Source: Acidobacteriota bacterium
GTDB taxonomy: Bacteria; Acidobacteriota; Blastocatellia; Pyrinomonadales; Pyrinomonadaceae
NCBI GenBank assembly: GCA_020199775.1
Contig: JAIVJZ010000003.1
Coordinates: 79,113-143,112, forward strand
DNA length: 64,000 nt
Reading direction: 5' to 3'
The position numbers were made by a program, and so were the translations under genes. Of this stretch, positions 1 through 64,000 are shown piece by piece (positions within the stretch are counted from its first letter, which is position 1; every line of letters starts with the position of its first letter). The notes beneath the pieces were generated by a model, which did not search any database, was not told where the DNA came from, and saw only the letters and a program-made list of their open reading frames with translations.

Positions 1-262
1 TGCAGGTCTTCGTCGGCGGCAGTCCGGCGTTGGAAGAGACTTCGACGGACGTGTGGCAGTAGCGGCAGTCGATGCCGTCGTCGCCCGTGTGGTGCTTGTG
101 CGAAAACTGGACGGGCTGCTCGCGTTCGTCGAACGCGCCCGTGTTCCAAGACGAGCGGTTGATCTCGGCCACCGCCCACGTCACAAACAGCAGGACGAAG
201 ATCGAGCCGAAGATGCTCAGCTTGGCGAGCGTGTTGGTGCTGCGGTGAAAAATTTGCGGCAT
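1..262 (-). CDS. Multiheme cytochrome c family protein, N-terminal part (alternative complex III ActA-like), runs off window
   Basis: Manual minus-strand translation MPQIFHRSTNTLAKLSIFGSIFVLLFVTWAVAEINRSSWNTGAFDEREQPVQFSHKHHTGDDGIDCRYCHTSVEVSSNAGLPPTKTC; TM anchor plus CxxCH haem motif; not in the supplied ORF track. Confidence 0.75.
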   Translation of the reverse strand, partial: MPQIFHRSTNTLAKLSIFGSIFVLLFVTWAVAEINRSSWNTGAFDEREQPVQFSHKHHTGDDGIDCRYCHTSVEVSSNAGLPPTKTC

Positions 263-763
263 GCTTAGTCCCTGCTGCTAATCTGCTGTTGTGACCTTAC
301 GCCTTCGGGCGACCGTTTTTGTAAAGCTGTTGATAAACCGAAGGTCGCCTGCGCGGTCGCGCGTCAGACAAAGAAAGGCCACCACCTACCGAACGGGCGG
401 GCGCACTACATGACGAGGTACGGAAGTCTTAAGCGTGCAAGCTACAACTTTCCCCGTCATGCCCCCTTGTGCCAAAATTCTTGTGGTGGGGTAGTGATAC
501 TAAATTTTCCGCCGAACGGCAAGCGACAGGCTGAATTAATTCACCAATAAATGCGCGCGTTCCCCGACCCCACGCGCCCCCCGACGCGCCGCACACGCCC
601 CGACACGGCATAAACGCTGGACGAAAACGCGCGCGCCCCGCGCGAGTTATAAGTTCGCGACGCGCAAACGCTCACGATTATTCATGCTTGCAGCGAGCCG
701 CAATTGCGTGAATCGAGCGGAAAATTAAGAGAGATTCACCGCCGCAGACACTCAGAGTTGACC

Positions 764-830
764 GATGAAGGAGGGACGATGAACGATGAACTGAAAGCAA
801 CTCGCTTTCACTTCATCGTTCATCGTTCAA
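764..830. repeat. Intergenic word palindrome (GAACGATGAA family), copy 1
   Basis: GACGATGAACGATGAACTGAAAGC ... GCTTTCACTTCATCGTTCATCGTTC; overlaps stop codon of 827..1741. Confidence 0.8.
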
Positions 831-1741
831 CTCTCCGTGTCTTCCGCGTCCCGCTTTTGCTTCGCCACCCAGACGGCGTGCGAGGCGACGGCGGCGATGA
901 TGATCGCGCCGCCCGCAATCGCCCAACCGCCGGGGCGTTCGCCGACGAAGAGGAAGACCCAGATGGGGTTGAAGATGGGTTCGATGTAGCCGATGACGCT
1001 GGCGTCGAGCGATTTCACGCCGCGCGCGATGCCGAGCGTGAGAAGCGTGTAGCCGACGCCGAGTTGGACGATGCCGAGGTAAGCGGCGATGGCAAGGTTG
1101 GTCGGCGTGAAATGCTCCGCGCCGCTCACGATGGCGGGCAGCATCACGAGCGCGAGCAGCCAGTTTCCGTAGATGACGGACGAGGCGCGGTTGACTTCGC
1201 GCGCGCGCGGGTGGCGCAGGAGCAGGAAGAGGACGGCGAAGCACACGCCGGAGGCGAGCGCGGTGAGATTGCCTTCCACGTCCCGTGGCCTGAGTTGGCC
1301 GACGAAGAAGAGCGACATCCCCAGCAGGCAGAAGGCGACGACGACGAAGTCCGCCGCGCGATACTTCTCTTTGAAGAAGAAAGGCTCTGCGAGCAGGATG
1401 TAGACGGGCGCGGTGTATTGCAGGAAGATGGCGTTGGCGGCCGTCGTCTGCATCGTCGCGCGGACGAAGAAGTAGAGAAGCGCGGCGTAGAAGACGGCGG
1501 CGACGGCCGTGACGAGGTTGAGGCGAAAGCCCTCTCGCCTCGTCAACAGCATCACGGTCGCCGCCGCCAACAGCGCGCGCGCGCCGGAGAGTTCCGCGTC
1601 CGAGAGCGTGCTCCACTTGATGAACAGCCCGCCCGTGCTCCACAACAGCATGGCGACGAGGACGAACCAGACGGGCGAGACGCCGCCCGCCGCCGCTGCC
1701 GCCGTCGCCCCGCCTTCGCCGCTCCCAGAAGTTCCGGCCAT
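827..1741 (-). CDS. EamA/DMT-family transporter
   Basis: 304 aa, about 10 hydrophobic segments, EamA-like C-terminal half (SVIGYIEPIFNPIWVFLFVGERP). Confidence 0.85.
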   Translation of the reverse strand: MAGTSGSGEGGATAAAAAGGVSPVWFVLVAMLLWSTGGLFIKWSTLSDAELSGARALLAAATVMLLTRREGFRLNLVTAVAAVFYAALLYFFVRATMQTTAANAIFLQYTAPVYILLAEPFFFKEKYRAADFVVVAFCLLGMSLFFVGQLRPRDVEGNLTALASGVCFAVLFLLLRHPRAREVNRASSVIYGNWLLALVMLPAIVSGAEHFTPTNLAIAAYLGIVQLGVGYTLLTLGIARGVKSLDASVIGYIEPIFNPIWVFLFVGERPGGWAIAGGAIIIAAVASHAVWVAKQKRDAEDTES

Positions 1742-1753
1742 TTGCGAGAGACG

Positions 1754-2560
1754 CTATTGCGACGCCCCCGAACCGAAGCGGAACGATTCGAGGATAACCG
1801 GCAACTCGCCCTTCTCGCCCACGTCTTCCACGCCCGACAACTCCGGCGCGCGATCCGACGCGATCATCACGAGCGCGACGCCCTTCTTCTGTCCCGCGGG
1901 CGGCGGCAGCATCGCGACGCGCCCCCAGAACTCCACGTTATTCTTCTCCGCCGAGAAGCGAAACTCGTAGCCGTCGTAGGGACCGATCTTCGTTTCGCCC
2001 TCCGACAACTTTTTGTAATTCGGGAACTGCGACGCGAACTGCGTGTTGAACTGCGTGGCGAGTTGCGGCATCAACTGCTTGTCGAGCGCGGTGCCGGTCG
2101 CGCTCACCCAGCCGACGGCGAAGTTCTCCTGCGTGAAGTTGCCGTCGTCGCCGCTCACTTTGCGTTCGACCCTGACGAAGTTCGGCGCGGGGTTGGGGTC
2201 GAGTTCCCAGCCATCGGGATAATTGAATGAGAAATCGACGAAGTTATCCGCGAGGTTGCCGCTGCGCCCCTGCCGCGAATTGACGTATCGCTTGGTATTC
2301 GCGGCTTGCGTCGGCTCGGCCGTGTTGGAATCTCTCCGGTTGGAGTTCGACATGTTGGAGTTGAGAGACTTCGCCGTCTCCTCCGCTTTTTTGAAACCTA
2401 AATAAGCCAGCCCGCCAACCGCAATCACGATGATAATGATCAGCAAAAGACAGCCGACGACGCCGCCGATAATCCACGGCTTCTTCGACTTCGGAGCCGG
2501 GCCTTGCGACATACCGGAGGGGGAATAATTCGGCGCGCCCGCCGGGGGATAGTTCTGCAT
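1754..2560 (-). CDS. Hypothetical membrane-anchored protein with Pro/Gly-rich N-terminus
   Basis: Start MQNYPPAGAPN preceded by GGAG-type RBS; one TM (IIIIVIAVGGLAYLG). Confidence 0.75.
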   Translation of the reverse strand: MQNYPPAGAPNYSPSGMSQGPAPKSKKPWIIGGVVGCLLLIIIIVIAVGGLAYLGFKKAEETAKSLNSNMSNSNRRDSNTAEPTQAANTKRYVNSRQGRSGNLADNFVDFSFNYPDGWELDPNPAPNFVRVERKVSGDDGNFTQENFAVGWVSATGTALDKQLMPQLATQFNTQFASQFPNYKKLSEGETKIGPYDGYEFRFSAEKNNVEFWGRVAMLPPPAGQKKGVALVMIASDRAPELSGVEDVGEKGELPVILESFRFGSGASQ

Positions 2561-2585
2561 GCTTAGAGTCTCCTTCAAGTTAAAT

Positions 2586-2664
2586 GATGAAGTAGGAACG
2601 CGGAACGATGAACTGAAGACAAAAGCATTTGCTTTCATTCATCGTTCCGCGTTCCTACTTCATC
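2586..2664. repeat. Word palindrome copy 2, 27-bp perfect stem
   Basis: GATGAAGTAGGAACGCGGAACGATGAA (2586-2612) / exact reverse complement (2638-2664). Confidence 0.95.
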
Positions 2665-2671
2665 GTTGTCT

Positions 2672-5600
2672 TTATTGTTCTTCACTTCTCGTTTCGCGCG
2701 TCGGCGCGGGCGTCGGCTCCGTACGGCCGACGCCGAGATTGTCGTAGTTGAGTGCGGCATTGAAGAGGAGGAAGAATTCCCCCTGAGTCTGGTGTCGCCA
2801 CATGGGATTGGTGGCGAACAGGAGGATGTGGCCGCGCCCCAAGGGCACATCGACGACGGCGGGGCGGTTCGCCAACTCCGAGCCGTTCGCCAGCATACCG
2901 CTGACGAGCAGGTCGCGCTCCTCGCGTGCGAAACGCAGCACGACGCGCGGGCGTTCCGCGAGCGGCACGTAGAACGCGCCGAGTTGGAGGCGTTGTTCAT
3001 CCGTGATCTGTTCCTCGCCGGGACGCGCGGGCGGTCGCGGCGGCGACGGCGCGGCCTGCGGCATCGCCTGAATCACGTCGGGGTCGTTCACACCGCCGCG
3101 CCCCGAAGGACGCGCGCCACCACCGGGTGCGCCGCCGCCGCCACCGCCCGGCACGCCTGTCGCCACCTGAAAGAGTGGGGCTTGGTTGAAGTAGATGGGC
3201 AACGTCTCGCCGTAGCCGTAACTGATCGGACTTTTGCGGTCGGCGAAAGTGGCGTTGAAAATTGAGCCCGCGGCCTGTAGCTGGCGCGGCGTCTCAATCG
3301 TCACGCCGGTCGTCATGCCGTATTCGACGGGCACGCGCACGGTGTTCTGCACGGCGACGAAGAGACCGCCTTCCGAGACGAAGCGTTGCAGGTTGGCGAC
3401 GCCCCCGAGTCCCATACCGCCCCGGATGTCGTCCGACTGGTCGGGCGAATTGCCGAAGTTCGGCGTGAGAGCCGAAGCCTTCCACGGGATCGGGTCGCCG
3501 CGTCGCGGGATGCCGTTGACGATTGATTGCGCCGTGCCGCCGACGGGCGGGAAGATGATCACGTCGAAGCGTTCGCGCAAATTCGGCGTGTCGCGGATCG
3601 TGTGCTCGGAGATGTAGCTGTAAGGGATGTTCAGGCGGTCGAACTCGATGCGATACCAGCCCTCGTTCTGCGTGTTTTGCCACGTGTGCAGGATGGCGAT
3701 GCGCGGCGTGCCGATTTCGTGCGAACGCACGGCCGGGTTGTCGTTGAAGCCGTTGGCGGTTAAGCCCAACTCGACGACGGCCGCTTCGAGGCGCGCGCGC
3801 AGGTCGGCCGGGTTGCCCTCGGTTTTGATGATGAACGAACCCGCGTTGAAATCCTGCGTGCCGACTTTGAAACTGCTTTCCGCAACGCTCACCCGCACGT
3901 CTTTCAGACGGTAGCGGAGCGTCGCCAGCGTGTTCTCCGTGTTGTGATTGATGACGAAAACTTTCGCGCCCGACGCGCCCGCGAGACGCCCGCGCACGCT
4001 CGCGTCCGCCGTCAAAAGTTCCATCGGCGCGGCGAGCACGGCGCGGTCTTTGACGCGCACGGTCGGGACGTTGCGCATCGCGCCGAGCGTCCAGCCCGTG
4101 TCGTCGTAGGGGCGTGGGTCGCTCGCGTTGTAATACTGCGTGTCGAGCATCATGTCGGCCATGCGCGAGTAGGGCTGATCCATACGGATGATGTATGAGC
4201 CCGCCGGGAAACGACGTTCCGGCGTCCTGCGTTCCGTTTGCCCCGCCCCCGCGCGCGGCGGCTGGTGCTCCGTGCTCCCCGGCGCGCGCTCGCCCTCCGG
4301 GCTGCGCTGTTCCGCGCCCTGCTCCGCTCTCGCTTCGCGCGGCGCGTCCCGCTCCGCCGGGCGGGACGATGGCCTCTCGTCCTTCAACGTGAACTCGCGC
4401 GTCGCGCGATGCACCTCGACGCCCATCAGCCGGAGCAAGTTCACCATGTCGGCCGCCTCGACGGGGCGCGGCGCGTCGCCCGGCACGACGTAGGCCACAG
4501 GCCCTTCGTTCAACGCCTTCGCCACGGCGCGCTTGCTCTTGAGATAAAAGTTGTTCAGGAAACGCTCGCGGTTGTTGGCCGTGAAATTCATGGCGAGCAG
4601 GATGGCCGACTGTTGCAGGTTGACGTTGTTGCGCAGCGACCACTTGACGCGCGGCAGCGGCGGGTTCGGCCTGTACCAGTCGCGCTGCGCCTGCTGCGCG
4701 ACGGTGCGATCAAGCGTGTCCGCGCCGCCGTTGCCGAACGTCTCGTAGAATCGCCCGATGGAGTTGTGGCCGTTGGCGACGTAGAACATGTAATTGGGCG
4801 CCCAGCCGTCGTAGAAGCCGTGCGTCCAGACGCCGGGCACGCCGCGCTTCGTCATCTCTTCGACTTCGTGGTAGGCGAGCAGGTGCCACTCGTCGATCAC
4901 AATCGGGTCGAGCCACGCGTTGTAGGGCCCCGTGCCCGTCGAGGTGTAGAGGAACGGCACGGACTCGTGCAGGTCGTGCAAGACCTGCGGGTGATATTCG
5001 AGAAAGGTGCGCATCATGTTACGCGTCAAGGCGAGCGCCATCCCCAGCCCGTCGCGGTTGTTGTCGTGCGCGACGTACTTGCCCCAGTAAAGGAGCGACG
5101 GCGAATTTTTGCCGGGGTTGGCCTTGCGATAGTTGTAGAGATCGACCATGCGGTCGCGCCCGTCAACTTCGAGCGTCGGCGTGATGAGCACGACGAGGTT
5201 GCGCCGGATGTCCTGTATGAACGGCGACTCTTCGACGGCGAGGCGATAGGCCATCTCCATCAGCATTTCGGGCGAGCCGGTTTCGGTCGAATGGATCGAG
5301 CCGGAAGCCCAGTAGAAAGCCTTGCCTTCGCCGATGAGTTGTTTGGCCTCCGCGTCGGACGTGCGGCGCGGGTCGGCGAGTCGCGCGGTGATCTCTTTAT
5401 AACGATCAAGTTGCCTGAGGTTCGCCTCGTCGCTGACGGCGACGAGCAACTGCTCCCTGCCCTCCTCCGACTTCTCCGGCGCGACGAAGACGCGCACGCG
5501 CGGGCTGCTGCGCTCCAACTCGCGCATGTAACGATGAATGTCTTTCGTGTAGGTCAGCTTGCCGGGCGTGCCGACGACGTAGCCGAGCGACTTCTCCGGC

Positions 5601-5851
5601 GAGGGCACGCGGTCGGACGCGGGGAGGTGATCGACGAGTTCGGTCAGAAAATATTTCTCCGTCGTGTACTCTTTGATCTTGGCGGTGTAGGCTTCGTCGT
5701 TGCGCGCGGCCGCCGCCGCAGTCGCGGTCGCCGTGGTGGTGGCGGGCGCGGCGGCTTTCCGCTGCGCGAGCGCGGGCAGCGAGACGAGCAGCGCGGCGGC
5801 GCAGGCCAAAGCGCACGCGTGGCGTAACGAGAGTGGGCGTCCTCGTTTCAT
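2672..5851 (-). CDS. M14 family zinc carboxypeptidase
   Basis: 1059 aa with signal peptide; HSTETGS and LHDLHE motifs typical of M14. Confidence 0.85.
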   Translation of the reverse strand: MKRGRPLSLRHACALACAAALLVSLPALAQRKAAAPATTTATATAAAAARNDEAYTAKIKEYTTEKYFLTELVDHLPASDRVPSPEKSLGYVVGTPGKLTYTKDIHRYMRELERSSPRVRVFVAPEKSEEGREQLLVAVSDEANLRQLDRYKEITARLADPRRTSDAEAKQLIGEGKAFYWASGSIHSTETGSPEMLMEMAYRLAVEESPFIQDIRRNLVVLITPTLEVDGRDRMVDLYNYRKANPGKNSPSLLYWGKYVAHDNNRDGLGMALALTRNMMRTFLEYHPQVLHDLHESVPFLYTSTGTGPYNAWLDPIVIDEWHLLAYHEVEEMTKRGVPGVWTHGFYDGWAPNYMFYVANGHNSIGRFYETFGNGGADTLDRTVAQQAQRDWYRPNPPLPRVKWSLRNNVNLQQSAILLAMNFTANNRERFLNNFYLKSKRAVAKALNEGPVAYVVPGDAPRPVEAADMVNLLRLMGVEVHRATREFTLKDERPSSRPAERDAPREARAEQGAEQRSPEGERAPGSTEHQPPRAGAGQTERRTPERRFPAGSYIIRMDQPYSRMADMMLDTQYYNASDPRPYDDTGWTLGAMRNVPTVRVKDRAVLAAPMELLTADASVRGRLAGASGAKVFVINHNTENTLATLRYRLKDVRVSVAESSFKVGTQDFNAGSFIIKTEGNPADLRARLEAAVVELGLTANGFNDNPAVRSHEIGTPRIAILHTWQNTQNEGWYRIEFDRLNIPYSYISEHTIRDTPNLRERFDVIIFPPVGGTAQSIVNGIPRRGDPIPWKASALTPNFGNSPDQSDDIRGGMGLGGVANLQRFVSEGGLFVAVQNTVRVPVEYGMTTGVTIETPRQLQAAGSIFNATFADRKSPISYGYGETLPIYFNQAPLFQVATGVPGGGGGGAPGGGARPSGRGGVNDPDVIQAMPQAAPSPPRPPARPGEEQITDEQRLQLGAFYVPLAERPRVVLRFAREERDLLVSGMLANGSELANRPAVVDVPLGRGHILLFATNPMWRHQTQGEFFLLFNAALNYDNLGVGRTEPTPAPTRETRSEEQ

Positions 5852-5956
5852 CGAATTTCCTCCGTTGAGAATAGAGACAGGTTCAAGCGCGGTACGGTCT
5901 GTTTGAAATGAAAGCGGAAGGATGATAAATCATCAGCGCGCAAATTTCATAATCTT

Positions 5957-6062
5957 TCTCTGTGCCGCCTTCGTGTTCTCCGTCTCCGCGATGGTGAATG
6001 CCGGTTAGTCGATCATTCACCGCCGCAGAAGACACGAGGGGCGCGAGAGGGGCACAGAGGGA
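5957..6062. repeat. Imperfect word palindrome (CTCTGTG/CACAGAG words) in divergent intergenic region
   Basis: CTCTGTGCCGCCTTCGTGTTCTCCGTCTCCGCGATGGTGAAT vs ATTCACCGCCGCAGAAGACACGAGGGGCGCGAGAGGGGCACAGAG. Confidence 0.65.
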
Positions 6063-6076
6063 AGCCCGAACTTAAA

Positions 6077-7333
6077 ATGATGTTGAAAAAACTTTTCCTC
6101 GCGCTGGCGTTCGCGCTTGTCAACGTCGCGCCCATCAACACGCAAACCGGTATGCGGAAGAACACGAGACCGCGGGCGCGCGAGGCGGGCGTCCGCGTCG
6201 GCGTCCTCCCGACGGGCGCGGCAAACGCCATCACGGACGTGGCGGGCGTGCGCGTCGGCCACACGACAATCGTCCGCGGCTCCGAAATCCGCACGGGCGT
6301 CACGGCCGTCCTGCCGCACGCGGGCAATCTGTTTCGCGAGAAGGTGGCGGGGGCGGTCTTCGTCGGCAACGGCTTCGGGAAACTCGCGGGCTCGACGCAG
6401 GTCAACGAACTCGGAGAGATCGAGACGCCGATCCTGTTGACTTCAACTCTGAGCGTGCCGCGCGCGGCGGACGCCCTCGTCGAATACATGCTCGCGCTGC
6501 CCGGCAACGAGAACGTGCGCAGCGTCAACCCGCTCGTCGCCGAGACGAACGACGGCGGGCTGAACGACATTCGCGGCCGACACGTCGCGCGCGAAGACGT
6601 GCACGCCGCGATCAGAGGCGCGACGGGCGGCGCGGTCGAAGAGGGCGCGGTCGGCGCGGGGGCGGGGACAATCGCTTTCGGTTTCAAGGGCGGCATCGGC
6701 ACGTCTTCGCGCAAACTCCCGCCCCGGCTCGGCGGCTACACCGTGGGCGCGCTCGTCCAGACGAACTACGGCGGCGTGCTCACCATCAACGGCGCTCCCG
6801 TCGGCCGCGAACTCGGCAAGTTTTATCTCAAGGAAGAACTCGAACAGGCCGCGGGCGTCGCGGCGCGGCGCGCGGGCGGCAAGCACACGGCAGGCGTCGC
6901 CGACGGCGTGAGCGACGCGGCGGACGGTTCGATCATCATCGTCATCGCGACGGACGCGCCCGTCGATGCGCGCAACCTGCGGCGGATGGCGGCGCGCGCG
7001 ATGTTGGGCTTGGGACGCACGGGCGCGTCCGGCTCGAACGGCAGCGGCGATTACGTCATCGCGTTTTCCAACGCTTCGGAAGTGCGCGTGCGCGCGAGCG
7101 GCGACGCGAGGCCGGGCGAAATTTTCGCGCCGCGCGAGTTGAAATTATTATCGAACGATGCCATGTCGCCGCTGTTCCTCGCTTGTATCGAAGCGACGGA
7201 AGAGGCGATCTACAATTCGCTTTTCCGCGCGCAGACGACGACGGGGCGCGGCGGGCTGACCGTCGAAGCCCTCCCGCTGGAACGCACCCTCGAAATTTTG
7301 CGCAAGTACAACGCGCTCGCACCGAAACCTTGA
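6077..7333 (+). CDS. P1 (DmpA/S58) family peptidase
   Basis: 418 aa, N-terminal [16 protein letters not shown] typical of P1/DmpA peptidases. Confidence 0.9.
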
Positions 7334-7352
7334 ACGGGCGGGGAGGGCGGCC

Positions 7353-7886
7353 GTGGACACGTTGACGAAATATCTGGCGGTGGCGGCGGGCAGCGCGCTC
7401 GGCGGCATGCTCCGCTATTTTCTGGGCAGCACGACATGGTCGCGCACGGCCGCGCCGTTCCCGGCGGCGACTTTCGTCATCAACGTGACCGGCTCTTTCG
7501 TCGTCGGCTTCTTCCTGACGCTCGCGACCGAACGCCTGCAAATGAGCGCGCATCTCCGGCTCGCCGTCGCCGTCGGCTTCGTCGGCGCGTACACGACCTT
7601 CTCGACTTTTGAATACGAGACGCTCAGGCTGGCCGAAGAACACAATTTTCAACTCGCGCTGCTCAACGTGTTCCTGAGCGTCGTCGTCGGGTTCGCCGCC
7701 GTCTGGGGCGGGGCGCGGCTGGCGCGCGAATTCGAGGCCACGGCGGCGGCGGCGACGCCCGCCGCCGGCCGCGCCGGACATGCGCCTTTCGAGCGGCAGG
7801 CCGACCCGCGCGCTCCGGCGCGAGGCGCGGGCGCAGCGCAGCGCGACATACGCGATGCAACCGTCGAGCCGCCCCGTGATGTATAA
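7353..7886 (+). CDS. crcB: Fluoride exporter CrcB/FluC with C-terminal extension
   Basis: [43 protein letters not shown] motifs; GTG start. Confidence 0.9.
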
Positions 7887-7997
7887 TCGCGTTCGGATGC
7901 AGCTATCGCGCGGGCGTCGGCATCTTAATTTGTACGCGCGGCGCATAGAGCGCACGCGATAAATTTCAGCCGAAATTTTCACGAAGGAAGGATTTCA

Positions 7998-8753
7998 ATG
8001 AACGACTTTCAGTCCCCGAATCAACGCTACAGCCCCCCGCAGCAGGCGTGGCCGCCGCAGCAGCCGGACGCGGGCGGGTGGGGCAGTCTACAGGCGCAGA
8101 CGGCGGCGCAAGCCACGGTCGCCGAACGGATGGGATTTATCCGCAAAGTCTACGCGCTCTTTTTTGTCGGGACGCTGTTCGCCATCGGCGGCGTCGCGCT
8201 CGGCATGTCGTCTCCGGCGCTATTCGAGTATGCCTCGGAGCACCCGTTCATCATGCTTCTGGTGATGCTCGGCGCGGTGATGGGCGCGACGGCCGTGCGC
8301 CACGTTCCCGTCGTCAACGTCGTCGCGCTCTTCGCGTTCACGACGTTTACGGGCGTGGTGATCTCGCCGCTGATGTACTACGTGAGCCAAGTTAACCCGG
8401 CCTCGATCTGGCAGGCGGGCGTGCTGACGGTGGGCATCTTCGGCGGCTTGACGGCCTACGTCTTCATCTCGAAGCGCGATTTCAGTTTCCTGCGCGGGAT
8501 GCTCTGGACGGGCTTGATCATCATGATCCTCGGCGGGCTGCTCAACGTCTTTCTCGTCGGATCGAGCGCGCTCGGCTTCGGGCTGGCGGCGGCGACGCTG
8601 CTGCTCTTCTCCGGCTTCGTGCTCTACGACACGTCGAACATCATCCGCCGCTACCCGACCAACGAATACATCGCGGGCGCGCTCGACCTCTACCTCGACG
8701 CCTTCAACATCTTCCTCGCGCTGATCCGTATCCTGAACGCGGGACGACGCTGA
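7998..8753 (+). CDS. Bax inhibitor-1/YccA family protein
   Basis: Seven TM pattern, VLYDTSNIIRRYPTNEYIAGALDLYLDAFNIFLALIRIL C-terminus. Confidence 0.9.
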   Translation: MNDFQSPNQRYSPPQQAWPPQQPDAGGWGSLQAQTAAQATVAERMGFIRKVYALFFVGTLFAIGGVALGMSSPALFEYASEHPFIMLLVMLGAVMGATAVRHVPVVNVVALFAFTTFTGVVISPLMYYVSQVNPASIWQAGVLTVGIFGGLTAYVFISKRDFSFLRGMLWTGLIIMILGGLLNVFLVGSSALGFGLAAATLLLFSGFVLYDTSNIIRRYPTNEYIAGALDLYLDAFNIFLALIRILNAGRR

Positions 8754-8778
8754 AGCGCGACTCTCCGACTGCCAGCGA

Positions 8779-8815
8779 AAGCGGCGCGGCACTTTTGACG
8801 AGTGCCGCGCCGCTT
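8779..8815. terminator. Bidirectional Rho-independent-like terminator between convergent genes
   Basis: AAGCGGCGCGGCACT-TTTGACG-AGTGCCGCGCCGCTT. Confidence 0.9.
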
Positions 8816-8839
8816 TTCCATTCGGACGGGCGAACAGTT

Positions 8840-11800
8840 TTAAAAATCGAACTTGATCGCGAGTTGCAGTTCGCGCGGCGTCAGGAAAGCGCGCGGGAGG
8901 CCGTAGGCCGCCGCCGCCGCGGGCGACGTGAGCGTCAAGGTCTGCACGCCGTTGACTATCGCCGCCGTGCGCCCGGCGTAGAAGTTGGTGTTGACCGTCG
9001 CCACGTTGGCGCGGTTGAAGATGTTGAAGCCTTCGAGGATCAGGCGCAGGCGCATGCTCTCGCCGAAGGGGATGGTGCGCGTCAGGCGCGCGTCGAACTG
9101 GTAAGTGGCGGGCGTGTAAAACCCGTTGCGGCGCGTGCCGGGCACGCGGTCGTTGCGCGAGTTGCCGTCGCGGTTCAAGTCCGCGCCGACGGTCTGCGAG
9201 AAGGCGAAGCCCGATTGGAGTTGCATGATGCTCGACAACGTGTAGCCGCTGAGGAGCGCGCGCAGCACGCGGTTGTCGCTGCGCGTGAATTGGCCGAACT
9301 CGTAGACGGGGCTGAAGACGAAGCGGTGGCGCAGGTCGGAGTCGGCGGCGGCGTAGTCGTCTCTGATGTTGAGTTGGTTCTGGATGATCTTGGCGTCGTC
9401 GCCGCCGCCGGGCACGACGGCCGTCTGGTCGGGCTTGTCGTCCTTCGCCTTCGAGAAGGTGTAGGAGGCGAGGAACTGGAAGCCGCGCGTGAAACGACGC
9501 TGCGCCTGAAAGGCGAGGCCGTCGTAGCGCGAGTTGGCGTTGCTCTCGAAGAGGTTGATGCGGCCGTAAGCAGGGAACAAGCGATCCGGCGCGGTGGAGG
9601 TGAAACGCGCGTTTGCCGTCGCGCCCGTGCCGGGGAAACGCTCGACGGTGTGAGTCCGGCCGCTCGCGTCCGTGGCGGTCACGAGTTCGGGGGCGCGCAG
9701 GTTGATGTCGCGCGTGCGCGAGAGGTGGACGCCTTTGAAGAACAGGTAAGTGACGGAGACGCTCATGTTCTTCAACAGTTCGTGCTCGAAGGCGAGCCGC
9801 CCCTGCTGCACGTAGGGCTGCGCGTAGTCTTCCGCGAAGACGAAGATGTCGGGCGTCGGGCGCGTGCCGCCAGCGGACGGCGGCGCGTCGAAGGTGTTCG
9901 GGTAGACCAGACCGGCGGCGGCGATGGCGGCCGTGCCCGCGAAGTTGACGCCCGTGGTCTGGATGCCGTTGCCGGTGTGCGCCGTGCCGAGCATGATGGC
10001 GGTGGTGCGGCCGTAGAAGATGCCGTAGCCGCCGCGCACGACCGTCTTGCCGTCGCCGCCCACGTCGTAGGCGAACCCGGCGCGGGGCGCGAAGTTGTTC
10101 CCGTCGCGCGGCTGCGTGCCGGTGTCGAAGCCCGTGTCGCGCAGGAACTGTTCGTTGCGCAAAGGGGGCGCGGCGAGTTTCTGGTAGTCGTAACGCACGC
10201 CGAGATTGAACGTGAGTTTCGGCGTGGCGCGCCAGTCGTCCTGGAAGAAGACCGCGTAGTCGCGGCTGTTCGGATCGCTGGACGCGCCCGAAGTGCCGGG
10301 GAGCGCGAATCGTTGCTGGAAGGCGGAGGGGCAATTCGCGAGCGGCTGCCCCGCGGGCGTGCGCGCGGCCGCGCAGTTGGCGTTCGAGGCGAAGTCGGCG
10401 TAGGAGTTGAAGGTGTACTGCCCGGAGAAGAAGCCGGGGAAGAAATTGAAGATGTTGTCGTAGTTGATGTCGAGGCCCGCTTTGAAGTTGTGCTGGCCGC
10501 GCACGTAAGAGAGGTTGTTGATGAACTGCGCGCGCTTGATCGTCGTCTCGCGCGGGCTGAAGTTGTTGCGGCCGAGCAGGAGGAAACCGTTTCCGGTTTG
10601 AATCTGCGTTTCGGGCAACTCGCTGTTGGCCGTGCCCGGTTCGGCGTCGCGCGCGAACTGGAAGCGAAACTCGTTGACGACGGACGGGGTGATGGTCGAG
10701 GCGAGCGTGCCGGAGAAAGTAGTGGTGCGCGCGAGGCTGTCGCCGGAATGCTCTTCGGCGGCGAGCGCGCCCGTGAACTCGTTGTTGACGCCCGTGAAAT
10801 TCTGCCGGTTGAAACGCAAAGAGAGTTGGTTGCTCGAATTGACGAGGATGTCGCTCTTGACGAAGAACACGTCCTGATTGCGGCTGATCTGATAGGCGTT
10901 GAGGCGCGGGCGGATCAAGTTCTGGATGGCCGCCGACTGCGCGCCGAGGTTGGGCGGTTCGACGACGTTCGGCAGGTCTTGCCGCTGGCCGTCGTAAGTG
11001 CCGAAGAAGAAGGCGCGGTTGCGGACGATGGGGCCGCCGAGACGGAAGCCGAACTGGTTGATCTGTTGCGGCGGCCGCTTGTTGCGGTTGAGGCGACGGC
11101 CGAGGTCGAAGTCCACGCCCTGCTGCCCCTTGATGTTCGGCGCGTTGGCGTTCAAAGACTCGTCGCGGAAATACTCGAAGCCGCCGCCGTGGAAATCGTT
11201 CGTGCCCGACTTCGTGACGACGTTGATGACCGCGCCGCCCGCGCGCCCGAACTCCGCCGAGAAGCCGTTCTGGTTGACCTGAAACTCTTTGACGGACTCT
11301 TCCGAGAACTGGTAAGGCGGGCGCACGCCCGTGCGGCCGAACGCCTGACCGAAGAAGGTGTTGTTGTTGTCCGCGCCGTCAACCTGCAAGCTGTTCAAAG
11401 TTCCCTTCTGGCCGCCGACGGAGAGGTCGCCCTGTCTGGTCGGGTCGCGCACGACGCCGGGCGTGAGCGTGGCGAAGTCCAGATAGTTACGACCGCTGAC
11501 GGGCAGGTTTTCGATGTCGCGCTCGTTGACCGTGGTGGCGACCGAGGTGCGCGTCACTTCGACGACGGGCGCTTCGGCCGACACGTCGATGGTCGTCGTC
11601 GTCCCGCCGACGCCGAGGTTGATGTCGATGTTCGTCTGCCCGCCGACCGTGACGATGGCATTCTCCAGCGTCGCCGGTTGGAAGCCTCCCGCGCCCGCGG
11701 CGACGATTTTATACGTGCCGGGCGGCAGCAGGATGAGGCGGTAGTTGCCGTCCTCGTCGGAGGTGGCGGTCTTCTCGAAGCCGGTCTGTTGATTCGTCGC

Positions 11801-11965
11801 CGTCACGTTGACGCCGGGCACGGCCGCGCCGTTCGGGTCGAGCACGCGCCCTTCGATGTTGCCGGACGTGGCCTGCGACTGCGGGAAAGCCGCGGTCGTC
11901 GCGAGCGCGAGACACGCGCACAGCAAGAGCATTCGAGTAAGACCGGAGAGGGAGTTTTTGAGCAT
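8840..11965 (-). CDS. TonB-dependent receptor with N-terminal carboxypeptidase-regulatory-like domain (Oar-like)
   Basis: 1041 aa; signal peptide, GNIEGRVLDPNGAAVPGVNVTATN, plug-like and beta-barrel segments, C-terminal F. Confidence 0.9.
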   Translation of the reverse strand: MLKNSLSGLTRMLLLCACLALATTAAFPQSQATSGNIEGRVLDPNGAAVPGVNVTATNQQTGFEKTATSDEDGNYRLILLPPGTYKIVAAGAGGFQPATLENAIVTVGGQTNIDINLGVGGTTTTIDVSAEAPVVEVTRTSVATTVNERDIENLPVSGRNYLDFATLTPGVVRDPTRQGDLSVGGQKGTLNSLQVDGADNNNTFFGQAFGRTGVRPPYQFSEESVKEFQVNQNGFSAEFGRAGGAVINVVTKSGTNDFHGGGFEYFRDESLNANAPNIKGQQGVDFDLGRRLNRNKRPPQQINQFGFRLGGPIVRNRAFFFGTYDGQRQDLPNVVEPPNLGAQSAAIQNLIRPRLNAYQISRNQDVFFVKSDILVNSSNQLSLRFNRQNFTGVNNEFTGALAAEEHSGDSLARTTTFSGTLASTITPSVVNEFRFQFARDAEPGTANSELPETQIQTGNGFLLLGRNNFSPRETTIKRAQFINNLSYVRGQHNFKAGLDINYDNIFNFFPGFFSGQYTFNSYADFASNANCAAARTPAGQPLANCPSAFQQRFALPGTSGASSDPNSRDYAVFFQDDWRATPKLTFNLGVRYDYQKLAAPPLRNEQFLRDTGFDTGTQPRDGNNFAPRAGFAYDVGGDGKTVVRGGYGIFYGRTTAIMLGTAHTGNGIQTTGVNFAGTAAIAAAGLVYPNTFDAPPSAGGTRPTPDIFVFAEDYAQPYVQQGRLAFEHELLKNMSVSVTYLFFKGVHLSRTRDINLRAPELVTATDASGRTHTVERFPGTGATANARFTSTAPDRLFPAYGRINLFESNANSRYDGLAFQAQRRFTRGFQFLASYTFSKAKDDKPDQTAVVPGGGDDAKIIQNQLNIRDDYAAADSDLRHRFVFSPVYEFGQFTRSDNRVLRALLSGYTLSSIMQLQSGFAFSQTVGADLNRDGNSRNDRVPGTRRNGFYTPATYQFDARLTRTIPFGESMRLRLILEGFNIFNRANVATVNTNFYAGRTAAIVNGVQTLTLTSPAAAAAYGLPRAFLTPRELQLAIKFDF

Positions 11966-12151
11966 GATGTCCTTTCGACCGTGAACCGGTGACAGCGGGT
12001 GTTATGCGAGATGCCCTGAAGGTGGGCGTCGGCCGGGCGTAAACTGTTGACTTGAATTTATTCCAGGACTCGAACCCCTGTGGCTCGTCGGAAGCGAGAT
12101 ATTAATTGAGGCGCGAGAGACGGTCAAGGAAACTTGCCGTGAATGAAAAAC

Positions 12152-12183
12152 TGTCGGGGGCAGGGCTAATCCCTACCCCGACA
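12152..12183 (-). terminator. Terminator hairpin downstream of glycosyltransferase
   Basis: TGTCGGGGGCAGGG-CTAAT-CCCTACCCCGACA. Confidence 0.7.
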
Positions 12184-12203
12184 AATTTATTTTCAGGCTA
12201 TCG

Positions 12204-13856
12204 TTAAGCGCGCCGCCCGAGCGCGAGCGGACGCCACCACGACTGGATGCGTTTGCCGTTCGCCGTCTGGAGGAGGCTCATCAGGCCGATGTAGCCGTAG
12301 CCGAAGAAGAAGAGGAAGATGAACGGGAGTGTCCCCCACATGCGCATGTGTACGGCGTACCACAAGGCGCAGAAGAAGTAGGCGGCGAAGCCGAGTTCCA
12401 GGAGCGGCAGCAGGCCGCGCTTGCGCTTGTACTTCTTCGCCTTCCACGTCTCGTCCGTCGATTTCTCCACCTGATACTTCGGCGTCCGCACAAACTCCGT
12501 CTGCACGCCCATCAACGCTTCGATGACGGCGCGCGCGTTCGAGAAGGCCAGCCCGATGCCGACGGCCATCACGAGCGGCAGGTGAAGGAGGCGACGGCCG
12601 CGCCCCGCCTCTTTGTCCAGATACCAGATCGCGGAGCCGTAGAAGAGGATGACCGAGACGGTCGAGAAGAACAGCAGCGGCACGTCGAAGGCCATCAGGT
12701 GGTAGAAGCCCTGATTGTAACGGACGAGCAGGAGCGGGAATTGCAAAAAGCTCGCCACGATCATCAGCGGGTAACTGATGTTGCCCGTCAGGCGAAAGAA
12801 CATCTCAAGCCGCACGCGCAAAGGAAGATTCGCGCGCCAGATGCGCGGGTAGAGTTTGATGCCGACCTGCATCACGCCCTTCGCCCAGCGACGTTGCTGC
12901 GCCTTGAAGGCGTTGATCTCGACCGGGATTTCCGAAGGCGCGTCTTCGTCCAAGAGATAAATGAACCGCCAGCCCATCAACTGCGCGCGGAAACTCAAGT
13001 CCGTGTCTTCCGTCAGCGTGTCGTGCTGCCAACCGCCGGAGAGTTCAATCGCGCGGCGACGCCAGATGCCCGCCGTGCCGTTGAAGTTGAAGAAGCCGCC
13101 CGTGCGATTCCTGACCGTCTGCTCGATGACGAAGTGGCCGTCGAGCATGATGGTTTGCAGGCGCGTCAGCAGGTTGTACGCGCCGTTGATGTGCGACCAG
13201 CGCATCTGCGCGCAGCCGACGAGCGGGTCGGTGAAGTAATCGACGAGTTTGCGCAGGCAGTCGGGCTTGGGCACGAAGTCCGCGTCGAAGATGGCGAGCA
13301 GTTCGCCTTTGGCGGTCTGCGTGCCGTTGGCGAGCGCGCCCGCTTTGAAGCCGGTGCGGTCGCTGCGGTGGATGTAATGGATGTCGAAACCTTCGGCGCG
13401 ATAATGCTCGACGGTGCGGCGCGCGAGCGCGACCGTCTCGTCGGTCGAATCGTCGAGCACCTGTATCTCCATCCGGTCGCGCGGGTAGTCGAACTGCGTG
13501 ACGGCGCGCAAGAGTCGCTCGACGACGTACACCTCGTTAAAGAGCGGGAGTTGCACGGTGATGACCGGCAAGTCGGCTTCGGCGAAGCGCGCCTTCGGGG
13601 CGGGTCGGATGTGGCGGTAACGCCAGAAGTCCGCGACCTGCTTGATGCGGTACGCGCCGTAGACGGCGAGCACGCCGAGAATCGAGAAATAGAGGATGAG
13701 CACCGTCCAGTCGAAGGCGTCGAGTTCGTAGAGCACGCTGATGTTCGACTGCGTGCGCCAGTGCCACGCCCGGACAAAGTCTTCGTCGAGTTTGTCATAC
13801 TCGCGCCACAACTCTTCCGCTGTCTTCGATACAGTCTGGATTAAAAAAAGGGACAT
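12204..13856 (-). CDS. Processive GT2 family glycosyltransferase (cellulose synthase-like)
   Basis: LDDSTDET, DADF, TEDTDLSFR, QQRRWAKG motifs and several TM segments. Confidence 0.9.
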   Translation of the reverse strand: MSLFLIQTVSKTAEELWREYDKLDEDFVRAWHWRTQSNISVLYELDAFDWTVLILYFSILGVLAVYGAYRIKQVADFWRYRHIRPAPKARFAEADLPVITVQLPLFNEVYVVERLLRAVTQFDYPRDRMEIQVLDDSTDETVALARRTVEHYRAEGFDIHYIHRSDRTGFKAGALANGTQTAKGELLAIFDADFVPKPDCLRKLVDYFTDPLVGCAQMRWSHINGAYNLLTRLQTIMLDGHFVIEQTVRNRTGGFFNFNGTAGIWRRRAIELSGGWQHDTLTEDTDLSFRAQLMGWRFIYLLDEDAPSEIPVEINAFKAQQRRWAKGVMQVGIKLYPRIWRANLPLRVRLEMFFRLTGNISYPLMIVASFLQFPLLLVRYNQGFYHLMAFDVPLLFFSTVSVILFYGSAIWYLDKEAGRGRRLLHLPLVMAVGIGLAFSNARAVIEALMGVQTEFVRTPKYQVEKSTDETWKAKKYKRKRGLLPLLELGFAAYFFCALWYAVHMRMWGTLPFIFLFFFGYGYIGLMSLLQTANGKRIQSWWRPLALGRRA

Positions 13857-14152
13857 CTCGGTATTTCTCGCTCAAGGGGAAACTAAACAACCGGCGGCAG
13901 GGCGAGATGCAAACGCCGCGCTCACAACAGCCTGCGCGCCGCGCGCATCCTCCACACAAAACGAGCAGCGCCTTTGCCGGACGCTGCCCCGTTAATCGCG
14001 CACATTGTAACCGAACGGGCGTGCTCTCACAAATCAACAAAGAGTCATCCGCGCGCTCAAGCGAGAGATGGCTTCCGCTTCACCCTGGCATCCCTCAACG
14101 CTGACTCGTGCTGCTGCAAGCGCGCGGCGCAGGCCGGAGGCGTCAGGTCGCC

Positions 14153-14629
14153 TTAAGAGTTCTGGCGGTGCTCGAAGAAGCGCACACCCAGCAGGCCGCC
14201 GAGCGTGGCGAAGGTAATCGAGAGAGCGCTTCTGACCAGCGAAGTGATGACGATGTTCGGAAGTTTTTGGGCGAATGCTTGAGACTGCGCCGCTTTCAAC
14301 TGTTGACTCAACTCTTCGGCCTGCCGCAGGCTGAAACGTTCCATCATCTTGACCAGCAGTTGATCGAAGGACTCGCCGAAGATGAATCCGAAGGTCAGGC
14401 CGACGGTCAAAGCGACAATTGTGCCGATAAGGCCGGCAAGCGCCCCCAACTGCACGCCCTCGCCCATCAACACCGGCTCCCGAGAGCGGCGGATATACAG
14501 ATAAGACGCCAGCATTCCACTGGCTATCCAGATGAAGCAACAAAGGCCGGCGAAACTGATCGGGGGGATTGCAGAGAGCAACCCGAACGTCACGCCGCCG
14601 ATCAGGGCAGCGCGCATCTTGTCACTCAT
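14153..14629 (-). CDS. Hypothetical membrane protein (paralogue of 14778..15368)
   Basis: 158 aa; MSDKMRAALIGG..., CC motif, GALAGLIG. Confidence 0.75.
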   Translation of the reverse strand: MSDKMRAALIGGVTFGLLSAIPPISFAGLCCFIWIASGMLASYLYIRRSREPVLMGEGVQLGALAGLIGTIVALTVGLTFGFIFGESFDQLLVKMMERFSLRQAEELSQQLKAAQSQAFAQKLPNIVITSLVRSALSITFATLGGLLGVRFFEHRQNS

Positions 14630-14777
14630 ATATTTGAATTCTACGAAAAGGACTAAAGCGAGAACACGGACAGGAGGACGGCGAGCGTGACGTTCGTCTT
14701 GAAACGATCATCGCGCTCACCGTCCCGCTCAAGCACGGGCGTGAAGTTTTAACACGACGCGCCGGGGTCGCCCCTTA

Positions 14778-15368
14778 TTAGCTGCCCGTCCCGTAAGTGC
14801 CGCCGCCGCCGCCGCTGTAACCGCCGCCCGCCGGGGGTTGCGTGCCGCCGCCGCCGCCGCCGTAGTTGGCCGGGGGAGGCGGGGGAGGCATGGTCGAACC
14901 GCCGCCACCGACGCCGCCGGTGCCCTTCTTCCCGAAGATGGCCGCGCCGATCAGGCCGCCGATGGTCGAGAGAATGGTAAAGATGATGGCGCCGATTATT
15001 CCCATCACGAAGAAGAGCGCGAAGCCCGTCAGGGATTCCGGCAGGTTCACGCCCTGATCGCGCAGTTGGGCAAACTGCGCGGTCATCACGGCCGAGTTCA
15101 CGAAATACGAGAGCGGCGTGCCGATGATAAGGTTCAACAACCCGCAGGCCACACCGGCAATCGCGCCGAGCATTGCGCCGTCTTTGGGGTCTACCGTGGC
15201 GTGTGAATTTTTGTTGTAGAGGTAAACGGCCAGAACGCCGGCGGCGATGGGCAGCAGACAGTTGCAGCAGCCCACGCCGGGTATGAACGAGCCGACCAGG
15301 CCCAACAGGATAATCACAGCACCAACGGCCAGTCCGGCCATTATCGCTGCTTTTGTTTTGTCATTCAT
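14778..15368 (-). CDS. Hypothetical membrane protein with Gly/Pro-rich tail
   Basis: 196 aa; MNDKTKAAIMAG..., CC motif, GAIAGVACG. Confidence 0.8.
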   Translation of the reverse strand: MNDKTKAAIMAGLAVGAVIILLGLVGSFIPGVGCCNCLLPIAAGVLAVYLYNKNSHATVDPKDGAMLGAIAGVACGLLNLIIGTPLSYFVNSAVMTAQFAQLRDQGVNLPESLTGFALFFVMGIIGAIIFTILSTIGGLIGAAIFGKKGTGGVGGGGSTMPPPPPPANYGGGGGGTQPPAGGGYSGGGGGTYGTGS

Positions 15369-15551
15369 GTCTTTGAAACACCTTCGCGGAGAGATTGGGG
15401 TAAAACTTGGGATCGAGCCTGCCAGTCTGCGGCGCGGCCGACGACTGACGGGAAAATGCCTTGCGCGACGAAGTTATAAAATTTCCCCGAGCGTTTGAGA
15501 AAGACCGGGCTGGACAAAAAAGACTCGCGGGTTAGAAAACCTTCCGAGTGT

Positions 15552-16118
15552 TTACGTCGTCAACTCGCTTTTGTTCAAAGCCGCGCGCGACCGCGCGCGA
15601 CCGTCGCGGCCTTGCCGTGCGATTTCGACCGCGCCGGGCACGACGTAAAAGGCCGCCCACGCGCCGAGCCATGCGCCCGTCAGAAAGCGCGACGAGTGCG
15701 TGTTCGCCCACACGCCCGTGATGCCGAGCGTGAAATCAAAGGCCGTCGGCAGCAGCGCGAGGATGAGCCATTCGCGGCGCGGCGTCCCCGTCCGTTGCAG
15801 GCGGCGCGAGAGCGGATAGAGCGACACCGCCACGGCGAAGCCCGCGTAGATGCCGAAGCAACGCGCGCACACCCCCAGCGGATGCCCCGCCACCCAGAAG
15901 GCGCGTTCCGGCATCTGGTGACACACGGTTTTCAACCCCTGATAAATCACGAACGCCGTCGCCTCGTGCCCGCCCGACGACAGGAGCGGCGCGCCCGCGA
16001 TCAATCCCAGCCACGCCAGCGCGGCCGCGGCCACACACGCCCACGCCGCCCAAGCCCCCCGTGCGGAGAACTCCCTCGGCGCGAACGGCGAAACGTAGTC
16101 GGCGGGTGAAGCAGGCAT
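15552..16118 (-). CDS. DUF2085-like membrane protein
   Basis: CHQMPERAFWVAGHPLGVCARCFGIYAGF motif. Confidence 0.85.
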   Translation of the reverse strand: MPASPADYVSPFAPREFSARGAWAAWACVAAAALAWLGLIAGAPLLSSGGHEATAFVIYQGLKTVCHQMPERAFWVAGHPLGVCARCFGIYAGFAVAVSLYPLSRRLQRTGTPRREWLILALLPTAFDFTLGITGVWANTHSSRFLTGAWLGAWAAFYVVPGAVEIARQGRDGRARSRAALNKSELTT

Positions 16119-16130
16119 AGTTTGGGAAAC

Positions 16131-16214
16131 GATGAACGCGGAACGATGAAGGAGGAACGCGGAACGATGAACTGTAAAGATATGTTGCTTTTACTTCATC
16201 GTTCCGCGTTCATC
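16131..16214. repeat. Word palindrome copy 3, 21-bp perfect outer stem
   Basis: GATGAACGCGGAACGATGAAG (16131-16151) / reverse complement (16194-16214); extra word copy inside. Confidence 0.95.
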
Positions 16215-16222
16215 GTTCATCC

Positions 16223-17281
16223 TTAGAATCTAATGACCGTGTCGGGACCGCCCTCGACGTGGACGGTATCGACGAAGCGGATATGGCGCGACTCGGTGGT
16301 CATCACGAGCGAGTGCGTGCGTTTGCCCGCGCCGAAGAAGCGGACGCCGCGCAGGAGCGCGCCGTCGGTGACGCCCGTGGCGGCGAAGATGATCTTTTTG
16401 CCGGGCGCGAGGTCGTCCGTGCTGTAAACTTTGTTCGGGTCGTCGATCCCCATCTCCTTCAGGCGGCTGACGACCTCCTCCTGCGGCGGCACTTTGTTCT
16501 TGTCCACGTCCAGCCGCTCCGGGTCAAACACCAGACGCGCCTGTATCTCGCCGTTCAGACACTTCATCGCGGCGGCCGTAATCACCCCTTCGGGCGCGCC
16601 GCCGATGCCCATCAGCGCGTGGATGTTCGTGCCCGCGACGGCGGCCGAGATGCCCGCCGAGAGGTCGCCGTCGGAGATGAGACGGATGCGCGCGCCCGCG
16701 TCGCGCACTTCCTGAATCAGTTTGCGGTGGCGCGTGCGGTCGAGCACGATGACGGTCAGGTCGTTCACCTCGCGCCCTAAGCCTTTGGCAATCGCGGCGA
16801 GGTTATTCGTGACCGAGGCGTTGATGTCGATGAGGCCGCGCGACGAAGGGCCGACGACGATCTTGTCCATGTAGATGTCGGGGGCGTTGAGGAGCCCGCC
16901 GCGTTCTGAGGCGGCGAGCACGGCGATGGCGTTGTTTGCGCCGAGCGCGCAGAGGTTCGTGCCTTCGAGCGGATCGACGGCGATGTCGACTTCGGGGTAA
17001 ATCTCGTCGCACGGTTCGCCCTTCTCGCGGGCGGCGCGTACGCCCTCGCCGACCTCTTCGCCGATGTAGAGCATCGGGGCTTCGTCGCGCTCGCCCTCGC
17101 CGATCACGATCCGGCCGAGCATCGGCACGGTGTCCATCACCGTGCGCATCGCCTCGACCGCGACGTGATCGGAATACTTGCGGTCGCCCTGTCCCATCGT
17201 CTTCGCGGCCTCGATGGCCGCCGCCTCGCAGACGCGCAGGAAGTCTAACGACAGGTGCTCGGTCTGTATCTCATAGCCCAT
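16223..17281 (-). CDS. glpX: Class II fructose-1,6-bisphosphatase
   Basis: [26 protein letters not shown]..., [16 protein letters not shown] motifs; start trimmed from ORF. Confidence 0.92.
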
Positions 17282-17450
17282 GCCCTTTTTTTGTCTCCCG
17301 GTCTTAAATGATATTTGCGGCGAGCCGGTGAAAGCGTTGCGTGCCGCCCGCGCCCCTTCGGAAATGCGCCGCCATACTAACAGAGAGGGCGCAGAATTTA
17401 TAGACTCTTGTGCCGGCGGGAAACGGCCACGCGGCGAGAAATGGAAGGCG

Positions 17451-17479
17451 GGGCTTGCGATCAACTTGATCGCAAGCCC
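17451..17479 (-). terminator. Hairpin downstream of acyl-CoA dehydrogenase gene
   Basis: GGGCTTGCGATCA-ACT-TGATCGCAAGCCC. Confidence 0.65.
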
Positions 17480-17516
17480 ACATTCGGATGTTTGGTTCAA
17501 GCGTTTCTTTATTTCG

Positions 17517-18752
17517 TTAGTCAGCCCCGACCGCCTCGCGCGCGTCGGCGGCGCGATAGGGCGGCAGGGTCTTGCGCGCGGCCTTCTCTTTCTTCAAGCC
17601 CAGAGCCCAGTCGGCCTGCATCAGCGTGTGGATGTCGCGCGTGCCCTCGTAGATGATCGCGGCCTTGCAGTTGCGCAGGTAACGCTCGACGGGGTAGTCG
17701 TTCGAGAAGCCGTTCGCGCCGTGGACTTCAATCGCCATCGAGGCCGCCTTCTCGCTCCTGACCGTGGCCTGCCACTTGGCGAGACTCGTCTCTTTGGCGT
17801 TCGGCCTGCCCTCGTTCTTCAGGTAGCCCGCGCGCAGCCAGAGCAGATGCGACATCTGGTAGTCTGCTTCCATCTCGGCGATCTTCTGTTTGACGAGTTG
17901 GTGGTTGGCGATCTTCGTGCCGAAGGTTTCGCGCGAGTTGGCGTAGGCGATGGAGGCGTCGCGCGAGGCACGGATGATCCCCGTCGCGCCCGAGGCGACG
18001 GTGTAACGCCCCTGTTCCAACGCGAACATGGCGATCTTGAAACCCTCGCCCTCTTCGCCCACGAGGTTCTCGGCGGGCACGCGCACGTCCGTCAGGTTGA
18101 AGTAGCCGGTGTTACCCGCGCGGATGCCCATCTTGCCGTGGATCGTGCCGGAGGAGAACCCGGGCATCGAGCGTTCGACGATGAAACAACTCATGCCGGT
18201 GTGGTCGCGCTTGCGTCGCTTCTCCTCGTCCGTCCAGCAGAAGAAGAGGAAGTTGTCGGCCACGTCGCCCGCGAGGCTGATCCACATCTTCTCGCCGTTC
18301 AAGACCCACTCGTCGCCCTCGCGCTTGCCCGTAGAACGCGCGCCCACCACGTCAGACCCCGCGCCCGGTTCGGTCAGGCCGTAGGTGGCGATCTTCTCGC
18401 CCTTCGCCTGCGGCACGAGATACCTGCGCTTCTGCTCCTCTGTGCCCCACGAATAGAGCGTGAGCGAGTTCAGACCCGTGTGGACGGACATGACGACGCG
18501 CATGAAGGTGTCCACGGCTTCGAGTTCTTCGCACACGAGGCCGAGCGCGATGTAGTCGAAGCCCGCGCCGCCGTACTCTTCGGGGATGCAGACGCCGAGC
18601 AGGTTCAACTCCGCCATCTTGTCGAGGATCGAGCGGTCGAAGCGTTGTTGCTCGTCGAGCTCTTTGATGCGCGGGGCGACCTCGCGCTGCGCAAACTCGC
18701 GCACGGTGTTGCGGATGGACTTGTGATCTTCGGTCAGTTCAAAATCTATCAT
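17517..18752 (-). CDS. Acyl-CoA dehydrogenase
   Basis: 411 aa; [48 protein letters not shown] motifs. Confidence 0.93.
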
Positions 18753-18968
18753 CTGTAGGTTTCCTTAAAATTGAAATCGGGTCGAGACGCGCACTCGCAC
18801 GGACGAGGTTCGGGGGCGATTCGGCGTTTGCGGTTTATTCATGACGAACGGGCGCGAGTTTAAAAGGCATCTTACACCACGGGCGGGCGCGTATAAAAGT
18901 CGGGCGGGCGGCGGCGGGCGCGTGTGCGGAGAAGGCGGCGGGTCGAGCTCGGAGCGGCGCGCTAATCT

Positions 18969-19676
18969 TCAACTGAACAGGCGTTCGTATTCCGCCCGCA
19001 CGACGTGGTAGCACTCGCACGCGGCGGCTTCCAGAGCCTCGCGATCAAGGATCAAGACATTCCCGCGGTTGTAGCGGATCAGGTTTCGCTCCTGAAGTTT
19101 GGCGGCGGCCTCGCTGACCCCTGCGCGGCGGACGCCGAGCATCACGGCGAGGTATTCGTGCGTGAGGTTGACTTCGTGCGAGCCGACGCCGTCGCTGCTC
19201 ATCAAGAGCCAGCGGGTGAGGCGGGCTTCGATGTGGTGGAGGCGGTTGCAGGCCACCGACTGCGAGCCGACGACGATGACCGTGTGGATGTAGCGGTTGA
19301 TGATTTTCTTCAACGCGCCGCCGCGTTCGTACAAGTCTTTGACAACCGACGCTTTGACGCGGACGGCCTCGCCGGGGATTTGCACGAAGGTCGGCATCGT
19401 GGTCTCCGAGGCGTCGAGCATGACGGGCGCGCCCGACATCCCTTCGCGCCCGATGGAGCCGGATTCGATGATCGCGCCGTCTTCCATCGTCGTCACCATC
19501 GAGAGCAGGCAGTTGAGCGGGAAATAGATGTCTTTGATCGGCACGTGCGGCTCGATGATCCGGTCGCCGTGCGAGAGCGGCACCCGCTCCATGTGCGGGC
19601 GCAGGAGTTCCAGTTCGTCGCCTGACAGGTGCGCCAGCAGGCGGTTGGCGGTTGGGGCGCGGCTGTGTTGAGTCAT
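18969..19676 (-). CDS. Crp/Fnr family transcriptional regulator
   Basis: Cyclic-nucleotide-binding-like fold plus HTH (LAVMLGVRRAGVSEAAAKLQERNLIRY). Confidence 0.88.
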   Translation of the reverse strand: MTQHSRAPTANRLLAHLSGDELELLRPHMERVPLSHGDRIIEPHVPIKDIYFPLNCLLSMVTTMEDGAIIESGSIGREGMSGAPVMLDASETTMPTFVQIPGEAVRVKASVVKDLYERGGALKKIINRYIHTVIVVGSQSVACNRLHHIEARLTRWLLMSSDGVGSHEVNLTHEYLAVMLGVRRAGVSEAAAKLQERNLIRYNRGNVLILDREALEAAACECYHVVRAEYERLFS

Positions 19677-19767
19677 CGGTTATTCCCTTGTCGAGCTACG
19701 AGGCAAGAGGTCGAACGTGAATGCGCGCGGAATAGACGCGCGACCGGCTGACGTGCGCGTCGCACGT

Positions 19768-20178
19768 CTATTCGCCGCCGGTCTTCGACGTGAGACGGCG
19801 GAGAAGATTCTTCAACTGGTAAGGGTCTTCGAGATACGTCACCCAGTCGTTGTCGCCTACTTTCACGTCCTTACCTTCCAACTCCACGCCGTACTTTTCG
19901 GCGATGACGACGAGCGGCGTGTGCCCGTCATACTTCGCATATGTTCGGAGACGACGCCCGATTTGCAAAACTTCGTCGGTCGTCTTGCCGACCAGATTAA
20001 TCAGCAGCAGATCGGCCTGAACGACGCCGTCGCCGAGTCGTTCCTGCGCGTCCTCTTCGTCCAACGCCAGCAAGACACGATAGCCGTAATTTTTCAGATT
20101 CCCCTTCAAGATGGGGCGCGTCTCGTCGTCCTCTTCGACGAGAAAAATGGTCGGCTGATTCCCCTGATCGTCACTCAT
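19768..20178 (-). CDS. Degenerate response-regulator receiver protein
   Basis: FLVEEDDETRPILKGNLKNYGYRVLLA start typical of REC; phospho-acceptor and Lys positions substituted. Confidence 0.75.
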   Translation of the reverse strand: MSDDQGNQPTIFLVEEDDETRPILKGNLKNYGYRVLLALDEEDAQERLGDGVVQADLLLINLVGKTTDEVLQIGRRLRTYAKYDGHTPLVVIAEKYGVELEGKDVKVGDNDWVTYLEDPYQLKNLLRRLTSKTGGE

Positions 20179-20388
20179 CCACGGTGCCTCCTTATGATAA
20201 ACGGAAATAATGCCATATTGAAGGTCGCCGGTATGTCCGGTTTAGGACAGACGCCGCCCCGTCAAATACAGCCACGGCCACATCGCCCTCTTTGACCGCG
20301 AAAAACCGGAAGCCGATTCGTGCGAACGTTGCGCGATTGTGAAAAATGGACTTCATCGTCCGCACGCGTAGACGCTCCACGGCGCGAC

Positions 20389-21792
20389 TCATACCGCCCC
20401 GCCCTTTGTCCCAACCAACTCCGCGGCCGCCGCTTGCGCCTCTTCGAGTGTGCGCACGCGGCCGTCCAGTTGCATCTCGTAGACGGCGCGCGTGATTTCG
20501 CCGATGCGCGGCGAGGGCGCGAGCCCCATCGCCAGCAGATGCCGCCCCAACAGCAGGGGCGCGGGCGGGCGCGTCTCCACCGCCAACTCGCGCGCCCGCG
20601 CGATGAACCACTCCTGCGGCACGGCGTCGAACCAACGCTCGCGCGGAACCCAGGGGGCGTTGCGCCCGAGCGTGTCGGCACGCGCCACGCGGTACAGCAG
20701 GTCGAGTTCGCAACGGCGCGCGAGGCGGCGGAACGCGCCCTCCGAAACTTCCTCGCGCTTGAGGTAAAACTCGCCCGGCTTCAAATGCGCCCGCACGAGT
20801 TCGACCACCTGCGCGCGCACGTCGTAACCGTCGAGCGTGTGGATTTTCAGACGTTCCAGAAACGCTACGGTCGGCGCGACGCCCGCCTCGTCGTGCCCGC
20901 GCGAGCGCGTGCGACCTTCGACAAAGGCGGTCGTCGCGGGCTTGCCGAAGTCGTGACACAGCGCGGCCAGCATCACCGTCATCGCCTTCGCGTAAGGCAG
21001 GTCGTCAATCAACTCGCGCGCGCGGTCGAGGGTGAGCCATGTGTGCACGTCAACGTCTCCTTCCGGGTGCCAGTCGTATTCCTGCGGCACGCCGGAGAGG
21101 GCTTGAATTTCGGGGAAGAGTTGCGGCGTGGCGTTCAACTTCGCGAGCCACCGGAATCCGACCGAAGGCCGCGTCGCGCCGAGGAGCAACTTTTCCAACT
21201 CGCCCCAGACGCGCTCGGCGGGCAAGTCCGACAGGTCAATCGCGCGGCACAACTCGACCGTCTCCGGCTCGATGTCAAACTCGAAACGCGCCGCCAGTTG
21301 CGCCGCGCGCAGCACGCGCAGGGAGTCTTCGGCGAACGTCTCGTGCGAGACGGCGCGCAAGAGTCGGCGTTCGAGATCGGCGCGGCCTTCGTAGGGATCG
21401 AGCACCTCGCCCGTGAGCGGGTCTTGGAGGATGGCGTTGATGCGGAAGTCGCGTCGGCGCGCGGCCTCGGCCACGGTCATGTGCGGGTCGCCTTCGATGA
21501 CGAAACCGCGATGGCCGCGCCCCTGCTTGCGCTCGCGGCGCGGGAGCGACACGTCCAAGTCGTGGCCGAGTTTGTAGACCGTGAACGCCTCGCCGACGGC
21601 GTCCACGCGGCCGAACTGTTCCAGCAGCGCGCGCAGAAGCGCGGGTTCGACGCCGTAGACTTCCACGTCCCAATCCTTCGGCTCGCGCCCCGCGAGCGCG
21701 TCGCGCACGCAACCGCCGACGAGCAGCGCTCGGCCTCCCGCCTCACGGACGGCAGCCGCCAGCGCGCGAATTTTAGAAGGAACTTTACGCAT
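20389..21792 (-). CDS. cca: CCA tRNA nucleotidyltransferase / HD-domain protein
   Basis: LLVGGCVRDALAGREPKDWDVEVYG; RRDFRINAI; HDFGKP. Confidence 0.9.
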   Translation of the reverse strand: MRKVPSKIRALAAAVREAGGRALLVGGCVRDALAGREPKDWDVEVYGVEPALLRALLEQFGRVDAVGEAFTVYKLGHDLDVSLPRRERKQGRGHRGFVIEGDPHMTVAEAARRRDFRINAILQDPLTGEVLDPYEGRADLERRLLRAVSHETFAEDSLRVLRAAQLAARFEFDIEPETVELCRAIDLSDLPAERVWGELEKLLLGATRPSVGFRWLAKLNATPQLFPEIQALSGVPQEYDWHPEGDVDVHTWLTLDRARELIDDLPYAKAMTVMLAALCHDFGKPATTAFVEGRTRSRGHDEAGVAPTVAFLERLKIHTLDGYDVRAQVVELVRAHLKPGEFYLKREEVSEGAFRRLARRCELDLLYRVARADTLGRNAPWVPRERWFDAVPQEWFIARARELAVETRPPAPLLLGRHLLAMGLAPSPRIGEITRAVYEMQLDGRVRTLEEAQAAAAELVGTKGGAV

Positions 21793-21832
21793 CGAGTGAA
21801 AGGCGTCGCGCGTCTGCAAAACTACTTCTGTC

Positions 21833-21898
21833 TTCCTTTGCGACTTTGCGCCTTTGCGAGAAATTTATCTCACGCAAAGGCGCAAAGTCGCAAAGGAA
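21833..21898. repeat. Word palindrome (CGCAAAG words), 26-bp perfect stem
   Basis: TTCCTTTGCGACTTTGCGCCTTTGCG (21833-21858) / reverse complement (21873-21898). Confidence 0.95.
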
Positions 21899-21915
21899 AG
21901 CGAAAAGGTAGAAGG

Positions 21916-22374
21916 TCAGCTTTCGGGCTGTGGGTTAACGGGCGCGCCGACTTCATCATCATCGTCGTCATCATCCTCGTCAAAGTCGTCTGCGCCAAAC
22001 TCGTCGCCGGTTTCGTCATCGTCCTCGTCGCCGACGATGACTTGCAGGCCGCGCGTGGAGGGCAGGCAACTGATTACCTGCGCGCGTTCGATGCGTGAGA
22101 GGTTGCCGCCGTTGGCGTGCCAGAGTTTGACCCAGAAGGTGCGCGTCCGTGTGTGAATGGCGAAGGTCGAGCCGTCGAGCATGACGGGGACAAGTTCGGC
22201 GATTGTGCCCGCGCGCAAAGTTTCCAGCAGTTCGGGGATGAACGGCCGCACGTTGTCGAACTGCACGACGAGCGCGCCCTCTTCGACTTCGGCGGGCGGC
22301 AACTCGACCGGCCCGTCCGCTTCCAACAGCAGCCGCGCGTCCGTGCGCTGATTGTTTAGTTTCCTGATAGCCAT
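21916..22374 (-). CDS. Hypothetical protein with strongly acidic C-terminal tail
   Basis: 152 aa; tail DEDDDETGDEFGADDFDEDDDDDDDEV. Confidence 0.75.
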   Translation of the reverse strand: MAIRKLNNQRTDARLLLEADGPVELPPAEVEEGALVVQFDNVRPFIPELLETLRAGTIAELVPVMLDGSTFAIHTRTRTFWVKLWHANGGNLSRIERAQVISCLPSTRGLQVIVGDEDDDETGDEFGADDFDEDDDDDDDEVGAPVNPQPES

Positions 22375-22378
22375 ATTT

Positions 22379-22432
22379 CATGAATCGTAAATCGTAAATA
22401 GAAAGACCTGCTTTCATCTATTTATGATTCAC
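22379..22432. repeat. Word palindrome (AATCGTAAATCG words), imperfect
   Basis: TGAATCGTAAATCGTAAATAG ... CTATTTATGATTCA abutting glyS stop. Confidence 0.75.
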
Positions 22433-23862
22433 TACCTGCTAAGCAGACGTGTCTGCAAGTGCTGTTGCAGGTCTGAGACTTTGACGCGTTCCTGCTCCCA
22501 CGTGTCGCGGTCGCGCACGGTGACGGCCTCGTCTTCGAGCGACTGGTGATCCACGGTGACGCAGAAGGGCGTGCCGATCTCGTCCTGCCGCGCGTAGAGT
22601 TTGCCGATGCCGCCCGTGTCGTCGTAGACGGCGCGCACGACGGGCTGCATGCTGCGCTTGATGGCCTTCGCCATGCCGACGATCTCCGGCTTGTTTTTGG
22701 CGAGCGGCAGGATCGCCACTTTGACGGGGGCGAGTTCGGGATGAAGTTTCAGGACGACGCGCATCTCGCCTTTCTCCGTCGTGCGCTCGGAATAGGCGTC
22801 CATCAGGAACGCGAGGACGGAGCGGTTGACGCCCGCCGCCGGTTCGATGACGTAAGGGTAGTAACGCTCCTTGCGTGCCTCGTCGAAATAAGAGAGGTCT
22901 TCGGTCGAGTCGGGGTTGACGCGTTTGCCTTCCGCATCCAGAGGGTTCTTTGAATGCGCGCGCAGGTCGAAGTCCGTGCGGTTGGCGATGCCCATCAGTT
23001 CATCCCAGTGCTTCTCTTCGTCGGTACGCTCGGGGAAGAAGCGATAGTGGATGTCCACGGTGCGCTTGGCGTAGTGCGCGAGTTCCTCCTTGGGCTGCTC
23101 GTAGAGGCGCAGGTTGTCGCGGCTGAGTCCGAGCGACGCGTACCAGTTGTAACAGTTGTCGATCCACTCCTGATGCGCCGTCTCGTCTTCGCCGGGGCGC
23201 ACAAAGTATTCCATCTCCATCTGCTCGAACTCGCGAGTGCGGAAGATGAAGTTGCCGGGCGTCACTTCGTTGCGGAACGATTTCCCGATCTGCGCGATGC
23301 CGAACGGCACTTTACGCCGCATCGTCTGCTGCACGAGATGAAAATTGATGAAGATGCCCTGCGCCGTCTCAGGACGCAGGTAGGCGAGCGCGGCCGGGTC
23401 GTCTTCCGCCGACGCCGCGCCGAGTTGCGTGCGAAACATGAGATTGAAGGGGCGCGGTTCGGTCAGATTAGTCGAGCCGCAGTTAGGGCACTTGACCGCC
23501 TTGTCGCGAATCAACGTCGTGATGTCGCCGCCTTCCGCCGCCTGTGGGATGTCGAGTTTGTCGGCGCGTAGACGTGCGTTGCACTCGCGGCAATCGACGA
23601 GCGGGTCGCTGAACGTGTCCTCGTGCCCCGAATATTTCCAGACAGAGCGATTGAGGATGATCGAGGAATCGAGCCCCTCCATATCGTCGCGCTCGTAGAC
23701 CATCCAACGCCACCACGCGCGCTTGACGTTGTTGCAGAGTTCGACGCCGAGCGGGCCGTAGTCCCACGCGCTCCCCAGACCGCCGTAAATCTCCGACGAG
23801 GGGAAGACGAAGCCGCGCCGCTTCGCCAGACTGACTATCGTTTCGATGTTCGGTGCAGACAA
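22432..23862 (-). CDS. glyS: Glycyl-tRNA synthetase (dimeric type)
   Basis: RRGFVFPSSEIYGGLGSAWDYGPLG, RPETAQGIF, FRNEVTPGNFIFRTREFEQMEMEYF; TTG start. Confidence 0.95.
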   Translation of the reverse strand: MSAPNIETIVSLAKRRGFVFPSSEIYGGLGSAWDYGPLGVELCNNVKRAWWRWMVYERDDMEGLDSSIILNRSVWKYSGHEDTFSDPLVDCRECNARLRADKLDIPQAAEGGDITTLIRDKAVKCPNCGSTNLTEPRPFNLMFRTQLGAASAEDDPAALAYLRPETAQGIFINFHLVQQTMRRKVPFGIAQIGKSFRNEVTPGNFIFRTREFEQMEMEYFVRPGEDETAHQEWIDNCYNWYASLGLSRDNLRLYEQPKEELAHYAKRTVDIHYRFFPERTDEEKHWDELMGIANRTDFDLRAHSKNPLDAEGKRVNPDSTEDLSYFDEARKERYYPYVIEPAAGVNRSVLAFLMDAYSERTTEKGEMRVVLKLHPELAPVKVAILPLAKNKPEIVGMAKAIKRSMQPVVRAVYDDTGGIGKLYARQDEIGTPFCVTVDHQSLEDEAVTVRDRDTWEQERVKVSDLQQHLQTRLLSR

Positions 23863-23872
23863 TTATTGACCT

Positions 23873-23952
23873 CCGTAAATCGTGAATCGTAAATCGTGAA
23901 TAGAAGTAAATCGGGTTTTCTCTATTCACGATTTACGATTCACGATTTACGG
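23873..23952. repeat. Word palindrome (AATCGTGAATCG words), 31-bp perfect stem
   Basis: CCGTAAATCGTGAATCGTAAATCGTGAATAG (23873-23903) / exact reverse complement (23922-23952). Confidence 0.97.
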
Positions 23953-24114
23953 CCTTTCGCGATTTACGACGCATGTTAGCAGCCGCGCCCCGCAAATGAA
24001 AAGAAGAGAGAAACGCGCTCGTCGCTTTCGGCGGCGCGTCCCTCTCTTCCGCGAATGAGACTGTCTGAAAACTTCTCTAACGTTATACTTGGCGTTACCT
24101 GGCGTTACTGGCCG

Positions 24115-24288
24115 CTACTTGCTGGCCGGTGCGCTCGGCGTGCCGACGTTCACGTCAACTTTCGTCGTCTTGCCGCCGCCGAAGAGCCGCCCGCCGAAGA
24201 GCACGAGCGCGAGCACGATCACGATTATGAAAATCACCAAAACGGCCACCACGCCGGTGCTGCCGCTGCCGCCATCACCATCACCCAT
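24115..24288 (-). CDS. Small single-TM hypothetical protein
   Basis: [41 protein letters not shown]... with AAGGAGG RBS. Confidence 0.6.
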
Positions 24289-24394
24289 AAAATGATCCTC
24301 CTTCAGAGTTCTCTCTGGTTTATCAAAGACGTTGAAATGCACTGTTGTCTGACGGGGGAAACTCGCAGGCTCTAGTTATCACACAACTTTTGAA

Positions 24395-24473
24395 GTGACA
24401 AGCAACAAGTGACGGGTGACGGGTCAAAACAACTTTGCTTCTGACCTGTCACCCGTCACTCGTTACCTGTCGC
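24395..24473. repeat. Word palindrome (GACGGGTGACGGGT words)
   Basis: AGTGACGGGTGACGGGTCA ... TGACCTGTCACCCGTCACT. Confidence 0.85.
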
Positions 24474-24478
24474 CAACT

Positions 24479-25480
24479 TTACCGTGGCCTGGCTTGCGGG
24501 GGCGTCGCGCCCTGCGGGACAAGCCACAGTTCGAACGAATCGACCTCGCGCGTGCCGCCGTTGACGACCACCACGCGGCTCGCGTCAATGTTGCGCGTGT
24601 TGACGAGATACTGGCGGCTGCGTTCGCCGAGTTGAGTGGCGCGATTGGCGCGGCTGCGCCGTCCGCTGTAGACGATGATGTAGCCTTGAGAACCGGGCTC
24701 GCCCTGCAAAGCCACCGCGAAGTTGTCGAGGTTGGCCTTGTCTTCGTTGAAGGAGATGACCGGGAACTCGGCGAAACTCTTCGGCGCGACGGGCGGCAAC
24801 GCGGCGGGCGTAACGCCGGTCATGGCCTGAGCGCGCTGGCGGCACGACTGGTCGCCCGAGCCGTCGTCCACGACGAGGATGGCCGTGACGCGCTGGCTGC
24901 CGATGCCGGTCGTGTCCACTGTAATGGTGGGCGTGCCCGCGCCGCTGACGATGCGCGCGCTCGGCGGGCTGATCGTCCACGTGTAATTGAGGCCGGACTG
25001 CCCTGCGTAGTTCACGTCGGAACTGAAAGTGATAATGTCGCCCTCGCGCACGCTCGCCGGGGCGGAGATGTTGACCGGGTACGGGCAAGGCGATTTGACG
25101 ATGGCCGGGCGTTCGATGCTGATCGTCTTCGGTCGCCAGTTGAGCGTGATGCACTGCTTCTTGTTGGCGGCGATGTCGAAATCGCGCACCCAGCGCGTGT
25201 TGTTCGGGAATTGGATTTCAACCGTGTGCCGCCCGGGTTCGAGTTCGTACAACTGAACGGTCGGGCTCGTCGTGCCGACCGCGCGCCCGTCAATCAGGAG
25301 CGGGTAGCCGGCGGGCGTGGTCGAAACTTCAATGCGCCCGTTTTGCGTCGCCCGCCCGTTCTGCGCGTAGACGCTCGCGCCCGACAGGCTGGCCGAGACG
25401 AGCATGAGGGCACATGCGAGTAAAGGTAATTTGAAGCGGGTGGGGACGGCGGCGTTGATCGACGCTATGTGTCTCGACAT
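24479..25480 (-). CDS. Secreted protein with PEGA-like and Ig/PKD-like segments, OmpA-like C-terminus
   Basis: Signal peptide; IEVSTTPAGYPLLIDGRAVGTTSP; RANRATQLGERSRQYLVNTRNIDASRV. Confidence 0.7.
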   Translation of the reverse strand: MSRHIASINAAVPTRFKLPLLACALMLVSASLSGASVYAQNGRATQNGRIEVSTTPAGYPLLIDGRAVGTTSPTVQLYELEPGRHTVEIQFPNNTRWVRDFDIAANKKQCITLNWRPKTISIERPAIVKSPCPYPVNISAPASVREGDIITFSSDVNYAGQSGLNYTWTISPPSARIVSGAGTPTITVDTTGIGSQRVTAILVVDDGSGDQSCRQRAQAMTGVTPAALPPVAPKSFAEFPVISFNEDKANLDNFAVALQGEPGSQGYIIVYSGRRSRANRATQLGERSRQYLVNTRNIDASRVVVVNGGTREVDSFELWLVPQGATPPQARPR

Positions 25481-25484
25481 GACC

Positions 25485-26147
25485 TTAGGCCTCCCTCACA
25501 TCCAGAGCTTCGTCGTTCTTGTCGCCGGAGCGCGCGGCGCGTCGGCGGCGTGCGCCCGCGCCGAGGGCGGCGAGTCCGCTGCCGAGCAGCAGGAGCGTGG
25601 CCGGTTCGGGTATTTGCGGCGTGGGCGGCGTCGGCGTCGGGATAATGTCTATCGGCGGAATGTCGCCGTCGTCGCCGCCGAGGAACAGGAGCGGGATGCC
25701 CGCCAAAGCCAGAAACGGCAGTTTCGGGAAGCCGCCGCCGGGCAAGCCCGGAATTTCGCCGCAGTCGCAGATCGTGCCCTGGATGTCGCCGAGTTCGATG
25801 GTCTCAACCTGGACGGAGCCGGGTTGCTGCACGGCGACGGTCGTACCGGTGATACCGGTGTCCACGCTGCCCGTGGGGGCTGTGCCGGTCGGCGTCTGTG
25901 CGGTTCCGGGGTTCTGTGAACTACTACCGGCGGAAGAAATCTGCCTGTCCCGTGAATTGGCCGTGCCGCCGTTTTGCTGCGTGACGGAGCGGAGGCGGAG
26001 GTCTATGGTTTGGCGACCACTCTGGCCGTTAACTGTCGCTAGCGCAATCACATCGCCGAAACTGATCGTGCCTGCTTGCGCCGGCACGGCGGCTATGAGT
26101 AAGACGCTGAGCATCAGAGCGGCTGGGCGTATGGCTTGATGCTTCAT
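25485..26147 (-). CDS. PEP-CTERM-type secreted protein
   Basis: N-terminal signal peptide; C-terminal IPEPATLLLLGSGLAALGAGARRRRAAR (PEP motif, TM, Arg cluster). Confidence 0.85.
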   Translation of the reverse strand: MKHQAIRPAALMLSVLLIAAVPAQAGTISFGDVIALATVNGQSGRQTIDLRLRSVTQQNGGTANSRDRQISSAGSSSQNPGTAQTPTGTAPTGSVDTGITGTTVAVQQPGSVQVETIELGDIQGTICDCGEIPGLPGGGFPKLPFLALAGIPLLFLGGDDGDIPPIDIIPTPTPPTPQIPEPATLLLLGSGLAALGAGARRRRAARSGDKNDEALDVREA

Positions 26148-26341
26148 CGTGTGTGGTCGTCCTCCCTTGGCTAACTGTAACTGCTGCATAATAATGACTT
26201 TTTTAGATGCGACGCCCTGCGGAAACCCTTGAAAAAATCCGCTGTGGGGGCGTTTTCATTAAAAGGAAAGACACAATAGCCCAGCTCTTCCAATTTTGCG
26301 AGACAATAATCCGGCCTAAATGTATGTGTTAGAACAAAAAA

Positions 26342-26368
26342 GGGGCTTGCACGGCTGGTGCAAGCCCC
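26342..26368 (-). terminator. Rho-independent terminator of pnp
   Basis: GGGGCTTGCAC hairpin followed by T-run on minus strand. Confidence 0.9.
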
Positions 26369-26404
26369 GGAGGTAAAACCGGACGGATAAGAGCGGGCGG
26401 CCGC

Positions 26405-28552
26405 CTACTCGTCGTCGCCCTGAGGTTCGTGGCCGTTGCCCCCCGCCTTCTGCTGTTCGTCGCGCAGGATGGACTTGCGTGAGAGCTTGATCTTGTTGCC
26501 CTCCTTGCCGATGCACTTGACCATGATCTGCTGCCCTTCCTTGAGTTCGTCGCGCACGTCGCGGACGCGGTGGTTGGCGATCTCGGAGATGTGCAAGAGG
26601 CCGTCCGTGCCGGGGAAGATTTCGACGAACGCGCCGAAATCGACGATGCGCGAGACCGTGCCGACGTAGGTTTCGCCGATCTCGGCCTCGGCCGTCAAAC
26701 CGCGTATGCGATCCACTGCGGCCTGCGCCGCCTCTCTGTCGGCGGTGGCAATCGAGACCGTGCCGTCGTCCTCCACGTCGATCTTCGCGCCCGTCTCTTC
26801 GACGATGGAGCGGATGATCTTGCCGCCCGGCCCGATCACGTCGCGAATCTTATCCGGGTTGATCTTGATTTGGATGATGCGTGGCGCGTATTCCGACATC
26901 TCCTCGCGCGGCGCGTTGATGGCCTGCTCCATCGCGGCGAGGATGTGCAGGCGGCCTTTGCGCGCCTGTTCCAGAGCTTCTTGCAGGATCATGGCGTTGA
27001 TGCCGCCGATCTTGATGTCCATCTGGAGGGCGGTGATGCCGTCTTTCGTGCCCGCGACTTTGAAGTCCATGTCGCCGTAGTGGTCTTCCGCGCCCGCGAT
27101 GTCCGAGAGGATCGCGTACTTGTTGCCTTCCATCACGAGCCCCATCGCGACGCCCGCGACCGGCGACTTGATCGGCACGCCCGCGTCCATCATCGAGAGG
27201 CTGCCGCCGCAGACGGTCGCCATCGAGCTCGATCCGTTCGACTCGGTGATGTCCGAGACGATACGCAGCGAATACGGGAACTCGCTCTCCTGCGGCAAGA
27301 CGGGTTCGAGCGCGCGACGCGCGAGCGCGCCGTGGCCGATCTCGCGGCGGCTGGTCGAGCCGAAGCGGCCGACCTCGCCGACCGAGAAGGACGGGAAGTT
27401 GTAATGCAGCAGGAAGCGGCGTTTGATCTCGCCCGTCTCCAGATCGTCCATGAACTGCTCGTCCTCTTTCGTCCCGAGCGTGGTGGTGACGATGGCCTGC
27501 GTCTCGCCGCGCGTAAAGAGCGACGAGCCGTGGACGCGCGGCAGCCAGCCGACTTCGCATGTGATCGGGCGAATTTCGGAGAAGCGGCGGCCGTCCGGGC
27601 GGCGGCGTTTGTCGAGGATGTCGTCGCGGAAAATCTTCTCTTTCAGTTGGTCGAAAATCTTCTTCGCCATCGTGCGCTGTTCGGGCGCGTCGGCCGGGTA
27701 GGATTCGACGACCTCTTTCTTGAGCGCGTCAACCGTGGCGTAGCTCGTCAGTTTGTCCTGCGCCGAGGTGTCGAGCCCGGCGCGCAGTTTGTCCGTGTAG
27801 TTGCGCTCGATCTCGCCCGACATCTCTTCGCTCAGGACGGGCGGCGTGACTTCGCGCTTCTGGATTTCGAGCGCCTTGTAGAGTTCCTTCTGCCAGCGGC
27901 AGAGGCGGTTGATCTCTTTGTGCGCGAGCATCAGGGCTTCGACCATGATCGCTTCCGAGACTTCCTTCGCGCCCGACTCGACCATCACGATGGCCTCTTC
28001 CGTGCCCGCCACGATCAGGTTCAAACTCGACTCGCGCACTTCGTCGTAAGTCGGGTTGATGATGTAGCGGCCTTCGATGAGGCCGACGCGCACGCCCGCA
28101 ATCGGCTGCGGGAACGGGATGTCCGACAGGTAGAGCGCGCACGACGCGCCCGTGATGGCGATCACGTCGGGGTCGTTTTCGGCGTCGGCCGAGATGACGG
28201 AGGCGATGACCTGCGTTTCGTTGCGATAGCCTTCGGTGAAGAGCGGGCGGCAGGGGCGGTCGATGAGGCGGCTGGTCAGGACTTCTTTTTCGCCGGGGCG
28301 GCCTTCGCGCCGGAAGTAGTTGCCGGGGATGCGACCGGCCGCGTAGTTGTGCTCGCGGTATTCGACCGTGAGCGGGAAGAAGTCTATGCCTTCACGCGGG
28401 CTGTTCGCGCCGACGGCGGCGACCAACAGCATCGTGTCGCCGTAGCTGATGACGACCGAGCCGTCGGCCTGCTTGGCGACGCGCCCGGTCTCGACGGTCA
28501 GGTCGCGACCGCCGAGTTTGATAGTTTCTTTCAAATATTTTTTCACTGGCAT
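26405..28552 (-). CDS. pnp: Polynucleotide phosphorylase
   Basis: RNase PH domains, KH (IGPGGKIIRSI) and S1 domain; AAGGAG RBS before ATG. Confidence 0.97.
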   Translation of the reverse strand: MPVKKYLKETIKLGGRDLTVETGRVAKQADGSVVISYGDTMLLVAAVGANSPREGIDFFPLTVEYREHNYAAGRIPGNYFRREGRPGEKEVLTSRLIDRPCRPLFTEGYRNETQVIASVISADAENDPDVIAITGASCALYLSDIPFPQPIAGVRVGLIEGRYIINPTYDEVRESSLNLIVAGTEEAIVMVESGAKEVSEAIMVEALMLAHKEINRLCRWQKELYKALEIQKREVTPPVLSEEMSGEIERNYTDKLRAGLDTSAQDKLTSYATVDALKKEVVESYPADAPEQRTMAKKIFDQLKEKIFRDDILDKRRRPDGRRFSEIRPITCEVGWLPRVHGSSLFTRGETQAIVTTTLGTKEDEQFMDDLETGEIKRRFLLHYNFPSFSVGEVGRFGSTSRREIGHGALARRALEPVLPQESEFPYSLRIVSDITESNGSSSMATVCGGSLSMMDAGVPIKSPVAGVAMGLVMEGNKYAILSDIAGAEDHYGDMDFKVAGTKDGITALQMDIKIGGINAMILQEALEQARKGRLHILAAMEQAINAPREEMSEYAPRIIQIKINPDKIRDVIGPGGKIIRSIVEETGAKIDVEDDGTVSIATADREAAQAAVDRIRGLTAEAEIGETYVGTVSRIVDFGAFVEIFPGTDGLLHISEIANHRVRDVRDELKEGQQIMVKCIGKEGNKIKLSRKSILRDEQQKAGGNGHEPQGDDE

Positions 28553-28715
28553 CTGAATTATGTCTCCTTCGGACAACGACTGTCGAGGTGGCGACCGCGC
28601 CGTCTCATCCGGCCTGCGCGCCCCTGTAGAATTTCCGGCTTCCCCGCCGAAGCAGCCCCGCGCGACGTGAAGCGCGCCGGAGCTTTAGCGGCAATTTTCA
28701 AAAGACAAAAGCAAA

Positions 28716-28749
28716 GCGGCGACAACTCCACCCGTGAAGTTGTCGCCGC
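28716..28749 (-). terminator. Hairpin between rpsO and pnp (terminator/attenuator)
   Basis: GCGGCGACAACT-CCACCCGTGA-AGTTGTCGCCGC, T-rich downstream on minus strand. Confidence 0.75.
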
Positions 28750-28920
28750 CGTGTTGCTTATTTCGGCTACAGGCTACTCGCGTCCGCTTGGCGGCAGTCT
28801 GCGCCGTCACGTTCGGCACTGCCACCCGGCTTTTCGAGGGACGCGGGCGTGTGATGTGGAAGGAATCGAAGTCCTTCTCTGTGTTCAAGTCAACGGCCAA
28901 AAATATCTGATGCGCTTTAG

Positions 28921-29187
28921 TTAGCGACGGAGTTTCAGGCTGCTGATCAGTTTATGGTATTGCTCGATGTCCCTGCGCTTGAGGTAATCGAGCAGGCTGC
29001 GACGCTGCGAGACCATCTTGAGCAGTCCGCGCCGCGAGTGGTTGTCTTTCTTGTGCGTTTTGAAATGCTCGGTGAGTTGGTTGATGCGCTCGGTAAGCAA
29101 CGCGACTTGCACCTGCGGCGACCCCGTATCGCCCTCGTGCGTTTGGTACGTGGTGACGATCTGTTCCTTCGATTCTCTATCTAACAT
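28921..29187 (-). CDS. rpsO: 30S ribosomal protein S15
   Basis: [49 protein letters not shown]. Confidence 0.97.
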
Positions 29188-29410
29188 AACTACAACTTAC
29201 TGCCCTAGATGGCCCTCCCAGACCGCAGTTCGCCCGTAATCTCAGGCAACCGCAAGAGTTAAGTAAAACCGCGACAATTTAACACGCCCACAAACCGGGT
29301 GTCCAGCAGCCACGCCGCACGGCCTTTTCCCCAGATTCCGGCTTCGACGCCTGAACACGCCCGCCCACAAGTGGGACAAACAGCGCGCAAACATCGCCTG
29401 AAATTACCTT

Positions 29411-29719
29411 TTATTTTGTCGCCCGCCCCGTGACGTATCCGATCAGCCCGGTCACGATGGCCGTGAGGAACGGCCATGCACGCTCTTTGCTTGCCGCCGT
29501 CGAGGCTTCGTTGACGATAACCCACACGCACAGGCAAAGCGCGAGGCCGATGACGACGAGCGCACTGATCGAGAAGAGCAAGTCTTTGCGCCGCCGGTGC
29601 GCCGCGTCGGCTTCCTCGATGCGGATGCGCGAATCCCTCTGATCGGGTTCTTCGCGCGGGACGATTGAGAGTTGGTGTCGGTTCGCTAAGTCATTGAGAT
29701 CAATCTGGTCATCATTCAT
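29411..29719 (-). CDS. Small membrane protein partnered with RHH protein
   Basis: 102 aa, two TM segments, immediately downstream of 29738..30010. Confidence 0.65.
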   Translation of the reverse strand: MNDDQIDLNDLANRHQLSIVPREEPDQRDSRIRIEEADAAHRRRKDLLFSISALVVIGLALCLCVWVIVNEASTAASKERAWPFLTAIVTGLIGYVTGRATK

Positions 29720-29737
29720 GGCCGAGCGCGCCCGCCC

Positions 29738-30010
29738 TTATAGCCCGATGATCTCCGTCGTGAGTTGCTGATCCTTGTCCGCCAGACCCAGCTTCAGGCC
29801 GCGCCGTTTACCGTCCACGGCGACTTCCATCAAAGCTATGGCCTTGCGTAGAACATCGCTTTTCGTGCCCCCCGTTCTGGCGGCGAGTTGTTCAAGAAGG
29901 TCGTTCAATTCACGAGAGATATCGAGACTGAGACGAACTTTCTCCTTTTCAAGTTTAGGTGATCCACGGGTGGATTTAAGGGCTTGATTCACAGTGCACA
30001 TCCTCTCCAT
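29738..30010 (-). CDS. Ribbon-helix-helix (CopG/Arc-like) DNA-binding protein
   Basis: VRLSLDISRELNDLLEQLAARTGGTKSDVLRKAIALMEVA. Confidence 0.8.
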   Translation of the reverse strand: MERMCTVNQALKSTRGSPKLEKEKVRLSLDISRELNDLLEQLAARTGGTKSDVLRKAIALMEVAVDGKRRGLKLGLADKDQQLTTEIIGL

Positions 30011-30205
30011 CAGGTTTGTTTAGCAGCTAGTTGGGTTCCATATGACTCTAGTGCATTGGTGCCTTCTGCCTGACGGCAGCACACGAGTTGTTAATGACAC
30101 GTGCGTTCGAGACAGACACTTACACCTAGCTGGGTTCACGTTTGCCCTTCCTGTCCTCAAGCCTTTAAGCCGCACGCAAAGCAAACGCGAACCTCGCGCA
30201 GATAA

Positions 30206-30222
30206 TACGTAAATCTTACGTA
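30206..30222. promoter_or_regulatory. Perfect inverted repeat upstream of RHH gene (candidate operator)
   Basis: TACGTAA-ATC-TTACGTA. Confidence 0.45.
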
Positions 30223-30284
30223 ATAAGCAATCAATAATTTTGTAGAGCAATGTGGGCTAGAATATGAACGAGGATAGGGTTATG

Positions 30285-30505
30285 TAGCCTTAGCCCCGTT
30301 AGGGGCGACAGATAGTAGCCAACGGCGCAAGCCGTGGGGAATTGCCGCAACCCCGAGATAATCGAAGCCCCGTCAGGGGCGAAAGATATTCGATCTCGAA
30401 TATCTTTCGCCCCTGACGGGGCTTCTCAATTTTATCTTCCGCTTGATCCAACGGCTTGCGCCGTGGGCTATAAATCTTCCGCCCCTGACGGGGCTTCGGA
30501 ATACA
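30285..30505. repeat. Nested palindromic intergenic repeat (GCCCCGTCAGGGGCG family)
   Basis: GCCCCGTTAGGGGCG, CCAACGGCGCAAGCCGTGGG, AAGCCCCGTCAGGGGCGAAAGATATTCGA and inverse copies. Confidence 0.9.
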
Positions 30506-30537
30506 GCATCTTCTTAAGTCGAAATCACGTTACTTAA

Positions 30538-30855
30538 TCAAAGTTTTTTGCTGCGGGCGGCGAGTGGGCGTTTGATGCCTTCGCTTCTGGTCGGGCTTGG
30601 GAGAGTTTCGGGGAGGTCTAGTTCATCGTCGGCGAGGACTTCCATGAGGATGTTGGCGACGCGGGCGTATTGCAGGAGAACTTGCAGAGGCGGCTCGCGC
30701 TTTCCGGTTTCGTAGGTTGAGATTTTGGTGTAGTCAATTTTAAGATGCCCGACTCCCAAACGGTTGAATATTTCCGGCTGAGATATGCCGAGCGCAGTCC
30801 GAATCCGTAAGAGCTTTTCGGCAAGACGCTTTGGCTTTGGACGTGGGCTGCCCAT
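30538..30855 (-). CDS. XRE-family helix-turn-helix protein
   Basis: MGSPRPKPKRLAEKLLRIRTALGISQPEIFNRLGV...YTKISTYETGKREPPLQVLLQYARV. Confidence 0.82.
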   Translation of the reverse strand: MGSPRPKPKRLAEKLLRIRTALGISQPEIFNRLGVGHLKIDYTKISTYETGKREPPLQVLLQYARVANILMEVLADDELDLPETLPSPTRSEGIKRPLAARSKKL

Positions 30856-31116
30856 CAGGAGTTCCCTCCCGATAAGACAGTCTTTGCACAATCAGACTTG
30901 CAATAATGCCTTGTAAGGCATACGATTGTATCGCGTTTCGTTGTCGCCAAGAAGATGCAGCCGTTCTGCTTCGTGGCGACGCTCATCACTCGTGAGTGGG
31001 TGAGGGTGAGCTAATCAATGCGACCGTTGCCAGTGGTTTTCAAAGATAGACCGCGCGCATCTTAGCAGAGCGCATGCCGCTTCCGTATCCTTTTTCTCAC
31101 CGGAGGAACACCGCCT

Positions 31117-31506
31117 ATGACTCTGCCACCGCCCCGCGTCATCTTCTACCTTGAAGACAACGACCGGATTCTTGTCCTCGTCCGCGAAGTGCTGGAGTTC
31201 GCCGGTTGGTACGTCAAACCCTGCAACAGCGGCCTCTATGCGTGGACGATGCTCGGCTGGGAGAAGGAGCATTATGATTTGTTGATCTTGGACAACGAGG
31301 CTGACCGCCTTGACGGGCTGACGCTGATACGAAGGGTGCGCCGCCTGCCGCACCGGACGGAGACGCCGATCATCCTGATCTCGCTCGAAGACCTTGCGGC
31401 GGAAGCGCGCGAGGCGGGCGCGGACGCGTTTCTGCGTAAGCCTTATAACTTGATCGAGTTGGTGGAGACGATCCGCCGCCTGTTGCCCGCGCCCGCCGGG
31501 GCTTGA
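31117..31506 (+). CDS. Single-domain response regulator (receiver)
   Basis: VIFYLEDNDRI..., LLILDNEADRLDGL, FLRKPYNLIELVE. Confidence 0.85.
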   Translation: MTLPPPRVIFYLEDNDRILVLVREVLEFAGWYVKPCNSGLYAWTMLGWEKEHYDLLILDNEADRLDGLTLIRRVRRLPHRTETPIILISLEDLAAEAREAGADAFLRKPYNLIELVETIRRLLPAPAGA

Positions 31507-31580
31507 GGCAAAAGAAGCGTGCGCGCGTCTTGCTACTCTGCTACCATTCGCGCCAAAGAGGAACGTTTACGATTAATCTT

Positions 31581-32822
31581 ATGGCGAACAAACAGGCGCG
31601 CATCGTGGTTATCGGCGGTGGCTTTGGCGGGCTGTTCACGGCTCTGGAACTGGCGGGCGACACGGAGGTGACGCTCGTCAGCGCGGAGGATCATTTCACG
31701 TTCCGGCCGATGCTCTACGAGTATTTGAGCGGCGAGGTCGAGGCGTGGCACATCGCGCCGCATTACCGCGAGTTACTGGACGACAAAGTTCGTTTCATCC
31801 ACGGCGCGGCGTCGGACGTGGACTTCGCGGCGCGCACGGTCGCCGTCGAAGGGTGGGCTGAACCGCTCGCTTACGACGCGCTCGTGTTGGCCGTCGGCGG
31901 CGTGACGAACTACGCGGGGGTCGAGGGCGCAGAGGAGCACACGCTTCCCTTTCGCGGCATCGGCGATGCAGACGCTCTGCGCAACTTGATGATCGACACG
32001 CTCGACCACATCCCACCCGACGCCACGGCGGACGAGGCGCGAAGGCGTGCGACTTTCGCCGTCGTCGGCGGTGGCGCGAGCGGCTGCGAACTCTCCACGA
32101 AGATGGGCGACCTGCTCCGCGACGCGTTCCGGCGTCGGGGCTTAAGCGGCGAGCCGCGCGTCGTGGTGGTGGAGATGGCCGAACACGTCGTGCCGGGAAT
32201 GGGCGACGAGTTGCGCGAGTACGTCGAGGACGCGCTCCGTGAGGCGGGCGTCGAGGTGCATACGAAGACGCGCGTGCGGCGCGTCACGCCGGACGGGTTC
32301 ACGTTTGAACAGGCGGGCGAAGAGACGGAGGTTGCGGCGGCGGGGGTCGTCTGGGTAGGCGGCGTCAAGGTTAGCCCGCTCGTCGAGCGTTTGCGGATTC
32401 CGAAGGACAGGCGCGGCCTCGTCAGCGTCGAGCAGACGCTGCAAGTTCAGGGTCACGCGGAAGTCTTCTCGCTCGGCGACGACGCGCACTTCCCCGACGC
32501 CAGCCCGACGTTGGCGGGCACGGCGCAACTCGCCTTTCAACAGTCGTCGCTTGCCGCCGGGAACGTGCGCGCGCTCCTCGGCGGCGGCGAACTCAAGACG
32601 AAGCATTTCGAGGAGATGGGCGAAGCGTTGAGCCTCGGCACGGAACGCGCGGCGGTCTTGGCGGGCGGCAAAGCGTTCGGCGGCGCGCTCGCGCGACAGG
32701 CGCGTTTCGCGCTCTACACTTCGCGCTTGCCGACGTGGCATCACCGCGTCAAAGTCGGCGCGAGTTGGTTCTTCGAGGGCACCGCGCCGCTCCCGCTCGG
32801 CCTACGCAGGCCGGGAAGTTAA
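31581..32822 (+). CDS. NAD(P)/FAD-dependent oxidoreductase (NDH-2-like)
   Basis: VVIGGGFGGLFTALELAGD; TFAVVGGGASGCELSTKM; VFSLGDDAHFPDASPTLAGTAQLAFQQ. Confidence 0.9.
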   Translation: MANKQARIVVIGGGFGGLFTALELAGDTEVTLVSAEDHFTFRPMLYEYLSGEVEAWHIAPHYRELLDDKVRFIHGAASDVDFAARTVAVEGWAEPLAYDALVLAVGGVTNYAGVEGAEEHTLPFRGIGDADALRNLMIDTLDHIPPDATADEARRRATFAVVGGGASGCELSTKMGDLLRDAFRRRGLSGEPRVVVVEMAEHVVPGMGDELREYVEDALREAGVEVHTKTRVRRVTPDGFTFEQAGEETEVAAAGVVWVGGVKVSPLVERLRIPKDRRGLVSVEQTLQVQGHAEVFSLGDDAHFPDASPTLAGTAQLAFQQSSLAAGNVRALLGGGELKTKHFEEMGEALSLGTERAAVLAGGKAFGGALARQARFALYTSRLPTWHHRVKVGASWFFEGTAPLPLGLRRPGS

Positions 32823-32827
32823 TCTTC

Positions 32828-33121
32828 ATGCGTGGTCTTAAAAAATTAATCAAATGGGGGAAGTTTCAAATGGCGCGAGGGTGGGAGAGCAAAGCGGTCG
32901 AAGACCAGATACAGGAGGCGGAAGAGCGTGCGCGACGCGCGGCCGAACCGGCTATAGACGAATCGCCCGAAGCGCGCGCACGCCGCGCGAGGCTCGAAAC
33001 CCTACGCCTCTCGCGCTCTCGCACCCTCGACCAACTCGAACGCGCCACCAATCGCGCCCACCGCGAAATGCTCGGGCGCACGCTCCGCGCCCTCGAAACC
33101 GAGATCGGAGAGTTGAACTAA
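32828..33121 (+). CDS. Small charged hypothetical protein
   Basis: MRGLKKLIKWGKFQMARGWESKAVEDQIQEAEERARRAAEP... Confidence 0.6.
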   Translation: MRGLKKLIKWGKFQMARGWESKAVEDQIQEAEERARRAAEPAIDESPEARARRARLETLRLSRSRTLDQLERATNRAHREMLGRTLRALETEIGELN

Positions 33122-33138
33122 GGCGAGGCGCGAAAGAA

Positions 33139-33209
33139 ATACGGCGTGACGCAGAGAAGGCACGAGGTTCAGACTGTTTGAACTTCGCGCCTTCTCTTAC
33201 GCTACGGCG
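33139..33209. repeat. Imperfect word palindrome between convergent genes
   Basis: ACGGCGTGACGCAGAGAAGGC ... GCCTTCTCTTACGCTACGGCGT. Confidence 0.5.
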
Positions 33210-33226
33210 TATCAACTCTGGAATCT

Positions 33227-33451
33227 TCACTCGCCGAGATTGTCCTGCACGCCGACGCCCGGCTCGCCGTCGAGGATCGTGCTCATGCCTTCGTTATGTT
33301 CGGCGGTGGTCGGCGCGTCCGGTTCGGCCGCGTCGCCGCGCTCGTCCGCTCGATCCTGCTCGTTGAAGTGCCCCGCCCCGTCGCCCTCGCGCGTCTCCGC
33401 CCTTCGCTCGCTCATCAACTCAGCCCTTTCGATATGTGAACTCACAAACAA
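33227..33451 (-). CDS. Small acidic hypothetical protein
   Basis: 74 aa, MSERRAETREGDGAGHFNEQDRADERGD internal start possible. Confidence 0.45.
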   Translation of the reverse strand: MFVSSHIERAELMSERRAETREGDGAGHFNEQDRADERGDAAEPDAPTTAEHNEGMSTILDGEPGVGVQDNLGE

Positions 33452-33479
33452 CTGGCGACTCGACTTTGACCGTCAGCCC

Positions 33480-34562
33480 TCACACTTCGACCGTCGCCGC
33501 CTCGCACGAATCGAGCGCGGGCGACTCCGCTTCTTCCGCGGCCGCTGCTTCGCCCGCCGGGTCGCCCTCGCCGATGTAGACGCGCCCGGCCTCGACCGTC
33601 TCGAAATACTCTTCGATGCGTTCGAGTATCTCATGCACCTCGTGCGAGTGATAAAGCACCTGCCGGAAGCGCGAGCCGCCGACGAGGCCGCGCGTGAACT
33701 GCCCTGCGAGTTGCTTCATGCGGCCGATGGCGGGTAACTCCGGCATGTCCGCGCGCAGCAACTCGAAGTATTCGAGCAGGAGGTTGCGCTTGTCCGCGAG
33801 CGTCGGCTGGAACACTTCGCGCCCGGCGAGCGTGTCTTCGATCTGGCGAAATATCCACGGGTTCGCCATCGCGCCCCGGCCGATCAGGATGCCGTCGCAG
33901 TTCGTCTCGCGCCAGCGCGCGAACGCTTCGTCCACGGTCGTCACGTCGCCGCTGCCGGAGACGGGGACTTTGACCGTCTCCTTGATCTGCCGCACCAAGT
34001 CCCAATTCGCGCGCCCCTTGTAGCCCTGTTCTTTCGTGCGCCCGTGCAGCGCGATGTGCTCGACGCCGCACGCCTCGGCCAGTTTCGCCGTCTCGACCGC
34101 GTTAATATTGTTGTCGTAATAGCCCGCGCGAATCTTGATCGTGAGCGGGATGGTGATGGCCTTTTTGATCTCCGTGAGGATCGTTTCGAGGCGCGGCATG
34201 TCGCGCAGCAAGCCGGAGCCGCCGCCGTGCTTGACCACCTTCGGCGCGGGGCAACCGCAGTTGATGTCGAGCAAGTCCGCGCCGACCTGTTCGGCCATCT
34301 CGGCGGCCATGCGCATGCGTTCGGGCTGCCCGCCGAAAATCTGCACGGCGAACGGCCGCTCGTAATCGTAAAAGCGCATTTGCCGTTTCGACTTCGGGTT
34401 GTTGCGCGTCAAGCCCTCGACCGAGATGAACTCCGAGACGGTTAGGCCGATGCCGCCGCGCCGTTTCAACAAACCGCGAAACGCCACGTCCGTCACGCCC
34501 GCCATCGGCGACAGCACGAGCGGCGGCGCGATCAGCACATCTCTAATTTTGAAAGGCTTCAT
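33480..34562 (-). CDS. dusB: tRNA-dihydrouridine synthase
   Basis: LSPMAGVTDVAFR, INCGCPAPKVVKHGGGSGLLRD, GSGDVTT, LIGRGAMANPWIF. Confidence 0.93.
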   Translation of the reverse strand: MKPFKIRDVLIAPPLVLSPMAGVTDVAFRGLLKRRGGIGLTVSEFISVEGLTRNNPKSKRQMRFYDYERPFAVQIFGGQPERMRMAAEMAEQVGADLLDINCGCPAPKVVKHGGGSGLLRDMPRLETILTEIKKAITIPLTIKIRAGYYDNNINAVETAKLAEACGVEHIALHGRTKEQGYKGRANWDLVRQIKETVKVPVSGSGDVTTVDEAFARWRETNCDGILIGRGAMANPWIFRQIEDTLAGREVFQPTLADKRNLLLEYFELLRADMPELPAIGRMKQLAGQFTRGLVGGSRFRQVLYHSHEVHEILERIEEYFETVEAGRVYIGEGDPAGEAAAAEEAESPALDSCEAATVEV

Positions 34563-34573
34563 AACTGAACGCG

Positions 34574-34642
34574 GAAGTCGGAACGATGAACGATGAAGTG
34601 AAGACAAGTTGCTTTTACTTCATCGTTCATCGTTCCGACTTC
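34574..34642. repeat. Word palindrome copy 4, 26-bp perfect stem
   Basis: GAAGTCGGAACGATGAACGATGAAGT (34574-34599) / exact reverse complement (34617-34642). Confidence 0.96.
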
Positions 34643-34646
34643 ATAC

Positions 34647-35180
34647 TTATTTCCAAAGTTCGACGCCCGTGGCGACGAAGCGAATCTCGTCGGCCGTGCC
34701 GTCGGCTTTGCGCTCGATCTTCGCGCCGTCTTCGACGAGGTGATCCACCTGCGCCTTGTCCAGCGCCTTCACGAAAAACTCGCCCTCGGCCTTGAACTTC
34801 ATGCTCTTGGAATCTTTCGGCACGAAGAAACTGTGATCCTTGAACGTGACGCGAATCCCCGCCGCGCCCGACTCCGGCGCGATCTGCATCCAGCAGCCCT
34901 CGCTCTGGCAGACGCGCTCCACCACGCCCTCGATCCGCACGCGCTTGCCCGCAAACTTCGCCGGTTGCTTCAACACGTGCGCGAACGCGACCGCGGGCGA
35001 CTCCGGGTTGAGCGCGACCCCGCGCTTGATCACGTCGCCGTCGCGCACGTCTTTGGCGGTTTCGACTTTCGCGGCGTCGTGCGGCTTGTGCGCGCCGTGC
35101 GTCTTCGGGTGTTCCTGCGCCGTGGCGGCCGTCGAAGCGGTCGCGCCGACGAACAGGAGTGAAATGAGAAATGTCTTCAT
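34647..35180 (-). CDS. DUF4920-like secreted protein
   Basis: Signal peptide; GKRVRIEGVVERVCQSEGCWMQI. Confidence 0.75.
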   Translation of the reverse strand: MKTFLISLLFVGATASTAATAQEHPKTHGAHKPHDAAKVETAKDVRDGDVIKRGVALNPESPAVAFAHVLKQPAKFAGKRVRIEGVVERVCQSEGCWMQIAPESGAAGIRVTFKDHSFFVPKDSKSMKFKAEGEFFVKALDKAQVDHLVEDGAKIERKADGTADEIRFVATGVELWK

Positions 35181-35259
35181 AGGGAAAATAAGTTATCCTT
35201 TACGACTGAGATTGCAGTGCATCTTTTATGCTTCAGGCTGCGGCGTTCGGATTATAGCA

Positions 35260-35760
35260 ATGCAACCCAACCTCATCAAAAGCGTAGGAGTAGCGTGGAC
35301 GCTTCTTTATGCGGCGTTCGTCATCTGGATTTACGCGACCGCGCCGCGCACTTTCAACGAAGCGACGACGGGCGCGAGCGTCGTCGCCGGAACTTACGCG
35401 ATTGACGAGGCGCGCTTCCGCGCGGCGCGCGAACTGTTCGGGCGCGAGCAATACGCCGCCGCCCGCGACGAGTGGACGCGCGCCGACCCCGCCATGCGCG
35501 ACGCGCGCACCCAGTTCTACATCGCCTACGCTTTCTATCGCGAAGGTTGGGGGCGCGTCTACAACGACGACGCGCTGTTCAAACAAGGTTTGGAGTCAAT
35601 CGAGCGCGCGATCCGTCTGTCGCCCGAAGGCGCGCTTCGAGTGGACGACCCGGAGTTGAAGATTCACTCGGCCGCCGAACTGAAGGCCGAGTTGCAACAG
35701 GGCGCGGAGAGTTCTCTGGGCGATCTCAACCCGCTCAAGATCGTGCGCGAGAGGAAATGA
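35260..35760 (+). CDS. Hypothetical TM/TPR-like protein
   Basis: MQPNLIKSVGVAWTLLYAAFVIWIYATAPRTF...; TPR-like helices. Confidence 0.7.
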   Translation: MQPNLIKSVGVAWTLLYAAFVIWIYATAPRTFNEATTGASVVAGTYAIDEARFRAARELFGREQYAAARDEWTRADPAMRDARTQFYIAYAFYREGWGRVYNDDALFKQGLESIERAIRLSPEGALRVDDPELKIHSAAELKAELQQGAESSLGDLNPLKIVRERK

Positions 35761-36581
35761 GGGACGGCGACGCGCCCGTCTTTGAACCGATGAACAACCG
35801 ACGCGACAGCAACCGGCTTCTCGTGCGCCACCTGTTGCTCCCGACGATCTTTTTGACCGTCGCGCTCTTGGGCGGCCTGCGCGTCGCGGCCGAGACGGGC
35901 GCGTTCCTCTTTCTCGCGCCGCCGCTCGTCGCGCTCGTGCTCGCCGTGCTCCTGATGCTGCTCTTCGCGCGCGGCGGCCTCGTCAATTTGCGCGCGTGGT
36001 TCACGAGCGATCACGCGTCGCTCACGAACGTCTCGCACGCGCTCACGCTGCTCGCGCTCTTCTTCGCCTCCGCGCAGGCCTTCAATAGCGTCCTCCCCGA
36101 AAGCGGCCTGTTCCGCTGGTTGTTCGCCTTCTTCTTCCTCTGGACGCTCTGGAACAACCAGTTCGCACACTTCGACGCGCGCGTCACGCTGCGGAGCCTC
36201 GCCGCCCTCTTCGGCACGGCCTTCGTCCTCAAACACATGCTGCTCGCCTCGATCTACGCGCCCGACGGCGGCTGGCTCAAACGGCTCGCGGGCGCGCTCG
36301 TCGAAGGCGTCACGCAGGGGACGTTCGGTGTGCAGGAAAGTTTCGCGCCCGCGACCGGCTACATCAGTTTCTTCACCCTCGCGCTCTACGTCCTCGGCCT
36401 CATCCTCGTCCCGTCCGCGCCGGATACGGACGAACGCGACGCGCCGCAACACGAAGCGACGAGCTTAGTCTCTCGCTACCGGCAACTACCCGACGGGGAA
36501 CGCGCGCTCTTGCGCGAAGAAATTCTGCGGACGGAGCGGGGGCGACTCGAAGACGAGATTCATTCCACTCGGACAGATTAA
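35757..36581 (+). CDS. Hypothetical integral membrane protein
   Basis: ATGA overlap with preceding stop; several TM segments. Confidence 0.75.
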   Translation: MRDGDAPVFEPMNNRRDSNRLLVRHLLLPTIFLTVALLGGLRVAAETGAFLFLAPPLVALVLAVLLMLLFARGGLVNLRAWFTSDHASLTNVSHALTLLALFFASAQAFNSVLPESGLFRWLFAFFFLWTLWNNQFAHFDARVTLRSLAALFGTAFVLKHMLLASIYAPDGGWLKRLAGALVEGVTQGTFGVQESFAPATGYISFFTLALYVLGLILVPSAPDTDERDAPQHEATSLVSRYRQLPDGERALLREEILRTERGRLEDEIHSTRTD

Positions 36582-36623
36582 AGACGGATTCACTCTACCC
36601 GAACAAACTAGGGCGGGAACGAT

Positions 36624-37409
36624 TCAGCGGTAAGCAATACTTCGATAAATCACTTCAACAAGCTCGATGATTTTGCCCGACTCCGTAATTTTTCTCCGGT
36701 GCGAGCGCTTCGTCCAGTTGCCGTGAGAATCAAATTCAAATGAGACGTCGGAGATGTTGGCTTCCCATTTTTTAGTCGAGCCGTCTTTATTATGCGTCAC
36801 GACTTTCGTCCCCGCCCTCGTGTGAGCACTCTCCTGTATTAAGACGCCGTCGGCGTCGTAGACCCTGCTCGTCATAAGTCTGCCCTCATCATCGTAAGCA
36901 TGAACGGTCTTGCTGGATAAGACTCGGTTGTTGATGAAGGAGGATGAAGATTCAAGCAGATTTCCCCGTTGGTCGTACACGAAATTTTGCTGGCAGGTCA
37001 AACTGCCGCCGGCATCGTAGGCGAAAATTCCGGTCGTCCGCCCTGAATCGTCGGATTTAATGATGGTTCTGGACATCACAGCCCCTTCGGGGTTGTAGTA
37101 AGTCCACGTGATGTTGCCGGGGTAATCGTAAGCTGTAGTTCTTTTGTTTTGCAGGGTTCCATTAGAATAGTGGGACTGTTCAATCTCATACCCTTTTTCG
37201 TCGTAGACCGTGACGGACTCCAGCCTGCGACGACTCTCGACCGGAATACCGTCCTGCTCCCTTATCTTCGACTGTTCAAGGCTGACGGTTTCCACCGGGC
37301 CAAACAATCCGGCTTTCTCTCTATCGGTTTTCTTTTGAGCGATGGCGAAGGAAGTGGAAGAGATAATGAAGAAGAACAGCAACAGCAGTGCGCCCGGGTG
37401 TTTGCTCAT
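36624..37409 (-). CDS. Secreted hypothetical protein with RHS/YD-like repeats
   Basis: Signal peptide; repeated YDEKGYEIEQSHY / YDAGGSLTCQQNFVYDQRGNLLES / YDDEGRLMTSRVYD. Confidence 0.75.
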   Translation of the reverse strand: MSKHPGALLLLFFFIISSTSFAIAQKKTDREKAGLFGPVETVSLEQSKIREQDGIPVESRRRLESVTVYDEKGYEIEQSHYSNGTLQNKRTTAYDYPGNITWTYYNPEGAVMSRTIIKSDDSGRTTGIFAYDAGGSLTCQQNFVYDQRGNLLESSSSFINNRVLSSKTVHAYDDEGRLMTSRVYDADGVLIQESAHTRAGTKVVTHNKDGSTKKWEANISDVSFEFDSHGNWTKRSHRRKITESGKIIELVEVIYRSIAYR

Positions 37410-37445
37410 AAGATTTCCTCCGAGAATACGAAACAGGGTGAGGGT

Positions 37446-37499
37446 AAAATATTGACGCGCCATCCTTTTATTCTAAAAAGGATGACGCGTCAATATTTT
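37446..37499 (-). terminator. Terminator hairpin downstream of mreB-like gene
   Basis: AAAATATTGACGCG-C-CATCCTTTT ... AAAAGGATG-ACGCGTCAATATTTT. Confidence 0.8.
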
Positions 37500-37535
37500 C
37501 CGCTTCTGTCTCTGTAGAGTCCGCGAATCTGTTTA

Positions 37536-38609
37536 TTACCAGTTCACGACCAACTCTTCCGAGCCTTGCCACACGGGCACGTCCTCTCGGATGGCTGCGC
37601 GTTGGAGCCGTTCGGGGTCGGCGAGCAGACGCCCCGCGCCGAGCGCGACCGCGGCGAGCGGATCGTCGGCAACCGTGACGTGCAGGCGTAGTTCCGTCTG
37701 GAGACGTTCGGCCATGCCGTCGAGCAGCGCGCCGCCGCCCGTCAGGATCAAGCCCGTCTGGTAAATGTCGGCCGTCACGTCGGGCTGCGATTCTTCAATC
37801 GTGCGTCGCGCGCCCGCCACGATCTCGGAGAGCACCGGCTCCAAAGCCTGTCGCACTTCGTCCGAACCGACCTCGACCGCCTTCGCCAACCCGCTCGTCA
37901 GTTCCTTGCCGACCACTTCCATGCGCCGCACTTCCGCCGCGCCGTCGCTCGCGCGGCTCGCGCCGAGTTCTTTCTTGACCTGTTCGGCCGTGCGCTCGCC
38001 GATCTGCATCTCGTACTTGCTGCGTATGTATTCGCGGATCGCGTCGTCCATCGCGTTGCCCGCGACGCGCAGGCTGCTCGAAGAGACGATGGCCGCCGAG
38101 GCGACGATGGCGATGTTGGTCGTGCCGCCGCCGATGTCCACGACGAGGTGCGCGCGCTCGTCCTGATAGCTGAGTCCCGCGCCGAGCGCGGCGGCGAGTC
38201 CTTCGTCAACGAGATCGACGCGCGTGGCCTTGGCGTCGCGCGCCGCGTCGCGCACGGAGCGTTGTTCGAGCGTGGTCGAAGAACCGGGCACGCCGATGAC
38301 CATGTGGCTGCGCTTGTTCTGGTTGCCGTGAACGCGCCGGATGAAGGCGACGAGCATCTTCTCGGTCGCCTCGAAATTGTCAATCGTGCCGCCCTTGACG
38401 GGGCGAAACACTTCCGCGTCCTTGGGCGCGCGCCCCACCATCTTGTACGCTTCCGCGCCCACCGACAACACTTCCCCCGTGTACTTGTGAATCGCCACCA
38501 CCGAAGGCTCGTTCAAGACGACTCCGCGCTCGGGTGCGTAGATGAGCGTGTTCATACTCCCCAGATCAATGGCGAGATCGTCCGAGAAAAAATTGCTTAA
38601 AATGTTCAT
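37536..38609 (-). CDS. mreB: Rod shape-determining protein MreB-like
   Basis: DLAIDLGSMNTLIYAPERGVVLNEPSVVA; VVDIGGGTTNIAI; LILTGGGALLDGM. Confidence 0.92.
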   Translation of the reverse strand: MNILSNFFSDDLAIDLGSMNTLIYAPERGVVLNEPSVVAIHKYTGEVLSVGAEAYKMVGRAPKDAEVFRPVKGGTIDNFEATEKMLVAFIRRVHGNQNKRSHMVIGVPGSSTTLEQRSVRDAARDAKATRVDLVDEGLAAALGAGLSYQDERAHLVVDIGGGTTNIAIVASAAIVSSSSLRVAGNAMDDAIREYIRSKYEMQIGERTAEQVKKELGASRASDGAAEVRRMEVVGKELTSGLAKAVEVGSDEVRQALEPVLSEIVAGARRTIEESQPDVTADIYQTGLILTGGGALLDGMAERLQTELRLHVTVADDPLAAVALGAGRLLADPERLQRAAIREDVPVWQGSEELVVNW

Positions 38610-39084
38610 GACTTGCCCCTGATAGATGCCCAATAGCCCTTTAATTCCAACTTCGGAGAGAGATGAATAAACGCGTCCCACCCTGTAAACGGCAAATCGC
38701 ATACCAGTGAAGCCCGGCGCAAAATCCCATAAACTCGCGTGCGGGCGTGACGCCCCGGTGTCTGTTTCTAAGACATAGAAGACACGGGCGGGCGAAAGGC
38801 GAACGCACGGAAAAACGTCGAAGGCCGCTGTTAGTGACAGACTGTGGGAGCGACCTCTGCGCCGATTCGACGACGAGTAGCCGCCAAAACAGCGTGCGCG
38901 CGGAGATTCGTCTCCGGCGGAAAACGAATCGCGCGCGCGCACGGCGAGTCGGGAATGACGCGGGTAATTTTTTCTCGGCGGGTCTTAGGTTCGGACACAA
39001 ACCACTTGTTCAAAATCTTTCACCCGCCGTCAATCTCGAACATGGACATGTAACAACTGAACGCACGCGCCCGCACTGAAACGT

Positions 39085-39357
39085 TCACTCATTTTCCGCG
39101 CGCCGCTCGTCGCTCACGATCTCGTATAACGTGGCGGCCTGCTGCTTGGAAGTCTGCCGCGCATCCGGCACGGCGAGAACGCGCACCGTCAACAACCGTT
39201 CGCGGCGTTCAATCGCGATCTCATCGCCCACGCGCACCGCGCGCGACGAACGCGCCGCCACGCCGCCCACCAGCACCGCCCCGGCCTCGCACAACTCCTG
39301 CGCCACCGTCCGACGCAACACCAGACGGCTCGCGCGTAAAAATTGATCCAGACGCAT
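39085..39357 (-). CDS. S4-domain RNA-binding protein (Hsp15-like)
   Basis: MRLDQFLRASRLVLRRTVAQELCEAGAVLVGGVAARSSRAVRVGDEI. Confidence 0.85.
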   Translation of the reverse strand: MRLDQFLRASRLVLRRTVAQELCEAGAVLVGGVAARSSRAVRVGDEIAIERRERLLTVRVLAVPDARQTSKQQAATLYEIVSDERRAENE

Positions 39358-39366
39358 AAAAAAAAT

Positions 39367-39441
39367 GATGAACGCGGAACGATGAACGATGAAGTAAAAG
39401 CAACTTGCCTTTCATTCATCGTTCATCGTTCCGCGTTCATC
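39367..39441. repeat. Word palindrome copy 5, 27-bp perfect stem
   Basis: GATGAACGCGGAACGATGAACGATGAA (39367-39393) / exact reverse complement (39415-39441). Confidence 0.96.
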
Positions 39442-39449
39442 GTTTGTGA

Positions 39450-40613
39450 TTACTGTTTCTTGTCTCTGCTTGTCTCGGTCTTCTTCTTGTCGTCCTTCTT
39501 CGGGGCGACGGGAGCGGTCGGGCCGGCCGACTTCTGCGGTTCGACTTTCAAGAGCGGGAGCAGGCTTTCCTCATAGTCTTTCGCGATCTTGATGTAGGCG
39601 TCGCGGCGCAAATTGTCGAGGTAGGTTTTGCGCTCCTTATCCATGCGGCTGACGGTCATCGCCTCGCGCACCTTGTTCTCGTCGAACGTCGCCTCGCCCG
39701 CGGGCGTGCGCTCGTCCATGCGCAGGATGATGATGCCGCCTTCCGTCTCAAGCGGGTCGGTGATGCCGCCCGCCTTCAGATTCTTGAGGGCGTTCGCCAC
39801 GTCCTCCTTCGAGATGTCGTTCATGGCATACGTGCCGAGTTTGCCCTTGCTCTCCGGCGCGACGCGCTTGCCGTTCACCTCGCGCTCCGATTGCACCATC
39901 GCCAGCGCGCCGAAGTCCGCGCCCGCGCGCAACTGCGCCGCCAGTTTGTTGGCGCGCTCGCGCACTTCCTTCGGGTCTTTCCCCACGGTGCTCAGGAAGA
40001 TTTCCGAGAGCACGATGGCTTCGGGCTTGCGGAATTTCTCCTTGTTCGCCTCGTAGTAGGATTTCACTTCGGATTCGGTCAGGCCGAAAAAGATTTTCTG
40101 ATCCACTTCGCGGCCGAGCACCCACGTCTTGATGATCTCGGTGCGCATCGTGTTGCGCACGGCGGCCGGGTCGATGTTGTTCTCGCGCATCGCCTGTTCG
40201 AGTTGGGAGAGCGATTTAAAACCCTCGCGCTTCGCCACGTCCAGCATGCGCCGGTTGACCTCCGCCTCCACTTCCTCGGTCATGCCCATCTCCTTGCCCT
40301 TCTGGACGAGGAGTTGTTCGTTGACGAGCGTGACGATGATCTCGTTGCGCCGTTTGCCGATCTCTTCCGTGGCCTGCTGCGGGCTTATCCCGCGCTGTTG
40401 CCGGAGCGACTCTGCCGCCTCGGCCATGTCCCTCTGCAACATCGAGAGCGTGATGACATCGGCGTTGACCTGCGCGATCACTTCATCTATGACGCGCGGC
40501 ACGCCTTCCTCCTGCGCCCGCACCGCGACGGCGGCGGGCGACGCGAGAAACGCGGCCAAGAGCGACGCGACGAACGCAGCGCGGCGGACACCTGTTAAAA
40601 ATTTTGACTTCAC
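39450..40613 (-). CDS. Peptidylprolyl isomerase/SurA-like periplasmic chaperone
   Basis: Signal peptide, SurA_N-like helices, rotamase-like ILSEIFLSTVGKDPKEVRERANKLAAQLRAGADFGALA. Confidence 0.85.
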   Translation of the reverse strand: MKSKFLTGVRRAAFVASLLAAFLASPAAVAVRAQEEGVPRVIDEVIAQVNADVITLSMLQRDMAEAAESLRQQRGISPQQATEEIGKRRNEIIVTLVNEQLLVQKGKEMGMTEEVEAEVNRRMLDVAKREGFKSLSQLEQAMRENNIDPAAVRNTMRTEIIKTWVLGREVDQKIFFGLTESEVKSYYEANKEKFRKPEAIVLSEIFLSTVGKDPKEVRERANKLAAQLRAGADFGALAMVQSEREVNGKRVAPESKGKLGTYAMNDISKEDVANALKNLKAGGITDPLETEGGIIILRMDERTPAGEATFDENKVREAMTVSRMDKERKTYLDNLRRDAYIKIAKDYEESLLPLLKVEPQKSAGPTAPVAPKKDDKKKTETSRDKKQ

Positions 40614-40744
40614 AGATTTTTACTCCTTACCAATCCGGCGCGCCCCCCACGCCTCCTCGGCGGCGGCGGCTGCTCGCCCTGCTTCAAATTGTCGAATCGA
40701 ATTTAATTCCTCTGATTTACGTCGGGGTAGGCTTCAAACCGTAA

Positions 40745-40850
40745 GTTTCAAGTTTCAGGTTTCAAGTTAAAAACAAAACCACAATCCCGAACTTTCAAGT
40801 TAAAGGCCGCACACCCTCAGACCTGAAACTTGAAACCTGAAACTTGAAAC
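40745..40850. repeat. Word palindrome (GTTTCAAGTTTCAGG words), 22-bp perfect stem, 62-nt loop
   Basis: GTTTCAAGTTTCAGGTTTCAAG (40745-40766) / reverse complement (40829-40850). Confidence 0.93.
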
Positions 40851-40855
40851 CCATT

Positions 40856-43800
40856 TTAGTCCGCACTGCTGATTTGCAGCAACAGGCCGTGCGTGGTTTC
40901 GATCACGTCGTCCGCCTCTTCCTCGCTCAGATCAAGGCGCAGGACGCCGTTCGGCGTGAAACTCGCGCCGGGGCGCGTGCCCACGAGCGCGAGCAATTTT
41001 TCGGGCGCGACGCGCGCCTTCTCGCTCAGTTTGACGGCGATGCCGCCCGGCGTCCGGTCGAGCGACAGCACGCCGACCGTCTCGGCCGTGCGACGCAGCC
41101 GCGCGTAAGCCAGAAGTCTCTCGACGGATTCGGGGATGCGCCCGTAGCGATCTTCCGTCTCGGCGCGAATCTGGCGCAGCGTCTCGTCGTCGCGCGCCGA
41201 GGCGATGCGCTTGTAAGTGCGCAAGCGCTGCCCCATGTCCGAGATGTAATCTTCGGAGATCGCCACGTCGACGCCCAGATTGAGCGAGACGGAGGTTTCG
41301 TCCTGCACGTCCTCGCCGCGCAGTTCCGAGACGGTGCGCTCCAACATCTGCGTGTAAAGATCGAAGCCGAGCGCGTCCATGTGGCCGGACTGCTGGCCGC
41401 CTAAGAGATTCCCCGCCCCGCGCAGTTCGAGGTCGAGGGCGGCGACGCGAAAGCCCGCGCCGAGGTCGGAAAACTCGCGTATCGCCGCCAGACGCCTGCG
41501 CGCAATCGGCGTGAGTTCCTGCTCCGAAGGGATCAACAGATAGGCGTAAGCGCGACGGTTGGAACGCCCGACGCGCCCGCGCAGTTGATACAGTTGCGCC
41601 AGCCCGTAGTGATCGGCACGGTTTATGATGATGGTGTTGGCGCGCGGGATGTCTATGCCGTTCTCGATGATGGTGGTGGCGACCAGAACGTCGTATTTAT
41701 AGGCCATAAAATCGAGCATCACCCCCTCCATCTCCTTCTCGTTCATCTGCCCGTGCGCCACGCAGACGCGCGCCTGCGGCACGAGCCGCTGAACGAGCGC
41801 GGCGATGGTTTCGATGGTCTCGACGCGGTTGTGGATGAAGAAGACCTGCCCGCCGCGCCCCAACTCCAACTCGATCCCCGACTTGATGACCGACTCGCCG
41901 AACTGCACGACTTGCGTCTGAATGGCGAGGCGGTCGCGCGGCGGCGTCTCGATGATGGACATGTCGCGCAAGCCCATCAGAGACATGTTGAGCGTGCGCG
42001 GGATGGGCGTGGCCGAGAGCGTCAGCACGTCCACTTTTTTCTTCAACTGTTTGAGCCGTTCTTTGTGCGCGACGCCGAAACGCTGCTCCTCGTCCACGAC
42101 GACTAATCCGAGATCGCGAAACTTCAAATCCTTCGACAGTATCCGGTGCGTGCCGACGAGGATGTCCACCTCGCCCGCCTCGACGCGCTTGACGACCTCT
42201 TTCTGCTCCTTCGGCGTGCGGAATCTGGAAAGCAATTCGACGCGCACGGGGAAGGCCGCGTAACGAGCCGTGAAGGTTTCGTAGTGCTGGTAGGCCAGGA
42301 CGGTCGTCGGCGTCAGGACGGCCACCTGCTTCGACTCCATCACGGCCTTGAAGGCCGCGCGCATCGCCACCTCGGTCTTACCGTAGCCCACGTCGCCGCA
42401 CAGCAGCCTGTCCATCGGCGTCGTCGCTTCCATGTCCGCCTTCACGTCTTCGATGGCCGTCTCCTGATCGGGCGTCGGCACGTACTCGAAGCCGTCCTCG
42501 AACTCGCGCTGCCACGGGGAGTCGGTCGCGTAGGCATAACCGCCGACGAGCTTGCGTTCGGCGTAGAGGCGCAAAAGTTCGTCGGCCATGTCGCGCATCG
42601 CGCGTTTGGCCTTGGCCTTCGTCTTCTGCCAGCCGAGTCCGCCGAGGCGGTCGAGCACCGGCTCGTGCCCCTCCGCGCTCGAATAACGCTGCACGAGATC
42701 GAGGCGTTCGACGGGCACATACAACTTCGCCTCCTCCGCGTAGAACAGCAGCATGAACTCGCCGCGGCGGCCGGGGCCGAGATCGAGCGTCTGCAAGCCG
42801 CCGAAGCGCGCGATGCCGTGGTCGATGTGGACGACGAAGTCGCCGACTTTCAGATCGCGGAAGTCCGACAAAAATGCCGCCGTCTTCGACTTCTTGCGCG
42901 GCCTCTTCGCGGATACGGAAGCCTGCCCCGTCCCCGGCGTGCGATGCTCCACGGTCGCGCCGTCGTGCGCCTCGTCAAACAGATCGTTCTCGACGTGGAC
43001 GACCAGCCCCGCCGACGGCAACTCGAAGCCGCCGGACAAACGCCCGACCGTAACTAACGCCTGCCCCTCTTCGAGCGCGCCGCCCTCGCCCGCCAGCGCG
43101 ACGCGCGCGCCGACGTTGTATTCCGCGAGCATCTCCCCCACGCGCTCGGCTATCCCTGCGCTCGGCATCGCAAACACGACGCGCGCGTCTCCCTGAATCT
43201 GCGCGCGCCGCACGTCGGCCGCCAGTTCCGCGATGCGCCCGTGGTAACGACGCGCCGCGCGCGTGTTCCACTCGATCTCCGGGGCGCGCTCGACTGCCGG
43301 GAAGAGAAACAGCGGCGCGGCGGTCGGGCGCGCGCGCCCGATAGACACTATCGCCGCCGCTTCCGCCTCGCCCGCGAACCGCTCGTCGGTCGTCGCCGCC
43401 GCGCGCCCCAGCGTCCGCAACTCGACGCGCGGCACTCCCCCTACGCCGTGGCGCAACTCTTCCGCCGTCAAATAAAGTTCTTCGGGGCGCAGCGCGATCT
43501 CGTCCGCGCTCTCCATCTCGTTGTAGCGCGCGCTCAGAGTCTCGTAAGTGTTTCCGAGAAACGTTTCGAGGGCGGCGGGTTCGTCGGCCACGAACACGGT
43601 CTCGCGTTGCAGGTAATCGAACGCGCTCGCGGGCGTGGAATGGACGAGCGAGACGAGCCACTCCCAGCCCGCGAAAGTCTCCCCCTCGTCGGCGTGCACG
43701 GTGCGGTCGCGCAGCGCGCGCGCGTAACGCTCGTCCGCCCAACGCTCGCGCGCCAGTTCCGCCCACAGACGAAAATCGTCCGCGCCCACGGCGTACTCGC

Positions 43801-44557
43801 GCATCGGCACGATCTCGATCTCCTGCAACTGCGCGACGGACAACTGCGTCTCCGGGTCGAACTCGCGTATCGAATCGACCGTGTCGCCGAAGAACTCCAC
43901 GCGCACCGGGCGTTCGTGTCCCGGCGACCACACATCCAGAATCCCGCCGCGCAGAGAAAATTCCCCGACCGCGCCGATGGGGTCTTCGCGCACGTAACCG
44001 GAAGCGAGCAGCAACTCGATCAACTCTTCCGGCGCATGATCCTCGTCGCGTCGGAGCGTCGCGCCCGTCGCGCGCAGTTGTTCCGGTTTGACGGTGCGAC
44101 GCGCCAGCGCGCGCGCCGTCAGCAGCACGAAACTGCCTTGCCCCTGCGCGAGCCGCCAGAGCGTCAGCGCGCGCCGCTCCAGAGTCTCCGCGTGCGGCGA
44201 CGCGCCCGCATACGGGTCGCCCTCCGAAGCGGGCAGCGTCAGCACCGCCGTCCGGGCCCCGGCGTGTGCCCCTTCGTCAACGCCGCGACGCCGCAACGCC
44301 TCGCTCCAAAAACAGAGATCGCGATCCCACTGTTCGAGGTCGCGGCTCGCCTCCACGACGACTGCCAGCCGCATCCCCGTCTCGCGCTGCAACGCCGCCA
44401 GCACGAGCGCGCGCGCCGCCCCCGAAGTCAGGCCGCTGACGGACACCACGCGCGCCCCGCCGCGCACCTCCGCCACGAGACGCCGCAACTCGCCGCCCTC
44501 CAACACGCGCCGCAACGCGCCCTCCACCGGCAACCCCTTTTGCACTGTGCTACTCAT
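40856..44557 (-). CDS. mfd: Transcription-repair coupling factor
   Basis: CarD-like domain, LLCGDVGYGKTEVAMRAAFKA, DEEQRFGVAHKERLK, LSATPIPRTL, TRCF C-terminal domain. Confidence 0.97.
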   Translation of the reverse strand: MSSTVQKGLPVEGALRRVLEGGELRRLVAEVRGGARVVSVSGLTSGAARALVLAALQRETGMRLAVVVEASRDLEQWDRDLCFWSEALRRRGVDEGAHAGARTAVLTLPASEGDPYAGASPHAETLERRALTLWRLAQGQGSFVLLTARALARRTVKPEQLRATGATLRRDEDHAPEELIELLLASGYVREDPIGAVGEFSLRGGILDVWSPGHERPVRVEFFGDTVDSIREFDPETQLSVAQLQEIEIVPMREYAVGADDFRLWAELARERWADERYARALRDRTVHADEGETFAGWEWLVSLVHSTPASAFDYLQRETVFVADEPAALETFLGNTYETLSARYNEMESADEIALRPEELYLTAEELRHGVGGVPRVELRTLGRAAATTDERFAGEAEAAAIVSIGRARPTAAPLFLFPAVERAPEIEWNTRAARRYHGRIAELAADVRRAQIQGDARVVFAMPSAGIAERVGEMLAEYNVGARVALAGEGGALEEGQALVTVGRLSGGFELPSAGLVVHVENDLFDEAHDGATVEHRTPGTGQASVSAKRPRKKSKTAAFLSDFRDLKVGDFVVHIDHGIARFGGLQTLDLGPGRRGEFMLLFYAEEAKLYVPVERLDLVQRYSSAEGHEPVLDRLGGLGWQKTKAKAKRAMRDMADELLRLYAERKLVGGYAYATDSPWQREFEDGFEYVPTPDQETAIEDVKADMEATTPMDRLLCGDVGYGKTEVAMRAAFKAVMESKQVAVLTPTTVLAYQHYETFTARYAAFPVRVELLSRFRTPKEQKEVVKRVEAGEVDILVGTHRILSKDLKFRDLGLVVVDEEQRFGVAHKERLKQLKKKVDVLTLSATPIPRTLNMSLMGLRDMSIIETPPRDRLAIQTQVVQFGESVIKSGIELELGRGGQVFFIHNRVETIETIAALVQRLVPQARVCVAHGQMNEKEMEGVMLDFMAYKYDVLVATTIIENGIDIPRANTIIINRADHYGLAQLYQLRGRVGRSNRRAYAYLLIPSEQELTPIARRRLAAIREFSDLGAGFRVAALDLELRGAGNLLGGQQSGHMDALGFDLYTQMLERTVSELRGEDVQDETSVSLNLGVDVAISEDYISDMGQRLRTYKRIASARDDETLRQIRAETEDRYGRIPESVERLLAYARLRRTAETVGVLSLDRTPGGIAVKLSEKARVAPEKLLALVGTRPGASFTPNGVLRLDLSEEEADDVIETTHGLLLQISSAD

Positions 44558-44579
44558 GTCTTTGAAACGATGAACCATG

Positions 44580-44638
44580 AACGATGAACGATGAATAGAA
44601 AACACCTGCTTGAGTTTTTCTATTCATCGTTCATCGTT
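44580..44638. repeat. Word palindrome copy 6, 19-bp perfect stem
   Basis: AACGATGAACGATGAATAG (44580-44598) / reverse complement (44620-44638). Confidence 0.93.
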
Positions 44639-44644
44639 CCGCGT

Positions 44645-45025
44645 TCATCCTTTGCTTTCCTCCCACCATTTCTCGCCGCGCTCGCCGAGGGCGACTTTGC
44701 ATTCGTGGACGCGCCCGCGCGCCTCGCCCTCCGCGTCCCGGTCGCCCGCGCGCAGGGCGCGCCCCACGTCGCGCCGCGCCCGCATCAACTCGTTGACGAG
44801 TTGTTGCCGCCGCTCTTCCGGGATGTTCGGGTCGGTCGCGCGCCAGCGGCGGCCATCAATCAATACATGATGCCCGTCGGGGGTTTTCTCGACCCGTTTC
44901 TTCCTTCCCGCAGCGGCGGCGGAGGCGGCAACGCCCCGCGCGCCTTTTTGCGGCGCGCCCTTCCCGGCCGCGTCGCTTTCTTTGCGCGCCGTCGTCCTCT
45001 TCTTCTTGCCCTTCTCGCTCGTCAC
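44645..45025 (-). CDS. Hypothetical basic/charged protein
   Basis: GTG start overlapping the rfaE2-like TGA (GTGA); [23 protein letters not shown]...[35 protein letters not shown]. Confidence 0.7.
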
Positions 45026-45510
45026 TTGTCGCCTGCCACGCTTGTCCTGATGCGTTCGATGATGTCGCTCGTCGAAACGCCTTCGACGAAGGGGAGGGCG
45101 AGGACGCGCCCGCCCGCGGCTTCGACCTCTTCGCGGCCGTGTATTTCGTCCAGACCGTAATCGCCGCCTTTGACCAGAACGTCGGGCAACAACCGTGCGA
45201 TGAGCGCGCGCGGCGAGAGCGCGTCGAAGATCGTGACGTAGCTGACCGCGCCGAGCGCGGCGAGCATTTCGGCGCGCTCGCGTTCGTTCATCACGGGGCG
45301 CGAGTCGCCTTTGAGCGAGCGCACGGCCGCGTCCGAGTTGATCGCGACGAGCAGGGCGTCGCCGAGAGAGCGCGCCGCCTGCAAGTAGCGTGTGTGGCCG
45401 ACGTGCAGAATGTCGAAGCACCCGTTCGTAAACACGAGCCGCCGCCCCTGTGCGCGCAAACTCTCGCGCACCGCGCGCGCCTCATCCGGCGTTAGAATCT
45501 TCTCGTTCAT
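45022..45510 (-). CDS. rfaE2: D-glycero-beta-D-manno-heptose 1-phosphate adenylyltransferase-like
   Basis: [43 protein letters not shown]. Confidence 0.92.
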
Positions 45511-45701
45511 ATGCTGCGATTGCGTTGATGCTAACACGAACGGGAAGCATCGGTCAGCTATCAACTGTCGGCCGTCGGGCATCAACAAAATAACCGCGCG
45601 GCGTAGTCGTCGTATGTCAAACATATGAGAAACATATGAGAATCATTTGCTGATGGGTGACCGCTTCTCTATAATTCGCATTTCGCCCGGAGCAGGAATA
45701 G

Positions 45702-47621
45702 ATGACAGAGAACAACACGCCCTTCATCGAAGACAACGACCAGACGCGCGCGCGCCGCGAGCACCTCGACAAAATTCAACAACTCACCGGCAACGCCTAC
45801 CCGAACAAGTTCCGGCGCACGAATCTGACGGCGAGCGCGGAGGGCGAAGACACGATCACGTCCGTCGTCGCGCGGTTCAAACACCACGAGCCGCCGCGCA
45901 TCGAAGGGCAGCGACCGACGCCCGAACAACTCGAAGCGGCCAACGCGGAATTGAAAACTCTCGGCGACGTGCGCGTCGGCGGGCGTCTCAGTGTGCCGCC
46001 GCGCGTGATGGGCAAGGCCGCGTTCGTGCACCTCTCCGACGGCCGGGAACGCCTGCAAATCTACGTGCGCCGCGACGACGTGCGGCCGATGCAGCACCGC
46101 GGGCGCGAACTCGACGGATGGGAACTCTTCGGCCTGCTCGACCACGGCGATTTCATCGGCGTCGAAGGCTTCCTCTTCGTCACGAAGACGGGCGAACTCT
46201 CCGTCCACGTCCGCGCCTTTGAGTTTCTCGCGAAGGCTCTCTTGCCCATGCCCGACAAGATGCACGGCATCAGCGACCCCGAAATCCGCCAACGCCAACG
46301 CTACGCCGACCTCATCGCGGGCAGCCTCAAAATCGACAAGGACAACGAGACGGGCGCGGGCGGCGAAGCGCAGGAGGCGCGCGAACTCACCACCCGCGAA
46401 GTCTTTGAACGCCGCTCGAAGATCATCCGGGAGATGCGCGCATTTTTAGACGAGCGCGGTTACATCGAAGTCGAGACGCCGATGCTCACGCCCATCGCTT
46501 CGGGCGCGGCGGCGCGTCCCTTCAAGACGCACCACAACGCGCTCGACATAGACCTCTACGCACGCATCGCGCCGGAACTCTACCTCAAGCGGCTCGTCGT
46601 CGGCGGCTTCGAGCGCGTCTACGAACTCAACCGCAACTTCCGCAACGAAGGCATCTCCACGCGCCACAACCCCGAATTCACCATGCTCGAATTCTACTGC
46701 GCCTACATGGACGTAAACGGCATGATGGACTTCTGCGAAGAGATGCTGCGCCAGTCAGTCATCAAAGCAACAGGCGACACGGCGGTTCGCTTTGGTGATG
46801 AAGAGATTGATTTCGGTAAATTCGAGCGGTTAACGATGAAGCAAGCAATTGCTAAATACTGGGATTATGAGGAACTGAGTGGCGAGAAGTTCGACGTTAG
46901 CTGGCTTGACGAGCCACTTCGGACATTTCACATGCTCCATTTTTGGGACAGCATAGAATTTGATTTAGCTGAGGCAGCACAAACAGCTAATAATGATGTA
47001 GAACGCTCTTTAGCAATTGAATTTACTAAACAGCGCGTCAAAGACCACATCTGGAAAGAAGCCAAAGCAGGAGGATCACTTACGGCCATTTCTAAAATTG
47101 ACAGAAATGTAGATACGCCAAAAGAGGTTAAAGTAGCTCACGCAATAGAAGGGCTATTTGAACGTGTAGCTGAGCCGCATCTAGTCCAACCAACATTCAT
47201 AACGGACTTTCCGAAACCAATCTCGCCGCTCTCAAAAGCATCGCCCGCCGATCCATCAGTGGCCGAACGCTTCGAGTTGTATATCGCGGGGATGGAGTGC
47301 GCGAACGGGTTTTCGGAGTTGAACGATCCGGTGGAGCAGTATGAGCGGTTTAAGGAACAGGCCGGGGCGCGGGAGCGGGGCGACGAAGAGGCGATGCAGA
47401 TGGATACGGATTACGTGCGCGCGCTCGCTTACGGGATGCCCCCGGCGGCGGGCATCGGGATCGGTATTGATCGCATCGTTATGCTCCTGACGAACCGGCG
47501 TTCTATCCGCGACGTGATTCTCTTCCCGCACATGCGCCCCGCCGCCGCCGCGCCGAAGCCGGAAGAGGCGACGGACGCACAGGCGGAATCAATTGACGCA
47601 CAGGCGGGCGGCAAAGCGTGA
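45702..47621 (+). CDS. lysS: Lysyl-tRNA synthetase (class II)
   Basis: NKFRRTN, class II motif 1 ([16 protein letters not shown]), [37 protein letters not shown]. Confidence 0.95.
46755..47250. other. AT-rich composition patch inside lysS
   Basis: Hand count 21/60 G+C at 46981-47040 and 26/60 at 46921-46980, versus 41/60 at 46501-46560. Confidence 0.85.
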
Positions 47622-47743
47622 TTTTGACCGCCGCACTTTTTTTAACCCCTAATCCCCGCGAGCCTCTGTCGGAAGTTAAAGCGGCGAAGTAGCCGCGTCC
47701 GCGACGAAAAATACCGGGCGGTTCCTCGAAAGGCCGCTGCCGA

Positions 47744-49477
47744 TTACTGTCTGGTCGGCGTCGAATTGTTCGGCGCGGACGCGGCGGAAGAGGCGGCGGC
47801 CTTCTGTCGTAGTTTGGCCTGTCGCTCCGCGACCCACGCGGGCACTGTGCCCTGTCGCCCCAACGAGACGGCGTAGTCGTTCATGGCGGCGAGCGCGCCC
47901 GCGTGGTCGCCCGCGCGCTCGCGCAGGCGGCTGATGTCTATGAGCGCCTGCGGGTTCGTATCGCCGTAGAGTTGGGCCGCGCGCTGGAAATTGTCGGCGG
48001 CGCGCGCGAGATGTCCCTGACGCTCGAAGAGGCGACCGAGATGATAGAAGGCGACGGGGTAACGCGCGGCGTCTTTTTGCGTGAGCGGCAGCAGCGCGGC
48101 GACGGCATCTTCGTCGCGTCTGAGGTTCATCAGCGCAGTTCCGAGTTCGAGATTGGCGGGCGGGAAATAATTGCCGGGGCTGCGCGCCAGTACGCCGCGA
48201 TAATGCTTCACCGCATCTTCCACGCTGCCACGCTCGCGCGCTTCGCGTGCGGAACGCAGCAGGTCGTAAGTGGCCGGATCAACTTTGTGCGCGGGGAATT
48301 TCGCGCCCGGTCGTCGTGGGGCGCGAACGTCGCGCGCGTCGGCGGTCTTCAGGTTCGCGGCCTCTGCGTCGTCGGCGGTCGCGTCGGCGGCGGCGGTGGG
48401 CGCGAGGAGTTCGCGTCGCGCCTCGCCGATCTCGCGCGGGACGCCCGCGCCGGTGCGCGTCGAGCGCGCGACGAAATTGTCGAGCACGCCGAGGCCGCGT
48501 TCCGGGTCGCCGTCTTCGGCGTAGGCGCGCGCGAGGGCGGCGGCCGCTTCCGCGTGCGCGGGTTCGAGACGCAGCGTGCGCAGCCATTCACGGATGGCGA
48601 GGTCGGCCTCGCCGCGCAGCAGGTGGAGACGGCCGAGGTTGTAGCTCGCTTCCGGGTAAGCGTAGTTCTCCTGCACGAGCGCGGCGGCGAGCGTCTCCCG
48701 CGCCTCGTCCCAGTGGCCTTGGCGTATGAGGATGACGCCGAGGTTGTTGAGGGCGCGCGAGTAGTTGCCGCGACGCTGCGAGATGGCTTTGCGGTAAGCG
48801 TCTTCGGCCGCGCTCGCGTCGCCGAGGCGCGCGAGGGCGTTGCCGGTGTTGAAGAAGAAGGGCGGGTCGTAGCGGTCTTCGTGAATCATCAGGCGCAACG
48901 CGTCGAGCGCTTCCGGCTGCCGCTTGAGCGCGACGAGACGATCTACGAGCGAGCGTTGCAGTCGCGCCCGTTCCGCGCCCGGCTTCGCGTCTTTGATCTC
49001 GGCGCGCAGGCGTTCGAGTTCCCCTTCCACGCTCTCGGATTTCGCCGCAACACTCTCCGGCGCGGAAGCGGACGGCGCATCAACCGGCGGGGCGACGACA
49101 GGAACGACCGCCGTAGGAGTTGTCGTCGGGACTGCCTTCGGCTTCGGCGTGGCGGAAGGGGTCGCGTTCGCCGCAGCGGCGGCGGCGCGGCGCGCGCGCG
49201 TGATCTCGGAGGCCGAACGGGGCGCGGTCTTCTTCTTATCCTCTCCTTCCTGTGCCCCGGCCGCTTTCGCCTTCGCGGCGGTCGGCTTGACGGCCGGTTG
49301 CGCCGACGCGGGAGCAGTTCGAGGCTTCGCCACGTCTTGCGCGAAGGCCGGAGGCGCACACCACGCCACGACAATCGCGGCTGCCGCGATGGAGAGCGTT
49401 GTGGCGCGCGTAGAGCGGGGCGCGTAGAGCGGGGCGCGGTCGTGTGTCTGATTCGGGTTCGAGAGTTGTTCCGGCAT
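47744..49477 (-). CDS. TPR-repeat secreted protein
   Basis: MPEQLSNPNQTHDRAPLYAPRSTRATTLSIAAAAIVVAWCAPPAFAQ start; multiple TPRs. Confidence 0.8.
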   Translation of the reverse strand: MPEQLSNPNQTHDRAPLYAPRSTRATTLSIAAAAIVVAWCAPPAFAQDVAKPRTAPASAQPAVKPTAAKAKAAGAQEGEDKKKTAPRSASEITRARRAAAAAANATPSATPKPKAVPTTTPTAVVPVVAPPVDAPSASAPESVAAKSESVEGELERLRAEIKDAKPGAERARLQRSLVDRLVALKRQPEALDALRLMIHEDRYDPPFFFNTGNALARLGDASAAEDAYRKAISQRRGNYSRALNNLGVILIRQGHWDEARETLAAALVQENYAYPEASYNLGRLHLLRGEADLAIREWLRTLRLEPAHAEAAAALARAYAEDGDPERGLGVLDNFVARSTRTGAGVPREIGEARRELLAPTAAADATADDAEAANLKTADARDVRAPRRPGAKFPAHKVDPATYDLLRSAREARERGSVEDAVKHYRGVLARSPGNYFPPANLELGTALMNLRRDEDAVAALLPLTQKDAARYPVAFYHLGRLFERQGHLARAADNFQRAAQLYGDTNPQALIDISRLRERAGDHAGALAAMNDYAVSLGRQGTVPAWVAERQAKLRQKAAASSAASAPNNSTPTRQ

Positions 49478-49575
49478 CTTTAGTTCTCCGTCGGAGTTTT
49501 TGGCAAAGTCCTGTGTGCGGGGTCGGCGACGCGCGAGTGCGCGCTTTGGTTTCGAGTGTGCGGCGGGCGTTCGGG

Positions 49576-50709
49576 TCAGCGCGTCTCCGTGTTCCGGCTG
49601 ACGCGGCGCGGTCGCTCTCTTGGTTGTTCGCTGCCGGGAGTTTTCAACCGCGGCGGCGCGGGCGTGAAGGCGTCGCCCGCGTAATTGATGATCGTGCCGC
49701 CGAAGCCGACCGCCCACGCGCGCGCGCGCGACGCGACCGAGAGGCGTTCGAGCGGGTGGCGCGTGCCGCTCGGTTCGCGTCGCCAGTTTGCGCCCCCGTC
49801 CGTCGTGTGGATGATCGTGCCGCCCGCGCCGGACGCCCAGCCTTCCTCCGCGTCTATAAATTTTACGTCTAACAGATCGACATCCACGTTCGATTCTTGT
49901 CTGAACCACGCCCGCCCGCCGTTGACGGTCGCAAGCACGAGGCCGCGCTCGCCGACCGCCCAGCCGCGCCGCTGCTCGACGAAAGAGACCGCGTTGAAGC
50001 GCGTCTCGACGCTCGCGGGTGAGCCGCCCGCGAGCCAACGCGCGCCGTCCGGGTTGTACAAGATCGTGTTGCCCGCGCCGACGAGCCAGCCCTGACCGGC
50101 CGGGAGAAACGCGCCGCCGAGCAGCAGGTGTTTCGTCGGCAGCGTCTGCCGCTTCCAACTCGCGCCGCCGTCCGTGGTCGCATAGAGCGCGCCCATCTCT
50201 CCGAAAGCCCAGCCGCGCGCGGCGTCAACGAAGGCGACGCGCGTTAAGAGCACGTCCACGTCCGCGCCCGTCACCTCGACGCGCGACCAAGTCTCGCCGC
50301 CGTCCGTCGTCCTCAACAGGTAAGAACGCGGCTCCTCTTTCGTCCTGAGCAGGTAGATGCTGCGGTCGCAGACGAGCCAGCCCGTCCGTTCGTTCACGAA
50401 ATAAACGTCGCGCAGCGTGTCTTCGGTGGGCGCGCGGCGCACCGCCCAGACGCGCCCGCCGTCCGTCGTCGCCAGCAGCGCGCCACGGCTTCCGACCGCC
50501 CAGCCGCGAGCCTCGTCCACAAAATAGACCGCGCGCAGCCACGCCATCGTCCCCGACGTTTGCGCGCTCCACTCGCCCGCCGCGACGGGCACAGTAAGCA
50601 GTAAGGAGTAAGCGGCGAGCAGTAAGACGCGAGCCGGGCGGCACGCGCGCCGATACCGTTGGCGGCGACGCGCGGCAGCTTCTCTTCCCTTCAGGCTCAT
50701 GCGTTTCAT
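49576..50709 (-). CDS. Ycf48-like beta-propeller secreted protein
   Basis: Repeated GWAVG...G.....T.DGG..W blades. Confidence 0.85.
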   Translation of the reverse strand: MKRMSLKGREAAARRRQRYRRACRPARVLLLAAYSLLLTVPVAAGEWSAQTSGTMAWLRAVYFVDEARGWAVGSRGALLATTDGGRVWAVRRAPTEDTLRDVYFVNERTGWLVCDRSIYLLRTKEEPRSYLLRTTDGGETWSRVEVTGADVDVLLTRVAFVDAARGWAFGEMGALYATTDGGASWKRQTLPTKHLLLGGAFLPAGQGWLVGAGNTILYNPDGARWLAGGSPASVETRFNAVSFVEQRRGWAVGERGLVLATVNGGRAWFRQESNVDVDLLDVKFIDAEEGWASGAGGTIIHTTDGGANWRREPSGTRHPLERLSVASRARAWAVGFGGTIINYAGDAFTPAPPRLKTPGSEQPRERPRRVSRNTETR

Positions 50710-50780
50710 CGTCCACCGTCCAACGACCGGGCAACACTGCTTAATGCTTACTGCCTACCGCCTACTACTCGCTGCTCACG
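50590..50780. repeat. Word repeat (AGTAAGC / GCTTACT words) with inverted halves
   Basis: CAGTAAGCAGTAAGGAGTAAGCGGCGAGCAGTAAG and CTGCTTAATGCTTACTGCCTACCGCCTACTACTCGCTGCTCAC. Confidence 0.65.
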
Positions 50781-50782
50781 TT

Positions 50783-51667
50783 TCAGAATCCTCCCGTGAA
50801 GATGCGGAAGAAACTGACGACGGGCAACAGGCTGAGCACTTGATTAAAAGTCTTCAGCCGGTTGCCGGGCACGATGATCTGGTCGCCGGGGTTGAGAAAA
50901 TAGTTGTCCGGCATCTTGCCCTTTTCAATGGCGGCGACATCGATGATCGTCGGCTGCATGAAACCGTTGGCCTGACGCCGCATGACCGCCACCTTCTTCT
51001 TGTTGCCCGTCGGGAGCACGCCGCCGGAGAGCGCGAGCGCCTCGGTGAGCGAGAGGCGGCGCGTCATCGGGCGAATGCCCGGCTGACCCACGTCGCCCAC
51101 CACCCAGAAGACCGCCGACTGCGCCTTGTCGAGCGAGACGGTCACTTTCGGATCGATGACGTACTCGTCGAGTTTCTTCATGATCTCGTCGGCCACCTGC
51201 TTGGTGGTCTTCCCGCCGACAAAGACGCCTTCGGGGATGAGCGGGTGCGAGATGACGGCGTCGGGCGGGATGATGATCCCGGCCTTCGAATAGCGGTCGA
51301 GGTTGAAGACCGTGATCGAGATCACGTCTTCGGGGCCGAGCCGGTAGCTCGACATGAAGTTGTTGTAGTAGGGCACGACGGCCGCCTCTTCCTCCGAAAG
51401 CGTCTCGCGCCGGTTCGCCTGCATCTCCGGCGACATGTCGGAGCGCGGCGGCGCGCTCGTGTCGTCCGGTTCGAGCCGTTCGCCCGCACGCTTCGCCGCG
51501 TCCGAGGGCGCGGGTGCAGTGGCGGTGGTGGTGCGCGGCCGCGTCTTCTGCTCCGGCTTCTGCTTGTCCGCACTTTGCGCGGCGGCCGTCCGAACGGGAG
51601 CCGCGCCGCCCGCGAGCAAGAGACCCGCGAGGGCGAGCGTCGTCAACTTCATCGTTTGGATTTTCAT
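50783..51667 (-). CDS. Polysaccharide export protein (Wza/SLBB-like)
   Basis: SYRLGPEDVISITVFNLDRYSKAGIIIPPDAVISHPLIPEGVFVGGKTTKQVADEI; SLBB-like GDVGQPGIRPMTRRLSLTEALALSGG. Confidence 0.9.
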   Translation of the reverse strand: MKIQTMKLTTLALAGLLLAGGAAPVRTAAAQSADKQKPEQKTRPRTTTATAPAPSDAAKRAGERLEPDDTSAPPRSDMSPEMQANRRETLSEEEAAVVPYYNNFMSSYRLGPEDVISITVFNLDRYSKAGIIIPPDAVISHPLIPEGVFVGGKTTKQVADEIMKKLDEYVIDPKVTVSLDKAQSAVFWVVGDVGQPGIRPMTRRLSLTEALALSGGVLPTGNKKKVAVMRRQANGFMQPTIIDVAAIEKGKMPDNYFLNPGDQIIVPGNRLKTFNQVLSLLPVVSFFRIFTGGF

Positions 51668-51712
51668 GTCTGTACCTCTCGAAAACTTCACGCGGCGCGG
51701 CCGGGACTTTAC

Positions 51713-53104
51713 TCAGCGCGCGCCGCGACCGAACAGGATCGTCTTCACCGTCTCGAACAAGATCACCGCGTCGAGCACGAGGCTCTGGTTCTTGATGTAG
51801 TAGAGATCGTATTGCAACTTCTGGCGCGCGTCCTCGATGGACGAACCGTAAGGGTATTTGATCTGCGCCCAGCCGGTCAGCCCCGGCGGGATCAAATGCC
51901 TCTGCGCGTAGAACGGAATCTCCTCGGCGAGTTGCGCGACGAAGTGCGGGCGTTCCGGGCGCGGCCCGACGAAGTTCATCTCGCCTTTGAGGATGTTCCA
52001 GAACTGCGGAATCTCGTCCACGCGAATCTTGCGGATCACGCGCCCGACGCGCGTCGTCCGGTCGTCGCCCGTCTGCGCCCAGACGGGGCCGTCCTTCTCC
52101 GCGTCGAGGCGCATCGAGCGAAACTTCATGATCGTGAACGGGCGGCCGTTTTTGCCGACGCGCTCCTGCCGGTAGAGCGCGGGGCCGGGCGATTCGAGTT
52201 TGATCAGGAGCGCGGTCAACAGCGCGATGGGCAGCGAGACGAGCGCGCCGACGAGCGCGACGCCGCGGTGCAGGAGCGTGCGCGCCACGCCGCTCAGGCG
52301 CGCCTGACGCCCGCGCCCCGAAAAGATGAGCCACGACGGGCGCATCATGTTCAGGTGGACGCGCCCCGTCGTGCGTTCGTAAAACGACGCGCCCTCTTCG
52401 ATGGCGACGTTGCCGCCGAGACTGAGGTCGAGCAGTTGGCGCGTCGGGAACTGGCCGCGCCGCTCGCCCTGCGCGACGATGATGCGGTCGATGTTTTCGC
52501 GCCTCACGATCTGCGCCATGTCGGTCGTCACGCCGATGACGCGCGGGTTGATGATGCTCTTGCCGACGAGCGCGGGGTCGTTGTCCACGAAGCCGACGAT
52601 GCGATAGCCTGCGTCCCTGCGATCTAACACCTCGCGCGCGATCTCGATGGCGGCCGTGCCCGAACCGACGATCAGGATGCGCTCGCCGACCATCGGGTGG
52701 CCGAGCAGCCAGTGGATCGAGACGCGCCAGCCGACCATCAGCGCGAGGGCGAGCGGCAGCGCGATCAGAGAGATGCCGCGGCCGAGCATCAGTTGCGGCA
52801 GCATGTAGAAGACTATCGCCAGCGCGATCCACGCGAGGCCGAGAGCCTGTATGAGACGCAGCACGAGTTCGCGCCGGTCGTGCATGACGACGAAATCGTA
52901 GAGGTCGTAGAGGTAGAACGCGCCGAGGCAGAAGGCGGTGGCGAGCGCGGCCTTGTAGAAACCGTTGCGGGCGACGAGTTCGTAATAAGCGGCGTCGGCG
53001 CCGAGCCGGATTTCCGCAGCCGCGACCATCCCGCCGAACATGAGTAATGCTTCGGCGATGAGCAGCAGCGGCGTGCGGGCGTTGAAACGGCGCGCGGGAC
53101 TCAA
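51713..53104 (-). CDS. Undecaprenyl-phosphate sugar phosphotransferase (WcaJ/EpsB-like)
   Basis: KNGRPFTIMKFRSMRLDAEKDGPVWAQTGDDRTTRVGRVIRKIRVDEIPQFWNILKGEMNFVGPRPERP. Confidence 0.93.
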   Translation of the reverse strand: MSPARRFNARTPLLLIAEALLMFGGMVAAAEIRLGADAAYYELVARNGFYKAALATAFCLGAFYLYDLYDFVVMHDRRELVLRLIQALGLAWIALAIVFYMLPQLMLGRGISLIALPLALALMVGWRVSIHWLLGHPMVGERILIVGSGTAAIEIAREVLDRRDAGYRIVGFVDNDPALVGKSIINPRVIGVTTDMAQIVRRENIDRIIVAQGERRGQFPTRQLLDLSLGGNVAIEEGASFYERTTGRVHLNMMRPSWLIFSGRGRQARLSGVARTLLHRGVALVGALVSLPIALLTALLIKLESPGPALYRQERVGKNGRPFTIMKFRSMRLDAEKDGPVWAQTGDDRTTRVGRVIRKIRVDEIPQFWNILKGEMNFVGPRPERPHFVAQLAEEIPFYAQRHLIPPGLTGWAQIKYPYGSSIEDARQKLQYDLYYIKNQSLVLDAVILFETVKTILFGRGAR

Positions 53105-53117
53105 ATGATCTCCTTAA

Positions 53118-53210
53118 CTCAAATGATGAAGTAGGAACGCGGAACGATGAACGGAAAGCCGGTCGCTTTTACTTCATCGTTCATCGTTCCGCGTTCATCG
53201 TTTCCTTTTC
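53118..53210. repeat. Word palindrome copy 7, overlaps kinase 3' end
   Basis: GAACGCGGAACGATGAACG (53135-53153) / reverse complement (53178-53196). Confidence 0.93.
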
Positions 53211-54332
53211 GTCGCGGCGATAGTAGCGACGTTGGTAATAGCTGCTGCTGTCGTCCTTGTTATCGTCCGCGCCGTTGAGAACGATGCCGAGCAGTCGTTC
53301 GCGCGGGAGCGGTTCGAGCACGCGGTCGAGCGCGGCGTAGCGCGTCTTGCCGGCGCGCACCACCATCAGCGCGGCGTCGGCGCGGCCGATGAGGACGGTG
53401 GCGTCGGTGAAGATGCCGAGCGGCGGCGCGTCGATGATGATGTAATCGAACATGCGGCGCAGTTGGGCGAGGAGCGAACTGAACTTCGGGCCGGAGAGTA
53501 TTTCGGCCACGTTGTCGCGCACGGTGCCGCCCGGCAGCAGGTGCAGCCCGGCGGGTTCGAGTTTGACGATGGTCTCTTGCAAGGTCGTCTCGCCCGCGAG
53601 CACTTCGGAGAGACCGGCGGGCGCGTCGATGCCGAGGTATTCGGCGGCACAGGGGCGGCGCAAGTCGCCGTCGATCAGGAGCGCGCGCACGCCGTCGGTC
53701 TGCGCCAGCAGCCACGCGAGGTTCAAGGCCGTGATGGTCTTGCCCTCCATCACGCCCGCGCTGGAAACGACGATGGCCTGAATGTGCCGACGCTCGCCCG
53801 CGTGCAGGACGCGCGTGCGCAACGCGCGATACTGCTCGGCGTGCGGCGAGCGCGGGTCGGTGATGGCGATGAGGTGTGGTTCGACGCGCGCGTGGGAAAT
53901 TTCCACCGTGGGAAACTCCAACGCGCGCGTCGAGCCGACAGCATCCGTCGTTGCCCCAGCAACACGCGAAGCCTGCCCGCCGGGGAGTGCCGACCCGGCC
54001 GTGGCTGCATCGATGTGCTCAACGGATGCTGAAACGTGCGCCCGTGCGTCAGGCGCGTTGAAGATTGCGGACGTGCGGCGCGAGAACACTTCCGGCGCGG
54101 CGTGACTACTACTACCGCCGCCGTTCGAGTTGCCGTTGGAGTGGCCGTGCGAGTTACCGTTCGCGGGCTGCGCTTCGGCGACGAGCGTCACCTCTTCGTC
54201 GCCTACGGCCGCCGCCGCCGCCGCCGGGGTGGTGGCGGCGCGGCGCGCGGCCGCTGCGGTCTCGTCCGTCGTCTTCGTGTTCGCGTTGCCGTTCTCGGCC
54301 GCGCGCTTCAATGCTTCGTAAACTCTGCCCAT
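53181..54332 (-). CDS. CpsD/CapB-type bacterial tyrosine kinase
   Basis: VVSSAGVMEGKTITALNLAWLLAQ (variant Walker A), LIDGDLRRP (A'), YIIIDAPPLG (B); tail SSSYYQRRYYRR. Confidence 0.9.
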   Translation of the reverse strand: MGRVYEALKRAAENGNANTKTTDETAAAARRAATTPAAAAAAVGDEEVTLVAEAQPANGNSHGHSNGNSNGGGSSSHAAPEVFSRRTSAIFNAPDARAHVSASVEHIDAATAGSALPGGQASRVAGATTDAVGSTRALEFPTVEISHARVEPHLIAITDPRSPHAEQYRALRTRVLHAGERRHIQAIVVSSAGVMEGKTITALNLAWLLAQTDGVRALLIDGDLRRPCAAEYLGIDAPAGLSEVLAGETTLQETIVKLEPAGLHLLPGGTVRDNVAEILSGPKFSSLLAQLRRMFDYIIIDAPPLGIFTDATVLIGRADAALMVVRAGKTRYAALDRVLEPLPRERLLGIVLNGADDNKDDSSSYYQRRYYRRDEKETMNAER

Positions 54333-55411
54333 CACCTGTCTCCCATCACATCCCAACGCCGGAAGGCCGCGCCGATGTCGTTCACATCGGGCGAAGGCGT
54401 CGCGGGTGTTTCTTCCAACTCCTCTTCGCGCGTGTGCGCCGAAGAATATTTTGTTGACGACTGCTGCGGCCGCGCCACCTCGTCAACCGCCGTCGCCTGC
54501 GCGCTGCCCGCAGACCACAACTCCGCGCGCCCCTGCGCGTTGAAGATGCGCGCGGGCGACTCCTGCTCCTCGATTGAAAGGCGACTGCTGTTATGGCGCG
54601 CGTCCGGCAACATGTCGAACGTGTCGGCCACCTCTTCGATAACGGCGCGCGAGATGGTGTGCAGCCCGGCGGCGTAGCCCGTGAGCATCGCGTTGTCGCA
54701 GAGGTTGTTGATCTGCCGAGGTATCCCTGCGGCGCAACGGAAGATGTAGTCAATCGCGCCGGGCGAAAAGATGTCCGTGCGCGCCGCGCCCGCCACCAGC
54801 AGGCGCGCTTTGACATAACGCTCCGTCTCCTCGATGTTCGGCAGCGGCTTGATCTCGCAGCGCAGGGCGACGCGCTGTTTCAACTGCCGGAGGTCGGGGT
54901 TGTTCAACACGTCGCGCAGTTCGGGCTGGCCGGTCAGGACGATCTGCAACTGCTTGGCCGCGTCCGACTCGAAATTCGAGAGCAACCTGATCTCTTCGAG
55001 CACGGAGGTCGAGAGGCCGTGCGCCTCGTCGATGATGAGCACGGTGCGCAGGCCGCGCGCGTGCCGCGCTTCCAGAGTTTTGCCGAGGGCGAACAGCAGT
55101 TCCGACTTGTTCTCCCACTCCTGTACGTCGAAGAGGCGCGCGACGTGTTGATAAAATTCCGGCACGGTGAGGCGCGGGTTGAAGATGTAACCGACGAGCA
55201 CGGTGCGGTCGAGTCGCTGCATCATCCAGCGCAGGATGGTCGTCTTGCCCGTGCCCACTTCGCCCGTCACGACGATCAAGCCCTTGCCGCTCTCGATGCC
55301 GTAGTGCAGGTTCGCCATCGCCTCCGTGTGCGAAGGCGTGAAGTAGATGAAGCGCGGGTCGGGCGTCAGCGCGAACGGCAACTCTTTGAGACCGTAGAAC
55401 TCTTTGTACAA
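54332..55411 (-). CDS. Exosortase-system-associated AAA ATPase (GspA/ExeA-like)
   Basis: MYKEFYGLKELPFALTPDPRFIYFTPSHTEAMANLHYGIESGKGLIVVTGEVGTGKTTILR. Confidence 0.93.
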   Translation of the reverse strand: MYKEFYGLKELPFALTPDPRFIYFTPSHTEAMANLHYGIESGKGLIVVTGEVGTGKTTILRWMMQRLDRTVLVGYIFNPRLTVPEFYQHVARLFDVQEWENKSELLFALGKTLEARHARGLRTVLIIDEAHGLSTSVLEEIRLLSNFESDAAKQLQIVLTGQPELRDVLNNPDLRQLKQRVALRCEIKPLPNIEETERYVKARLLVAGAARTDIFSPGAIDYIFRCAAGIPRQINNLCDNAMLTGYAAGLHTISRAVIEEVADTFDMLPDARHNSSRLSIEEQESPARIFNAQGRAELWSAGSAQATAVDEVARPQQSSTKYSSAHTREEELEETPATPSPDVNDIGAAFRRWDVMGDR

Positions 55412-55422
55412 CTCTTAACCTC

Positions 55423-55513
55423 CGAAACGACGAACGCGAAACGACGAGCGATGAAGCGAAAGCGGCGGCAAAGTTTTTCCATTCATCGTCCCGCGTCCAT
55501 CGTTCATCGTTCA
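55423..55513. repeat. Word palindrome copy 8, degenerate
   Basis: GAAACGACGAACGCGAAACGACGAGCGATGAA ... TTCATCGTCCCGCGTCCATCGTTCATCGTTC. Confidence 0.8.
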
Positions 55514-57130
55514 AGACAAGAACAGTTCGAAGACGCGCGAGAACCTCAGGGCGAGCGCGAGCGCGGGGATGCTGAGGACGGCGACGGCGAGACCGGCGAA
55601 GGCCGTCGCCATGCGACGCATGCGGGCGCGCCGCTGCTCCTTCGGCGTCAGGAGCTCGGGCACCGAGATGAGCACCGGCAGCCCCGTGTAGTGGCGCGCG
55701 TCCTCGACGCTCTGAATCGTCAGCAGGCGCGGCAACTCGAAGGCGGCGGCGAAGGCGAGGCCGAAGGCGAGACCGAGCGCGAGGCCGAGCGCGATGAGCA
55801 GCGGCCGCTTCGGCGCGACGGGGCGTTCGGGCAAACTCGCCGGGTCGATCACCTGAATCGTCTCGCCCTGCGCGGAAGCGGTGGCGGCCACGTTCAGGTC
55901 GGATTTCTGTTTCTTCAACAGCAACTCGTCATAGGCGGCCTTCTTCGTCTGGTAGTCGCGGTCGAGCGAACTGAGCGCGACTTCGGCCTGCGGCACGCGG
56001 CTCAACTGCGACTGCACCTCGCTGATCTGCGCCGAGGTCTGCGCGAGCAACTTCTCCTGCCGCGCGATCTCGCCTTCGATGCCCTGCATGTTGGCCTTGA
56101 TGGTGGAGGCGCGCGGGTCGGTGCGGCTCGCCACGCGCTTCGACTTCTCCGCGACGCGGTTCTTAAAGTCGTCGGTCAACTCCTGCTTGCTGCGCTTGAC
56201 GGCGGCGATCTCCTGTTGCTTGTTGACGACATCGGGAGCCTTCGGCTTAAAGACCGTCAGCAGGTTCTGCAACTCGGCGTCGAGTTGCGATTCGCGCTTG
56301 GAGAGTTCGGCCCACGCGGGCGTCGTCTTCGGGTCGGTCACGCTGTCGAGCACGTCTTCCTTGTCGGCTTGAAACTGCTTCTCGATGTCGCCGAATTGCG
56401 TCGAGAGCATCGTCTTCTGGTCGCGCAGGCGGCCGATGTCGGAGATGTAGGCTTTCTGCTGTTCGTAGAGGCCGCTCAGGCGCGTCACGAGCGAGGTGGC
56501 CTGCGTCGGCAGGTTGTTGATGTTGCCTTGCAGCGTCTGGAGGCGGCGGTCGTCAACGATTTTGAGTTCGGCCTGCGCCGCGTCGAGTTGCTGCTGGAGA
56601 AACTTGGCGGTTTCGTCCGCCCCTTGCGTCTGCTGCTTGAGTTGCGCGTTGACGTACTTGCTGGCGAGGTCGCTTGTGACCCGCTGCGTGACGTTGCGGT
56701 CGGGGCCTTTGAAGGTGATCGTGAAACCGTTGGTGATGTCGTTGCGGCTCTTGTTGACCTCGATCTGCGTGTCCTTCTTCACCATGCGTTCGACGAGCAG
56801 TTCCATCGGCTCGCCGCGCAGCCGCTCCCGTGCGTAGAGGTTATAGGTCGTGATCAGCGGTTCGAGCGACGAACGGCTGAAGACTTCCTGACCAATGGCG
56901 TTGATGCGGATCGTGAGATCGTCGTCGGACAGTTGCGGCACGATGCCCTGCATGATGTTCGAGGGACGCACCGTGAGGAGCGTGCTCGACTGGTAGACGT
57001 TCGGCAAACGCCACACGACGATGGCGACCGCCGCCGAGACGACGATGGCCGGCAGGAAGATGAGCCACTTGCGCTTCCACAAGATCGACGCGTACTCGCC
57101 CGGTTTCCTCTGACGAAATTCGACACTCAT
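55511..57130 (-). CDS. Wzz/GumC-like polysaccharide chain-length determinant
   Basis: N-terminal Wzz TM, long coiled coil, C-terminal RPVAPKRPLLIALGLALGLAFG. Confidence 0.9.
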   Translation of the reverse strand: MSVEFRQRKPGEYASILWKRKWLIFLPAIVVSAAVAIVVWRLPNVYQSSTLLTVRPSNIMQGIVPQLSDDDLTIRINAIGQEVFSRSSLEPLITTYNLYARERLRGEPMELLVERMVKKDTQIEVNKSRNDITNGFTITFKGPDRNVTQRVTSDLASKYVNAQLKQQTQGADETAKFLQQQLDAAQAELKIVDDRRLQTLQGNINNLPTQATSLVTRLSGLYEQQKAYISDIGRLRDQKTMLSTQFGDIEKQFQADKEDVLDSVTDPKTTPAWAELSKRESQLDAELQNLLTVFKPKAPDVVNKQQEIAAVKRSKQELTDDFKNRVAEKSKRVASRTDPRASTIKANMQGIEGEIARQEKLLAQTSAQISEVQSQLSRVPQAEVALSSLDRDYQTKKAAYDELLLKKQKSDLNVAATASAQGETIQVIDPASLPERPVAPKRPLLIALGLALGLAFGLAFAAAFELPRLLTIQSVEDARHYTGLPVLISVPELLTPKEQRRARMRRMATAFAGLAVAVLSIPALALALRFSRVFELFLS

Positions 57131-57168
57131 AGTTCAACCCTCTCTTCGCTTAACACTGGTCTCCCCGG

Positions 57169-59616
57169 TCACAAAGAGGCGAGCGTTTTGCGCGTCTCCT
57201 GCTCGTGCTCCGGCGAGAGCTTATTGCCTTTGGTCGTGTTCAGGGCTTGTTGCAACTGCTGGCGCGCTTCCGCCTTGCGCCCGGCGGCGGCGAGCGCAAG
57301 ACCGAGGTGATAGCGATAGACCGCGCTGTCGACGCCGCGAGCCGTCGTCTGCCGCACGGCCTTTTGCAGTTGCTCGACGGCCGCCGCGTGCAGCCCCTTC
57401 TTGTAATAGACCCAGCCGAGCGTGTCGGCATAACCCGGTTCTTCGGGAAACTTCTGGACGACGCCCTGCGCGAGCCGGACGGCTTCGTCCAAATTGCCCT
57501 TGCCGTATTCGGCGTAGTTCCACGCGAGATTGTTGGCGGCGAAAGCGTTCTCGGCGTTGATGGTCAGGGCGTGCTTGTAGGCCGCCGTCGAGGCGTCGTA
57601 ATTCTTGCGCCCGTCTTCGACCATGCCGATGAGCATGTAGGGCGTCGGGTCGTCGGGACGCTTCTCGCTCATGCGGCGAAACTCTGCGATGGCCTCGTCG
57701 GGTCGGTTCGTGTTGACGTAGAGCGAGCCGAGGGCGTTGAGCGCGGGGACGAAACCGGAGTCGAGTTCGAGCGTGCGGCGCAGGGCGGCTTCGGCCTGTT
57801 GCGCGTGCTGCTTCATCCCCTCCGCATTCCCCTGACCCATGGCCGCGCCGCTCTGCTTGCCGTAGATGACCGACTTGAGGAAATGGAGGCTGGCCGTGTT
57901 GGGGCGCGCGGCCGTGGCCTGATCCACGCGCGCGTGCGCCTCGTCGAACTTACCCTGCGACGTGTAGAGGTTGATCAGGCCGTTGAGCGCGTCGTAGTTC
58001 GCCGCGTCGAGCGAGAGCGCGCGCTCGTAGTGCTGCATGGCCTCGTCCGGCTTGCGCTCGGCGAGCGAGACGGCCGCGAGGTTGACGTGCGACGCGGGCG
58101 CGTTCGGCATGAGGTCGCGCGCCTGCGTGAAATCGGCGCGGGCGGCGGCCGTGTTCTGCGGCTGCGACTGCAAGTGGGTCGTGGCGCGCGCGGTCAGGGT
58201 TTTGGAGCGCAGTTCGTTCAGGAGTTGCGGCGATTGGCGCGCGTCGGGCGTGGTCTTGTCCAGACGCGCGAGCAGGTCGGTGGCGAGTCGTTGCGCGTTG
58301 GCCGCGTCTCCGGCGGCGAGATTGATCTGCACCTGCATCAATTTGCCGGGCAGGTAATCGGGGTGGAACTTTTCGAGGTCGCCCGCGTAGATGCGCGACT
58401 GCTCCATCTGCCCGGCGCGGAAGCTGGCCTCGGCCATAAAGTAGAGTCCGGCCTGATCGCGCGGCTCGATCTTCAAGACCTGTTTGAGGTCTTCGATGGC
58501 GTCTTTCGGCCTGTCCTGATTGAGCCTGAGGCGCGCGCGCAGGATTAAGCCTTCGCGGTCGTTCGCGTTCTTCTTGAGCGACTCTTCGACCTGCGCCGCC
58601 GCGCCCGTCTGGTCGCCGCGCTGCAACATCAACTCGGCGAGACGGTGACGGCCGCGCGCATAATCGGGCGCGCTTGCGACGATCTGCTGGTAGATATTCG
58701 CGGCCTCGTCGTAGCGGCCGGTGGAGGCGTAGAAATCGGCGAGCACGGCGCGGCCTTCCGGCCGTTCGCCGTCAACTTCGGCGAGGGCTTTGAAGGCTTC
58801 CTCGGCGCGGTCGAGTTGTTTGTTGACGAGGTAGAAACTGGCGAGCGTGAGTCGCGCGTCGCGGTTCTTCGGGTCAACTTCGACGGCGCGGCGAAACTCC
58901 GCCTCGGCCATGTCGAGCCGGTTCTGCGAGACGTAGAACTTGGCGTATTCGAGGTGCGCGAGCGCGGAGCGGTCGTTGATGGAGAGGGCGCGCTTGTAAA
59001 CTTCTTCGGCCTTCGCAGGCTCGTTCACCTGCCGGTGGAAGAGCGCGAGACTCATCAACGACTCGATGCGCTGCGGGTTGAGTTCGACGGCGCGCGTGAT
59101 GGCGGCGAAAGCCTCTTCGCGCTTGCCCGAGGCGAACAGCACGCTGCCCTTGAGGATGTGGCCTTCGATGTGGTTCGGGTCTTTTTGCAACACATCCTGA
59201 TAAAGCCGCTCGGCCTCGACGCGGAATTCGTCCTTCTGCTCGCGCTGGTAGAAGAGAATATAGTAGTTGCCGAGGCGCACGCGCGCGTCGAGGTTGTTGG
59301 CGTCAAGCGCGATGGTGCGGCGCAACTCGTCGAGGGCTTGCGGGTACTGCTCCATGCCCTCGTAGGCACGCGCCAGCCCCCAGTGCGCCTGTGCCAGTTT
59401 GTCGTCAATCTGGACGGCGTTGCGGAATTCGAGCGACGCCTCCTGAAACTTCTTCTCGGTCAGGTAGGCTTCGCCGCGCTGGACGTGTTCGGCTTTGGCT
59501 TTTTCGGGGTTGGAACAGGCGACGGTCGCAAACGCGCAGGCGGCGACGATGAAGGTGAGCAAAACAGACGACAAACTCCGGCCACTGCCGGAGCGCGGGC
59601 ACTCTTTGTGATTCAT
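57169..59616 (-). CDS. TPR lipoprotein-like protein (PrsT-like, exosortase system)
   Basis: 815 aa; signal peptide with Cys; many TPRs. Confidence 0.85.
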   Translation of the reverse strand: MNHKECPRSGSGRSLSSVLLTFIVAACAFATVACSNPEKAKAEHVQRGEAYLTEKKFQEASLEFRNAVQIDDKLAQAHWGLARAYEGMEQYPQALDELRRTIALDANNLDARVRLGNYYILFYQREQKDEFRVEAERLYQDVLQKDPNHIEGHILKGSVLFASGKREEAFAAITRAVELNPQRIESLMSLALFHRQVNEPAKAEEVYKRALSINDRSALAHLEYAKFYVSQNRLDMAEAEFRRAVEVDPKNRDARLTLASFYLVNKQLDRAEEAFKALAEVDGERPEGRAVLADFYASTGRYDEAANIYQQIVASAPDYARGRHRLAELMLQRGDQTGAAAQVEESLKKNANDREGLILRARLRLNQDRPKDAIEDLKQVLKIEPRDQAGLYFMAEASFRAGQMEQSRIYAGDLEKFHPDYLPGKLMQVQINLAAGDAANAQRLATDLLARLDKTTPDARQSPQLLNELRSKTLTARATTHLQSQPQNTAAARADFTQARDLMPNAPASHVNLAAVSLAERKPDEAMQHYERALSLDAANYDALNGLINLYTSQGKFDEAHARVDQATAARPNTASLHFLKSVIYGKQSGAAMGQGNAEGMKQHAQQAEAALRRTLELDSGFVPALNALGSLYVNTNRPDEAIAEFRRMSEKRPDDPTPYMLIGMVEDGRKNYDASTAAYKHALTINAENAFAANNLAWNYAEYGKGNLDEAVRLAQGVVQKFPEEPGYADTLGWVYYKKGLHAAAVEQLQKAVRQTTARGVDSAVYRYHLGLALAAAGRKAEARQQLQQALNTTKGNKLSPEHEQETRKTLASL

Positions 59617-59890
59617 CTCGGTCTTTCGGACTCCTTCGCGGCTCTTGCCGTCTGCTCGACCGGGGCAACGGTCTTTGAGCGGCAGCCGCGTCTGTTTTAG
59701 TTAAGCCGTCGGTACATCGGCTCGTTTAGGCCGCTTGCGGGTGAGGCACACCCCGAACGGCGTTAAACTCCACGATCATAAAACCGACAATCGGATTTCT
59801 CTTCCTGAAAGGGCGGCTGCAAATTTCCCCAAGAGCCGCCCCAATTCATGTTACCACTTCCCTCCCGCTTCGCGTCCAACTTTCCCACGC

Positions 59891-60541
59891 TCAGTTCGGG
59901 ATGAAACTCGGGAGCGCGGGCGACACTTGCGCCGCCAGATCGGAGGCGAGCGCGAGCGCGTCCGCTTCCGACTTCTGGATCGGCACGAGCACGCGCACCA
60001 TCGCGCCGTCGCTGCGCCTGAGTTTGACGCTATCGACGACGGTGTAAATCTTCCCCCAGTATTCGCTCGCCACGGCGCGCCCGCGCCCCTGATACCAGTA
60101 GATGAGCAACTGGCGCACTTCGCCGTTCTGGATGATGTAGCGGTTGGCCTCGAAGGGCGCGCCGCCGCCCGCGGGCGTGATCTGAATGGTGGCCGGGTCG
60201 TTCAAAGTCCAGCCCGCGCCGGGCAGGCAGTTGAGCGGGCTGTGATAGGTCGCGCCGTTGCGCTGCGAGGCGTAGTAGCCGACGTAGAAGTTAGCCCAAC
60301 GCCCGTCGGGCAGCAGGTAATCGCGCGAGAGGTAATCGTCGGCGCGCAGGACGCTCTCCGTCTGCGCGTCGAAACGCATGTCCGCGCCGCGCTGCCGCCA
60401 TTGGCCGAGCGTCTCCGGAAACTCTTTCAACTCGCGCCGCACCACGCTCGCCTCGCCGACGTGCTCCCACAAATTGACCACCGACCCGCCCATCAGCAGG
60501 AACGCCAGCAATGCCCAGAAATGCCACTTCTTCGATTTCAT
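59891..60541 (-). CDS. EpsI-like protein
   Basis: FYVGYYASQRNGATYHSPLNCLPGAGW motif of EpsI family. Confidence 0.85.
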   Translation of the reverse strand: MKSKKWHFWALLAFLLMGGSVVNLWEHVGEASVVRRELKEFPETLGQWRQRGADMRFDAQTESVLRADDYLSRDYLLPDGRWANFYVGYYASQRNGATYHSPLNCLPGAGWTLNDPATIQITPAGGGAPFEANRYIIQNGEVRQLLIYWYQGRGRAVASEYWGKIYTVVDSVKLRRSDGAMVRVLVPIQKSEADALALASDLAAQVSPALPSFIPN

Positions 60542-60542
60542 A

Positions 60543-60640
60543 TTGATTAGCTATTAGCTATCGGCCGCCGGCTCTCAGCCAGCAGTTTTTATCAGCCTTT
60601 TAGTATTAGCTGACAGTTGACGGCTGATGGCTGACTGCTT
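60543..60640. repeat. Word repeat (AGCTATTAGCTATC / GCTGACAGTTGACGGCTGATGGCTGA)
   Basis: Overlaps exosortase stop codon and fills gap to epsI-like gene. Confidence 0.6.
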
Positions 60641-61601
60641 CCGTCGCCGCCTCTTCCGTTCGCGCGGTTTTACGCGGCGGCGGCGGGGGCTGTTTCTTGC
60701 GCGCCCCGAATTTGTCGAGCACCCAGCCGAGCGCGAAGAGCAGCAGGAACGCGGCGATGTAGACGACCCAGCCGGAGAATTCGTGGAAGAAGCCGTCGGC
60801 CACTTCCGTCCCGTAGTAACGCGCGAGGATGCCCGTGCCGCTCACGCGCCCGGCGTTCGTGATGATCGCGATGGGCACGGCCGAGAGCACGAGGATGGCC
60901 GAACGCCATGTGCCGTAACGCTTCAAACTCGCGCGGAGTCCGCCGCCCTGTTGCCCACGCCCGCGCGGGTGCGTGAAGTAAGCGAAGACGACCGCGAGCG
61001 TCAACAGCGTCATCAGCGAACGGATGCCGCTACAGGCTTCGACCACTTCGAGTTTCTTCGTCACGCTCGAATTCAGGGGCATCAACTCGATGATGTTCCC
61101 CTGCCGGAGCACCGGGATGTCGAAGGCCCGCATCGCCCACACGGCGCAGCGCGACGCGAACAACTGCAACGGGAAGGCGATCTGGTTAAAGATGATCGCC
61201 GGGATGGGAATCGCCAGCGCGAGCAGCAAGAGCGGGACGAGCGCGAGGCGCAGGATGTGCCAGCCCCAGAGATAGATCGTGACCCCGGCCAGCATCACGA
61301 CGAGCGAAGTGCGCTGCATGAAGAGTTCCGCGCCCGCCGTGCCCGCCCACAGCATCAGGAGCGCGCCGACCACCAGCACGCCGCCCCACAGCAGACGCGG
61401 CCGCTTGGTCGCGGCCTCCAAGCGTTCGCGCTCGCTCCACAGGATGTAGCCGATGATGAACGGAATCAACAGCCCGTGCGAATAGTTCTCGTCCACCCAC
61501 CACTGGCCGCCGAGTTTCACCAGCACGGTCGCATACACGAACATAATCGCGGCCGCGAGAGCCATCGGCTTCCAGAGTTGGGGGCGTATCGAGACTGTCA
61601 T
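60606..61601 (-). CDS. Exosortase
   Basis: Polytopic; EACSGIRSLMTLLTL (Cys), NAGRVSGTGILARYYG (Arg), FFHEFSGWVVY (His). Confidence 0.92.
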   Translation of the reverse strand: MTVSIRPQLWKPMALAAAIMFVYATVLVKLGGQWWVDENYSHGLLIPFIIGYILWSERERLEAATKRPRLLWGGVLVVGALLMLWAGTAGAELFMQRTSLVVMLAGVTIYLWGWHILRLALVPLLLLALAIPIPAIIFNQIAFPLQLFASRCAVWAMRAFDIPVLRQGNIIELMPLNSSVTKKLEVVEACSGIRSLMTLLTLAVVFAYFTHPRGRGQQGGGLRASLKRYGTWRSAILVLSAVPIAIITNAGRVSGTGILARYYGTEVADGFFHEFSGWVVYIAAFLLLFALGWVLDKFGARKKQPPPPPRKTARTEEAATEAVSHQPSTVS

Positions 61602-61749
61602 TGCGCTTTATAACCCGTTAGGAAATAGTTCCGCGTTTGAAGAGGCAGGGGGGCGCGTAAAACTTGGGAGACTACTCACGCCGGTTAAGAGCTTAACAAA
61701 CTCGCGGCGGTGCGGGCAACTCAATAAATTAGAAGGAACGTTTAAAGAT

Positions 61750-61790
61750 GAAGGTTGAAAACATTTCGTGAAAGAATGTTTTCAACCTTC
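61750..61790. terminator. Rho-independent-like hairpin
   Basis: GAAGGTTGAAAACATT-TCGTGAAAG-AATGTTTTCAACCTTC. Confidence 0.85.
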
Positions 61791-61815
61791 GTCGCCGTTG
61801 ACGGTGCGTCCGACT

Positions 61816-64000
61816 TTAACGCAGGTTGATCGTAGCGGTGTTGCTGCGTTGGCCGCCCGTGACGACCGTGAGATTGACCGCGCCCGCGCCGCGCAGTTCG
61901 GCGTGGAGCACGACGGAAATCTGGTCGAGACCCGGCTGACGCCCTTGCGCCCCCGCGAATTCGACCGGCAACTGGAAGACCCGGCCGTCTCCCGTCCGCG
62001 CTTCGACCGTCACGGACTCGGCAAGATTGACGAGCACGCCCCCTTCGATGCGCACGTCGTTACTCGTGTCGGCGTTGGCGGCTGATGCGCTGATGCCCGT
62101 CGCAAAGAGCGTCAGGCGCGTGCGCTTGTCGGCCCCGAAGATGTTCGGCGAAACCACGTCGAACGAATCGGCTCCGGGTTCGTTGGCGTTCAGCGCGATG
62201 GCGCGGCCGGTGCCGAGGCCGCCGGCGGTGAAGAGGCCGGGGGCGGCCGCGCCGATGCGGGTCGTGCCGCGCGAGACGTAGCCGTCCTGCGAGGTCACGA
62301 TCACTTCGACTTCACCGGGCGGCAACCCCGCCGGGACGAAGAAGGCGAAGCGGCCGGGCGAGACGTAGAGGAGCGGCGCGGCTTGCCCGTTGATCGAAAC
62401 GCTCGCCCCCGCGAGTTCGTAAGGCAGCGACTTGTCCCCGACCCCGTCGGCCGAGACGCTCGACAGAGCCAGCGGACTCTGCGCCGCGTCTCCCGTGATG
62501 GTGCCCAAACTTAGCGGCGAGAGCAGCGGCGACATGGTCGCGCTCGAATAGGTGGCCGCCGCGCCGATGACCGGCAGGGTGTCGGCCGCCGGGGCGTGCG
62601 CGCTTGCGCCCGTAGTTCCGGGCGCGGGCGGAAGCATGAAGTTGAGCGCCTGACCGAGGCGGGAGGCGGCGATCTGCAAGCGATTCTGAACGCTCACCGA
62701 CCCCGCACCGGCCGCCGCCAGAGATTTCGCCGCGCGCACGAAATAGAGCGAGACGAGCAAGGCGTTATTGATGCGTTCGGCAGACTCAAATCGGCCGGCT
62801 TCGCGCAGGAAGGCGGCATGCGCCGATTCGATCTTTCTTTCCAGAGCTTCGATCTCGGCGGCCGACGCGGACGGGGCAGCGGCGAGCGCGGTAGCGAGCG
62901 TGTGCGCGGCGGCGACGGCTCCGGGCGAGACGAGCGGCGTGGGAGTCGGGGTCGGCGTGGGCGTCGGAGTAGGTGTCGGAGTAGGTGTCGGAGTAGGTGT
63001 CGGGGTGGGCGTCGCCGCACTCAACGCTTGCACTTTCGCCGCGCTGATGCCGTTTCCGGCCGTTTCCTGCGTCTTAAAGACGAGATAATAAGGATAAGCT
63101 TTCGCGGGGTTGCTCGTGGTATGAACGGTCGCGCCGTTCTTCTTATAGAGGATGTCGCCGTTGAGGTTGATCTCGATGCGCAGCACGTCGCCCGCGGACA
63201 GCGTCCCCTGCGACCTGTAAGTTCCCGACTCTCTGACGCCGTAGGATGTCGCGTCGGTGTACAGTGCGAACTCCAGATCGGCGTAATTGGTGGAGGCGGA
63301 TTCATCGTTCCTGTTGCCGAGGCCGATGATGCAATAGACACCGTTATGTCGCCATTCGAAGTAACCGGCGACGGAGAGCGTTTGCTGCGACTGCCCTTTC
63401 GCGAAGTAGCCGCCGCCGTTATGCGAGATGCTGCCGCCCGTCGCGGTCGCGTTGACCATGTTGACCCAGCTCACGTCCTGCACGCCCGCTGTCGGCGGCA
63501 GAGTAATAACCGGAGTCGGGGTGGGGACGGGGGTCGGATTGGGCGTCGGCGCAGGGGTCGGAGTCGGCGTGGGCGAGGAAGATGTAATGCCCATGGCGGC
63601 GTTCAGCGCGGCGAAGTCGCAGCCCACATCTTTACCGTCCGTGCCCGCGTTCTTGTAGGGACTATTTTCCGCAAGGCTGTAGACGCCATTCGCGCGATTC
63701 GCGAAGAGGACATCGTCGAGTTGAGCGGGATAGAAATTGTTGGCCGGATAATAGTTGCTGTTCGCGCTGGCGATCACGTTGCGGCTCAAAACGGCATTGG
63801 GAAAATACGTCGAGATCGTTCCCATGCCGGGCGTCTGCCCCGAGCCGAAGATGCCGTAAGCGTTATGCGCGGCGAGATTATTGGAGAAGGAGAAGTTGGT
63901 TGACGGCGCGCTGTTGGCCGACACCACGTTGCCCGTGTGCAGCACCGTGTTGTGCTCCACCGTCAACCCTTCCGCTCCCTCCACCTGAAGAAAATGACCC
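61816..64000 (-). CDS. Large secreted protein with Thr-Pro linkers and TIGR03437-like C-terminal domain (partial, continues beyond window)
   Basis: Beta-helix-like N-part, two (TP)n linkers, C-terminal ALNANEPGADSFDVVSPNIFGADKRTRLTLFATGIS; no stop through window edge. Confidence 0.8.
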   Translation of the reverse strand, partial: GHFLQVEGAEGLTVEHNTVLHTGNVVSANSAPSTNFSFSNNLAAHNAYGIFGSGQTPGMGTISTYFPNAVLSRNVIASANSNYYPANNFYPAQLDDVLFANRANGVYSLAENSPYKNAGTDGKDVGCDFAALNAAMGITSSSPTPTPTPAPTPNPTPVPTPTPVITLPPTAGVQDVSWVNMVNATATGGSISHNGGGYFAKGQSQQTLSVAGYFEWRHNGVYCIIGLGNRNDESASTNYADLEFALYTDATSYGVRESGTYRSQGTLSAGDVLRIEINLNGDILYKKNGATVHTTSNPAKAYPYYLVFKTQETAGNGISAAKVQALSAATPTPTPTPTPTPTPTPTPTPTPTPTPLVSPGAVAAAHTLATALAAAPSASAAEIEALERKIESAHAAFLREAGRFESAERINNALLVSLYFVRAAKSLAAAGAGSVSVQNRLQIAASRLGQALNFMLPPAPGTTGASAHAPAADTLPVIGAAATYSSATMSPLLSPLSLGTITGDAAQSPLALSSVSADGVGDKSLPYELAGASVSINGQAAPLLYVSPGRFAFFVPAGLPPGEVEVIVTSQDGYVSRGTTRIGAAAPGLFTAGGLGTGRAIALNANEPGADSFDVVSPNIFGADKRTRLTLFATGISASAANADTSNDVRIEGGVLVNLAESVTVEARTGDGRVFQLPVEFAGAQGRQPGLDQISVVLHAELRGAGAVNLTVVTGGQRSNTATINLR
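62940..63015. repeat. 12-nt tandem repeat encoding TPTP linker
   Basis: GGTGTCGGAGTA units at least 3 times plus degenerate flanking units. Confidence 0.85.

Follow-up and report, generated by a model that had tools for sequence, protein, structure and literature searches.

Intergenic heptad-array hairpins in an acidobacterial genome may change their words by insertion into the loops of resident hairpins

The gap upstream of glyS in the acidobacterial genome studied here (G000) carries a perfect palindrome that would represent a single copy of a ~77-bp hairpin element, dispersed and non-autonomous, and its origin, together with the turnover of equivalent slots in sister species, is probably best accounted for by insertion of one hairpin into the loop of another and subsequent disappearance of the outer arms. 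Bacteria commonly carry short extragenic palindromes, and how these move and why they settle where they do is poorly understood. At the level of sequence, we document families of such palindromes, a rule of one per gap, nesting within loops, slots that are conserved with changed words and one outer palindrome that is partly eroded.

Results

Within the window (the whole stretch of DNA analysed, 64 kb), glyS encodes a glycyl-tRNA synthetase on the minus strand (22432–23862; 476 amino acids, TTG start), the closest relatives of which are acidobacteriotal, at 79% (a group 4 MAG) and 72% identity (a Pyrinomonadaceae MAG). The palindrome at 23873–23952 lies in the gap separating glyS from the upstream gene. 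A preliminary description of the locus was right to call it perfect, while its measurements of 31-bp arms and an 18-nt loop need correcting to 32 and 16 nt: the left arm (23873–23904) includes four CGTNAAT heptads (23874–23901; CGTAAAT, CGTGAAT, CGTAAAT and CGTGAAT) and AGA, the loop (23905–23920, AGTAAATCGGGTTTTC) is A-rich on its 5′ side and T-rich on its 3′ side like those of other copies, and the right arm (23921–23952) is the exact reverse complement of the left, the arms being 100% complementary. No inverted repeat as good was found in 400 kb of Markov (dinucleotide) shuffles. The TTG start lies 10 nt downstream of the palindrome, the stem foot of which supplies the first two Gs of the GGAGG Shine–Dalgarno sequence of glyS. 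No intrinsic terminator (GC-rich stem plus T run) was predicted at the element, and Rfam 15 families gave no match above the gathering score in 20001–28000.

A second, truncated CGTNAAT palindrome (22379–22434) lies in the gap between the glyS stop and the start of the next gene and pairs two heptads with three. It had been described as an imperfect relative abutting the stop codon, correctly so, since the final G of the glyS TAG is also the first base of its arm. RNA folding sets the two structures apart, as the upstream palindrome folds strongly (−56.7 kcal/mol, z = −8.56, equalled by 0 of 200 shuffles) and the downstream one weakly (−13.6 kcal/mol, z = −1.67). Derivation of both from one characterised mobile element had been named as the finding that would speak against a more general process; the two do belong to one word class, CGTNAAT, but no characterised element matches it. 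In one MAG (L014:2955–3030), the glyS-upstream palindrome lacks its right arm and the first ~67 glyS codons are also missing, either through a deletion linked to the hairpin or because the assembly is broken at this point.

The host genome, that of a soil bacterium, comprises 5.9 Mb in 77 contigs, 1.264 Mb of which were sampled for palindromes; this sample contains 242 strong inverted repeats, compared with none in shuffled sequence. Most are assignable to word classes: A, CGTNAAT; B, GAACGATG/GAACGCG; C, GTTTCAR; D, AAAGGGG; E, CTTTGCGY; F, AGTRAGC; G, TTGATTCA; H, GTGACRR; I, AGAGGTY; J, GGGATGA; and K, TCAGCYR. At least ten classes besides CGTNAAT have the same architecture of period-7 arms of ~28–31 nt around an A-rich/T-rich apex. 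The period is 7 in 165 of 187 periodic arms, and words point inward with fixed polarity in all classes, the exceptions being 5 of 16 in the 8-nt class E. The CGTNAAT element would be one of a super-group with a common architecture and many words.

Class A numbers 40–41 copies in the 1.264 Mb sampled, and BLAST placed it at no fewer than 40 sites across the whole of G000 (40 of 131 first-look candidates scored). Strict-pattern matches, which are tallied per register and therefore exceed copy number, amount for class A to 209 in G000, 62 in G001, 112 in G002, 183 in another genus, 53 in a further genus and 0–3 elsewhere, with 0 in most of the family. The corresponding figures in G000, G001 and G002 are 0, 169 and 194 for class H (61 in one other genus) and 172, 78 and 46 for class C (44 in one other genus). 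Where further members of the family were sampled, on a small scale, they had either the same architecture at lower density with further words or no palindromes. Classes C and H share, in G000, G002 and G017, a common apex, AAGTTAAA(A/G)GC..GCTTTTAACTT, with the variable R at the same position, and five class C slots of G000 are class H in G002; a single element may have been rewritten into both words. Distinct from these classes is a GC-rich palindrome family of G000, TGTAGGGGCMGGGCTTGTCCCTGCCCGC (C40:140275, 158293 and 671912; C11:6360 and 264534; and others), which lies between convergent genes in seven of nine cases and looks like a dispersed bidirectional terminator.

Further palindromes of the window belong to the classes RGTGACR (24397–24471, in the next gap, where G002 has the same class), CTTTGCGY (21833–21898, 8-nt words, the same class in G001) and GTTTCAR (40745–40850). 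Those of the GAACGATG class lie at 776–826 (short), 2586–2664, 16128–16217 (a CGTNAAT palindrome in the same gap of G002), 34574–34642 (a GTCAGTTGTC-class palindrome in the same gap of G001), 39363–39445, 44579–44639 and 53135–53196. A GC-rich inverted-repeat cluster at 30316–30498 (30364–30425, with partners to 30498) has no heptad periodicity and is separate from the heptad family.

Class A has a defined anatomy. The element measures ~77 bp, with exactly four plus four heptads in 31 of 53 copies and a 21-nt apex region between the arrays in 32 of 53; in transcript orientation it reads RAAAGC-[CGTNAAT]4-AGA-RAAAAC-nn-GTTTTC-TCT-[ATTNACG]4-GCTTTT, and its flanks are often AAAGC/GCTTT. The dispersed unit would comprise an AGA-AAAAC-nn-GTTTT-TCT apex flanked on each side by an arm of four CGTNAAT heptads. 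Arm-versus-arm mismatches affect 44 of 1,122 core positions and 66 of 187 variable bases, and the arms covary at heptad 2 (match 0.64 versus 0.34 shuffled) and weakly at other heptads. When two class H left arrays were compared between G001 and G002, which are ~93–97% identical around the compared slots, all six differences fell on variable positions. These heptad differences fit a reshuffling of variants within and between arms, not point mutation, and slippage within the arrays would be the means of reshuffling.

A core far more constant than the variable position might instead mark arrays bound by a protein, with one regulator or nucleoid protein per word class, as proposed for Geobacter metallireducens. 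In the available part of that source, inverted pairs of 3–5 (mostly 4) tandem 7/8-mer arrays occur in multiple copies and are read as regulator sites (PMC2700814). Its class 1–3 sites resemble our palindromes in being multi-copy, opposite-strand paired arrays of about four tandem 7/8-mers; they differ in words, phylum and a variable pair distance, and no slot turnover or nesting is described in that part of the paper (PMC2700814). We consider protein binding decidedly unlikely to explain the present arrays, as at least ten classes would require as many proteins, the class changes at orthologous gaps, palindromes are depleted between divergent genes, where promoters lie, and heptad reshuffling accounts for constant cores too.

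The preliminary description had proposed that different word classes share structure and stop-to-start placement, which both the clustering and the placement counts given below bear out, and because they do, no single word defines the phenomenon. Its suggestion of a general palindrome-forming process rather than one element family stands to that extent, but the words are not ad hoc, CGTNAAT being a defined dispersed element, and repeated insertion into existing hairpins seems a better description of the process than de novo formation. De novo palindromes, arising when replication folds back and switches template at tandem heptads, would agree with the perfect arms, the arm covariation at the variable base and the lack of a G·U preference. 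The copies nonetheless have a common word, four-heptad length, apex and fixed polarity, where random fold-backs would yield both polarities and many lengths, and we regard this origin as less probable still than protein binding.

Against gene calls that are approximate (a crude hexamer caller), all 187 palindromes assigned to word classes fall outside predicted genes; 141 occupy co-directional, 33 convergent and 12 divergent gaps, compared with 468, 71 and 107 background gaps of at least 90 nt, a depletion between divergent genes. For the three largest classes, the median distance is 2–5 nt from the stop to the element and 16–37 nt from the element to the next start. The occupied fraction is highest, ~0.40, at residual gap lengths of 0–40 nt and drops to 0.05 in long gaps. 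In about one third of co-directional class A copies the upstream stop codon falls within the initial heptads (offsets of around −5, −12 and −19). As 7 and 3 share no common factor, repeats of a TRA-containing heptad place stop codons in every frame, so that a class A landing at a gene end would be nearly harmless. Among class A copies on contigs C40 and C11 of G000, the upstream gene's stop is often the TGA/TAA of heptad 1, 2 or 3. On the 3′ side, many downstream genes start 4–11 nt past the hairpin with little or no Shine–Dalgarno sequence (for example, ..CACG-gcttttATG). A class A stem would place the upstream stop near the downstream start, a possible route to translational coupling.

This siting, just past stops and 10–20 nt ahead of starts, is one of several observations that would suit a function in RNA, whereby junctions need an intercistronic hairpin (for 3′-end protection, processing or translational coupling), any word serves and words drift; strong folds, slots conserved despite changed words and depletion between divergent genes are others. 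In transcript orientation, however, G·U mismatches show no excess over A·C mismatches (66 versus 59; 26 versus 20 in class A alone), and because G·U is not favoured, RNA pairing is not visibly selected. The glyS element is also without a terminator-like T tract, most sampled genomes of the same family have few or no palindromes, and drift fails to explain the exact nesting of one class within the loop of another. We therefore think a required RNA function unlikely, and the mRNA hairpin is perhaps better seen as tolerated than as required.

Exactly one palindrome was present in 202 of 203 occupied gaps, compared with 19 (uniform) or 34 ± 3.6 (length-weighted) gaps expected to hold two or more. 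Second palindromes occur nested within loops. Seven of the 12–13 CGTNAAT copies of G002 lie inside GTGACRA (class H) loops, the break point separating the AAAAC/AAGAC half of the class H loop from the GCTTTT half, and in 0.71 Mb of G002 class A was found within H seven times and H within A not once. When the three genomes were aligned at C40:428653, G001 and G002 proved to be nested (A within H) and G000 to have the inner A only. At C40:234601, G001 is nested in the same way; its inner A arms recur in G000, where one lone H heptad marks the outer boundary at the position of the full outer arm of G001. Related outer GAACGATG-type arms are present in both species at C40:401950, around inner palindromes that differ. 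Nested loops and the C40:234601 remnant are the reasons why words seem to turn over through loop insertion and loss of old arms; the order of nesting and erosion is polarised by few slots, and that of insertion by C40:234601 only. Complementary outer flanks, as a sign of an earlier host hairpin, showed overall no excess over shuffles, so the argument for earlier hosts draws on individual remnants only. Nested pairs might alternatively have been copied as one composite, or outer arms might have been added around an inner hairpin.

The comparison genomes G001 and G002 belong to the same genus as G000 at ~90% nucleotide identity. At the glyS-upstream slot, where G000 has CGTNAAT, both carry a palindrome of GGTGAAT/AGTAAAT words, and at the downstream slot a full RGTGACR palindrome stands in place of the CGTNAAT copy. 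The outer flank of the G000 upstream palindrome (23953–23971) contains one extra heptad-like piece, CGATTTACG, that lines up with GGTAAAT, the outer heptad of the palindrome in G001 and G002, and may be a remnant of an older palindrome. Among 123 orthologous gaps of G000 and G002, 25 were occupied in both, 13 in one (8/5) and 85 in neither (odds ratio 53, P = 1.6 × 10⁻¹⁴), slot statistics that derive mostly from one species pair and incomplete draft assemblies. Only 5 of the 25 co-occupied pairs share a 7-mer (20 share none), compared with 1.9 under random pairing. Earlier, stricter palindrome detectors left the trend of conserved slots with changed words unchanged. In long gaps, alignable flanks show the palindromes of both species to be at one position (as at C40:452094, 401300 and 406057). 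On reading, some gaps scored as occupied in one species only (C40:422131 and 450601 among them) turned out to contain a palindrome of another word that had escaped detection, and co-occupancy is therefore if anything understated. A limited number of gaps tolerating 80-bp inserts may alone raise co-occupancy; insertion tolerance of short operon gaps can explain part of it, though neither why doubles are so scarce nor why palindromes sit in loops. In G002 (C79), the ortholog of the gap at C40:558617 holds, compared with the G000 palindrome, a longer tract with a direct repeat of ~20–24 nt (ACTTTCGCGCTGCAAATTTGA-like), which is a repeat of a different type.

With respect to mechanism, no direct repeat of 3–9 nt flanks class A as a target-site duplication; a 2-nt flank match in 10 of 49 copies (P = 0.05) is explicable by the GC within the AAAGC/GCTTT flanks. 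No clean empty site was found among the compared slots, and no candidate for a mobilising enzyme emerged. Ku is absent from the palindrome-rich genomes G000–G003 and G014, and we rejected end-joining of hairpin fragments at nuclease-cut apices on that account.

Mobilisation by a RAYT (Y1, IS200/IS605) transposase, as for REP/REPIN-type elements, would be in keeping with extragenic, hairpin-forming, many-copy palindromes depleted between divergent genes. REP/BIME and REPINs are, in the portions of the sources available, likewise short extragenic palindromes or inverted doublets, mostly non-coding, with hundreds per genome (PMC3116915, PMC3733652). Unlike them, the heptad palindromes have heptad-array arms, occur one per gap, have no RAYT partner in rich genomes and lack a GTAG/CGTC foot, class A ending in AAAGC/GCTTT in transcript orientation. 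Y1_Tnp is absent from palindrome-rich G001 and G002, and G000 has two stop-interrupted matches (C44:50793–51140, L089; C3:43408–43758, L090) with no palindromes alongside, in assemblies that are 83–92% complete; family members with 9–16 Y1 genes are mostly palindrome-poor. The absence or interruption of Y1 in palindrome-rich genomes led us to reject RAYT/Y1 transposition, which we find scarcely credible here. As in MITEs, terminal inverted repeats are present, the heptad element being nearly all inverted repeat; the search for an autonomous partner covered the Y1_Tnp loci, and no hairpins lie next to these.

Among other known systems, IS1397, IS621 and ISKpn1 target REP palindromes, in the accessible part of the source, and so are alike as mobile DNA choosing a palindromic target (PMC1525189), but the incoming piece here is a gene-free 80-bp palindrome. 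The STRR heptanucleotide repeats of cyanobacteria and the GGGAATC/GGGGAYT heptamers of Xanthomonas and Nostoc are, as far as the available text goes, similarly intergenic, often of four units and sometimes inverted, but mostly single direct arrays for which that text describes no consistent apex hairpin, nesting or class change (PMC4692102). The palindromes of G000 do consist of tandem 7-mers that are intergenic and dispersed, as STRR-like repeats are, and class L (GTCAGTTGTC) resembles csR1.1 of Nostoc, which we note as a lead only. The word sequences themselves had no match in the literature searched, and the accessible portions of the Acidobacteria literature contained no description of such repeats. 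Word replacement at conserved slots and palindromes nested in palindrome loops are likewise undescribed in the available parts of the closest literature (PMC2700814, PMC4692102, PMC3116915, PMC3733652, PMC1525189).

Discussion

Under loop insertion, elements would persist one per stop-to-start gap, and a newcomer would usually enter the loop (apex) of the resident hairpin, giving a nested palindrome from which the old outer arms would then be lost, so that a slot would retain a hairpin while its word changes with time. The direction would be insertion into loops, not addition of arms from outside, and an active copying process would be at work. We advance only tentatively the wider proposal of a hairpin exchange operating without a transposase gene, RAYT or clear target duplication, in which elements of many words enter resident loops and replace the residents, exactly one hairpin is kept per junction and the genome's vocabulary of words is replaced from one sister species to the next.

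Taken together, the nesting, the orthologous slots and the changes of word would provide a readable record of turnover, in which the loops of hairpins serve as landing sites and the one-hairpin-per-gap rule is measurable. A conserved intergenic hairpin need not mean a conserved sequence, which matters for structure-based calling of regulatory RNAs, and what copies such hairpins is a directly testable question in a culturable relative.
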